From positions 26,145,166-26,209,165 of the forward strand of contig NC_092579.1 in NCBI RefSeq assembly GCF_037975245.1: DNA of 64,000 nucleotides, read 5' to 3'. The position numbers were made by a program, and so were the translations under genes. Source of the stretch: Apostichopus japonicus. Its lineage: Eukaryota; Echinodermata; Holothuroidea; Aspidochirotida; Stichopodidae. The stretch's first letter is position 1; every line of letters begins with the position of its first letter. This document shows positions 1 to 64,000 of this stretch, piece after piece. The notes under the pieces are model-generated. The model worked only from the letters and a program-made list of their open reading frames with translations. It was not told the origin of the DNA and ran no database searches.

Positions 1-2824
1 AGTCTAGTGGGAAACACAGAGAAACCCTTCCTCATGCAGGTACTTTTTGTTGTAAGACAAAAGTTCCTTAAATCAGTGTTCGCATGAAGGTGCATAATTG
101 CTGGATTCCCGCATAACTTAATGTAGGGGAATCCCCATAGTGCATATGCCATCATCACAAGTTAAAGGTATGCTGTATTGGCCCCAAATATGCTAGATAT
201 TCAAATATGGTCACCTTTGGTCAAAATTCTTAAACTGTTTTTATTACAACCTTTGAGGAAATTTTCCTCACTGGGACATTCAGTCATCTTGTGTATTCCT
301 TAAAAAGGCCGGGGAACAATTTGGAGAGTAAATTGCCTCTAAAACTTCTAGCAATTATAGTGTGCTATCATTTGGGGCCTATACTGACTACTGCAGAAAG
401 ATCAACTAATCGTAGCAAATCTATCCAATGTTTATATTACGTTGTGTACTTGTCACATCAACAGTACTTCCGATTCGCCAAGTGTTATAGATTTCTATAA
501 TTGATAACAGTCAACCATATTAGTTTTGAAAATGAGGGCAGAGTAATGATCCAAGATTTTGATAAGACACTTCTCTTGCACTATCTTTGCTGGCCAAAGG
601 ACATTTGTCAATGCAATATGCGTGTACATTTCATGAAACTTCACACATGTCACATAGACACACCGTAAATGTCTCAAGGCTAGACCTATCAGTGCTATCG
701 AATGTTATAAATAAATTACTTAACTGTCAAATTTTTGTGACTTCATACACCATACTTTTCACATGTGTTATAAAACTTTCAAATAAGTTTGAATTAATCA
801 GTACATATGACCCTACAGCCTGTAATATAAGAATACACCAGTGTTGTTTGCAAAGGTTTCATTGCCCTTTAGTTGCCATAAGATAAATATCAAATGTTTT
901 TTCAGTAGACAAAAAGCCTACTTATGATGAAAACACAAAATTCTGATATATACTGTACCCAAAAAAATAATAACATGAAACACTACAATCACGTAATGTT
1001 TTACCAAGTTGCAACCTGATGTCACAAATTTTGGCCGCTTAATATCTATGAATGAGTGGCACCAAAGCTTTTGGGGACTGGAATGATAATGAATCAAGCC
1101 ACATTCCACAATTATTTACCACTTTAGTCATAAAATGTCAACCACAGAGCATGTAATTGTCAAAGTGGTTAGGCTTCATTGCACCTTAATTACACTACCA
1201 ATGGTAGGATAGAATTCCTTTGTTAGCACAAATACAATCACAGAGTTTTTACAAGGTTTTCACAATTTGAACCCTAGTGACCTCAAATGACCTTTGACCT
1301 CCACAAAAAGCATTAGGCTTTTGATCCTAAAAGTGGTTCTCTTACACACGAAATATGAGATTCGTCAAAGCTACGTACCCTTCGTGAGATCTTGTGTTTA
1401 GTGGACACAACACTGGGATGTGGTATGCAATACCTGACTCTACATTCTACCAGATTACTTAGCACAAAGTTTCTGCAGAGGACCTTCAATACAGAACTCT
1501 CTGCAGTGCACTTTACTTATAAATTAGCAAACAGGCTCTAAACAACATGGAATTTCCAAACTACAAGCCCCAGAGAGTTATGACAGATGACAGTGCTAAG
1601 AAAAACAAGGTTTTAAAGACATTGAGAACCCTAAAATGTAAATAAACATCAAAGCAAAGAGGTGGTGGACATGATGATTGCAATTTCCTTTGCTGTCCGA
1701 GATAAAACATCTAATTGAACTATTTAAGTGCTACAGTATTCATTCTTTAGAAGGCCAAAGTAGTTTTTTATTTTGACACCTTTAATGAGAGATTTCATTG
1801 ACTTGATCGGATGTTTAGACTAACACCACACTAAGTCAATGGGAAATCTTGCCTACCATCGGTTTGCAGAAAGAAAAAAAAACACTGCGTAGCCTTGATT
1901 ACAACTTTCAATTAAATGGAAATCGGCAATTGTTTGAAGGTATGTGAGCTATGTTTTGAAGAGGGAATGTAGTATTTTAAGTACACTATTGCTTTTGCAA
2001 TGGATTGAAGGTATCAATTTTGAGTAGTTTTCACCAGTATAATATTTTCGTTTTCGGTGTGTTGAGTGATTTTATCCACAGGCGAAAAAAAGAATCATTA
2101 AGAATGGCTCAAACTTGAAATAGTAAGTAATTAAAACAACCACTACACTACAAGAAAGCTATTTCCTGAAATTAAATTTCCGTATTAGCGTGTCTTGATT
2201 AATCAAAACAAGCAGAGCTACCTTCCTAGCAATCAAAGATTAGGATGATTATAAGCAATATATTGATATTAAAACTTTTCAGCTTGTTTTCAACAACAGT
2301 TTTAACATCATCTTATGCAACATGTATACACTATTGAGTTGGTTATTGGCTTAATGCATCACTCAACTCAATCATTTGTCATATTTCGACCATCACAGTG
2401 CTTAGGAGTAATCTGCATGTCCTGAGTACTGCTTGTCAAAAGCCGCTGAGGTGAATAAAAAACTTAGTATGTATAATCTACTTAGATCTGATGGTGTTCA
2501 AGCAGCAAAGTTGTTAATTTTCATCTCTCACCTTCATTCTAACACTTTATAATTTCGTTAAAATTAGAAAAAATATTAAGTTATCAGGAATGTTTTTATA
2601 ATGTTTGTACAATATTATTATTTTTACGGTCACTAACAGCATTAACAGTATTTCTGTTTTCTAGTGTCCTACATATTTTGCAATTTTCCTATTGTACTGT
2701 GTGTTATGCTTTCCTCTGTATTCACATGGTAAATCATGATCCTTTGTTTAAGTATTCTTTCCAGCTCATTGTGTTCCTGGCCAAAATATTTCCTAACCCT
2801 CAGCACTCCACCATTTGATATATT
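1..2824. other. AT-rich non-coding stretch; probable FDXR intron or intergenic DNA
   Basis: No exon of a recognised family was seen on either strand; open frames are short and low in complexity. The one notable motif is a TGACCTTTGACCT direct repeat at 1288-1300, inside a repeat block of about 140 bp (1265-1400) that recurs near 44330. If FDXR continues beyond the left edge, this is intronic. Confidence 0.5.
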
Positions 2825-3567
2825 CTGTGTGCCACTGTCCATACTACTGTGTGCCACAGTTCATACTACTATGTGATACTGTTCATACTACTGTGTGACA
2901 CTGTTCATACTACTGTGTGCCACTGTCCGTACTACTGTGTGCCTCTGTTCATATTACTATGTGATACTGCTCATACTACTGTGTGTCACAGTTCGTGAAT
3001 GCTACTATGTGATATTGTTCATACTACTGTGTGCCAATGTTCATACTAGTGTGTGACACTTTCATACTACTGTGTACCACTGTTCATACTACTGTGTGCC
3101 AATGTTCATACTAGTGTGTGACACTGTCCATACTACTTTATGCCACTGTTCATACTAATGTGTGCCACTGTTCATAATACTGTATGACAATGTTCATACT
3201 AATATGTGCAGCTGTCCATACTACTGTGTGCCACTGTTCATACTACTGTGTGCCACTGTTCATACTACTGTGTGCCACTATTCATACTACTGTGTGCCAC
3301 TGTTCATACTACTGTGTGCCACTGTTCATACTACTGTGTGCCAATATTCATACTAGTGTGTGACACTGTCCATACTATTGTATGCCACAGTTCATACTAC
3401 TATGTGATACTGTTCATACTACTGTGTGCCACTGTTCACACTTTGTGCCACTGCTCATACTAAAGCTGTGTGCGACTGTTCATACCAACTGTGTGCCCCT
3501 GTTCATACTACTGTGTGCCACTGTCCATACTACTGTGTGCCACTGTTCATAATACTGTGTGCCACTT
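2825..3567. repeat. 22-bp minisatellite, about 33 copies
   Basis: Tandem units of roughly 22 bp share the core TTCATACTACTGTGTGCCAC. Variants alternate TGTGTGCC with TGTGTGAC or TATGTGAT. Because 22 is not a multiple of three, the open frames across it (Cys/Tyr/Val-rich) rotate through phases and are artefacts of the repeat. Edges are approximate. Confidence 0.95.
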
Positions 3568-6500
3568 CACTTTACAGGAAGATAGAAAGAAGCATTTAAA
3601 TACAACAGAAAAAGCTTTATATGAAATTAATGGCCTAGCAGTACTTATACATATGCATTTGTTATTAAACTATTATCCATGTTTACATTTCCACCACATG
3701 GTAGTTGAATCATTTCAGCTAAACCTTCGGTTCCATGTCAAACTTGTCAATTTAATTGACTTGCAAAACAAAACCACAACAGTAGTACTATGTCTTTGTC
3801 ATGTACTACTTTTATCACTCCTGACAAACACACTATATTTCATCAACAACAAAAAAGGGGAAAAAACGGATACTTGTGAATAATATAGTATTAACAACAT
3901 ACTACAGGCAAATCACAAATTGGCAAACTTTTGAACATTTTCTTTTATTATGTCAAGAGAAACCTGAATAGTTGAGACAATGAAAGTGATGCTGTGCTAA
4001 CAAATGGAAGAGAATCTAACTAAAATAACTAAATACCAAAATCAATCCAAAAAACTCTTGTTATTTATAACTGACCGTTAAGCCAAGAATATGTGACTGA
4101 AGTTATCTATATTTTTTTTAAAGTCTGACAATTGGGACTTTGTTCATATATAAAACATCCACATGTACTAGCCTCTCTTACAACACATAACATCAACCAC
4201 AAACTCTTGACTATAGTTAAAGTTTAAATTTACCAACCTTCTCCTTTCTCGCACTTGACTCATAATGCACAATATATGCGATATTTGAGTAAAATTACCA
4301 CTTTTCAAGGAATCGATAAACACCAGCGATGCACAAAACAGGGATTTTTTTTCAGTCAACATCTCAAGCATGACACAAGCAACAGGGCTCAATATCTGAG
4401 TAAGAGTACTTGTAACTTGTTGAAAATGGAAAAAATAGAAACTAAAGGAGGAACTAATGTGTCTATGGCCAACCAAAGACAGAATATGCACCAGTCATAT
4501 CTACTTATAAGGAAAACTACAAGTTGGTTTCCAATAGCTGAGGCCAGAAACTCTAGCACTTGATTTGATTACTGGAGGACCCACTCAACAGAGAGAACAA
4601 CAAGTAGCCTAACATATACATGAAAATATCACTTTGTCATGATGAAACAAACTTTAAGATCACCTTTTGGACAAGGAGCTGCATCATATTCTCCATAGAA
4701 TAACTAGATTTTAATGTTTCTAATGAGGCAAGCCTGTTCAGCTAAATGCTGATATGTATGTGACTGTTAGAATGAATAGTTGCTACACATCACTGGCAAA
4801 GTTCCCTCTTTGCATCCAAACTAGCACCATCACAGTAGTGAACATGTATACACATGAGCAACTAAATCATCACTCATGACTGATGACCCACAGTGAAGCC
4901 TTGAAAAAAGTGAGGGCGCTTTGCATTGTATGGCAAAAAGTCAGATCATTTGTACATCTTCACAGACCTTTTCACAACTGCAACATATTATGGCGGCCAG
5001 AGTGGTGAGTACTATATGTACACCTGACTTAAAGGAATTTTTTAGTGATAAATGGGATCCAGTCCTTCCGGTCATATCATATTTTGTCTTTTTATTGCCC
5101 TATGCCTGCCCTTTGTAGTTCCCGTGTTAGAGTGCTTGAAATGTTGGCCCGCCCTGCCAGAAAATTTGAATCTCACACTGACTTACATCGAGACGTGACG
5201 TCAGTGCAACAAATTGTTCAGAATCGATCAGATCTCACTCTAAGCATGGCCTTGATACAATACACAGGAATGTGTACAGACTTCGTGTACGGCTGTGATT
5301 AAGAAAATCTCTCAATTACAAATACCAGAACAACATATTATGAAGAAAACCTAGTTAGGGAATTCTGGAACGCATTTAAATCTCCAAAAGATTGCTAATT
5401 TGCAACTTCACCCAGAATTTTCCATCTACAATTGCTATTTCACTTTCAGAAATTTGAACTTTCCTCACTACAGTGTAGCTTGCTAATGATAGCGTCCCCA
5501 CAGCCCCTGAAACGAAGTGCTGCGATGATGTCACAGTCACTCGTCTTTCCCCACTGTTCAAAATATATTAGAATAAGTTGGCGCGAGGTTAAAAAATTGA
5601 CTTCTCCTGAACCATAGGATCAAAAATCCCCTAGGACTGTGGCGATAAAAAAAGTATGGACTTTTTTTATATACTGCCACTAAAAAAATCATTTAAGAAC
5701 CAGTTTTGAAAACTTTCGAACTTAACTTAAGAAAGGCAATTATCACAAACAGTTTTATTCAATTGCTGTGATTTAGTATAGGTTTTATCTTTTACTTGTT
5801 TGCTAGTTAGATCCATATTAACTTTGCCAATAATTTGCAGCAGTGTAATTTTGTTGCCACAAACTGCAGAATTTTTGAGTAATTTATTAAAGGTTGGTGT
5901 CTCGCTCTAGGACGAGCGAATTTACAAACATATAATCTGCATTCATTATTCATCTAGTGAAGAAGTTTAAAAACAAACATTGGTACAACAAAACTTCTAA
6001 AGAAATAATAGCTGTAACAGGCTGATATGATCAAACAGGCATCCAGCTGACACAACCTTATTACTAAATCTGTCTCATCTTAAATCACAGTATTTACTAG
6101 CTGCTTGCTATGTAAATGCAGAGTACTTGTGTTCTTGTACCTTCACACTCTGGAAAGTGACTACAAAAAATGGAAGATTGATTACAATCTTGATGCTCAA
6201 TTTGCGTTGCAGATTATACCGCCCAGATCAGAGAAATATGCGAGTAATGATAAAAAGAATAACCCATGCACAGATGAAATTCAAAACAAAGTTATGAAAT
6301 TCCTCCACATAGAAACTTCACTTAGATTTGCATCTTCTTGATTCTGGATACTTTGGAATGGCTCAAAATGAAAGCCTAATCTCTCAAATCAATTTCTGAT
6401 TAGGATTTGACAATGTTATCAAACGTAAGTTACATCAATAAGACTGGGTATTAAGGTAGTAATAAACACAGCAAGGGGCCGTTTCACGATTTATATTTAC

Positions 6501-7069
6501 AAACAAATATGGCTTTGAGATGTTAAATAAAAAACTATATAGATATGGAAATGACTGTAAAGCCTTTCACGCCCCAATCCAAATTAAACCTAAAAAAGGT
6601 CTCTATGAGAGTTCTTCAATCAAATAAGAGACAAATTTGAAGAAATAATAAGCTTGACTACAAACTGAAGCAGTGGTTCAGAGCAGAGCAGCAGGGTTCA
6701 AACTGATTACTAGGATCTAATTGAGATGCAGGTACTGGAAACATTAAACGTTGACCAACTTGATGACAAAGGTTGGAACATTGAACATGTTTAAAGCAGC
6801 ATTTTGCGTCCTTTTCTATGATATTTCTCAACCTCACTGACTCCACTATACCATAACGACATACATAACTAACTTATCTATTTAAATCTTACTTCAAATG
6901 ATGGCATAAAAGTCGAAAAATTTGCAACTTTCCACTGTTTTTCTCCAAGATATTTTCCGTTGGGATCCCAATAAACCTCGCCCATAATATGAATATTTAA
7001 ACCCTACGAACGTCATTGACCAATACGTAATACAACACCAAGCTTGATTTGTGCACAGTCTAAATGGCA
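3568..7069. other. Non-coding stretch, no recognised gene
   Basis: No family-level coding similarity was recognised. An isolated ATGGCGGCC start in good context followed at once by a GTGAGT donor occurs at 4991-5011. It could be a tiny first exon of a plus-strand gene, but no downstream exon was found. Confidence 0.45.
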
Positions 7070-7108
7070 GTTGTACCAGGGAGTTCCATAACAACTCCCT
7101 GGTTGTAC
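7070..7108. mobile_element. 25-bp palindromic insertion with 7-bp target duplication
   Basis: Bases 7077-7101 form a short inverted repeat (left arm CAGGGAGTT, right arm AACTCCCTG) flanked on both sides by GTTGTAC (7070-7076 and 7102-7108). A closely related 31-bp copy sits at 61440-61470 with its own 7-bp duplication. It has no room for any gene, so it is either a minimal non-autonomous element or a terminal-repeat remnant. Confidence 0.7.
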
Positions 7109-10100
7109 CAACGCAAAGTCTTGAATCTATTTTTAGCAACGGCTCATAACTTAACCTGGATCTCTGATTGGTTGAATTCAAACTAGTGGGTTTGGGGGAA
7201 CTGTATGCGATTAATTTTAAATGTGGAATTTTGTCATGGATACTTTTCTCATTATCTGCAAATATCCTTAATTATTCGCCAATTAACGATGTTGGCAGGG
7301 AAAAACTTGGCTGATATCTCAGTTTGCTGTTTTGTGATTTATATATGTAAAAAACTTGATGGACATGTCAAAAAAGTAGAAAACGGCGACCAAACGCAAA
7401 ATGCTGCTTTAAGCTCATCAAAACGAACAGCACTATGGCACACATTAAATCAACTCAGGGAGTGAAATTGCTTCACAGTTGAACAACAACATGATGTCAA
7501 ATGTTTTATTAATATCTCATAAAAAAAGTGCAAGTTTGAAGCCATTTAGTTGGGACAACCATTTCATTGCCATGGTTACCAGTGGTGATAAACAATCTTT
7601 GCAACTCTCCTCAGGAAACAGTCTATACAAATAAGCATGAACTTGGTTAGCGCAGCAGCGAATGAAGGAAACCTTCAGATGGTACTCTCCTTACAATACT
7701 CTAGTAATACTTATGAATTAGTAGAGCCCATCTTTATTGACCTATCCACCGAGGAAAGAACATCTAATTGGTTTCAAAACATGGAAGATGTTTTCAGAAT
7801 TACAAGCAAATTAAATTTTACTGCTAGAGCTTGCTGAAATCTAGTTGTGCTTTACATTAAATGTAGAACAGTGAATGGACTATCTACTGGTCATGAAATT
7901 AGGGCAATAATAATGTAAAAAATAGATCTGCATATTAAGTGTATCAATAACAAACCACATCCATGACAGATGGAAAGGAGCATCTGTCAGACATTTGTTG
8001 GCAGGGGTTGAGGTAAAAATGGTAGATGTGGGTGTCCAAATTTTTAAAGTTGATGTCCTACCTTCTTGGGACAACATGATCAAATCAAGGGGCCAAAAGC
8101 ACCTAAAAAGCCCTAAAAATGTGACCAGTTAGGCAACACTTCTCAGTAGTTCTGTGGCACAGCAGTATTTTGTAATGCATGCAAACACCCTCAGGCACAT
8201 TTTGCCCAAAACCTGACACAACTTCTTTTTTTTCAAAGTCCTAACGGCATGTACGTATGTGCTTAAGTAACCCCTTTGCCTTAGTGGTATGTGCCATGGG
8301 AAACAATACTTTACGATTTTGTTCCGCTAGCTGTACAGTTACATTTTTTCTTAATTGGAAGTTACTACTTCTGGTAAGGTATTTTGTAGTAACATTCTGC
8401 CTCAAGTTCGTAATATGATACAGCAGTCACTAAGCTCCTAATCCTCAACTGACCACAGCAAGATAGATTTCCAGCGACATGCGCGACAAAGTCAATGGAA
8501 CTTTAGTGTGTGAATTCTCCCGCATGTAGTTAAGTCAATGGAGAAGGGTCGTTGACCGTATAAAAGTGTTCAAATGATGATCGATCAGGATTCGCTCGCA
8601 CATGATATTCAATGTAAACTTGAAGCATGTAATTGACTCTATTCAATTCACCACTGCCACTATCCTAACAACGGATGCCTTAACATTAGGCTACTACTAG
8701 CATACCAGTTTGCATTACTAGCTATAGACATCAACCTGAGAAAACTTGTGAGAAATTTACATGGCTTCATATATACTTTGCAAGCAATGCCTTGAAAATT
8801 AGGCAGCCAATTTGCGTAACCGGCGGTGCAAAAGACGGCTGGACAACTGGCTGTCTAAACCCCTGTTTGTTAATGTGTAACACACAAAAACTCCTTTGAA
8901 GATACAACGCTTTCATAGATTCATTCAGGTAAAACAAGAAATATATGCAAGCAGTTAAGTAACACTTGAAGGGATCAAAAGCTGACATTAGCATACTACA
9001 CAGTACGCACAGCGTTCGTTATTACTACAAGTACTATATCTCAGTTAGTTCCAAGGAAAGATTGCATAGTCCTAATATTAACCCATGAGGCCACTGGTTA
9101 CAATCTCCTTCTAGCCAAATATGTTTTTGTTCATTAACAAGTATGTCTCAAATGTTATAACTCCTAAATCAAACTGAAATGCACCAACCTAAAGCTGCTT
9201 TGGTAGATCCACAAGAACTTGTAATTCTTAAATCATTATTTACAATCCTGAACATATTTGTCTGTCGAATTGTTTTCATGTATGTCAATTGCTCTTGAAA
9301 TCCTTCACCTGCACTTTCTGGGTTGCATTGATTGAAAGTGGTTATACTTGGGTTTATACTAATTTTTAAAACACAGTGTTTAATAACTGTGGCTCAGCGA
9401 TCCCAGCCAGGAACTGGTTAATAGGATCCTTGGATAGACATGCCCAGTAACTTAAAGTACCTAATATTAAGTAAAACTTAAAGTTAACCGGAAGTGACCT
9501 CTATGATATGATACAGGGCAGCCAAACATTGTGAGGGCAACAACAGAAACAACAAATATAAGTTTTGTCATCACCTTTACAAGATTACAGTCTTGTGCTA
9601 CATACGTCCAAAAAGTATTATGTACATAGGTAACGTAATCTAAGATGCAAGCCAGGCAAAAATATAAGGCAAGAATATATTTCTCCAATCATAACCATGG
9701 TTATTATTTTTTTTTCTGCTATCATTTAGAAACAAATATTGGTAGGAAAACTTTATCTCCAATTTTTGGGTAAAAGAGACTTGTAGTGAGATTTGTAAGA
9801 GCATTATATAGTTCATTAGTGACAAAGCTGAAACAGTGTAAAAATATAAGACAAAATGGTATTTTAACTAAAGCATTTGAATCAAGTATTTTTGTATCCT
9901 TTTCAAAGTAATCACTCATAAAACATGTTTGTTAGTTTGCTGTGTCTGACAACAATGTAAAATAACATCTTGCTTTAAATCTGCATACATGAGAATTGTT
10001 TAAAGAACTCTGATGAAAACTAACCTGTCAAATTAAGCCTCCCCGTCCCTCCACCACAACCTCCTTCCATAACGATAACCAACACTACCTACTGCTGATT

Positions 10101-10960
10101 ACAGTTCCCTTCATTTAATGGGCTCAGATTGATGATGATCTTATATTCATCAGAGCTACAGGTCGTGACCTATTTGGATATTTTTGACTCGTAGCAGGGT
10201 TTCCTGCTCAACCATTTGACTCAATCGTGAGCTATTTACTCCCACTGTACACATAACAACATCTGTCATAGTTGTCTACAGTAGGTAATATACCGAAAGG
10301 AACATTACTGTCACAAGAATTGAAAAACCAGTTTATTGTTTCAACCACAATACTGTGACCAATTACCATTACCAAGCGATTAGAATGCAAATTAAAAGAT
10401 GCATTGAATACAAATACACACTGAACTGTATCGCGACTAATACTAGATAAACATAACCTAGCCTTGATGAGGATACTTATAGACAGTAATCTCGATAACA
10501 GATGGCAGCTAGTTTTGGACAGATAGACATAAATTGGTTTCGTTGCTCTGAAGAAAGGCAGGTGGAACTAACAAATGAAAATATCTACAGAGAAAGAAAC
10601 AGAAAGTTGCAGGCTTCTTCTTTTGCTTGCTATGAACTTAAAACTGTTCTTAATAATATCTTGATACTAAGTTATTCACTTCACAAGCAAGAGAGGTAAA
10701 CAAACTGTTAACAAAAGACAATGAAAGGGAATTGTTGGTTTGCACAATGGATTGACCACCAGTCATGGAAGGAGAATTAAAATCGGTAATACTTAAAATG
10801 AATCAGAAAGGCAAATACATTGGTCAGGATCTAATTTAGCTTCAATCATATTATAAGAGGCACACATATATGACACACACTACTTTGACTTAACAAAAGA
10901 CTTAATAAGAGGAGGAGACAACTAAAATAATTCCAAACAAGACTTCCTCAAAATGTTGCT
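7109..10960. other. Non-coding stretch, no recognised gene
   Basis: Only short open frames without family similarity were seen. A slightly CpG-richer patch at about 8460-8600 could be regulatory, but nothing supports that beyond composition. Confidence 0.45.
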
Positions 10961-11386
10961 ATTTAATACCTCAAAGCAAACCAGAATGGCATTCCCTCAT
11001 ATACGGGCTAGCATGTGACCACTGGTTGGGAGAGATAACTCATCTATTTAATACCTCAAAGAAAACAAAAATGACATTCCCTCAACATACGGGCTAGCTT
11101 GTGATCACTGGCTGGGAGTGATAACTTATCTATTAAATACCTCAAAGCAAACCAAAATGGCATTCCCTCATATATGGGCTAGCTTGTGATCACTGGCTGG
11201 GAGTGATAACTTATCTATTAAATACCTCAAAGCAAACCAAAATGGCATTCCCTCATATATGGGCTAGCTTGTGATCACTGGCTGGGAGTGATAACTTATC
11301 TATTAAATATCTCAAAGCAAACCAATGTGGCATTCCCTCATATATGGGCTAGCTTGTGATCACTGGCTGGGAGAGATAACTTATCT
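10961..11386. repeat. 85-bp tandem repeat, 5 copies
   Basis: Five head-to-tail units start at 10961, 11046, 11132, 11217 and 11302. Each contains ATTAAATACCTCAAAGCAAA, then GGCATTCCCTCATATA, then GATCACTGGCTGGGAG. The three middle copies are nearly identical and the outer two more divergent, as expected of unequal crossing-over. Confidence 0.95.
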
Positions 11387-12998
11387 GTGTTCCATTGTAC
11401 AACAAAATAGTTGGGCCATCACTGGCCTAAGGAAAATGTGGGGGGAAAAATGAATTTTCCTTTTCTCTTCATGCTTCGTGTCAACTAATGGAGGTTATCT
11501 GTACTCTGCAAGGAATCAAAACTTCCATGCAAGTTAATCTTTCACAAACCGAAGTGACGCCAGTGTAATTCCTGACTTCTTATGAACAAAAAAATAGCTA
11601 ATAACTATGACATAATATATGCTAAACCTGCAACAATTAAATGCTCCCTCTGCTGCAACCTCACCTCCCTTCTCTAAAATGGGCAGTGACACCAAATACT
11701 ACATTTACAACAAAAACACTCAATCTGTGATGTTTTGTATTGTATTGAACTGCAGAAATTCAGGAAGGATAGCAGATGGTTTCCCTGCAGTGGCCACCCA
11801 ACAAATTAACTTTCAAGTTATAACCAACTTTTGATAAAGGACAATATAGAGGGCACAAAACACACATCTTCTGAAGTGGCCTTGCCATCTTGCCTGTAAT
11901 TCAGAAATCATTTTTCAGAGAAGAGTCCAAGATACATCACAGGGTGGATGCACTCACATCAGGGCAAATGTTTAATGATCGTCTGATGGTCTCAAACAAA
12001 CAAACTTAGCTATTAACTGAAGAGGCTACCCAGATAGGTAAAATGATAAATTGATTTCAACTTCCACCACCCTTGGAGATACTGAAACAAAACAAAGGTA
12101 GTGGCAGGCCTATGATCCACCCGAGGAGGAGTTTAACTGGACCGAAGCTGATTTTCTGTTCACCAAATCTACACGACTCTCCACTTTGTACATAATGATC
12201 ACTCTATATTATTTTGCTACATTTTTGGGACAACCAAATATGCTGTTGGGACAACCAAAGAGTAAGACATGGTTGTCCAAGGAAGAACCTGGAAAAGGGG
12301 GCACAACATTTTGCCCTGCACATATTCTCTGATTGATTGTTTATTTGTTCCCCAAGACGGGGTGTCTGTTCCTCCAGACTGTGTTTTGTTTTGCTACAGT
12401 CTCTGTAGAAGCTTTTAGGTGAATGTTGACATAAGCTCATTTGTATATTATCTAGCTGTGAAGCCACAAGGGTTGTGCTGTCCATGATTTGTATCAACTA
12501 AGAGGCATAAATATTCCCAACCATGTGACGGACTTCTTAGCCAACGACTACATGAGCCCATTCATGTAATATAACGATGGGACTAACACTGTACCTTACA
12601 GAAGTACTAACCTAACATAAAGACTGAACAGGTTAACTATATGGAGAGGTTCAGGCAAAGAAAACAAGCAATTAAGTGGATAGTCCAGGTGAAAATTTAT
12701 TCTCGGTTGATGAAAGAGAAAATCTATCCAATCCAGAGGCAAAACATTAAACAGAAGATGTAAAGAACTTAGACAAAAACTTTTTGCTGTCAGTGTGCAA
12801 CTTTGACATCACACCTGTTTGCTTCAAGTTCACTTATGATACAAACTGTGACAATTCCAACTGAAAATATCTTGTAATCTTTACGTAGGAATTGCATGCA
12901 AACTACACCAGGATGCTTAGTACCTATTCTCCTTTTCATTTGTCAGGAAATAAACTTTCGTTTGGATTATCCTTTTGAAAACATAACATTCAACTCAC
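11387..12998. other. Intronic sequence directly after the last visible FDXR exon
   Basis: It begins (on the minus strand) with the FDXR donor GTGAGTTG at 12998. The next FDXR exon, which should encode the conserved VGRRGPLQ segment, was looked for here and not found. Nothing else was recognised. Confidence 0.5.
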
Positions 12999-15900
12999 CT
13001 GAAGTATTTCAATCGGTGTTAAGAGTATCCTAGCTACATCTAGAGCTACATTTCCTTGTCCAATAACCACAGCTGTGTCTGTATTCAAATTCGGTTTCAA
13101 CTGAAACAAATCATAGTAAAATTAGGGAGACCTTGCATTAAACAAATTTAGACTGAGAGTGTTCCTAACACATGCGCCTTTAAATAAAACTAATTCAGAG
13201 GAAAGGTCCAGTGTCATGTCTTCGGGTGAGCTGGATGATGATAATCCTACTTAATGCCCACCCTTCCTTAATGCCCACCCTTCCAGCTTGAGTTAGCATC
13301 ATGCCAAAGATAATGCTTAATGCCCACGCTTCCAGAAAATTTGTAACATTGGAACTAACGTTGTGTCACCCAAGGGCTGGTAAAGTTTCAGTTTAACAGT
13401 ACCTTTATTTGACTACACGATAATACAATGCCTATCATGAAAAAAAAAAGTGTCTGTTAATTATAGCAATTTCAACATAAAAATTGTAAACCAACAGATT
13501 TTGCAAAAATATATATAACAGCATAGTAGCAAGTATGAAATGTTTTGATAAAAACTTACAGTTTATCTGAATACCATCATTTCTATAACATTCCTTTGCT
13601 TCAAAAAACAACATAAAATACACGAATGCTTGATCACAACTAAATAAACTTGAGAGTCAAGCATAGCTTTGACAAAATGTGTGTAAGGTTATATATTTTG
13701 GATTGTTTATGGCTGAAATTTATACACTATATTTTCTTCTCCTTTTGCATTAACTTTTCAGAAAGTTCCCTTTTAGTTTTACTGAACTAGTTAGAACTGA
13801 TAGTAACAATGATGAGGAAAGAATGGATGCTACTTATGAAGGCCACAAAACATTTTAGTATTAACCTGGAAAACAGTTTACAATGTTTGTCAAAGACTGG
13901 TTAGCATAAAAAGTAACACAGGAATGGTAAATAGGAGGTCAATCCACAAAATAGGAAGCACCCCTTAAATTCTTTCTGTGCTTTTATTGGAGGGGCTCTT
14001 TACTAAAGCAGAAAAGTAATATAATACCCCTAAACGCATGGATGATCAACAGCTGCATATTCTTGTACCAAACAATTACAGTTTAAAAATCTTCCTTGTT
14101 TTCTAGTGAATGGAAGGATTTTAAGCAACTAATTGTATGATGAACAATATACATGTGCAATATTCTCAAGCAAAGTATGCACGATCTTGCTGCACGATGC
14201 GAGCATGGGTAAACTAGTTATGAAATATGTTTTACAATCCACATCTTTTGTTTTCTTTGCAGGTTTGTAATCTGCCTTCAAGGCATCCGTCAATTTATGG
14301 AGAACTTTAAGTCCTGGATTTCTAAAATTTGACAAGTTTGATTAACTGAGCTACAATACTCTCTCTAAGATAGAGAGTCATGTACCCCTTAGGCAGGAAA
14401 CCACAAATCAACCACAACCAGAGAGATATGGGTACTCTTTACCCATCTCATTATCAATCATCATTGTAGAATCTATAAATTCAAATCCGCAGACAGAAAT
14501 TGATATTTGATATTAATGTAATTAATTGCCATCGGTTTTATGAAAAGATCATAAAAAGTTTTTAATTTTTTAAGTAGTCACCTCGCTATCTTGGGGAAGT
14601 CCATTGTACCAGCCAACAAAATTTCTTGCTGATATGACGCCCTCTGAGTCTTCACCAGGAATGTCAAGCCTCCTGTCACTTGCTGCACCATATGCCTAGA
14701 ACAGAAATATGAAAAACAGAGATCATGATAAGCTACAAGCACTGAAAACCTCAAAAGTTTTCAAATTTACTTTTAGTAAGAACTTGAGCATGCAACCTCA
14801 TATCTCTCCTAAGGTAGGAATATTTCCATTCTAAATAATATATTATAGTATCTGTTTCCTGAGGTTATTGACAAATAGATTCTTATTTAAAAGTCATAAC
14901 AGCCAGCAATCTTCCTCTTGAAAGACAACCAGGCCATAAACTAAAGAAATCAGTCTAGCCTAGCAGTATTATGAATCATCAGAAACTACTAGAATTGACA
15001 ACCTATGTATCATGTGCTTAAAATATGTTTCATCTGTCACCTCCAGTGCAGAATCCAGTGTTAGTGGGCTTGTAAGCTCCCCTCCACTGATTAGGACAAA
15101 ATCTATAATTATACCCTTTAAGTAAGCCAACACTGGAAAACCTACCAAAGCAGCCTGCCAATGGTCGATAATATGTAAACTTTGGTTACTGATCTATCCT
15201 GTCAAACATTTGAGCTTTTAGAAAACATTGACTAGTCATGTACGTCTCTTCAACACTTCAAATGACAATTCCCATCAGCAGTCATGTCTATGTAGAAATA
15301 GCTGATAAGGCTTCATTACTAACATATTAACCATATCCCACAACATATACTCACTCCAAATAACTACTGCTATGATACATTAACATGCTATCCACTGCTA
15401 AGTCTTGCCTAAGAAACAATAACTTAACATTTATTGATAGCAGTATCAACCTCCTTGATGCTTGAAAGTAAGCATGGCTGGGTCTGTCTGATCTGAAAGT
15501 GCACAACACAGGCCTAGGCTAAATGTTAAAGTTTGAATTCGAAGTAACAGACTCTCCAAAGTTATCAATTAAAACAGCAAGCTAAAAATGTACATGAGGT
15601 TAAAGAGTATTTGAGTGCTGGCCAAATTTGTGGTACATATAAACAAATAGGTGTCTTATGCAATGATTCAATTAATAAATTCATGCCAGTTGACACATAT
15701 TTGGCTCAGATCAGCAATAACTTACCAATACAACAGCACTATAGCCATTAAGCAGTTCTTTAACAGTGACATCTGTTCCAATGTTTATATTACCCAGGAA
15801 ATTGCAGCGACCACTTTGAGCTAGATTTGTAAATTGGTTGACAACATTCTGAGTTGAAAATGAAATGTGAAAAAGAATGTTCGTAAATGAGACAAATGCT

Positions 15901-18900
15901 TAAATAGTAAAAAGACATCACCAAAAACAATGTTATATTTCTAGTTTAAAGATCTGATAGAAAATTGTAAGAAAAGAAAAGAAACAATACTAACAACATG
16001 ACACAGACATACACCTCAACTGGTTGTTCCCATCTCCTCTGCAGTGATCAACCACAGAGTATTTGGATACATTGTTTATCTACACAAATAGAGCTGAATA
16101 TGTACATGAGATCCACAATTCTGGCAGTGAAGGCTTGTGCAACTCATAACAACAAAACACTCGTAGGCTGAAGGAATATCCAAATGTATTTGGAAAACCA
16201 TATGATTACCATACACACTGAACATGTTATAAATTTTGCAATGTGCAAAAGTACTCTATACAGAATTTCCAAATTCCAATGTTGTATGATCTATCGAGTG
16301 TTGAGCTTAATGCAAAGTCTTTCTGGTAAAATGAAGATTTTGATTCAAAGCTACATTGAGTTAAAAAAAAAATTGTTAAAACATTCTTGGAGACAGCTTC
16401 TTATGAATTTTATATAATAATACTTCTGCTTGAGCAAACTATTTATGCACAAATTACAGCATAAATATGATTGCATGGTGCTGTAAAGTACAGTCTGTGT
16501 GCATCTGTTTCAATGGTTAACATGGAGAACTCAATATAAGGTTATTCACCCCTTTGGTTGCTTCATCTCAATCACTCTCCACATGCACTTAATCTACGGT
16601 TAAGTTTCGCAGAATATCATTTTTTTTTTACTCTAAGACGGTTTTGCATGATCAATTCTGCCGATCTGTTCAGGATCTTTTTCAGTTCCTATGTTGTCGT
16701 GATTGGCACTTGACAAAGCACAAATTCACTTGTATTAATGTTTTTAGGTGTGAGCTATTGATAAACCAATATTGTGGAGTAGGTATTAGTAACACAGATC
16801 AGTTACTATCCTCCAGCAGGCAGGTAAGGGTTAACAAAGTCCACAGCTTTAAGGAGAGAGCAGAAGACCTTAAAATTGATATTCAGATCATCAAATCTCC
16901 CACTCAAAATATTTTTCTGTTCCAATTCATCTTCATATTTAGGAGCATAATTGAATTAACCACTGGTTGAGAAACAAGAGGGGAGAGTGTAAGTTCTGCT
17001 CAAACTAACATAAAACTTTCCCCATTTTATTATTGCAGTCTCTGAGGCTATTTTTGAGACAATTTTGCCCCTGGGCTTAGATTAAGTATCACTCTGTTGA
17101 GTTGCGAGGGTTGTTACCCTACATGTCATGAATTTTAAACTTCTAATTATGGTTTATAATGCTATGTTGTACATGACTGAGACAGGCATAGACCAATTCA
17201 AGCACACAATGAAATGGAATGAGGTCTCTGCTTCAATTTTACAGATGGAGAATGAAATACACCAACAGAAACTTGTAATCTCTTGTAAGTTCGAAGGTTT
17301 TGAAACACAGCTGAAAATGTCGACAGCCTGCATTTGTACACTAACTTAAATGAGCACTTGGGTGGTTTATGCACCAAGCAAAGTGTTTGCTAACTTTTTA
17401 AATGCCTAACATTCAAAGAAAGCTGACATAGAAACATGTATTCCTTGAGTATTGGTACTTTGAAAGTACTGAAGGTTATATTAGATCCACCAAGAAATAA
17501 GGAACAAATTAACTGCTTCTAGCTTGACAGTCTATGTTCATGAATTTTCTCTGTACAAACACTTTTAACAGCCAATGTTTCGTTTGAATTTAAAAAAGAT
17601 GGTACCATAAAGCTCTACAGGGTTCCAAATTTAAATATCACTTTAAACATAAAAAGAGATGAAAACCAAATAACACTTCATACTGCTATACTGCAATAGA
17701 ATCTATTCAAAGACAAACTGATACCTTGACTTCAGGATGGTCTGGTGCAACACCGTACCTCACGAGCCCAAATGGAACAGGTAACTTCTCTAAGATATCC
17801 ACTGTAACATTTGGATTATTCTACAATGAAAAACATTCCCAGTAAAAGAGATAATTGTTATGCAAATACAATCAACAGTTTACTTTAAATTTTAAGTTTT
17901 AAATTTACTCAACAAACTTGATTTCAATTGAATGGTTCAAAATTATCCACATACATAAGATAACAGAATGACTCAAGAGTTTTTAAGTGTTGGTATATGT
18001 TTCTCCTACAAAAATGATACAATGTAGAGAACCGTCTGCTAGCTCTATCAAGCATTTACACAGCATGAAAACAAAATAGTTAATGGATAAATTTCACCAT
18101 CATTTCGTCCTTGACAAAGAATGTAACAAGTTGCTTAGTCATTTCTTGGGACCATAACATTTTCAGTATTGATTTTGTCTTTCTTGTCAGGAGTTGACCT
18201 AATGGTCTGTGTGCTGAACTCAGAGGTTTGTTGATATAAAGGACAAACCTGAACCAGGCTGTTTAAATGTAGTGCACTGATTTACAAATCAAGATTGTTT
18301 TGATGCATAAGTCATCCTTCAATGAATGGGTGTTTTGATAATACTTGACAGAGGACCACAGAATGGAGTTCCACTCGGGTGGATTTAAAATCGAATATAT
18401 TCAAAAAGAAAAGTATATACATGAGGCAGTGTTTACACAATCTTTCTGATTCTACCTTGGTATTTGTAGGCCTGATGGTAAAGTTGTGATGAAATACATA
18501 AATATTAAAAAACAAATAGATTGTCATGGATAGTCAGTTTGTTTCCCATTCAGTAAAGTCGCAACCATAAAAGCAATGTGTGGGTTTTTGCAACATTGTT
18601 TTATTCTTTATTTGTTTTATGTTGAGAAAGAGGGGGGGGGGGGGGAGACGTAAACAAGACCTTCAAATTCTATGGCCAACAAACATGACGCTTTTTTTCT
18701 TCTCATTTCAAATATAATCATCATAGCAAAGATAACGCAGGTAGTTAGTAGGGGATGCACAAAATGATATAGCTGCATTATTGCATACAGAAAAGGAAAT
18801 GCCATTAACTGGACTATCTGTTTTTTAACTTTAAGCCTTGATCAATGAAACCACTTTTGGTGAACAAATGATTTCATGTGTACAGTCTTACCTTTAATAG

Positions 18901-19035
18901 TGATTGTGCAGTGTAAAATCCAGCTGGACCACTACCAACAACACAAACACGGAAGCTGCTGTCTTGCTGAGATGAAAGGAATCGGACATGTCCAGTTGGT
19001 TTTCTCCATTGACATTTGTGTAAGGACTTATGCAT
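12999..19035 (-). CDS. FDXR: NADPH:adrenodoxin (ferredoxin) oxidoreductase, mitochondrial; N-terminal part
   Basis: FDXR passes electrons from NADPH through FAD to mitochondrial ferredoxin for P450 and Fe-S chemistry. Five exons read on the minus strand: 19035-18892, 17820-17725, 15848-15726, 14695-14582, 13100-12999. All are phase 0, have GT/AG borders, and give 193 codons. Residues 1-27 are Lys/Arg-rich without Glu and fit a mitochondrial presequence. [13 protein letters not shown] (about 32-44) is the FAD-binding glycine motif. [19 protein letters not shown] (about 62-80), [13 protein letters not shown] (about 143-155) and [15 protein letters not shown] (about 171-185, NADPH-binding glycine motif) are family hallmarks. 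The start is the first ATG after the acceptor-like TTTCTACAG at 19049-19041, so a 5' exon may lie upstream. The remaining ~280 residues expected of the family (about 490 aa) were not found down to base 1. Either the next intron exceeds 13 kb or the locus is truncated or misassembled. Confidence 0.95.
13101..18891 (-). other. FDXR introns between the visible exons
   Basis: The introns are 18891-17821 (1071 bp), 17724-15849 (1876 bp), 15725-14696 (1030 bp) and 14581-13101 (1481 bp). All are AT-rich. A triple imperfect repeat of TTAATGCCCACCCTTCC-like units lies near 13250-13335. A G-run occurs at about 18632-18646. No nested gene was seen. Confidence 0.8.
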
Positions 19036-22000
19036 TACAGAAGCTGTAGAAATAACAAGAATTACATCTACAGAATTTGCCACTAATTGGTGATGTGAAG
19101 AGATAAATTAACAGACTAAACAGAAATCTTGTGTAAATTCATTACTGGCGCAATACACCAGATTTAACTAGAACAGTCTTCCTCCTTCTATACAGTAACC
19201 CCCATTCCCTCACTTTTCCCTTCCCCACATCTCAACATTTAAGGTTTACCCACCTTGTCACCATTGATTACCTTAGTGAATGATTAATTTAAGTACTGCA
19301 CTGTGTGCAACTTTCATGCTTTATCTCCAGTCTTGTGCAGAAATTCTCGTCTTGAATGCCTTCACATTTAAAGTTACGAGTGTGCAAAGGGAGAAGTAAG
19401 CTTACAAACTGCATATGTAAGGGGCATACATTGTGAGTTAACAAGCTGAGAAGGAAGCATGCAAATTAGTACTTCCAATTATTTTTCTTTCTTTTCTTGG
19501 GGGGGGGTGGGGGTTCATAAATAAAATTATTAAATTTGTTATCCTTGAATAGAATTTTTTTTATCAAATGTTTACCAATCAACTAAATTGATATTAGTAT
19601 GTTCATTAATCCTTTCTCCCCTTGGAGACTTACAGTCATTCACTGAAAATGCACAAAATTTGGAAAAAAATCAGAATTAAGGATCCCAGCGTGACTAGCA
19701 AGGCTCTTTCCCCCTCCCACACATTTATAACTGTTTAAATAATTTTAAACTGAACCTTTTTCAACCCTCCCCCTTCCCATTCATTACACTTTCAATCCCT
19801 CTTGTCTTGTCATCAATTTCTCATTTACATCAAGCTCTTTTAAACAACATTGACTTACTGTATACACTCTTTCTCATCTGTCACATATGCTCTCCTCTAT
19901 TCCCTTTCTCCCTATTTTTCTTTCTTTTTCTTCGTTCCCCACCCCCTTTCCCTTCTTTAGGCTCTCTGTAAAGCCCCATTCCTCCTACCATCCCTAATAG
20001 TTTCAAGCCCCGTAAATCATACAGTACTGCCAATTTAATTCTCATATTCAGGCCCTCTCATACCCCTCCTATTCCATCCCTATCCACCCCCCCCCTTCTC
20101 TCCCCTCCACATTTTGACTTCCACGTACACTTCCTTCCATTGTTATTCCAACAACCATCAAAATAAAGTCCCATAAATATACTGCCTATATTGAATATAT
20201 GCTATCTGGTTACAGCATCAGCTCGTTTTCAAATCCTCCGACTTCACAAATTCTTTGTAATCAACCAATAGTCCCCTCTTCCCAAGTTCACCCTCTTAAC
20301 AATAGGAATTAAAACTTTCTTGTAAACAGAATAACATCTAGCAATTCAACATGGTGGAAATGATAAGCCTTATTTTGGCCACTCACTTAGCATGCAAGCC
20401 AGTAAACAAGCCTCTTATTGGCTAACACCTTGAACTGAATTTTTAAATCATGTTGTTGTACTCTGTAAAGTCAACACTGCAAATGTATGTGGTCTTCCAC
20501 TGCCTTTTACACTGCTAATTGATATCATACATATTTCACTAGCATGTTAAGTTGGCTTTTCTGGGAACTCTGCTGGGCCTACATGCCACAGTACTAGTAG
20601 ACACTTCACCAATGGCTAAGGATATTTGTAAATTGTGTACATGTGTGGTATCAGAATGAAGTGCTTTGTTGATTAATCAGTACTTGAAGACTAAGAATAA
20701 TTGGACATTAAGTTTATTAGACTTGTAACTTTACAGTATGCATTAACTTCAAATTGACAGTCAAATCGACAGTAAATATGAAATTTGTAAATGTTTAGGT
20801 TAGCAGATCTTATGTATACTGATAATATATCAATTAAATCTCTAAATTGTCAGTTTCAAGTAGAGAATGTGTGTATTTACTGACATTCAATATTGACAGT
20901 TTGGGATTAGGGGGTAAGGTACTGTAGTCTTGCCTTTTTATGGTCAGTCCTATTCACCAGGCAGCCATATGGCTATGGAATCAAGCAATCATTATAAGAC
21001 TGGCTGTTGCACAAGCATGGAATAACATGTTAGGAGTCATATTTTAGTTTTTTAAGGCAAGTTCAATAGAACTGTTATAATTATTCATGACATTCAGCAA
21101 TAGTTAACAGAGGGATAGTGGTGTGAATGGTATACTCCAGATGAATGTGCAGGGATTATAAATATCTAAAGTTACTATCCCTGCCCCATCTCCCCCTCCC
21201 CCCCCCCCCAATAACTTCTACTTCCATCAAATCATGTTGCAATGATCTTGCATCAATAAAATGTTGTGTTTAGCAGAATTTGTGTAATTTCAACATGAAT
21301 TGTTCCAAGAACAAGCTGTATTCAGTTTAACTTTGAAAGTTGTACGAAAGAACTTCAAAGAAGGTCGAAAACACCTATCATACAGCTCTATATCCTTCAC
21401 ATGAAATACCAGAATAGAGTATATTTCTTCCCAAATATATCTATCTGACAAAAAAGTTTGTCCACTAAAACAATGCACTAGTAAACCTAAAAAAAAGGGA
21501 TTTCAAGTTCTTTGCTTGGACCAAGAAATGTGAAAGAAATCATTTTAGCCAAGTTCTCCAGACTTTTGAAAATATGAATTCTTAACTTGTGATTTACTGG
21601 GGCATTCCTGAAGCTATATTCTAACTAACTACTTATGTAACTGCAGTTACCACATGTGGTACAGTATAATATATAAGAAAATCAATGATAAACATAGTAA
21701 TCACAGTTTTATATACTGTAGGGTGGTAACTTTATGATGGCAGCTAACATAAAATGTTCTCCATACATAATTCACAGACCTAAGCTATAGCTTATTCTAT
21801 GCAATATTGTGTAGTGGCATCTTTATGACTGCTACTGTCAGGGCAACTTTTTGAAAATGGTGACTTTGTATTAAGTCTGTCTTACACCACATTTGAAGAA
21901 ATTTTGTTTTAATATTTCCCCACAGGTTTAATCGAAGTATTTCTATGCAAATTTTGACAGAAGAAACAACAACAGTATGACTATGAAAAGCAGTACCTTG

Positions 22001-22974
22001 AAGTTGAAGTGACAGTTTATGTTAGCGATACGCAATGCCTGGTATGATCGTCACATGTGACAGTTACTTACAGTTGTAAGACAGTTCAGCAACACGGGCA
22101 AGTGGTAATGGGAATGTGTTTCAAACTTTCCTTAGTATTGTTACTAAAATTAATCTGTACCTGTTTATGTAAGTCTTCCTGATGTTCGAGAGGTAGTGCT
22201 AGCTCTAATCTAACTTAAGCCTAGGCCCTAGCTGTGTAGCATTAAATTATTCTGGGCTAGCCTAAGCCCTAACCTTTAGTTATGGCATGCAATCTTTAAA
22301 CTACTGGGTTACCGTCGCATGATTTAACGGCCTGCTACAGCTTGAGTTGCGTCAGTGAATACACAGGGACGAATATTGTCACATGAAAGTAAAATAACTC
22401 TTACTCTCAACGTTATAGTCTAACCCGTCCTGATCTTATTTGAGATGGAATAACGCAGAAAATATTTCGTGGAAATGGTACTAACACTTTGAAATTTGGT
22501 TCAGGTATAGGAGATGGCACAACCGCAAACCATCCGACCTTATCATTTTAAGGCAAAGCATCATTAAAACATGGGAACCAGAAAAGGAACTTGAATAGGT
22601 TTGATCCTAGGTAACGTTGAAGTAAGAAATCCGTAGGTGAAGCATTTATCTCGTGAAAGTGATTGCATTACAATTTAATTATTTCAACAGCGCGGTCGCG
22701 GGCACACACAAAATAGTTAACCTGTATCTCACCGGCACCGTGAAAGTCACAACATGACATGCTAGTTAAACACTGACCGAATTTTGTTGACACATTATTG
22801 TGTACAGTTATGGTCAGTACTCGTGTTTTCTTAGGCGACATGCGTACGCATAGTTGACTAGTTGTTGTTTCGTCCCAAAATGTTCAAACAGACATCAATT
22901 TGTCGAATTCTGTCTATAAAAGGAACGGTTGCAAGTGCAACTATAGATCGTTATTTTGCCATTCATCATCAGCC
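19036..22974. other. Non-coding stretch upstream of FDXR
   Basis: It should contain the FDXR promoter and any 5' exon, but neither could be pinned down. Features are a G-run at about 19500, pyrimidine-rich stretches at 19690-20110 and a C-run at about 21195-21210. An open frame starting at ATG 22879 (MFKQTSICRILSIKG...) has a basic, presequence-like look and reaches the Harbinger boundary, but is too short to assign. Confidence 0.5.
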
Positions 22975-23170
22975 GTCTGGTAAGCCGGGGTCATACTACA
23001 GCGATATCTGACCAGAAACTGATCCGACATAAAACCGCTCCTGTAAATCGGATTCGGGGAATAAGTCACACTACAGCGAAATTTAAACGCAGTGTGCATT
23101 CTAGGTAGCAACATGTGTGCGCGCCTACGACTGTACGTACGTCAATGCAACTCAGTTATTAAGTGGGAAA

Positions 23171-25637
23171 CATGGCAGTCGATGAAATGGACGAAGAGAT
23201 GATCCTCTATCAATAATGGAGGAGGAAACGTGAAAGATGTCCCAGATTGTGGGAACATGAAAATCATTTGAAATGAATGAAATGGTGGAGGAGCTTGGCA
23301 AGTACCACAGTCTGGTAAGAGAACTGTCTAGTCACAAGGACAAGTTCTACAACTACTTTCAGCACCAAACACCGCCTCCTTCAAGTTAATGCTGGGAAGT
23401 CAGCAGCACCATTAGCCAGCTTGGAGGACTGCACGTCAACAGCCACATCAGGGGCGATTTGTGCAGTATCACACCAAGACCAAGACTTTAGAATGAACCA
23501 GGACCAGTTAACCACAATTTGGACCTATGCTAGTACAAGTTGATCTCAAAATCAGGTGATGCAGCTCTGAAAACAAATTTCTGCTCTTCAAAGATTGTCG
23601 ATTTGTTTAAGGTAAGCAAGCGTTGATATTGATGTAATGAAGTCTACTTAAGGCAAAACTTGCTGCTTTGAGAACTATCTTCGCCATTGCGTAATATTAT
23701 CAAACGATATCTGGGAAGTAAGCCTAAGTCTTAAAAGACGAGAGATTGAACAGTGTAACATGGAGGGCTGGAGATCTGCATTCAAACTCAGAGTCTACCC
23801 CTAAAACAAGGTAAATTGGCCGACCTCGTTTAAAATAAATGTGATCTGCCAGTATAAAAAGTTAATATGGCACTGTGTCAGACCTTGCTAAGTCTGTGGT
23901 ATATCTACTGTATATTTTACTGAATACATGGACTCGAGAGAAGACACTAACACATATTTAATAGAAATATAAGAATGACAGAAATGGAATAAATAATATC
24001 AGCATTATAAGAAATATGATACCGATCCGCTTCTTCAAATTGATCTGCTGATATTTTTTATACAATTAATGGAAATGAATGCTCATATTCAAGGCTCTGG
24101 GGGTTAATCTAACATTTTGATTTCTACTCTGTGAATGATCTGATGAATTTCAAATTTAATTTCTGATTGGAGGTGCACAGGGAACTTACGCACTGTGCAT
24201 GCCATTGATTGAAGAAGTGATCGATATCATCTTCCTTAGTCAGATGTTGCCTTTTCTCTTTAAAATATTCCAGGATAAAAGAATCTGTCTCCTGATTTTG
24301 CTTCTTCTTTGTGCGGATAGGTACCTTGGGAGATGGAATGCAGGGTGATTGGCCTGGTGAATTACTCCCACATGCTTCCTCTAAGACCATATCCAGTCCT
24401 GCAGTAGTGGATTGCATGTGAAATGTAAGATGTTCCACAGATCTATCATCTTCCACAAGTTCTGAATGGAAAAAAAAATAAATAAAATACTTTGCAGATT
24501 TCCATGAATCCAATACAAGATGAGAACTGCAAACACTTGTTTCAATGTTAACTGGTAATTAAAATTCATCTCATGTTGGGTAATAGTAAGTCAATAATCA
24601 TTATTGCTCTTCTCTTTGATAATGCGTTGCAATGATTTATTCTTGTTGTTTAAGGAAAGGCAATAGGAACTGCAGGACATTAGCGTATCTGAATTTTTTT
24701 TATTTTCCTGCATTTGTCCCCAGACTTGTGGCCCTTCATTTTTTTATTTTAGTTATTGAAGGAATTACAGAAGTTCATCCACCTTTTCTGCGCTGCCTCC
24801 CCATTTAAAAAGAATAAATAGATATTTTACTTCAAAGTAACATAATTAGAACAATGAATTTTTGTATTGTTGTCTTTCAATTGGTAGGTTTTTGGCTACA
24901 GGAGACTTGTACAAGTCGTTTGGATTCAGTTACAGGGTTGGAAAATCCACCATAGTTGGCATAGTTCCAGAGACGTGCGAATACTCTGGAGGAAGTTACA
25001 ATCACTGTACATGCCGGTTCCAAACTAAGAGAAAGGATTGGGAGACAACAGCGGAAGGATTCCTCAATAGATGGCAATTTCCAAACTGCATTGGTGCAAT
25101 TGATGGCAAGCATGTGGTTATCCAGGCACCTACAAACCGGCAAACTACAAACACACTTTTTCTGTAGTTCTCATGGCTATAGTTAACCACATGTACTGTT
25201 TAACTGTCATCGATGTTGGTGCTTTTGGATCATGTAGTGATGGAGGGATTTTTGCCAGGAGCCAAATAGGATAGCAAATGGACAGCAATGAGCTGAATGT
25301 ACCTCCAAGCCAACAGCTCCCTGGAGCTCCTGAAATAGGAAAGCTACCTTTTTGTGGTTGTCGGTGATGAAGATTTCCCATTGAAAATTAAATTAATGAG
25401 GCTTTATCCTGGACAACACCTTTGTAAAGGGAAGAGAATATACAATTATCGCCTTTGACGGGTCAGGAGGGTCGTAGAGAATGCCTTTGGAATCCTTGCA
25501 GCCCGTTGGCGGATCTACCAGAGGAGGATTCAGCTGCAACCACACAATGTGGATAGACTTATTAAAGCTACTTGTGCCTTGCACAACTTTCTACAGAAAA
25601 CTTCACAGTCCGCACAGATGACCCAACAAATGAGATT
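23171..25637 (+). pseudogene. Broken PIF/Harbinger (HARBI1-like) transposase
   Basis: A DDE nuclease that would cut and move the surrounding element. Remnants in order: an N-terminal piece at 23275-23387 (MVEELGKYHSLVREL and FYNYFQ, the usual Harbinger start region, with stops before it). Then 24880-25145 with FLATGDLYKSFGFSYRVGKS and CIGAIDGKHVVIQAP (first catalytic Asp). Then, after a frame change, DVGAFGSCSDGG near 25213 (second Asp). Then VVGDEDFPLKIKLMRLYPG near 25358. Finally VENAFGILAARWRIYQRRI near 25473-25529 (catalytic Glu region). At least two frame changes and several in-frame stops show it is not functional. Confidence 0.85.
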
Positions 25638-27170
25638 GTAAACGCTCAGGAGAGTGCAGTCAGTTTGCAAGACATGCAAATGAAAGGTTGCCATGCTAGC
25701 CATGAGGCTATAAATACAAGAGAGAAGTTCCAGCATTATTTTAATTCAGAAGCTGGTTCTGTACAGTATGATGGCAGAGGTCATCATGCTTTGGCAACGT
25801 TTAAAATACAAGTACTGTTAAAATTGAGTAATTTTCACTGTCATATATCACCATTTACAAAGTTAACTTTATCCTTTATTGAAGGAAGGTGTGGTGAGAT
25901 GGGAAAGAACAGTTTATCTTTCTATTTTTTCTTTCCTTTTCTTTCTTGAGGGTGACAGTGGCACTAGATTCACAATTCTGTCAATAGATATTAAAATGAT
26001 TACACATTTTGGATGCTTACTCATTCTTTCCTCTGTCGTGCTCAAAGAATTACACTGCAGATTAATTATTCATAAAAATCAACATATGATTGCCAATGTG
26101 GCAGTAGATACTAAGGCCATCTTCCTGTTCATTTTCACTCTCTTGGCACTAGATTCACACAATTCTGTCAATAGATATTAAAATGATTACACATTTTGGA
26201 TGCTTACTCATTCTTTCCTCTGTCCTGCTCAAAGAATTTCACTGCAGATTAATTATTCTTAAAAATCAACATATGATTGCCAATGTGGCAGTAGATACTA
26301 AGGCCATCTTCCTGTTCATTTTCACTCTCTTGCAAACATGGCTTGACATAGTGTTACCCTCACTTTTTCGAGTCCCAATTAAACCATACCTCCATCATAT
26401 TTGGAACAAAATCCCTTAGTACTACTACAGTACTACTACTAGCACAACTTCGTTCTATCAACACTGTGTAAAACATTATTAAACATTCCTTCACTAGGCC
26501 TAACTTCTACAATATCTCCGCCATTTCAAGGCTTGACTTGTCAAGTTTTTCGGGAGTGTTTGATGACATTATACTCAAAAAGTGTAATGTTCGATAGGCC
26601 TACCCTGGTCTTAGCGAAAGTAAAATATACAGTTTAAACATGTACAGAGAGCAAATTCCACGAAAAGCAACAAACTTCACTTCGAGTTTGACTCGGCTAG
26701 TCCTAGGCTGCGTAAATTGGAAAACAACTTTTCACGATTCCCTCAATAAAACAGTGACTTTGCCTGCCATAACCACAAGCTTAGAATGATTACTTCATGA
26801 AAGGTTGCAAGTTTATGTCGAATTTTACTGCGCAGCAGCAAACAGACGCAATGTTGTTGGTCGGCCCGAGGATGAAGGTCATAAAGTATATAGTACTAAT
26901 TAATTTAATAGCATAGCTATCGCAATACAATACAATAAAGCCTATATTCCTAGGTATAACAAAATATCAGACTACACTAAAATGCATAATATGCGAGTTC
27001 ATATGCGGGGTTTTCAAATCACGAAAACCACTCATACCGACGTGTCTCCCAATTGAGTCCCATGTGTCTCTCTTCCGGGTAGAATCCTTAAAATTCTTGT
27101 CAGTTTTGTCATATAGTGAGGGATTCAACCTCACAAATTCAATCAATTTCTCATTTTCCTCGCCCGCCAT
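24104..27170 (-). pseudogene. MADF/BESS (Myb-like) accessory protein of the Harbinger element
   Basis: Harbinger elements encode a second DNA-binding protein that helps the transposase enter the nucleus and bind DNA. The first exon (27170-27038) starts MAGEENEKLIEFVRLNPSLY and has the MADF signature through DTWDSIGRHV, with a GTATGAGT donor. The last exon (about 24461-24104, acceptor TTTCCATTCAG) encodes a charged linker (VPIRTKKKQNQETDSF) and then a BESS-type end. At DDIDHFF the frame is lost near 24208: the continuation QSMACTVRKF and the rest of the BESS motif lie in another frame, consistent with a 1-base deletion. Middle exon(s) were not identified. Confidence 0.7.
25960..26331. repeat. 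185-bp direct duplication inside the Harbinger element
   Basis: Two nearly identical copies lie head to tail (25960-26144 and 26145-26331), both running from GGCACTAGATTCACA to TTCATTTTCACTCTCTT. Only a few substitutions separate them, so the duplication is much younger than the decayed transposase beside it. Confidence 0.9.
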
Positions 27171-27465
27171 AATGATCGGTAACTAGTTAGGGCCTTACAA
27201 AGTTGTGACGTCATATATAAACAAAGGCGCTGATTGGATAAAACTCAGCAAAACTGAACGCTGATTGGACAAAATCGGACAGACGTCCGATAAAAATCGC
27301 CCTGCTGACCAATCATAATATATAAATCGGTTCGGACTACTTTATCGGAAGACTATCCGGACCGATATCGTTGTAGTGTGACCGTCCTAATAGGAAACCC
27401 ACTCTTCCGATTTTTTCGGCAAATCGGATTCGGATCCGATATCGTTGTAGAGTGACAGTCTGGTA

Positions 27466-28071
27466 TTCCAGCTTAGTTATAGATGCAGTACTCTAATTTC
27501 AACCACCGTTCATATTTACTACAAATGGGTACAACATTTTGATTTTCATAAAGTGCTTCCTAAAATGCTTCCCAAATTACAGCATCTACTACTTGCATTT
27601 GTTTTTATATTATTCGAAAGTTATAGGACCAAAATTTGAGAGGCAATTGATCTCAAACTTTCGACTTATTATCTTCTAACAGATTTTCTATTACGGTTTG
27701 TTTTTTATATTGTAGTTTCTACAATTTAATCATAAACTGCTGTAGCTTGAAATCTCGGTGTTTCATCGAAAAAGAAACTCTTTATACTGTGAGAGATATA
27801 TTGGGTTGTAAAGTTTGCAACGATCAAAAGCTTTGTTCGCCTTTATCTTCTTCCAGTACCCTTAAACATGAAGTTGAAATCAATGAATTAAACTAGTCGA
27901 AACCAAAAATACCCCAATTCTATCGAGTTATTTCTTGCTAATTGTGTGCTTACGTAGTTGTCTACGTAGAAGGCCGGAAGCTTAAAAGTGCCATCAACAT
28001 AAGGAAACTTTGCCACAATAAGTCAACATTTTGCAGTAAATTGTTTAGATAACAAGATAATATCTTATCAA
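27466..28071. other. Non-coding stretch
   Basis: AT-rich sequence between the Harbinger right end and the next transposon end; nothing recognised. Confidence 0.5.
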
Positions 28072-28285
28072 CAAGGGCGGCGGAACCGGGGTGACACAGG
28101 GGCACGTGCCCCCACTTTTCCTCAGGTTAAAAATGTGCCCTTTTTCTACATAAAAATTGTACTTTTGATCACCTTATTAGGTCAGCGATATTTCAGTAAG
28201 AGATCTAATCCTAATTTAGAACTATTAATGAATTTCATATATCATCAAACTATGCATTTTGTAATTTTTGGGGGCCACTAATATC
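28072..28285 (+). mobile_element. Solo left end of a CAAGGGCGGCG-type MITE
   Basis: It starts CAAGGGCGGCGGAACCGGGG and for about 85 bp is the reverse complement of the right end of the element at 31788-32387 (the part up to ACATAAAAATTG). A segment at 28253-28288 (TTTTGTAATTTTTGGGGGCC) is repeated at 31072-31107. No matching right end or target duplication was found, so the copy is truncated; its right limit here is a guess. Confidence 0.65.
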
Positions 28286-28790
28286 ATCAAACTTCTGTCT
28301 GCTCAATAACGCAAAAGCAGCCGAGAACTTACTAAGGTGCATCGACATACCAAGTTAGAGATTCATAAAGCTAGAATTATTGAGCTAATTTTCCGCCTGT
28401 TGACTTCAACTGGCCTTTGACCTCATACACAGTGTAGCACTCATTATGGTGTCAAAATAATGTATAGCAACCAAGGTGTTGTATATGCACGCACACACAC
28501 ACGCATACACGCACACCCAACCACACAAGCAAACAACCATATCAAAAGTTAAGTCAAAATGCTGGGATACTTTATTCTCCTTTAGCCTCCAGCTGTCACA
28601 TTTTCTGCCAGCCAGATATTCCCTTTGAGAGTTAACCATGCTTATCTATAAAACATAACAAATCAGCGAATCTGTAAAATGACACTCAGCTTATCAATCA
28701 AATCTGTTTCTTATCACTTACAGAAACTTACATATATTTTATTTATTATTTTTTATGTATCTATAGATGTGATAATGCAATGATCAGTCT

Positions 28791-30334
28791 GGGTGAGTCA
28801 GCGACGTAGCCAGGAATTTGAAAGGGGGGAGCACTTTTTGCGACTGATATGGATTTTCAAAATTGTAGGCACGACTATCTGAGCGGAGCGCCACCATCGG
28901 TTGGCGCGGAGCGTACAAGAAAATTTTTGGTTTTACAAACCCCCCAGATGGCCGGAAACGGCCCTTCCCGAGTGTTCATTCTGGTTCCATGGCCTCTTGC
29001 TAACTCGAGACACCTCATTCAATATCACTTTTAAACCAAAAAACAAACGAGTTAAAATAGTACGTAATTCAATACTACATAATGTTCGGTATTTAAAATT
29101 AGCAAAGTACATGTACAGCGTAGTCTTACTTTTCAACTGCTGATACTTGTAGATACATATATAGATAGGCCAGAAATGTCTTTGATACAACTATAGCCAG
29201 TAATTGTCTTTGATACAACTGTAAATGTTTAAGTTAGCCTAATATTAGAGAAGGCGAGAGCTATCCGGCGATTGCCATCTGATGCAAATTTCTCAACTGT
29301 TTTCTCAACTGAAATATTTTCTGCGTAAACGGGTTCTTAACTAGATGTTAAAAAAACTGACAAGATCGGATTCTAGATTTTCGGCGGGTAGAGTGTTGAA
29401 TGAAACGGCACGCGATAGAAATGACAGCCTAAATTAGAAGACTAGGTCACCTAATTTAGCCATATTCTTGCTACGTTCATTTCAATAGTTATTCCTGTCT
29501 GGACTCTTAAACTCGTCCGGCAACCTTATGGATTTGAAATATGGATGTTTTTAAAATAGATAACTTGGCCAAAACAAGTGTGTAGGCCCGGGTCTACAGT
29601 GCTACGTATACTGGCTACGCCCCTGATCACGGATATCATATTATCAGCAGATTTTGTTTCCTGTTTGAATTCTTCTACATGTTCTTTACATAATATATCA
29701 GAAAGACAAACATAGTGCTCTTTTACAATTTTTCCAGTAGGATGATTCTTGTTTATTGTCCAATGTCTGGACTTTAATACATTTGACGAACTTAACTGAT
29801 GGACAATATAAACTTTCATATTTTGTAATATAGCCAGATATGCAGTGGCCTAAAAACAAATATCGTTATCGTTAACAGTGTAATCATTATTTAAAGGAAG
29901 TGCGTATCACGTACGATTGCTATAGCTTAGCTTCATAACATGCTGTTCGTGCACAACTTAGGACGAATCATAGAAAGGATGAGAACGAACGTTGTCGACG
30001 TTGTTGTGCATACGGTTCGTGACATTCCATAGAGTGCGGTTATGTAGGCAATATGTATTTTATTACGCAGTAGCCAACTGTAGGCTTGTAATAGGCTATA
30101 GGCTAAATTTAGCTAATTGCATCTGCCAAACTAAGTTAGTAGTTGAATCAGTAGGCGTGAATGTTACTACGATTATAATCGAGTTAACGGAGCTGACGAG
30201 TATTCAAGATCAAAAGAGCACTGACAAAATACCATGCTAAAAAACAACAGTTTAAAAAAAAAATCGACACTGAAAGGGGGGGGGGGAGCGGTCGCTCCCC
30301 CTGCTCCCCCCCTGGCTACGTCCCTGGGGTGAGT
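28791..30334. mobile_element. hAT-like non-autonomous element, 1528 bp, with 8-bp target duplication
   Basis: The element spans 28799-30326 with terminal inverted repeats CAGCGACGTAGCCAGG and (reverse complement of the right end) CAGGGACGTAGCCAGG. GGGTGAGT flanks it exactly (28791-28798 and 30327-30334). An extra internal end-like CTGGCTACGCCCCTG at 29611-29625 suggests a nested or rearranged copy. The left 210 bp match the family copies at 32122, 62480, 63176 and 63899. An open frame at 29526-29819 (minus) crosses the internal end and has no recognised domain. No transposase was seen. Confidence 0.9.
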
Positions 30335-30640
30335 TCATATGTGTGATGTTGAAATTACGTAATAAATCTTGTTGCACCTTCCAAGTAACAGTCCATCCGA
30401 TTAACTTTGGACGGTCTTTATAACCATGGTATAAAGTTATCAACATACATATGATATAACAAGCATGGTAGTAGGTTATCTCATTGGGTAGCGTGGGTGG
30501 CAAAGGGAGGTAGATGGGGGGGGGGCCTTGTAGCAATGACAGAAAGCATAATGATAGGATGATCATTAACTTAAAGATGAATTTGCTGGTATTGATTTGA
30601 GCATGCCTGTCAATTACGGATAAACGTCAACCGCGAATTG

Positions 30641-31062
30641 GTTTAAATCAGGCTTGTCCAACCTTTTGCAGAGGAGGGCCACATGGAATGATTATGATGA
30701 AGGCGGGGCCCGCATGAACCCTACGCTCGATTTTTCGATTTCTTTTTTGCGCGAAGCCTAAGGCAACAAAATGTGAGCACTGCGCGCGGAGCGCACTGAT
30801 ATATTTTCCTTCCTGATAAAACAGATGAATAAAGTCCAGCCCCCCCCCTCCCCTCTGCTGAGAGAGTGTCACACAAACTGACCTGTATTCAGATTTTTGG
30901 ACCCAGAAGGTTCTAATGATTGATTATAAAGCTTCAAATTGTCATCAATAAATCTGCTCACTAAATTTCACACCGTAGAGCATCTCCGGCGGGCCGGACG
31001 CAACCCTGCGGCGGGCCGGACTGTGGCCCGCGGGCCGTAGGTTGGACAACCCTGGTTTAAAT
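30641..31062. mobile_element. hAT-type MITE, 406 bp, with 8-bp target duplication
   Basis: The element spans 30649-31054. Its ends are CAGGCTTGTCCAACCT and the complement of AGGTTGGACAACCCTG, both followed by GGGCCAC/GGCCCGCGGGCC-rich subterminal sequence typical of hAT MITEs. GTTTAAAT flanks it on both sides (30641-30648, 31055-31062). It has no coding capacity. Confidence 0.93.
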
Positions 31063-31071
31063 GAACCTTAA

Positions 31072-31787
31072 TATGCATTTTGTAATTTTTGGGGGCCACT
31101 AATGTCATTTCGGGGGGGGGGGGGGGGGTAAGTGGAGGGCAAGACATTTGACTGGGGCTCCCACTCCCTGCCCCCCAAGGGTTATGCCACCATATACGTC
31201 CCAGACATTCCACCTGTGGACTGGACAGAAAAATGTCAAACGTAGAATTCACTGTTGAAGCCAAAGAGAGTTGTAAAGCACATACATGATAGTAGAAGAC
31301 AGTGATGTTATCATTTAATCATGAAGTTTAATATGTCAATCCTGTTTGTTAGATGAAATATAACTAAACTAATAAATCCTTACCCTGTGTGAATGCTCTC
31401 CTAATTGTTCTTAAATTAACCTTGAAGGAAAGCTGGGTAAAACATGCTACCACCACCACCACAAATTCACATTGAACCCCCCTCACACTCCGCCCCCCCC
31501 TTCTCCGGCCCGTCAACCCACCACAGAATAAACTGAATGGGTTTGTCCATACCCACCAATATACCAAACATCCTACACAGCATAATAACGTTAAACTCTT
31601 ATTTACATGTAGTATAAATTTTACTTCAATAGATTACAATTAATAGAAGACTGCTCTAGCTGTTAATAACTTCCGATACCATACTATCAGCTCTAATATT
31701 TGTGATATACAACATGTAAAAACTCTAAAATAAGATAGATAATTTGTTTTCTTTCAAAAATCAACTCCATGAAGGTATGTCTACAAC
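31072..31787. other. Non-coding stretch between two MITEs
   Basis: It contains the TTTTGTAATTTTTGGGGGCC segment shared with 28253-28288 and a G-run at about 31111-31128. The remainder is AT-rich with no gene recognised. Confidence 0.5.
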
Positions 31788-32395
31788 CAAGGGCGGCGAC
31801 ATCAAAGGGCACTTTGCAGAAATTCGATTGGACTGATGCAGCCTTATATTTAGTACCCTTTATAACTCTCATTTGCGTATACACATTACTCCATCAACGC
31901 CCCCCCCCCCTTCAAGGTAAATATGCATACTAGCACTGCAATATCAAATGTGCAAAATGGGAAACAAGGAACAAGTTTTCTTTTGAGACAAAACGAGGTG
32001 AAATCATGCTAGTTGCTAAAGTAGGAATCTTCCGAATTATACTTTATTCTTGTTAATATCTTAACAAATTTTTTCCATTCGAAATAGCTTTGAGTTTGAC
32101 CCACAGAAATTCATTAAAAGTCAGGGGCGTAGCCAGGATTTGCAAAGTTGTATGCACGACTATCTGAGCGGAGCGCCACCATCGGTTGGCGCGGAGCGTA
32201 CAAGAAAATTTGTGGTTTTACAAACCCCTCAGATGGCCGGAAACGGCCCTTCCCGAGTGTTCATTCTGGTTCCCTGGCTGCTTACTTGAGACACCTCAAT
32301 TTTTATGTAGAAAAAGGGCACATTTTTAACCTGAGGAAAAGTGGGGGGCCACGTGCCCCCTGTGCCCCCCCGGTTTCGCCGCCCTTGTCTACAAC
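31780..32395. mobile_element. CAAGGGCGGCG-type MITE, 600 bp, with 8-bp target duplication and nested family copy
   Basis: The element spans 31788-32387 with ends CAAGGGCGGCGAC and the complement of CGCCGCCCTTG. TCTACAAC flanks it exactly (31780-31787 and 32388-32395). Starting at 32122 (CAGGGGCGTAGCCAGGATTT) it contains about 180 bp of the CAGnGnCGTAGCC MITE family also present at 28799, so one element probably inserted in the other. Its right end is C/G-rich. Confidence 0.9.
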
Positions 32396-32791
32396 TACTG
32401 ACATTAGGTTCAGTTACAAGCACTGTATTAGACATAAGAAGCTGCTAACATCGTATGCTTTATGCCAGGAAGATTATTGAAAACACTTGTGAATTACAAA
32501 CTATGTACAATAAAGGTTAGTTTGTCACTGTCATGCAACAACTACCAGGACATTATACTAATTGCCATTCATAGATACATCCATTAAACCTGATGAAACA
32601 TTAACCTATAGCAACCTATATGTAACATATTCATGCACTGGGAAGTAAAAGTAGATATTGTAACAGGCAGCATTTATCAGTCAATGTTCAACAGTAATGA
32701 ATTTCAAGTATTAGACTCTGAGCAAGATTGGTAAGTAATTTTTTCATGATGACTTTCCACATCAATCACAGGTATGAGAGCCCTCGGCTAA
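32396..32791 (-). other. WBP2 3' UTR or downstream flank
   Basis: It lies directly after the WBP2 stop codon on the minus strand. No minus-strand AATAAA was noticed, so the transcript end is not defined. No other gene is visible. Confidence 0.5.
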
Positions 32792-35700
32792 TTATTCAAA
32801 CTTTTGTTTCTGGTATTCATCTGCGGGTGGCGCCGTCTGCAATGTAGAGAAACATAGAAGGGTAAACAAGATAAATCTAAGACTGACAACCTTATCTCAA
32901 GCAACTCAAAGCTTTCAGATACAAGTATGATTGAGGCTCAATGTACTACACAGGGCAAGTAAATAGGAACACAGTTATCCAACTCATTCATAGATTACGC
33001 TAGCATTTAATTTCAATCATTTCACATGGTTCTATTTATTTCTAAGGTTATACAAACATTTCACTTCTGAAAAATAACGGATGGTGTCATCCGTGTGTGA
33101 CATCACAGATTATAGCATAAATCAGTGTACACACTTCCAAATGAAATGAATAAATTTCAACCTTTTATACCTCAAGTCCTTGACAACAGAACAACTTATG
33201 AAGATGGGAGTTGGATGTTTGGACCAATGGACGTCCATTGTTTTACAAGCTCTGTGTTATGTGGAACAGGAAACACATTCTCATGTAAACTATACAGAGT
33301 CATCATGAAAATGAGTAAACAACAACCTCTGACAATTGACACTCCCTTTAAAAAGTCTTACCACTCATATTGCATCTATTTAATGGAACCCCGACCCAAC
33401 CATCATCATGGCTGATGTGACAGAGGTCCTTGTGCAGAACAAGTCTTTCAAACAGCCAAGAAATTCTTGTTCCGTTTGAAAGATACGCTAGATTTAAAGT
33501 AGTGTCTGGGAGCTGTCAATTTGTAAACCTGTGATGTTAGTGACACTAGGATCTGAAACGTTTCTCCTTGGTTTTCTTTCATATTTTCAAGACAGAATTT
33601 TAACACTGTTGAAACTGAAACTAATGCCATCATTAGGCCATGATAAGAGGAGCAATGTTTTAGCATAAGCATTGGCAAAACCCATGTCCATTACAGAAAA
33701 TAAAAATTGTCAAAAACATTTTATTTTTTAAATTATGCACATGAGGCTTGATGATGTCATATTTAGACTTGATCAAGTCTTCAGCCTTGTGAAGAACCTT
33801 TATAAATCATTGATATCTCTAAAATGGAATAAATTTGTTCTTAGCTATTTGGGGAAGTTCACTCAAACTAGAGCAGCAATACTGCTGAATCTCAGTACTC
33901 TTATAACAGTACATTGTAGTTCCATGTAAGACCACATAGTGACACATATACTGTACATTATACTGTACATTTACTGTACATTATACTGTACATTATGCTG
34001 TACATTACACTGTACATATACTCAACATAGTCATACATATACTGTACATAGTCATACATATACTGTACATTATACTGTACATATACTGTACATTATACTG
34101 TACATTATACTGTCCAATATACTGTATATGTACTGTTCATATACTGTACATTATACTTTACATTATACTGTATATATACTGTACATTATACTGTACATAT
34201 ACTTTACATATATACTGAACATTAAACTGTACAGATACTGTACATTACACTGTACATAGTGACACATATACTGATCATTATACAGTACATATACTGTACA
34301 TTACACTGTACATATACAGTACATAGTGACACATATACTGTACATAGTGACACATATACTGTACATATACTGTACATTATACTGTACATATACTGTACAT
34401 TATACTGTACATATACTGTACATTATACTGTACATATACTGTACATTATACTGTACATTATACTGTACATACACTGTACATAATGACACATATACTGCAC
34501 ATTGTACTGTACAATATACTGTACATATACTGTACATTGTGACATTCATGCCATCTTCCAAATTTGATGTAGCTTTGACTAATGCACTAATAAGCAGTCC
34601 AGACCCACCATATATCCTATGCAAATACTTTCCAATTCATGGCATACAGGAATGCCGAGACAACTATGAACTTCAAAAACAAAGGCCAAATCTAATTTGA
34701 ATATAGAACTAACGTTGGACAAGGGGCTATAGTTTGCTGTCACAATCTTGACAGGACCCTATACACAGATAAACCCTGTCTATAATCTTTGATATATGCC
34801 AGTATGGAAGAGTTGGCTGCAGTGGGTCAGACCTAGATAAATATGCCTGTTTGATTTGATACAGTTAGTGGTGAAATACCGAAAATTACATCTGATCTTA
34901 ACAATTTAGCCAATCAAGTATAATTGCATGCATGCTCCAGATATGAATGAATGCAGATTCTGTAGAGAAACATGCAGATTGTACTCAAGAGGATAGATTT
35001 CAAATAAGTAATAAGACAGTCGTTTGAAATGTACTCGTCTCTTAGGAGTTGTTGTGTGTCATGGAGCAGTACTGCCAGTGACGCTAGTAACCAGCATTTT
35101 AGAAAAGAGATTAAAAACATATCTGCACATAAAAGGTGTCTTCCTGACTGATCATCACTGTCAAAATGAGTTACTTTCAATTGTCATTTCCTGACAAACT
35201 TTCGCAACATTTTATGAATCATTTCTGACACTGAAAGAAAAACCTTGACGTCAAACGGCAACCCCGTCCAGCATAACAACATCTCAATATGTATTTTATG
35301 TATTGAGTTAAAAAATTAAAATTAATGTTTTAGGGATATCCAGCAAACTGAAACAAAACATGTTGGATGCTATGTATAAGGCATACCTTCAATAGAACTT
35401 GGCACAACATGTCAATTAAGAGACTTAAAAGTAAAGACACAGCGTTGGTGATGTGTAAACAGATCTAGAGATGAATATATGATGATGATGATGAGTATAT
35501 ACCTCAGCTAGTTGCTTGCTTCACATACTCAAATTAAACAACTAAGCTTTGTAGTAACTCAATTGATTATAAATGTTGTCACTCCACTTTTGGTATTCCT
35601 TAAAACAAAACAAGACTTACTTAATTCCCTATAGTGTCCTTACAGTGAAATTTAAAGCTGGTGTGGAGCCACATACTTGTGTGAGTGGGTGGCATATTAG

Positions 35701-38700
35701 TCTTATTCACTCATAGCAGAGACTGGCATTAGGTAGAGAGATAGTCAATGGTCACTGGTGGTCAATAAAATCGGCTTTCATTCTATCCCATCAAAATGTG
35801 ATGTACACAATCTAGGACAGATAACCACTACAACAACCTTGACAAAACAAAGCCAAGATATAAATGGAAAAGCACTCACTGGGAGGGTAGCAGTCGGTGG
35901 TTGAGGAACATAGACCTGTCCAGGATTTGTTGGTGTGTAGTAGGCATTGCCTGGTGTAAACATAAAGAATAGATACATGACGACCCTGATCGCTTACTTA
36001 GTGAAATCATTGCACAGAATTATATCTTCATTGTGAATGAAATACATTGGTGACCCCAATACATGGAATAATCTTCAACATGATGTTTTATTGCAAACTT
36101 CAGACTTGGTATTTTATACCCAAACTAGTACTTGAATCAAATAGTATACTTCAAATACAAACTTAGCAAATTCAATTTCCTTTTAGGACCAATGTAGACT
36201 GCATTCTTGGTCAGTTTGACCTTTTCCAACAGACACAACCTGCAATTTTGTCACAGAGACTTGAAGTGAAGAAATTGAGAAGTGAGAAATTTGGGATTAA
36301 AGCCAAAACCAGGCCAAATAAATACCATCCAGGCTGAACATCTTTGCTATTCAATAGTGATTACATGGAGAAATAAATAATGCAAACTTCCATTACAGGT
36401 GATTGCCAAAACAATTCTCCCAACACTAATATATACAAATTTAACTTTATCTGAAATATAAAGTTATTTAAACAATGTTTTAACTGTGTTTATAACTTCA
36501 GAGGAAGATGTCTCTATATCCAGCTATGTCTACACACAGAACCTTTACAGCACTACTGAAAGCTGCTGTAAGTCTTAGATGGCCTTCAGACAGTTCATTT
36601 AATGTTATACACATGAACGTACAATTAAAACTACAACATAAAATGAAACTTAGGTTCAGAGGAAACAATTGATTACAATCATCATTAAACATGCAAAGCA
36701 GGATATTAGTGAAACTAACAGCTGGCTGAAATATTACAGGCAAAATGTGTTTCGTTCCAGGAGACAAATGATGTGTTTCGATGAGAAATGCAGTCCCTGC
36801 TTCCCAGCTTGTTATTTAACACCAATTCTGAAATGCCGGATAATGGTTCAGCTCACACCGACCTTGAACTTATAACAACAAACAAGCATACAAACATATA
36901 GCGATTATACGGTAAAGTTCTTGAGAAATAAAAAAGTTACAAATATTTCAACATATATATCTCTATCATCTTGCATTTCATGTACTATGTGCATACCTGT
37001 TTGGGGCATTCCATTACCTACAGCATACTCATAGGGTGGAGGCAGTTCACCTGGTGGAACTGCAGCAAAGTAAAACAAAATAAATGGCACACATTATAGG
37101 ATATGATGTTAAAGTGATCATGGAGAGAAGAAATTCATATATAGATGGAGGTGTGTAAGGATAAATAAAGTAGCTCTGAGGATTCCTTTTATTCCCCTAT
37201 TTTGCTTTCTTTCTTGAAATACAAAAATCACATTGATTTAAATAAGATTTGTTTTTGTACTTAAATGTTGTTTCTTAAAATTCTATGTAATATTTGTCAT
37301 GAGAACATAAGTATGTTAACTTTAAATGTTTTTGTGGTTACATACAGGTTGCATAGTAGTCAAGCAATATTGACTAAAATCTGGGTTGGCAATTCTTTTA
37401 TTTAAAAAAAAAAAATGGGATTAATTTGATGAATATCAAATTTTGGTACTTAAAATTAGTTTTGTTGTTTTATAATCCCATGTTATATTTGTCATGAATA
37501 CATGAGTATGTTAACATTAAATGTTTTTTTGCGGTTCATAAAAGAATACACAGTTATTCATTTAATGAAAAGAACCACCTTTTTAACCTTCAACAAAAAA
37601 TGAGTTTTGATCTACTCGTTTGTCAACACATTAAACACACCTTTCATTGCACAGATGAACACTATTGCTATATAGTTACAGTCTTAGTACTCCAAGACTC
37701 TTTGCCTCCAGTTCAAGATTACAAAGCACTGGACATCCAAAAAAATGCATTATAGTAAAAACATGCACCAACATATTCACGTTCCACTCACCAACAGATT
37801 CAGTCAAGAAACTAACTATTTCAATACAAATTTGATTCAAATGCTACACATGTAGTGTTTCTGTCTAGTATAGACGTCTACTCTGGGAGTGTGGGTCTAT
37901 AAGTTATCGAAAGTGTAATCATGGCCAATGGATAATTCTGATGGTTGTATTGACATGTAACATACATTCTCAAAATGTGAATGAGTTGTTGTAACATTAA
38001 TGAAATACTATAACCATACTTTGGGCTCCTGTATAATTTGCAAAATGGTTTAACAAAGATACAGAAAACATGTAATGCAATCCTGATGAAAGTTAGCAAT
38101 GAAATTGAACAATCCTACAAGATTAAACTTGAGAACTACAGCATGGACAAGCAATCTCTTCCTGCTAATCAACATTCCTTATGATTTAATTGCAAAACTA
38201 AATATTTACTGTCATGAGGCCAACTCTGAAATCCCATTAATAATAATGAACTAATTAGACGGGCACAATTTGGCCCAAATTTAAAAGGATCGTCCAGGTG
38301 CAAATCTATTTTTGAGGTAAGAAAGAGAAACAAATTCTAAGCATCCTGGTGAGTTTTTCATTCAATTCCAATGAATTGGTTTTAAGTAAACAGCATTTTA
38401 AGTTGGTACGTTTTGTACCAAGCGTGAACTCAAAGCAACCAGATGTGATGTCAAAGAAGCACACTGACCATATAGTCAATTTAAAAAAAAACATTTACAT
38501 CCAAGTTTCCACTTCAAATTGGAATGCATCTCAATATGAATACATTATATAATTGGTATACTGTGAACTTCTCATTCCCTTAAGGTCAAATTGGAACCTA
38601 TCCAATCAATGGTTGAAACATTATAGAAAAAAATACCACAAACAAAACACTTTGCTGTTAGAATGCAAACTATGGCATCAGTCCTGTTTGCTTCAAGTTC

Positions 38701-41700
38701 ACTTATTGTACAAACTGTGACAATTTCAATTTGCAAATGTCTTAAAAATGCTAAACTTGTAGGAATTGTAATTTCCACTTGGATGCTTAGGATAAATGTT
38801 CCTGTTTCATTAACAAAACAATATTAAAGACGTTTGTTGCTGAATTTTACATTCACCGCAATCTTCATCAGATATTGCCCAAGGCAAAAGAAACCAGTTT
38901 GCATCAAACTTACCTGGAGGTGCTGTTTGTTGAGGAGGATAGTAGGGTTGTGTGGGGTATGCATATCCCTGGGGTGGTACCTGGCCCTGGGGAGGATAGT
39001 ATGCAGGATATGGTTGTTGTTGAGGATACCCTTGGGGATATCCCTGTGGATATGCTTGTGGAACTGGTTGTGGATATGGCTGGGCAGCAGGTTGTGGTGC
39101 TGTTCCTTGCGCCTTTGGATGAGGTGGTGGTTGTGTTGGTGCTGTAGAGGAAAGTCAATGGTGGTGTTGGTGTGTATCAAAAGATGTTCATCCAGGATTT
39201 AATATCTTCTAATTTAATCAAATTTGTAACTTTATTAAGTATCCTAGATCTAGACTACATCAATGCTTAATTACTTACAACAATCTGAAATTCTTTTCTC
39301 CCCACTAACTTCCATACACTTTTTATCATGAAAGCTATCACATCCAACACAACTCTATCATTTTAATTCTCATTACAATTAGGGTATTAATGAGAATTTA
39401 ATCAGACTGACTTAAAACTTGTGTATTTTAACATGAGGAAGAGAGGAAGGGAAACATTTGGGACCTATATGATACCAAGAATCCTAATCGATACATTAGA
39501 ATCAGACTTGATTGTACAAGTGTGAAAGATTGACTGGACAAATGATTTCAATATATGGATTTCACTTAAAACATTATGGGCTTCAATCCACATGGGCATC
39601 TGCAAAGAGTGACTCTATTAGGGTTTTAGTATTATCATTGTTACCACACTAAATCATGGTATTTTGTTTTACATAGTTATCACCATCACTAAACAGAATT
39701 TCACCTATATAATCTTTCATAGAAAAGTATCATGAAGGCACAACGATTGAGATGCTGTACATACAATCTACTAACCTTGTTTCGCAATTTTGATGAGTGC
39801 CTGACCAACAGTTACTGCTCCTCCTGATTTAAAGGTTAATTTGAATCTGGCCTCTCCTTGCCAATCACCTAAAGAAAGGATCATTAACATGTATTATCAA
39901 ATCAACATATATAATACAAAGGAATGCTAATAAATCTTTGCTTTGAATTGCTATGTCTGTTCCTACCCAGACTTCAATGAATGTAGTTTCAAAGTTATTG
40001 ATATCCGTGCCTTCCAACTTGCTATGTCTGTTTCTATCCAAACTTCAATGAAATTGGTTTCAAAGTTATTGATATCCATGCCTTTCAACTTACTATTTCT
40101 GTTACTATCCTAACTTCAATGAATCTGGTTTCAAATTTATGGATATCCATGCCATCCAACTATGCATTGTTCATTCTCATTCGATAAATGGTCAACTTTC
40201 CACTTGCAATGTTGCATAAGATTATGTGTATAACTTTCAAATATCGATATGTATGCTTAGAGATACAGCAAACATTACCAAAAACGCACACAATTAAGGA
40301 AGTGTATTCATGAAAAACAATAAGTTATTGTCAGTTATTCTATTGTTTCATTTTAAGCCATGAAAGCCTCCATCACTCATCAGACTACACTGAAAACAGA
40401 AGAGCACTATAACTTGCATTAAACCAAATCAATTGATATCTGTACAAGCAGACTCTCAAAAGAAAATACCTCGCAAGCGAATACTGTCTCAAAAAAACCA
40501 CTCATAAAATACAGTGTTAAAGTAAGTTGGCCTGACGTTTCGATCCTAGCAGGATCTTCTTCAAAGGCTAAATGACACCCTCACATTCTCCTACACAGGC
40601 TCTCTGGTGGATAAGCAGTTTGCTAACAGTTTTATTTTATTTTTATTTTCATAAAATACAGTGTCATCATTACCTCCAGGTTGAGCCAGTATCCTCCCAC
40701 CGAGATAATTTGCTCCAAAGGTCGGCTGTTTGATTTCAAAATCTTTCATGTAGTAGAACGGCATAGAAAATGACTGAAGCAGATCGTTAGCAGATGACTT
40801 GAAAATAAGCTGGGGCAAGATTTGAAACAAAATTGACAACGCTATTAAACCACCAACTATAATATAATAAACAAACAATTTGTAATAACACTGAATCATT
40901 GAAAATGTTCCTCCCTCTACCAGATTTATATGATTCAAGACAAAGTTTCTTAATTCCAAAAGTGAAAAGAGATATAATAGAGTATGGACTTTTGAAAGTA
41001 ATCCCTAACCACTACCAACAACAAGCTATGTGCACCAGGTACTGGATCAAGGAATTGTAGTCATCCCTAACCACTACCTACAACAAGCTACAGTATGTGC
41101 ACCAGGAACAGGAACAAGGAATGTAGTCATCCCTAACCACTACCAACCAGGGCTCGAAATAAGCGGCGGCCAGTGCGGCCATGGCAGCGGGTGCCCTCGC
41201 CACTGGCCGCGATGCCCAAGGGAAAATTACTACTATCAAGGCCAGTACTGGCCTTGCCCTTTTTACCCATTGGCCTCCGTGCCTTTTGCAGGAATAGGCA
41301 TTGGACAAATGCGACTTTGAGAATGACAAAAAAAACGAATCATATGTTCCGAAAAAGCGTGGCTATTATTCGCAGAAAATGATGAAGAGCATGCTAGCGT
41401 ATCGCGGTCACAGGACGTGAATAACAAACTGTGATCGAAAATTGAACATCATCACAGTACTGACCTTGGTAGTTGGTGTGAAAACGTACCGCATTCTAAC
41501 GGTACAAGAATGTGAGCCTATCCAACTGATTAATATACGACTGCTCCGCGGGCTATCATTGCATTTTCGTAACGTAGTTCAGTGGGAAATTCAGTCGTAA
41601 TGCAATACAGTGTTTCTAAAATCGCGAAGAAATTATTCCAGGGACAACAATGTGAACAAAATCATCATATTCCGAGAGAGAACATGTTTAGCTTCCTAAC

Positions 41701-44700
41701 CATATCATTCACGTTGAAAGAAAGTTCACAAAAGTTTACAACCAGTAGCAGCTACGGTCAAACCACACCTGCACAAAGTAGTACCATTATACAGCTTTGG
41801 CTGATTGACGTCACAGAATCGTGCTCGCTTATTGGCTTAACAACTACATGAATGCGAGGTGATTGGTAGAATCTGGGAAATTCCCAGTAGAGTCAAGTTA
41901 CACAGGATTATTTCGGGAGGGTGTGTCACTATTGGCAATTACAAGTACAGCCAATTTCAGGCGGGAGTCGGAAGAACGAATAATTATGAAGTGGAGAGTT
42001 GTACACTGGAAGCATATGCAGTTAAGTTGTATTATCGACAGTGTTTCGGCGTTGTGTATGAATTTCATAATAATAATGCTGTTTCATGAAGGAGTGTTAC
42101 GCGGCGGTTTGAGGACCCAAACTGTAGCGGGTTCGGTTATGATCATGAAAGTTCGAGCATATATTCCCCGATGTTTTTTTTTTGGGGGGGGAGGGGGCCT
42201 GCGTGTATTCGGAAAAAAATCATTCCCGGTGGTACGGGTGATATCGCCTGTGATATTGGATTGTTATAAACTTCTGTAAAATCGAGTGGGGCTAAGTGCA
42301 AGGCGCCAATGGGAAAAAAGTGGAGTGGGCCAGGATGAAAGTGGACATTGGCAGGCATCACAGAAAAGACAAATTCATCCCCCTGTTCCAGAAGATGCTG
42401 CAGGATAAGGCAGACAAATATCCCAACTTGCTGCACCTGGTGCGCATCATCCTGGTGATGCCTGTGTCCACGGCACAGGTGGAAAGACAGTTCTCCTTCA
42501 TCAAGAGATTTCAGGGTGACGGCCGTCTGAGCCTGGGCCGCCAGACCGTGGAAGACCTGCTGAGGGTGTGCAGCGAGAGACCTGCACCAGGCACCATCTG
42601 TTTCAAGGATGCGGTGCAGAGGTGGTGGTCAGGTGGATTGGCTGTCAGAAGGCCATATATGAGATCCCGTAAGCCGAGGGACTTGCCCCTGATCGAGGAA
42701 GATCCCCTCAGTGACAGTGTTTCAGACTCCTCTGAGTAGTGGAGTGAACAGGCTTTCCCATGGTGTTAAATGCAGGTGATAAACTGGTGTTAAACTGAAA
42801 TTCTCTGCGATAAGTAATTTTTGCTGAGGAAAATAAAACAGGTTACAAATTGAGACATTCTTCGCGTCATTTTTCAAAGTGGCCTTGGTGCCCTACTCAC
42901 AATTTCAGCGTTGGCCTTGATGCCCTCCCCAAAAACATGTATTCCAAGGCCAGTTGGCCTGCCCTAGAAATTACGAAATTCGAGCCCTGCTACCAACAAC
43001 AAGCTACAGTATGTGCACCAGGTAGAGGTCCGAGGAATGTAGTCATCCCTAACCACTACCAACAAGAAGCTACAATATGTGCACCAGGTACAGGAACAAG
43101 GAATGTAGACATCCCTCACCACTACCAACAACAAGCTGTGTGCACCAGGTAGGGGAACAAGGAAATGTAGTCATCCCTAACCACTACCAACAACAAGCTA
43201 TGTGCACCAGGTACAGGAACTAGGAATGTAGTCATCCCTTTAAACCACTACCAACAAGAAGCTACAGTATGTGCACCAGGTACAGGAACAAGGAATGTAG
43301 TCATCCCTAAACACTACCAACAAGAAGCTGTGTGCACCAGGTAGGGGAACAAGGAAATGTAGTCATCCCTAACCACTACCAACAAGAAGCTACAGTATGT
43401 GCACCAGGTACAGGAACAAGGAATGTAGTCATCCCTCACCACTACCAACAACAAGCTGTGTGCACCAGGTAGGTGAACAAAGAATTGTAGTCATCCCTAA
43501 CCACTACCAACAAGAAGCTGTGTGCACCAAGTACTAGAACAAGGAATTGTAGTCATCCCTAACCACTACCAACAACAAGCTGTGTGCATCAGGTAGGGGA
43601 ACAAGGAAATGTAGTCATCCCTAACCACTACCAACAACAAGCTATGTGCACCAGGTACAGGAAAGGAATGTAGTCATCCCTAACCACTACCAACAACAAG
43701 CTACAGTATGTGCACCAGGTACAGGAACAAGGAATGTAATCATCCCTAACCACTACCAACAAGAAGCTGTGTGCACCAGGTAGGGGAACAAGGAATTGTA
43801 GTCATCCCTAACCACTACTAACAACAAGCTGTGTGCACCAGGTACTGGAACAAGGAATTGTAGTCATCCCTAACCTCAAATGAGATTTGACATCACAAGC
43901 AACAGGGTTCTTGTACTCAACATGGCAAATCCATATACCATGTATGAAAAGTATCCATGATTTCTACCATTTGGCGACCTAAACTAAAAATCTAGCCACC
44001 ATAAGTGTATTGGTATTCTGACACGAAACATTTTTTCCTTCACGCTTTTGCGTTAACGAACTCGATTTCACTTTACCGTTGTATGTACAAGCCATACATG
44101 AACCTTTATTCACATGCATGTACGGAGTGCAGATGCGACACAGTTAATTCAATGAAAATTGGTTTGCAGGTTTGCTGAAACTATCTACAGATGCCCATTA
44201 GCTACTTTCAAATTGCCAACAGTCCCTCCTACTCTTATGAGTTGTAACACACGTTATCTAATAGGGTGGACGGTGGGAAATACGATAGATTATAAAACAA
44301 GGTTTCCACAAATTGATCTGTGGTGACTCCAAATGACCTTTGACCTCCACAAAAAACAATAGGCTTTTGTTCTTAACGTGTTACAACTACATACTAACCA
44401 CGAGATTGGTCCAAGCTTCCCTTCTCGAGATATAGTGATTACAAACAAGGCGTCACACACACACACACACTCACACTCTGCATGACTACATACATAGGTT
44501 ATGATTATAATCGAAATTAAAAGCTGTGTAAACCAGATAGGGGAACAAGGATTGTAGTCTTGAGTGCAATTCTAGTTTAACCCCAAAATTTCCATGTATG
44601 TACCAAATAAACAAACTAGAAATTGTCATAAAACTTAATTTTCATTTCATTATATTAACGAATACTTCACTCCTAATCTAACACACACACACACTTGGTA

Positions 44701-45965
44701 TCAGATAAATTTGAACCTACTCTCTGATTGGTAAGATAAATGTCTCCCTTTTTCGTTCCTTTTAAGTGGTCAATCTTTGGAGCATTCTCAAAGGAAAGTT
44801 CCACATTGTCCTCCTTCCGTAAGAGTCTGCATAAGTAAAAAACATTAAAAGTACTCATCAGTTAATGCAAACATTCATCCAACTCAACTATCCAGGTTTA
44901 AAGTTCAGTGGAACTATTAAAGATATCACCAACATAAAACAAAATAAGATTGAAAGAAGGACTAAGGTTTTATGTTTGCTCTCTTTAAAGCTGTACATGA
45001 ACTAAAATAATTGTTGAACATGGAAGGATAAAATGGAATGTTATCCACAAGGAATTGTAACCATCTGGTTTTTGTGGCATTAAACACTGACTTCCACCCT
45101 ATTCAAGCGTTGATACTATCGTTAAGTTTGGTCAGTTTAGGAGACTATAAGAGATCTACATCATCACACAATCATAACAAGGTACTTTTTTGGTAAACTT
45201 TTGGCACATTAGTAGAGATTGAGCAGATGAAAAGTTCAAACACATCTCTATTTGTGTACTAAAACATTTACCTGGCAGAAAAAAAAACTTACATGCAAGA
45301 AAGTAACTAATAACTAGATATGAGTGTTGTGTGTAGTGTGTCCTTCGAATGTCTCTCTCTCTCTCTCTCTGTTGCACGAACGTTGACAAAGAGAGAGACA
45401 TTACTTTGCGTTCGTAGGCATGGTGATTGCATAAAATACTTATCTATGCCAGTACAGTTAAAGTATATTTGTGAAAGTAAAGATCAATATATCTGACCGC
45501 TCATATCTCCGACTCATGTTTCACAGCTACTAAAACACACAGCTACCAAAGACCAGACACCATGTTTTGGTTTTAATAAATACTTTTATTCGCTCAAATC
45601 TCTGCAAATGGGCCAAAATTTTGCAAAATAAAGGACATAAAAAATGCCTACATCATTTTTCAAAGTTTTGAGTGTTATGAAACTATACTTTACATTAAAA
45701 AGGAATGTGGGTTCCTGAAAACAATAAGAATGGGTTAAGAATTTATGTCCAAACCGCCCCCGGAAATTTATAATTGTATGTAACGAAGTCGTGGAACTAC
45801 TTCACACATTAACCCTATGCTTTAATTATATGGATGAAGCGTTTATGTTCAATATACTTTAGAATGTGATCAGGTTTTCTTTTCAGGGATATTGTTATGA
45901 TTGACTTACTGCTCTCCTCCAAAAAGAATTATCCCTGCACCACTGTGTGCGGTGTTGATGGCCAT
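32792..45965 (-). CDS. WBP2: WW domain-binding protein 2-like (GRAM domain protein), complete
   Basis: WBP2 binds WW domains of YAP, NEDD4-type and related proteins through PPxY motifs and acts as a transcriptional co-activator. Eight exons on the minus strand: 45965-45910, 44826-44721, 40809-40674, 39868-39776, 39141-38914, 37059-36997, 35950-35880, 32836-32792. All borders are GT/AG, phases agree throughout, and the predicted protein is 265 aa (human is about 261). It starts MAINTAHSGAGIILFGGEQ. The GRAM-like domain spans about 19-130, with LKGTKKGDIYLTNQR, MPFYYMKDFEIKQPTFGANY and RFKLTFKSGGAVTVGQ. The tail (131-265) is rich in Pro, Gln, Tyr and Gly, with tandem YPQGYPQG-type repeats, and exon 6 carries the one clear PPxY motif, ELPPPYEY. 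The last exon encodes only 14 residues ending KQKFE. Introns are packed with repeats. It is divergent from DNAAF5, with 2.2 kb between start codons. Confidence 0.95.
33945..34545. repeat. Low-complexity ACTGTACATA array in WBP2 intron 7
   Basis: About 600 bp of alternating ACTGTACATT-AT and ACTGTACATAT units with occasional AGTGACACAT spacers. TGTACA is itself palindromic, so both strands show Tyr/Cys/Thr/Ile-rich open frames, which are artefacts. It lies in the intron between WBP2 exons 7 and 8. Confidence 0.95.
35951..38913 (-). other. WBP2 introns 6 and 5 (exon 6 between them)
   Basis: The introns are 36996-35951 and 38913-37060. Intron 5 contains two diverged copies of an approximately 95-bp AT-rich segment (about 37249-37340 and 37440-37540, sharing TATTTGTCATGA and GTATGTTAAC). 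No nested gene was recognised. Confidence 0.7.
39948..40161. repeat. 71-bp tandem repeat, 3 copies, in WBP2 intron 3
   Basis: Units start at 39948, 40019 and 40090. They share TTGCTATGTCTGTT, ACTTCAATGAA and TTGATATCCATGCC. The third copy is the most diverged. Confidence 0.9.
40503..40664. mobile_element. Short retroposon (132 bp) with 15-bp target duplication, WBP2 intron 3
   Basis: The element spans 40518-40649 and is flanked by CATAAAATACAGTGT at 40503-40517 and 40650-40664. The duplication ends 9 bases before the WBP2 exon 3 border. The body begins AAAGTAAGTTGGCCTGACG and ends with a TTTTATTTTA-type tail. A second copy, about 85% alike outside a poly-A segment, is at 56900-57038 with a different 13-bp duplication. 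On the minus strand it carries TGAAGA, a GATCCT/AGGATC hairpin and GAAACGTC, which resembles part of a hammerhead ribozyme core. Confidence 0.8.
41140..42997. mobile_element. hAT transposon, 1842 bp, with 8-bp target duplication
   Basis: The element spans 41148-42989. Its ends are CAGGGCTCGAA and the exact complement TTCGAGCCCTG. CTACCAAC flanks it (41140-41147, 42990-42997) and matches the minisatellite unit it landed in. Subterminal GGCCAGT/ACTGGCC-rich blocks lie at both ends. It is visibly more GC-rich than its surroundings. Its only coding part is the hAT dimerisation domain at 42335-42739, so it is an internally deleted copy. Confidence 0.96.
42335..42739 (+). CDS. hAT transposase C-terminal dimerisation domain (remnant ORF)
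   Basis: About 134 residues from the first in-frame ATG (the frame is open back to 42296). It carries the hAT C-terminal signature: YPNLLHLVRIILVMPVSTAQ followed by VERQFSFIKRF, then LGRQTVEDLLRV, and an acidic tail ending DSVSDSSE. The BED zinc finger and RNase H-like catalytic core of a full transposase are absent, so it cannot catalyse transposition. The frame is clean with strong GC bias at third positions, unlike the host exons, which suggests recent arrival. It lies antisense to WBP2 within intron 2. It may be the last exon of a deleted transposase rather than an expressed gene. Confidence 0.8.
   Translation: MKVDIGRHHRKDKFIPLFQKMLQDKADKYPNLLHLVRIILVMPVSTAQVERQFSFIKRFQGDGRLSLGRQTVEDLLRVCSERPAPGTICFKDAVQRWWSGGLAVRRPYMRSRKPRDLPLIEEDPLSDSVSDSSE
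43878..44720 (-). other. Remainder of WBP2 intron 2
   Basis: It contains a TGACCTTTGACCT direct repeat at 44334-44346, in a block resembling 1265-1400, and a CA microsatellite at about 44456-44476. No gene was recognised. Confidence 0.6.
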
Positions 45966-46114
45966 AACTTGTGTTTGGTAGTTCCCTGGTTTGATGCGTT
46001 ATATCAATCGTCGAACTGAAGTTCCGCTCAATGACGTAATGAAAAAAAAAATTTACAGACTTGCGCAATCACAGCACAGAAGTTATTCACAGAAATTACA
46101 ATTCGTCATCGTCA

Positions 46115-47082
46115 CGCGCGTATGGAAAGCCGTTTTAACATTTAATAAGGAATTTCAGATATCTCGAAATAATTTCAGATATCTCAAATTAAATTACAGA
46201 TATCTCCAATTTATTTAAGATATCTACAAATAATTGCAGATATCTTAAAATCAATTTCAGATATCTCGAAATACCAGGGAATTTCAGATATCTGAAATTG
46301 AATTCGAGATATCTCGAATTCAATTTCAGATATCTCGAATTCAATTTCGGATATCTCGAATTCAATTTCAGATATCTGAAATAGAATTTCAGATATCTCG
46401 AATTCAATTTCAGATATCTCGAATTCAATTTCAGATATCTGAAATAAAATTTCAGATATCTCGAATTCATTTTCAGATATCTCGAATTCAATTTCAGATA
46501 TCTCGAATTCAATTTCAGATATCTGAAATAGAATTTCGGATATCTCGAATTCAATTTCAGATATCTCGAATTCAATTACAGATATCTGAAATTTCCCGAT
46601 TAAATGTTAAAATGACTTTCCATATGTGCCATTTTAACATTTAATCGGAAATTTATGCATATGCATTTCAGATATCTCGAATTCAATTGCAGATATCTCG
46701 AATTCAATTTCAGATATCTCGAATTAGAATTGCAGATATCTTGAATTCAATTTCAGATATCTCGAATTCAATTTCAGATATCTCGAATTAAATTTCAGAT
46801 ATCTGAAATAGAATTTCAGATATCTCGAATTCAATTTCGGATATCTCGAATTCAATTTCAGATATCTCGAATTCAATTTCAGATATCTGAATTAGAATTT
46901 CAGATATCTCGAAATCTATTTTAGATATCTCGAATTCAATTTCAGATATCTGAATTAGAATTTCAGATATCTCGAAATCTATTTAAGATATCTCGAATTC
47001 AATTTCAGATATCTGAAATAAGAAACAATTTCAGATATCTAAAATTCCCGATTAAATGTTAAAATGGCTTTCCATACGCGCG
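46115..47082. repeat. Inverted-repeat-bounded array of palindromic ~21-bp units
   Basis: Outer ends are inverted copies of about 45 bp. The left starts CGCGCGTATGGAAAGCC at 46115; the right ends GGCTTTCCATACGCGCG at 47082; both continue into TTTTAACATTTAAT next to the array. Inside are some 40 units with core TTTCAGATATCTCGAATTCA, in which GATATC and GAATTC are each self-complementary. At 46590-46660 two further end copies face away from each other, joined by CATATG, so the structure looks like two elements in tandem. No target duplication was found. The Arg-Tyr-Leu-Lys open frame here (46189-46575, minus) is spurious. Confidence 0.9.
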
Positions 47083-47632
47083 CTCTTTACGGAAATGATC
47101 GCACAACCAACCTCCCAACTTTTATATTACGCTCAAACACGGCGAAAACTTGTAAAAAGAAATACAGAAGAGTTTCTAAACAATAAACAATATATAAAAA
47201 AAATATACACATATTGTATCATTTGTTATCATAGGATTTTATGTACATGTAAGTGTTCTGAGACTTGTGGAAGTTACGGTACGGTGGTGGCACAAAGATG
47301 GGACGCCATGTACGTAACCATGTTGAAGGGGGTGGGGGGGGGGGTTCACAGAGCGAGGGACACATCCCGGGATGCGCGCCTGGCTACGGACTTGGACTCC
47401 TTATCGTAAAAGATGATTTAATTGTAAAAACTAATTCAAACTAAGGTAGAGATCCTGACTACTAGTTACGATACTAAGAATATCGCGTAAACCATCGGAA
47501 ATTAGCGCACGTATAGGTAAGAATCATCACGTTACGGTATGTTTCTAGCAGTGTATATGTTTGCACAGGATCGATGTCACAAAAATGTGAATCCTCATCT
47601 CAAGGTAATGCAAAAAAATCACACAAAATCAC

Positions 47633-47886
47633 GGAGTGTTAGCTCAGTGGTTAACACCGGTGCCTTTCAATCATAAGGTCCCCGGTTCGAGTCACTCCCA
47701 AATTAATGTATGTCGTCCAGTTACAGAGTTGTTGACAATTAACAATTCATAATCATGGACGTTAAATATGAATGTGAGAGACTGACTTCGGTCAGCTTGC
47801 GGCTTTGATAAGCCAATTAGGCTTCTTCGCGAGTTCCTGCTTGCAGGAGGATCTAATATACATACATACATACATACATACATACA
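47633..47886 (+). mobile_element. tRNA-derived SINE with CATA tail
   Basis: The 5' end resembles a tRNA gene: GGAGTG start, A box TAGCTCAGTGG (47640-47650), B box GGTTCGAGTCA (47684-47694), and CACTCC closing a 6-bp acceptor-like stem. The T-arm 3' half is missing, so it is not a functional tRNA. A unique body of about 150 bp ends in TGCAGGAGGATCTAATA plus a (CATA)n tail. A reversed copy occurs at 51211-51455. Confidence 0.88.
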
Positions 47887-48198
47887 CTCAATTTATACTA
47901 TAGCTGGTGCAGCATGATTACTCAAAATTAAGATTAATTAATGCATTCATGTAAAGATTAATAGCGCCACTGGACTATCACATATCACGCCAGGTGCAAT
48001 AAAATGCTAGCACCATTAAGTTGGTACAATTACAAAAACATCACAATTAACAACCCAAAAATCATAAATAAGGTAAAAAACAATTACTTAAGATATTATG
48101 ATTGCCTAAAGGGTAAATTAATTTGCAACTGTACAAATATCATAAAGTATTTTTTTACTTTCTATGAGTTTGTATACAGTGAGCGTCTAGGAAACAAC

Positions 48199-51100
48199 AT
48201 GGCGACCTCCATAGCAGCAGAGAACTCGACATCCGCCGATATTAGGCAGTCAATTTCCCGACAAATCAGCTGTTTAGGTGATGGCAGCCGCAGCGCAAAA
48301 CGAAGGGCTTTAGAATTCATACGGAAAAACACAATTAACAAGAAACAATCCATCGATACCGATGTTTTGGAAGAAATCTTCTGCAGCGACCTACGAAAAC
48401 CGTTGTTACGGTGTTTTAGTGACCCTGTTGACAAGTGTAGGGAATTGAGCATTGAGCTTGTGAACGAATTCATCGACATTTTGAGTACGCCGGGCAATTT
48501 ACTTCCATATCTCATTCCTTGTGCGGTTCAACGCCTTGGTCAAAAAGAGATCACAGAAGGTGCGGAAGAAATAAGGTTGCTACTGGTCGAAACAATTTTT
48601 AAAGTGATAGAAAAGTGGGGTGAAGATCTTGGACTGTATGTCAATGACTTAGTCAACATATTTCAACAAACACTTGTAGATCCATTTCCAGATGTCAGAA
48701 AGCAAAGTTGTCAGTGTGTATGCAAAGTTGCTAGGAATATTCCGCAACACTTTCATTTACAATCAGAGGCCCTCATTAATCCTTTGTTGAAGTCCAGCAG
48801 TCACCAACATTCCAAAGTAAGAGCTGATTGCATCTACACTATTGGGGATGTTTTACAGTTTGGTAACCCCAAACCCATGGAAAAAGTAAGTATTCATGAC
48901 AAAAGTGTGCTTGAAGTAAGACCCACCAATGCATGCAGTTGCTAAGCACTGGGGCACCCAATGTATACCACACAGTATAGAGCTCATAAAAGGCAAGCAC
49001 CACAAGTACCAAGGTCAAGTTATCAAGGTAGTGTCCACAAGGGAAAACACACCAGAAGAAAATTTAAACAAGAAGTAGACATAGGCCTAATCTTAGTATA
49101 AAAAAAAATACTAAATTTACTTAAGTCATATTTGAACCTGCAGAGAGTTAGCTATGCAAATTTACGTAATAGGAGATTGTGCCAAATATAATAGCAATAA
49201 TTGTTTTAGTATTTAATTAACCATGAATTGCTCTATAATTTGCAATTGAGAAAAGGTCATTATTAAGAGTGAAAAAAATACAGAGGGTAATTTAGTCATT
49301 TGGTGGATGATAAGGCACTTGTAAGGAAACATTACTGCAACAATTGAAGACAGCCAACCAAGTCTTGTCTACAAGAAGTCTGAGCATTTAATTTTGCAAG
49401 ATTTGGATTGGTTTAAGAGTTGAAATGTTGACTGTACCATATATCTCAATCACACAGGCCTGTCTAGCTAAAAGTGATATTATTACTCACCACCTTATAT
49501 ATCATTACATGTATATCAAAGTTTTAGGCAATGAACCTGAAAACATGAAGGACATCTATCTAATTTCTGTAATTTTGTTTTCTCTTTATGGCATTCAGTT
49601 TGTAAACAATGGCATGTATCTGCAAGTAATACAAATGCTATCTAAATAGCAACATGTATTAAGAAAGCAAAGAATTATGATCGAAATTAAATTGGAATCA
49701 ATAACCTCAGAAAATTTTGTCCCCTCAATCACAAGCTATCCATAACTTAGGTTGATGGCGATCCCTAATTTAATTCATTTATAATTCCATGGTCAGTTTT
49801 AGATCCTTGAGCGAAAGTGGTCTCCATTAGCTTGGAGCCTTCCTTCAAGAAATATGAATATTTGGACTGCATTCCTTAGCAGTTAGTTTTAGGATAACAA
49901 TTGTTTATAATGAACCATGGTTAGTGCACTTCAACAAATCTTTTTGAAAAACCAAAATTGAAAGTTTTCTACCTTTCAACTTTACTTACATAAAAAGTTA
50001 CATAAATTGTTTCCGACCATCTGCAGGTTATATCACATCTTGCGCAAAGATTGTTTGATGACTCTCCCGTTGTCCGTCGAGCTGTAACTGAGGTCGTCGG
50101 TAACTGGCTGCTAGATTACATTGACAGATACTCTTATCACCACAAGTTAATTCCTCTCCTTCTCACAAGCCAATCAGATGAAATTCCACAAATTGCTGCA
50201 AGGGTAAGTACTTGAAACTAAAATAATTCTATTAGAACTGGTCATTGACAGTTACTTTTGTTCATTCAATTCAGCAGCATTATTCTTCAGGTGTTAGAAT
50301 GAACCTTAATGTATTTTTTTCACATTGTAGGAAGTTAATAATACTTCACAATACGGATACCAGATCGTTACGAGTGTTCCAATTTCAATGATTAGAAATA
50401 TAATTAAAATATTAGATCATAATTGAGATGTAAATTTACATCAGATCAATCTCTATCAAAGCTGAATTACCTGCGATCTGTGTGTTAAAGTCCTGTATGT
50501 GAAAAAACATATAAGAGCAAAGCTTCCAATTTGGTAAATGATCAGCTTTTATAACCATAATTAGATGTATGAAAGTAATAAAAACAAAAGAACTCTGGAA
50601 ATGAAAGCTAGCTTGCTTACAGAAGACATGATGGTACTATAAATAAGGGTTCATACAATGTTTGTAGAAACAGTCATGGAGTTTACAAAACTAGGAATTA
50701 TTAGACAGTGTTGTTAAGGCGTCCCCATATGTAATTGTGCTGCAAACAGCCCTGCAATGTTTGAATAATAATTTTAAGTGCATTCATTTATTCACTCATA
50801 TGTAGGTGGTATAGTGCCTCTATAATTACCAACTTCAACTTGTCTCTGTTTGGCATGGGTAGTGGGTAAATTCATCTCTGTTCCTTAATTTTCAGGCACT
50901 GGGAAGGTTCACTTTTATTACCTTTAGTTTAGCAGCCTTTGATGGTTGTATACATTTTGGTTTTAAGGTATATTTCTTCTAAATTAACAGGCAAATGAAC
51001 TGTGGGACAGTGTTGGACAAAAGTACGTGAAGGAAAATAAAGAGGAGCTGAAAGATGAATTGCATTATGATGATAAAGGAGATATGCACAGCATGGGAGA

Positions 51101-54100
51101 AGGTAGGATATGCCTTGATGGTTTCAATTGCTACCAAGTTTAATGATAATATTGCTTAAAATTATGTTTCGTTCTGCTTAATATACTCATTTATGTAATG
51201 ACCTGTAATTGTATGTATGTATTTTAGATCCTCCTGCAAGCAGGAACTTGCGAAGAAGCCATCATTGGCTTATCAAAGCCGCAAGCTGACCAAAGTCAGT
51301 CTCTTAGATTCATATTTTAACGTCAATGATTATGAATTGTCAATTGTCAACAACTCTCTAACTGGATGACATACATTAATCTTGGAGTGACTCAACCTCA
51401 GGACCTTATCCAGTGATTGAAAGGCACCAACGTTAACCACTGAGCTAACACTCCCTTAGTGGTAATTACCAATGTTTAGTTGTTTATAAACCGAATGAAA
51501 TCAACATTTAAAAGAAAGTTGTATTAAGCAGTAAATAAGAGCCTTGCGCAACCCTTATTGTAGATATGATGTGTAACTTTATTCCTCAAACTCTTCCACA
51601 GGTCTTGCAGTGCAGAGAACGAACCTTGGCTGTCGAACCCTTATATACCGGAACCTTTCAAAGATCTTACCAGGTCTGCTTAATGACTTGGCAGACTGGG
51701 CTGTGATGAATCGCATTATGGCTGCGAGACTATTGAGAGTGCTTCTGTTGAATGCAGAAGATCACACTACTCAACACATAGCCAAGCTTCTCCCTGGTCT
51801 TTACAGAGCTGTCACTGATGAAGAAGAAGAGGTTGCGACCCAGGTAAGAACCCATCATGACTCTTAGTTCATGGATGGCTGAAAATGAAACCTGTCAGAA
51901 GCAACAGGTATTGTATGTAAGTTTACAATGCATTGGTGTGATGTTAACAGATTGTGTACAGTCAGCTTTCTCAAAAGTTTAAAACTAAGTTACTGTTAAA
52001 TTACATCACATCTGGAATGACAATTGTATGCTTGCAGGTATCAAAATTGTTCAAACTTAAAGAGGTTGTAAACTTTCTTTAGTTTGTTATCCAATCAAAA
52101 TTTGGTAAAAATTTACATCAATATATGAAATTATCTTTTACACCAATGTCCCGACAAGAATTCTTGTCTGTTTGTGGTGGAGATAAAAAATTAAAAAAAG
52201 ATTCTCATAGTCCAAACGTTATCAAAGAAGAATTCATGTATAAATGGTACAACATTAGAACAGTACTTGGGTTTACTGATGATGAAATATTTAAGGCTAA
52301 GGTGATAGTGTTTTCTTGTCAAAGTTTTAACAGCTGATCTGATTTAGACATTGGTATGGACATAGCTGTGGTTCAACATAACTATTGTGCTCTACACATG
52401 CAGAATGTACAATGCAATACTTACCCTGTATGCATGCATCACATGTACATCCAGGCATGTACAAAAGATGTTACAGCAATACAAAAGTGGACATTTTATA
52501 AACACCAGGTACGGTTGGAATTACTTGTAAACAATCATCTCTCATTATGTCTAAACCTGCTGGTAAAGCAAAAGCACAGTAAGTATTATGCATTATCTAT
52601 ATATTATCATTGATAGCCCTTTTAGTTGGGAGATTCTTTCCGTAACCAATTTCTGTTTTGTTGAAGAGCATGAAATTTGTACTTCTATCATATTTGAATA
52701 ATTCTAACATTTCATATGTTGACAGGCAATTGAGTCAGCCAAGTTGGTAGGTTTCTTCATTGGACCTGATGTCTATTGCATGCTGGTGCTGCCTTACATA
52801 GTCTCCAATCCATCATGGGGAGTATTAAGGACTTTCAGCGCCATCTTGGAAGGTACTTCGAAAGCACGGCTGCAAAATTTCGTCACCGAGATCTGCAATA
52901 CGCTGACACAATCTGACGTATACTGCAGTGATCAGGTTAGTTCCAACAGCTCGCCGTTGCATCACAAAGTCACTGGGTTTCCCGGTTAACTTTAACTTCT
53001 ATTAATTAATCTTACAACAGGAAAGTGAGTGATGGCAGATGAGCAATAAGCTCTGTGCATTTCCTTCACAAAGAAAAAGTTTACACAAAAAAAGTGATTA
53101 TAATGTTAGAGGATTAACTAAAGGTTTATAGAACAAACTGATCTAATTTCAAACAGGACAACTCAAGTGTTGTGCACGTAATGGATCTTACATACTGCTA
53201 TAAACATGTCACATTGCATTGCCACTGGTAATTGCCATTAAATGCACCTTATTTTTTGTTTATGCAGATGATGTACCAGGTACAGCTACTAGCATGCGTT
53301 GATGCTATCATGACTTGCTGCGGTGATGGATGTGAAATAGTCAGCTTTCAACTCTTCTTTATTCTAATCTCCCTCTTGGCCCAGACAAAAGAGGAACCAC
53401 TGAAGCGGAAGGTATCGGCAAAGCACTTATCTCTTCACCTCTATCTTATTAAGATATCTAATAGAAAATAAAGTGTTTATAATCTTTATCTTGCAAAATA
53501 AAGTTCAGAAAGAGAAATGAGAAGTGTTAAAAATAAATTTGGAAGACAGATTTGATTGCCATATTATTTAGGTACATAGACAGTACAGGGATACAACAAT
53601 ATGTCCTTCAAATCACCTTGGCTTCACGTGGCAACAATTAGTGAATTTATTCTTCAGAGAACCAATTCATGTTCACTGAAAAATGTGGAGTTATTGTTAC
53701 AGTATTTAGCTGCTAAATAAACCATGCTTATTTTCAACCCTAATTAATTGTTAGAAATTTCATGGACCATTTTTGGTATTAAGTGGAAACATTTAATGCT
53801 TTAGCCATCAACTGTTCACTTCATGACAGGGGTTATGCTAAGTGGGTAATGGCAAACCATATATTGTAACAAACAAGAATACCATAACAAACATATTGCT
53901 GTAGCCATCAATTATGTATTTCATGCCTGGGGTTATGCTATTTGTGATGGGGCAAACCATGTTAAGAGTAATTTACAAGATATCTCCCTACTCAAGCTTC
54001 TCACTCTCGTTAAATATTGATGACAGATTTAAAATCTTTCAGAATATTTGAATCATCTTTGAAGACATGTATGTAAAATTTGATTTAAATTTTTTCACGA

Positions 54101-57100
54101 TTTGTCTAGATCAAAGACAGCCTGCATCGTTTAGCTGTTCTGCAATCAATGGAGAGTGACAGTGACATCTTCACTGCCCATGCCAAACAGATGATCAGTA
54201 AACTGAAGGGAAACTACACCAATTGGGCCAGTTTTTCTGTGGAAAGAGCAATTTTTGATACTGTTTTACTTGAGGCCGGTAAGGGTGCCTTCTTTTTCAT
54301 TTTATTTAGCAATTAGATATGTTTTCTGGCTAAATTTCCTGTAGAAGTCATCATTTACAAATAGTGTTGCAAGATTCTATTTATTTTCACTTCACACGAC
54401 TAATTTTTCACACATGGGGATGCCCCTTATCAGGTAGTAAAAACTGTTTTTGCACAGTTTACATGAAATGTTCTCATAAAGTGTAAAATGTGGCAAGGAA
54501 TCCTTTCTGGTTGTAAATCAAGTGATCCAATAATGGCTGTTTAATGTACATCCTTCCTCTCCATTGCTAACTAAATTATGCGCAAAAGTTAATTGGTAAA
54601 TATTAGTAGCCTACAGGCCTTCACAAATTAACCACGACTAGTCAATCTGTCTTATCTATCATCAACTGAATTTAAGCTAACATAGACCAAACATAGACTT
54701 ATAACAGTGACAATATTCTTGCATTATTTTCATTCTATTTCTTTAAAACAATGTTTGTTCTCCCAACATGTAGTAAAACAGTAAGCCAATTAAGCTGTTC
54801 ACAACACTAGACACTCGGGAGGAGAAAGGTGTTTTCTAGTCATAACACATGATATTGAGAATACAGAGAAGTAAGACTTTAAGCAGGTTTCTCTGTGTAT
54901 ATGTTTTAAGGTACAAGTGTTCTGAGGAATATGTTGAGGAACTGATATTGATTTTGCCTAGAATTTATAACAGCAATTGCTTGTAACATGGCTGCTAGAT
55001 ATAAACAGATATTTGTCTCTCAGCAGCAAAGTTTGAAATTTGTTTTCATGTTACATACTTTCTCAGTATTACATGTAAACCTACTACACAAACTTACTGA
55101 AGTAGAGCCAATTTGGATGACTTATTAATTGGGTTATAAAAAGGAAATGGCTATTGTCTCCATGTTATGAAAAGCATTCTAGTTTAGACATAATTGGCAT
55201 TGATTAGAAGCACTTATGGGATTTAAGTTTCAATGGAAGATTTGGGTGTGAAAAGTTACCTGTTTGTTCCCATAGTTTGTATACAAAATGCAGGGAGAAT
55301 TATTTGGTATGAAGTTGACAACATGTCTTGTCAGTTTGTTATCATTGTGTCCTCTGGATAGTACGTGAGGTTATATCACTAGTAACTCATGTTATCATGA
55401 GAATATAGAATAGAAATATGTGAAGAGTAACATGGTTTGATTTGTTTCACAGCTATGTCATTTATTGGTAGCAAGTGCAGTCATTTGAATTACATTTCCA
55501 GTACACTCTAAACTTATGCATTTGTTTTTCTTTCTAGGTCCAGTTGCAGGGTCACTTCTGGACGACATCATGCCTGTGCTATTGACAAACCTTAATCCCG
55601 AGAAGGATCCGGAACTTCGACTTAAGTTATTCTCTCTGCTCGCGCAACTGTTAGTCAATGCTAGTGAGACGTTAGACTCACAACACCGATTCAATGCTTT
55701 AGTACCAGTGGTGGTACTTGAAATGATCTTACCAAACTGTGTCTGGTGTGGAGGGAGGACGGCTGCTGCAGTACGTACCACCGCTGTGTCCTGCCTGTGG
55801 GCCTTGCTAAAGAGTGGTTTAATATCTGCTGATCAGGTAAGACCTACCTCTTTCCTTAAAGATAGATAGAAAACTTTATTGTCCATTTCAGAAAACAAAA
55901 ACGGAAAATTATTTCCCATCGACATTAAACATAAAACAGTAGTGAATACAAACAAAACCATACACTAAACAAGGTATTAGTGAACAACTACGAGAATAAA
56001 ACTAAATAAGCAGAACCAAAACAGTAACAGAAGCAGCACAGAGAGCTGCAAGTGACAGATCACACACTGTGGCCAGACTGCTTTGCACGCGAGATAAACT
56101 AGTATATTGCCTAAGGTAAGAAAGAATTACGGAACCTGGACGTTTTAGTATGGGGCACCTGTAATCGTAACACATAAAGCTGGCCTCCTGGTATTCATTA
56201 ATGTATCTAGTACATACCTTTAGCTCATCCAGTTTATTTTGTATGGATTATTCAAGATTAAGGAAAGGAAAGAAGAGGAAATAAAAACCATCTTTCCCAT
56301 AAATGACTATCATTTACAGGTGTGATAAATAAACAGAAATGGACCAATCTTCCAAATGGTATGTCCTCAAAACCAAACGATGCATTATTTAATTGTGTTC
56401 TTTCATAGTTGCTGGAGATGATGTCCGTCCTTCTTCCGCAAGCCACTAGTCTTCTGGAGGATGACGTTCGAACGACTCGACTGATCACATGTCGTGTCTT
56501 GCAACGTATCCTGGAGATTTGTGGTACGAGGCTGCACCCAGACACACTACATACCATGTACATGGAACTCCTCAAACGACTCGACGACAGCAGCGACGAG
56601 ATCAGATTGTCCGTCACCAAGACGTTTATGACTTTCTTCAGATGCTTTCAAAAAGAATACGATGTTGTACTTTACAAGGCACACATTGAAACTCTCTACA
56701 GAGGGCTACTGGTGCACATGGATGATACAGATACAGACATACAACAAGCTGTCCTAGGTAAAGCCATTTACTATGTTTACAAGCGATCTATGAAAGGCAG
56801 TGTTTCCAACGTCACAATTGCATAACGATTGTTATACTTGAAATTAAAGGGTTGAAGCCCTTGTGTTATCTCTTGGTATCTCTTACAGCTTTCAAGTTTG
56901 TGTAAAAGTAAGTTGGCCTGACGTTTCGATCATAGCAAGATCTTCTTCAGAGGCTAAAAAAAAAAAAAAAAACATTCTATTACACAGGCTCTCTAGTGGA
57001 TAAGCAGTTTGCTAACAGTTTTATTTTATTTTGATTTTAGCTTTCAAGTTTAGAATTACTTGCTGTATATTGTATGCTGTATATTTGCTGTATATTCAAA

Positions 57101-57674
57101 TATGAATAGTACAAAAGAGGTGCCTTGACAGTAATACTAGTATCTGAGCTAAAACACTATGTTTTATCAAGACAACATGTCAACTATTTTACACCTGGAT
57201 AAATTGGAGCATTATACGTCTTAGTATTATCAAGACAAGAAGGTATTGTGTATTTGCAGAGTGTGACTGTGATGTGTAGTTATGCTGCTTTTTTCCAGTA
57301 ACTAAATAAATGTTAACTATCAGTTACATCGGATCCTTCAAGTTGAGGAATATGTCCACATATGTTGCCTAATTACATTTAATTTTGTTTGTTTTCAATT
57401 TATAGGATATTGTCTTAATACAAAACTGAAATACATGTTAGGAACGCCTTAAAGCTTGTTCAATCTCTCAGTTACAGTAAACTAATGATCATATACGTGG
57501 ATGATACTCCTTACCATTTATTCCACTTCTCCAACCCTAGATGTCTTGAAGCAAGCAGCAGTGATTCATCCTCCACTGCTGGAGAGAGAGGTGGAAGCAG
57601 TCAGACAGAAGCATCGTAGCCTCATCTACTGCGATGAGTTGCTCCAGCACACCAAGAGGCTGCAAATATCTTGA
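48199..57674 (+). CDS. DNAAF5: Dynein axonemal assembly factor 5 (HEAT-repeat protein 2), complete
   Basis: DNAAF5 is a cytoplasmic HEAT-repeat protein needed to pre-assemble axonemal dynein arms of motile cilia. Ten exons: 48199-48885, 50027-50203, 50991-51102, 51602-51843, 52726-52935, 53268-53411, 54110-54278, 55538-55836, 56409-56757, 57541-57674. All have GT/AG borders and matching phases, giving 840 aa (human is about 855). The start is the ATG at 48199 (AACATGGCG, beginning MATSIAAEN); the frame stays open upstream to 48004 but that stretch is AT-rich and not family-like. Helical HEAT repeats run through the whole chain, e.g. [20 protein letters not shown] (about 171-190), [20 protein letters not shown] in exon 2, [16 protein letters not shown] in exon 4, and [19 protein letters not shown] in exon 9. 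The protein ends [14 protein letters not shown]. Intron 3 holds a reversed SINE and intron 9 a short retroposon. No exon is broken. Confidence 0.97.
48886..50026 (+). other. DNAAF5 intron 1
   Basis: GTAAGT to CTGCAG, 1141 bp, AT-rich, with no repeat or nested gene recognised. Confidence 0.85.
51211..51455 (-). mobile_element. Second copy of the tRNA-derived SINE, in DNAAF5 intron 3
   Basis: This is a reverse-orientation copy of the SINE at 47633-47886. The tail complement GTATGTATGTATTTT is at the left, the TCCTCCTGCAAGCAGG block follows, and the A-box complement CCACTGAGCTA is at 51438-51448. It differs from the first copy at scattered positions, including changes in the B-box region. Confidence 0.88.
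53412..55537 (+). other. DNAAF5 introns 6 and 7
   Basis: Intron 6 (53412-54109) contains two diverged copies of a ~58-bp segment (about 53803-53860 and 53904-53961) sharing GGGGTTATGCTA and GGCAAACCAT. Intron 7 (54279-55537) has no recognised feature. Confidence 0.75.
56887..57051. mobile_element. Short retroposon (139 bp) with 13-bp target duplication, DNAAF5 intron 9
   Basis: The element spans 56900-57038, flanked by AGCTTTCAAGTTT at 56887-56899 and 57039-57051. It shares its body with 40518-40649 (AAGTAAGTTGGCCTGACG, CACAGGCTCTCT, GTGGATAAGCAGTTTGCTAA and the T-rich tail) but has an A-run at 56957-56975. On the minus strand it reads CTCTGAAGAAGATC...GATCGAAACGTC, the hammerhead-like segment. 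Confidence 0.82.
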
Positions 57675-58615
57675 GAAAGACAGGAACAGCACAAATGGAA
57701 ACACTTTCTGTCAGATGTGAAATTTTGACAGCTATTTTCTTTCCTTTAAGATGGTAATAATGTTGTTGTTTCATTTGCATTGTGATTTGACTATGTTTGA
57801 TTCTGTTGTTTTTTCTTACATAGAAGAGGTCTTGTTGTTACTACATCGATCACAGCTGTTGCTTTTGCACATCTAAGTGATATTAAGTATGGAATATCTG
57901 TAGAAGGGTGCTGCACTTATATACAAATATAAGCATAAGAGACAACCAACAAGGTCTCAACAGTGCTGCCAGTATGGTAAGATTTAGTGTATGTACAGTC
58001 CTATCTGTATGCAACTGAACTGTAAGGTAGCAGCTATAGCCTATTAAAGTACAAGTAGTTGTAGCTAGTTACAGTTATAACACCCTAGTGTCTTTGATGG
58101 CAGTGTAATTATTTATTTAAGTTTCCTGATACAGTAAATCTTCACATAGGATGATACAAAGTTGTTCAAAGGATCACTGAAGCTTACCACCATCACGTAA
58201 ATATTACACGTCCAGCAGTGTCTGAGAAATCTGTGTTAACATCGTCATGTATTGCTGATTTAGTGATGCATATGTTGCTTGGATCACAACTGCAGAACAT
58301 TATGTTCCTTCCTATCCATAGTGCCTGGCTGTTTTCTATAAATATCCCAAGATTAGGCAATATCAGGCCCTCCTTCCCAACAAAAAGAAAAGAAGGTAAC
58401 TTAGGCAAAGTAACAGATGTCAATCATCAGAGTATTGTTGTGAGTGCCAACTCTGACATTAAGAGTTATTAACACATGAAAATATGGTCTACTTGTGAGT
58501 GTAGGATCTTGCTAGACTGTTTGCTGTGATTTTGATTTGTTTGATTTTTTACTTGGGAGATTTAATGAGTTGTGGATAATTCTATTAATTATGTCAAGCT
58601 GAAGTGAATCGATTG

Positions 58616-58621
58616 AATAAA
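58616..58621 (+). promoter_or_regulatory. Probable poly(A) signal of DNAAF5
   Basis: AATAAA lies 942 bp after the DNAAF5 stop codon and is followed by a short A-run at 58641-58649. This suggests a 3' UTR of about 960 bp. No earlier AATAAA was noticed between 57675 and this point. The cleavage site is inferred. Confidence 0.5.
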
Positions 58622-58904
58622 TACTTGAGGTATTCTTATGAAAAAAAAAGTTGTCCTTCTATTTCCTTAATATACTTCTGCGTTAAAGAAAATTTTTGTG
58701 TATTTATTGATGAACTAGTGCACTACATTGAGACTAACTGTATAAAAAGAAAAATATCAGATAAATATATTGCAAGTATTTAAGGATATGCAGTATTTCC
58801 TGTGCATCCCTGAAATACCAATGGAGGTTACATTGAAAATGTAGTTGCCTCACACAAGTTCTGAGATCGCATACATGCGAATGGAATCAGTGTGATGGTA
58901 ATTA

Positions 58905-60045
58905 TGATGTGTGTGTGAAACCTTGATTTTTAAGCATGATAACTCGAAAAGTACATGCAGGTTTAACTCACGTACTTAGTAGTAGTGGGTACACATTAGT
59001 TCAAGATTCCTACTTTTCATTGTGGCGGTCAAATGCCTTTTGAGGTCAACCATTAATAAATTTTAAACACCTTGTTAGGACTGTAACTGCTCAAGTGAAG
59101 CTTGAGTGAACTTTTATACTGGACATGAGCAGCCACCATAGTGAGGACAAGAACTCTAGCTGCCTTTTGATTTTTGTGGATGTCAACGATCATTTGAGGT
59201 CAAGAGATGTCAAAGTCTGGAAATAATTAACATGTAGCTACTAACTCCAGATACCACTTTCTTGGAGTTTGCAAATGGTTACAAAATTGAATTTGCAGAG
59301 AAATGTTATTCATATTCTCCACCATATAGCAGTTCAAGTTGCACCGTATTTCACCAATGGTGGAATTTAATATGGAAACTGAATTAATATGGTTAACAAA
59401 GCAGTTTAGGAGCCAGCTAATCTTGTTTACAGTATTGAATACAAGTACAGCTTCACAACCCAAAATAATAATACATTTCGTATGATCCCCTCTCACTGGA
59501 TCACTAAGCATGGGTTTGTGGGGGAGGTGGGCATTTTGCCTGACAAAATCTCTCTGCCCTGACAAAGTCTTGAATTGAACTCCTAGTTCAAGCTTCATGA
59601 AAGCTGACCCAGGGGTATGAACAATTAACCAAGGGGTCCATTTTGTTTTTTAATGTAATAATGATGGTTTGTGTGTGATGCCTTGCTTGTAAACATGCTA
59701 TGTGGAAGCCTGATGTTTATGTTGGAGGTCAAAGGTTATTTGACAGGTCAGCAGAGTTGAAAATGTGGAAATCATGTAAACATGATATCTCAAGAATGGA
59801 ATCATTGATGAATTTCATATTTAGTATGTGGATGCTTAATAGTGAGTAGATGAACCCTACATAGTTGCACTGAAGGTCAAAGCTAAATGGGGGTTAAATT
59901 TTGAAATTTGTGAACATGATACCTCAAGAGAGGAATATTTGATAACTCATAGTAGGTATGCGGATACCCTATAGAGTGAGTTCAATATGCCTATTGTTTA
60001 TGGTGGACGTAAAAGGTCATTTCAGGTCAAAGGTCATTATGCCTT
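58905..60045. repeat. Degenerate repeats with DR1-like AGGTCAAAGGTCA motifs
   Basis: Imperfect ~150-bp units recur, each with AACATGATA-CTCAAGA-like, TAGTATGTGGATGC-like and GGAGGTCAAAGG-like segments. AGGTCAAAGGTCA is perfect at 60024-60036 and has one mismatch at 59726-59738. The same motif appears inverted at 1288-1300 and 44334-44346. Confidence 0.7.
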
Positions 60046-60829
60046 ACAGTTCTGTGTTTAACTAATTAGCGTAGACAATGGAGCTTATGTCAAAGCAATA
60101 TGTGTCCATCTATCAGTATCTGTCTGAATGACAACATCAGTTCTAATGCTATTGTGAACAACCCTAGTCAAATTTCTCAAGAAAGTTGTGTAAGTTATTG
60201 CCCCAGGTTATTAGCTTCACAAATGTGTACACAGGTAAATACAAGGTTAGATGTGGTCAAGCCAAGTCAAATTAAGTTACGTTTAAATACTGCTTTGCCT
60301 ATTATTAGAATATCAATATAAACTTGTGTGAGATACAAATTATGAGATAAAAGAGTCAGAATATTTTATGACATGGCAAATGGTGGCATCTTGTGAACTT
60401 AAAAAGGCCACATTTTTGAAAGTTTGAGATAAACCAACGAATTTTGTGATGAAAGCTATATTTTGGAGATAAAACGCAAAGGAAAATGTAAATTTAGACG
60501 AATTATTCCAAAATAATAAGGCAAAATAAATTCGAAATTTCGAGAAATTGTTCATGGATTAAGTACCACATAAGTAAGTTGAACTGTGTGTACACACTGA
60601 ATGTTACAAAACTTGTATTTTCCACTAGCGATTTTACACAAAAACACATTTCTGAAATATGACTGATTACTTTCTTTTTTGAGGGGCGGGGGGGGGTGGG
60701 GGTATCAGAGCCATTGGACTGAGAAAAATAATTGTAAATATACTAGAAAGTTTGATGCAACATATGCAATATACATTTCTAGAAGAAACAGTGGAATTTT
60801 CGAACCGAAATGTCGAACTTTATCGGTGA

Positions 60830-61212
60830 CTTGTTACCAAGGGCGTAGGAACCGGGGGGCTGGGGCGCCAGCCCCCCAGTGAAAAATGTGGAGGGGCGGA
60901 AGTATCATTCCGCCCCCCGGTTCGCAAGTCAGAAAACCCCTTTTTCATTTCCAAATGAGAAAAAAAATCTCATTTGGAGCACCAAATTGCATCTAAGGCC
61001 AGGTGAAAATGCCAAATTAAGTTTACAAAATGGAGTGGGTGTTGAAGTGTGCTATATTGCACCAAATTGCATCTAAGGCCACCTGGAAATGCAAAAAATT
61101 CCAAAGGGGAGGGGGACACCCCCTCCCCTTAGACCCCCCCCCCCAGGCCGGCCATCAGTCTTCAGCCCCCCCCCCCCACACAAAAGTACCTTCCTACGTC
61201 ACTGCTTGTTAC
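60830..61212. mobile_element. MITE, 367 bp, with 8-bp target duplication
   Basis: The element spans 60838-61204. Its ends are CAAGGGCGTAGGAA and the complement of TTCCTACGTCACTG. CTTGTTAC flanks it exactly (60830-60837, 61205-61212). Inside, CACCAAATTGCATCTAAGGCCA occurs twice. The right part has long C-runs. It is non-coding. Confidence 0.93.
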
Positions 61213-61432
61213 TATAGTACTACGTAGAGCCTATATAGGCCTAATTGGACTCATTCGTACAACGATAAATTTTCGAGAAAAAGCCATGAAGAATGATTAT
61301 GTAGAATATTGAGTTAATGAAATTTTGATAGCAAATGGAAGAAACTTGACACAAAGAGTTGGCAAATGATGATGGTCCTAATTTTGAGAAAACTTTCGAA
61401 ACCTGAGGATAAAATGTAACTGACTACTTGAA

Positions 61433-61477
61433 CTCAGACCAGGGAGTTGTTATTCCATATCAACTCCCTGCTCAGAC
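61433..61477. mobile_element. 31-bp palindromic insertion with 7-bp target duplication
   Basis: Bases 61440-61470 have 10-bp arms CAGGGAGTTG and CAACTCCCTG around an 11-base centre. CTCAGAC flanks it exactly (61433-61439 and 61471-61477). The element at 7077-7101 is the same sequence in the same orientation with six central bases missing and one substitution. Confidence 0.75.
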
Positions 61478-61829
61478 TATAAGGAATTAGGGGAAATTCG
61501 GAGATAAAAGTTGACACTTCCAACATCCCAGTTTGGACCACCCGTGCATGCATCTGCATTCTGCTGTTGGATATGTCTTCTCGGGATGGAATATCGATAT
61601 ATTTTATTTGATGAATTCCGATTAGTCGGAGTAGAAATGATAACACGTCACAACGAACAACGATCGATGGAACGCTTTTCTTACGTAGTGGCCTAAGCAC
61701 CAACAGCCATAGTCATGTGACAAAACTAAAATTCTTCTGGGAAATACCTCCAACCCCACAAATGGGCCTAGGCTCAGCCGGGCCTTACTTTTTGTACGTC
61801 ACTTGTCTAGAACGTTTGGTCCCGGAACC

Positions 61830-61905
61830 AGTGGCGTAGCTAGAGCCTTTTGGCGCCCGGGTGCAAGAGTATAGAAAATTGCGCCCCCCCCCCAATTATA
61901 ATTAT
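61830..61905 (+). mobile_element. Solo left end of a CAGTGGCGTAGC-type MITE
   Basis: It begins CAGTGGCGTAGCTAGAGCC and runs into a GCGCCCC-rich segment. No matching right end or target duplication was found, so only the left end is supported; the right limit is arbitrary. Confidence 0.5.
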
Positions 61906-62043
61906 GATATTGTGAAATAAATTGATATTGGTTGTATAGGCTTTAAGCATATCCGTACCGTACCATGCACTGTAAAAATAGATAAAGTGTCTAAATAACA
62001 TTATTTAAACCCGAATAACTATTATTATTCTCTCATAGATATA

Positions 62044-62159
62044 GTAGCTATAGCTACATAGGTTCTCTCTTACTATTGAAACTGACAACTTTATATATAT
62101 AAAGTTGTCAGTTTCAATAGTAAGAGAGAACCTATGTAAAGTTGTATATACAACTTTAC
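62044..62159. repeat. Chain of three overlapping perfect palindromes (14, 84 and 24 bp)
   Basis: 62044-62057 is a 14-bp palindrome. 62055-62138 is an 84-bp perfect palindrome with 42-bp arms, centred in TTTATATATATAAA. 62136-62159 is a 24-bp palindrome. Neighbours overlap by 3 bp. Each was checked base by base. No genes or target duplications are associated. Confidence 0.95.
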
Positions 62160-62479
62160 TATTATCCTAAGTTGTAAGGCTCTTGTATTTATCGCATACA
62201 GCTAAGTATTCTTATTCTCTAATTTATCTTATAGTATAGCGTCTTGTAAGTTGCTGAATTTGTAACATTGTTTAAACACGCAACTGCATTTTGCGTGCTT
62301 TTGTATCAGCAAATACATGTAATGATCAAAGGCTGTTAATTAATGTTGTCTGCTTCATCGCGCTCAATACTAAGGAGTGCCAAAGCAGATAGTCTCGCTC
62401 GACGTCGTAGTATACACTCCCCTAGTGCCTTTGGAACTGTATACTGAAATACCCGAAATTTCTGTGACATGTAGTCATT

Positions 62480-62640
62480 CAGGCGCGTATCCAGGATTTT
62501 CTAACCCGGGGGGCGCGAATTACTATCTAAGCGGAGCGCCACCATCGGTTGGCGCGCAGCGTACAAGAAAATTTCTGGTTTTGATAGCCCCCCCCCCCCC
62601 CCCAGATCACCGGAAACGGCACTTCTCGGGCTTGAAATGA
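62480..62640 (+). mobile_element. Copy of the CAGnGnCGTAGCC MITE family (left part)
   Basis: It begins CAGGCGCGTATCCAGGATTT and carries the family core GCGGAGCGCCACCATCGG / TTGGCGCG at about 62529-62565, a C-run, and then CCGGAAACGGC. The right end was not located. Confidence 0.7.
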
Positions 62641-63175
62641 CCAACCAGATGTACACTTTTGGCCTGAGAACCAAGTATTTCCTAATAGTTTTTTTTTTCC
62701 ATCCATAACCTTTTTGAAGATTGTCAACCCGGCACACGTCATGTTCGACCTGATCGCATGTCCTGTGGGTCTTTGCTTTTGTAGGTGATTCTACGTCGCG
62801 GCCCACAATACCCGTCAGCCCCACTTTTCAAGGTTTTAAGCCCCAAATTTGTTCAGAATTTGAAAATTCACATTTCTCGTGAATAAACTCACTTCAAAAC
62901 ATACCCATAATGTTGTACAAAATTTCATCTATGGACAACCAATATAGAAAAACTACCTTCAACCCCTAACAGACCGGTCAAAATTGCACGAGTAGAGGGA
63001 AGTGTGATGCAGAATGTTGGTCAGAAATTTTCGAAAATTCAGACAGTTAATTTATTGGTGTACAAATATTAAACCTCTTATAACGGCTATTATAAAACTT
63101 GGTTGAAGGAAATGAAAAAATAGCAGATATTTCCGAAACTGAACACTACACACATAGGCGTAGGAGGCGCGGCGG

Positions 63176-63552
63176 CAGTGGCGGAGCTAGGGGTATTGGT
63201 CAGGAGGGGCGAGAATGGTCTGTAGGGGCGCTTTCGACACTATCTAAGCGGAGCGCCACCACTGGTTGGCGCGTAGAGCACAGACAAATTTTGAGTAAAG
63301 ATACTCCCTAGATCGCCGGAAATGACCCTTTCAGGGCCTGGCTAATTTGCAGATAAACGAAGAATAGGGTGTCATCGCCAAATTACACCAACAAAATGTG
63401 TCAAATGTCAATAAGTAGATGAGAGCGCAATAAAAAAGTCAATAATCTAGAATAAGTAAAAAGTGGTAAAGAGCTGAAAAAGGCGCCAGCAGTCCATTTG
63501 AGTCCGTCAGGGGGCGCATCCGCCCCCTGACCGTATGGACGCTCCGCCACTG
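63176..63552. mobile_element. MITE of the same family, 377 bp, both ends present
   Basis: Ends are CAGTGGCGGAGC and its exact complement GCTCCGCCACTG. The family core is at 63246-63283. Flanking octamers CGCGGCGG and CGCAGCCG agree at 6 of 8 positions and may be a decayed target duplication. It lacks coding capacity. Confidence 0.8.
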
Positions 63553-63898
63553 CGCAGCCGGGGTGCAGCCCCTAATTCGCCATTACTAATGTAAAAGAGA
63601 GTTTTGACATAATTGGACCTCCATGCTTTTTATACATCTACATGAGACATGTCGTTGTTTACATTAGCATCCCGCGGTATACTGCGCAATTTTAACGGAC
63701 CGTACGGTACATGATGGCATGCGATGTAATAACCGATGCTTGCTTATATGATATTGACATTGACACGTTGAACGCGCGCGAAAATTTTTGGTTATTTTTT
63801 CAGGCAAGTCGGACAGTTTTGAGGATTTTCATCCTGGAACGCTATTTTCATTCTCACTGATATGATGTGATATCTGCTGTTTGCGTTACAAATTCGAA

Positions 63899-64000
63899 CA
63901 GGCGCGTAGCGAGGAATTTGCCAAGGGAGGGGCGAAGCCTGTAGGCAAATTATCTAAGCGTAGCGCCACCATAGGTTGGCGCGAAGCGAACAAGAAAATT
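63899..64000 (+). mobile_element. MITE family copy cut by the window edge
   Basis: It begins CAGGCGCGTAGCGAGGAATTTG-like at 63899 and contains the family core at 63957-63993. It continues beyond the window. Confidence 0.75.

Follow-up and report, generated by a model that had tools for sequence, protein, structure and literature searches.

Two short palindromic inserts, one of 25 bp (copy 1) and one of 31 bp (copy 2), occur in the window, by which we mean the whole 64-kb stretch of DNA that was analysed. We read both of them as scars (footprints) that one DNA transposon of the P superfamily left on excision. Its ends would be CAGGGAGTTGWTATGGA... and its target duplication 7 bp long, and we give this reading a probability of roughly 0.5, slightly better than even. 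What moved was probably a longer element, since departed, because each insert can be read as two ends, neither longer than 17 nt, that stand between intact target duplications, as in P-element excision junctions. The preliminary description of this DNA had taken the 25-31-bp hairpin for the mobile unit itself. That claim is not supported, as the anatomy of the inserts matches published P-element excision junctions. The joined stubs resemble a tiny palindromic element because both ends are inverted repeats.

The features of the two sites are as follows.

61433-61439 (no strand): left copy of the target duplication of copy 2, CTCAGAC; read directly, identical to 61471-61477
61440-61453 (+ strand): putative transposon end X of copy 2, kept to 14 nt, CAGGGAGTTGTTAT; the same 14 nt start the long end of copy 1
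61454-61470 (- strand): putative transposon end Y of copy 2, kept to 17 nt, CAGGGAGTTGATATGGA; 16/17 match to the long end of copy 1
61471-61477 (no strand): right copy of the target duplication of copy 2, CTCAGAC; read directly
7070-7076 (no strand): left copy of the 7-bp target duplication of copy 1, GTTGTAC; read directly
7077-7085 (+ strand): putative transposon end of copy 1, kept to 9 nt, CAGGGAGTT; from the decomposition into ends
7085-7101 (- strand): putative transposon end X of copy 1, kept to 17 nt, CAGGGAGTTGTTATGGA; from the decomposition into ends
7102-7108 (no strand): right copy of the target duplication of copy 1, GTTGTAC; read directly
6791-7412 (no strand): putative host element of copy 1, 622 bp, with perfect 19-nt inverted ends TTAAAGCAGCATTTTGCGT; arms 6791-6809 and 7394-7412, 100% complementary

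Read directly, the site of copy 2 (61433-61477) is CTCAGAC, the 31-bp near-palindrome CAGGGAGTTGTTATTCCATATCAACTCCCTG (61440-61470) and again CTCAGAC, and the site of copy 1 (7070-7108) is GTTGTAC, the 25-bp CAGGGAGTTCCATAACAACTCCCTG (7077-7101) and again GTTGTAC. An 8-bp repeat, GTTGTACC, is also possible for copy 1 when its target is taken to include the first base of the insert, which makes the reading asymmetric; copy 2 permits 7 bp only. The 25-mer becomes the 31-mer by the addition of six bases, GTTATT, and one A/T substitution, and in this the preliminary description was right. Inverted ends CAGGGAGTTG..., which begin with CA, stand on both sides of both inserts; they are a weak marker that is also found in hAT ends.

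Two ends, X and Y, of 17 nt each and different at one position, account for every base of both inserts. Copy 1 can be written as a join of ends cut at 17 and 9 nt and copy 2 as a join of ends cut at 17 and 14 nt. On the minus strand copy 1 reads as CAGGGAGTTGTTATGGA followed by the reverse complement of CAGGGAGTT with one base in common, i.e., the final base of the 9-nt end belongs to the other end as well (1-nt microhomology). Copy 2 reads on that strand as CAGGGAGTTGATATGGA followed by the reverse complement of CAGGGAGTTGTTAT, and here X and Y meet with neither overlap nor extra base. The sole mismatch among the 17 positions of the two long ends is at position 11. The length of the long end is 16-17 nt according to copy 1 (18 nt if base 18 of the parent was A) and at least 17 nt according to copy 2. 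Both inserts are thus covered by ends of at most 17 nt, a fit that is partly circular rather than an independent proof, as the end sequences were derived from the same two inserts and a split into prefix and suffix is possible for any internally deleted palindrome.

The 14-mer CAGGGAGTTGTTAT has exactly two exact matches in the window and one further match with one mismatch, on the other arm of the 31-mer. When up to three mismatches are allowed, the window contains eight matches against 7.27 expected, which is the chance level. Therefore the evidence lies in the combination of features and not in the 14-mer alone. We scanned the window for structures of up to 45 bp in total whose inverted arms match exactly over 9 nt or more and which stand between direct repeats of 7-9 bp. 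There were three matches, namely copy 1, copy 2 and one at 46294 in a tandem-repeat array. This array (46286-47010) consists of units of about 21 bp rich in AGATATCT/GAATTC and yields long open frames and palindromes. The same scan of 100 dinucleotide shuffles found one match in a single shuffle and two matches in none of them; coincidence was rejected on this result, in agreement with the preliminary description. Hairpin folding of both stretches gave z-scores of -4.02 and -5.15, with an equally good fold in 0/200 shuffles for each, but these scores merely restate the palindrome.

Like hairpins that have no duplications do arise by chance or as other signals: the paired-end pattern was found at one locus in viral contigs, where the pattern needs 10 nt of each end and so misses forms like copy 1, and at six loci in bacterial genomes. 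We used these hairpins with the same arms as outside controls. None of the seven loci (in bacterial genomes and one viral contig) has flanking direct repeats of 4-10 bp. Thus it is the duplications, not the hairpin, that mark the two sites in the window as transposition events.

The 1-kb surroundings of the copies, compared with the window by BLAST, have no similarity to each other or to anything elsewhere in the window, the sole exception being an internal 38-bp direct repeat near copy 2. The preliminary description had also considered that both loci might lie within one longer repeat. What is found is that copy 1 lies inside an inverted-repeat element (arms 6791-6809 and 7394-7412) and copy 2 in none comparable; together with the lack of similarity between the surroundings this means that no longer repeat is common to both, and this candidate was rejected on the BLAST comparison of the unrelated flanks. 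Given these flanks and the shuffles, we consider it extremely improbable that the pair is a coincidence or that the hairpin is a part of a longer repeat common to both copies.

Direct reading, shuffles and flank comparison together bear out the central observation of the preliminary description, i.e., two related inserts between perfect but different 7-bp repeats and in unrelated flanks. For these same reasons two separate transposition events of one family are supported. The preliminary description spoke of active or recent mobility. Mobility that is active or recent is weakly supported, as 14 perfect target bases give no useful age limit.

The 622-bp stretch that surrounds copy 1 has ends that start with TTAA. 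It is probably a non-autonomous transposon with TTAA as its target, and the parent of copy 1 would have inserted into it; no second copy of it was found in the window. About 600 bp from copy 2 there is a perfect 84-bp palindrome (62055-62138) made of two 42-nt arms without a spacer, with TA at its start and end. It is possibly a short TA-target (mariner-like) palindromic element, and it has no second copy in the window either. A 600-bp stretch at 31788-32387 has ends CAAGGGCGGCG and an 8-bp repeat TCTACAAC, and parts of it recur at about 28.1-29.0, 62.5, 63.2 and 63.9 kb. The window also contains exons of dynein axonemal assembly factor 5 (DNAAF5/HEATR2) at 47965-56825 on the + strand, in keeping with an animal-like genome.

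The origin of the inserts as scars can be outlined in three steps. A full element would have inserted at each site and duplicated 7 bp, as the flanking repeats suggest. By analogy with the Drosophila P transposase, a transposase would then have excised the element with a long stagger, so that either flank retained a single-stranded tail made of about 17 nt of an element end. Finally, host end joining of the tails, with one end trimmed, would have closed the gap and produced 17+9 nt with a 1-nt microhomology in copy 1 and 17+14 nt with none in copy 2. The sequence itself shows the duplications, the division of the inserts into ends and the match between these ends, while the former presence of a longer element, its P-type cutting and the repair by end joining are inferred.

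The targets are compatible with such an origin to a different degree. GTTGTAC, the target of copy 1, agrees with all four positions of the GT...AC core, as do 0.34% of the 7-mers of the window. CTCAGAC, the target of copy 2, agrees with three of the four, as do 4.3% of the 7-mers. The duplication is 7 bp long in both copies (also readable as 8 bp in copy 1), which lies within the 7- or 8-bp range of the P superfamily, two cases being too few to establish a 7-bp rule.

Neither a parental element nor any longer copy that carries these ends was found in the window. The scan for it covered lengths of 60-6000 bp with exact 11-nt ends and duplications of 7-10 bp; of the 23 rows obtained, 21 fall in the tandem array at 46.3-47.0 kb, and none starts with CAGGGAGTT. 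A window scan for CAGGGA beside a 7-bp direct repeat returned only the two known copies. The Pfam search took 104 of the 212 open frames (at least 60 aa), the other 108 being mostly shorter and some of them derived from simple repeats. None of the 104 frames of the window matched a P transposase or a THAP domain. The 17-mer deduced from the inserts occurs at six loci in viral contigs, by estimate about the number expected by chance, and in the DNA around these loci a second end of at least 10 nt is present in none. We found no report of these inserts in the open-access literature with the terms searched. The 14-nt ends appeared there in one paper only, on larch chloroplast DNA, as judged from its listing.

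Two inserts in 64 kb (95% limits 0.24-7.2 per 64 kb) is a high density for scars. This counts against the reading as scars: if the density is typical, there should be thousands of scars genome-wide, yet the window has no intact copy. The implication falls if hops are local or if the window was picked for having two inserts. Unless one of these holds, the density fits an amplified tiny element better than scars, as two inserts per 64 kb without a longer relative here are what such an element would be expected to produce. The corresponding rival explanation is a truly mobile non-autonomous element of 25-31 bp, which a transposase acting in trans would recognise, cut and reinsert as such. This explanation is also favoured by the presence of two copies whose sites are unrelated and whose target duplications are perfect. 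As for the near-identical copies expected of a MITE, however, there are two copies in 64 kb, and over 31 bp a 6-bp gap and one substitution separate them, which is more than expected of fresh copies, while their duplications are still perfect. P and hAT transposases use internal binding sites, for which 31 bp leaves little room. Moreover, no such element was found in the literature search, by its listing. We thus hold this explanation to be quite unlikely. Its strongest form, in which a 25-31-bp palindrome equivalent to about two abutted transposon ends is mobile in its own right and has reached thousands of copies in this animal genome by amplification, we consider improbable. Scars that regain mobility would be one possible route to such an element.

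Another explanation is that the inserts are end-only remnants of a hAT element, or of an element of another superfamily with terminal inverted repeats, formed via abortive gap repair or other internal deletion and not by P-type staggered cutting. The window does contain a hAT-like element, at 41148-42989 (1842 bp). Its ends read CAGGGCTCGAA, its duplication is 8 bp long (CTACCAAC), and one of its frames carries a hAT dimerisation domain, at 42296-42739. The element shares the CAGGG start with the inserts; unlike them, it has the 8-bp duplication, and its ends differ from theirs after CAGGG. Targets of hobo (GTNCGNAC) have the same GT...AC core, and the example query of Repbase asks for hAT families with 7-bp duplications. 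Against this, hAT duplications are typically 8 bp long, a length that copy 2 does not have and that copy 1 allows only asymmetrically. In addition, hAT excision proceeds via hairpins on the flanking DNA, and the resulting scars are described in PMC3878927 as random footprints, not as paired end stubs. Random internal deletions would also seldom leave 17 nt or less of both ends on two occasions. We regard an origin from hAT or another such superfamily as unlikely. An insertion of the Dada superfamily would fit in the length of the duplication, which is 6-7 bp according to PMC8869645. However, many Dada families target tRNA and snRNA genes (PMC8869645), and the window has no tRNA genes (bacterial settings) and no Rfam matches. 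Dada was rejected as this RNA-gene target is absent from the window, and we consider it very improbable.

Most likely, the two inserts are neat but otherwise ordinary scars left by the excision of a P-type transposon that is itself unseen. If they are scars, P-type transposition of the past leaves a record in an animal genome, in the form of end-joined stubs, even after the loss of the element. From sequence alone, their junctions would then reveal for genomes outside Drosophila by which pathway the break was repaired and whether the stagger is 17 nt long. They would also serve as a warning that repeat annotation can take scars for ultra-short mobile elements. If, on the other hand, the inserts are mobile elements themselves, the smallest size possible for mobile DNA would be about 25 bp.

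The closest parallel to the inserts is found in P-element excision in Drosophila. According to PMC7776569, the cut that P transposase makes on the 5' strand lies 17 nt within the element end, a stagger that is unusually long compared with other cut-and-paste transposases. The donor flanks keep 17-nt 3' tails of the P-element ends after cutting (PMC2895639). Table 1 of PMC2895639, on Rad51-deficient flies, has both 8-bp target copies kept in 63 of 66 P-excision junctions. By our recount of these 63, there are 24-34 bp between the target copies in 24 junctions, 4-7 bp in 20 and more than 34 bp in 14; 45/63 are pure joins in which neither end exceeds 17 nt, and two of these are 25 bp long. The inserts in the window are like these junctions in the intact duplication on both sides, in the joined remnants of inverted ends of at most 17 nt each, in the length of 24-34 bp seen in 24/63 and in the short or missing microhomology at the join. 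They are unlike them in several respects: the junctions are experimental, come from Rad51-deficient flies and have 8-bp duplications, whereas here there are 7 bp, another end sequence, two natural loci and an unseen parent. The 4-7-bp class (20/63) is also not seen among the inserts of the window.

Other members of the P superfamily resemble the inserts in further features. A 7-bp duplication is typical of 1360, being present at 274 of 279 sites as tabulated in PMC3276498, and the duplication of Galileo is also 7 bp (PMC4168063, PMC2775673). These two Drosophila elements share with the inserts both this length and the GT...AC target core, while the ends and the transposase of the parent are unseen here. 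The core is common to 1360 (GTTNAAC), Galileo (GTANTAC) and P (GTCCGGAC), and also to hobo, a hAT element. The ends of the inserts start with CA and finish with TG, as in Drosophila P (CATGATG...) and zebrafish Pdre2 (CATACCTG...). Zebrafish Pdre2 / THAP9 differs in its 13-bp ends CATACCTGTCAAC and its 8-bp duplication. It is nevertheless alike as a non-insect member of the P superfamily whose short terminal inverted repeats start with CA, and its excision activity has been demonstrated.
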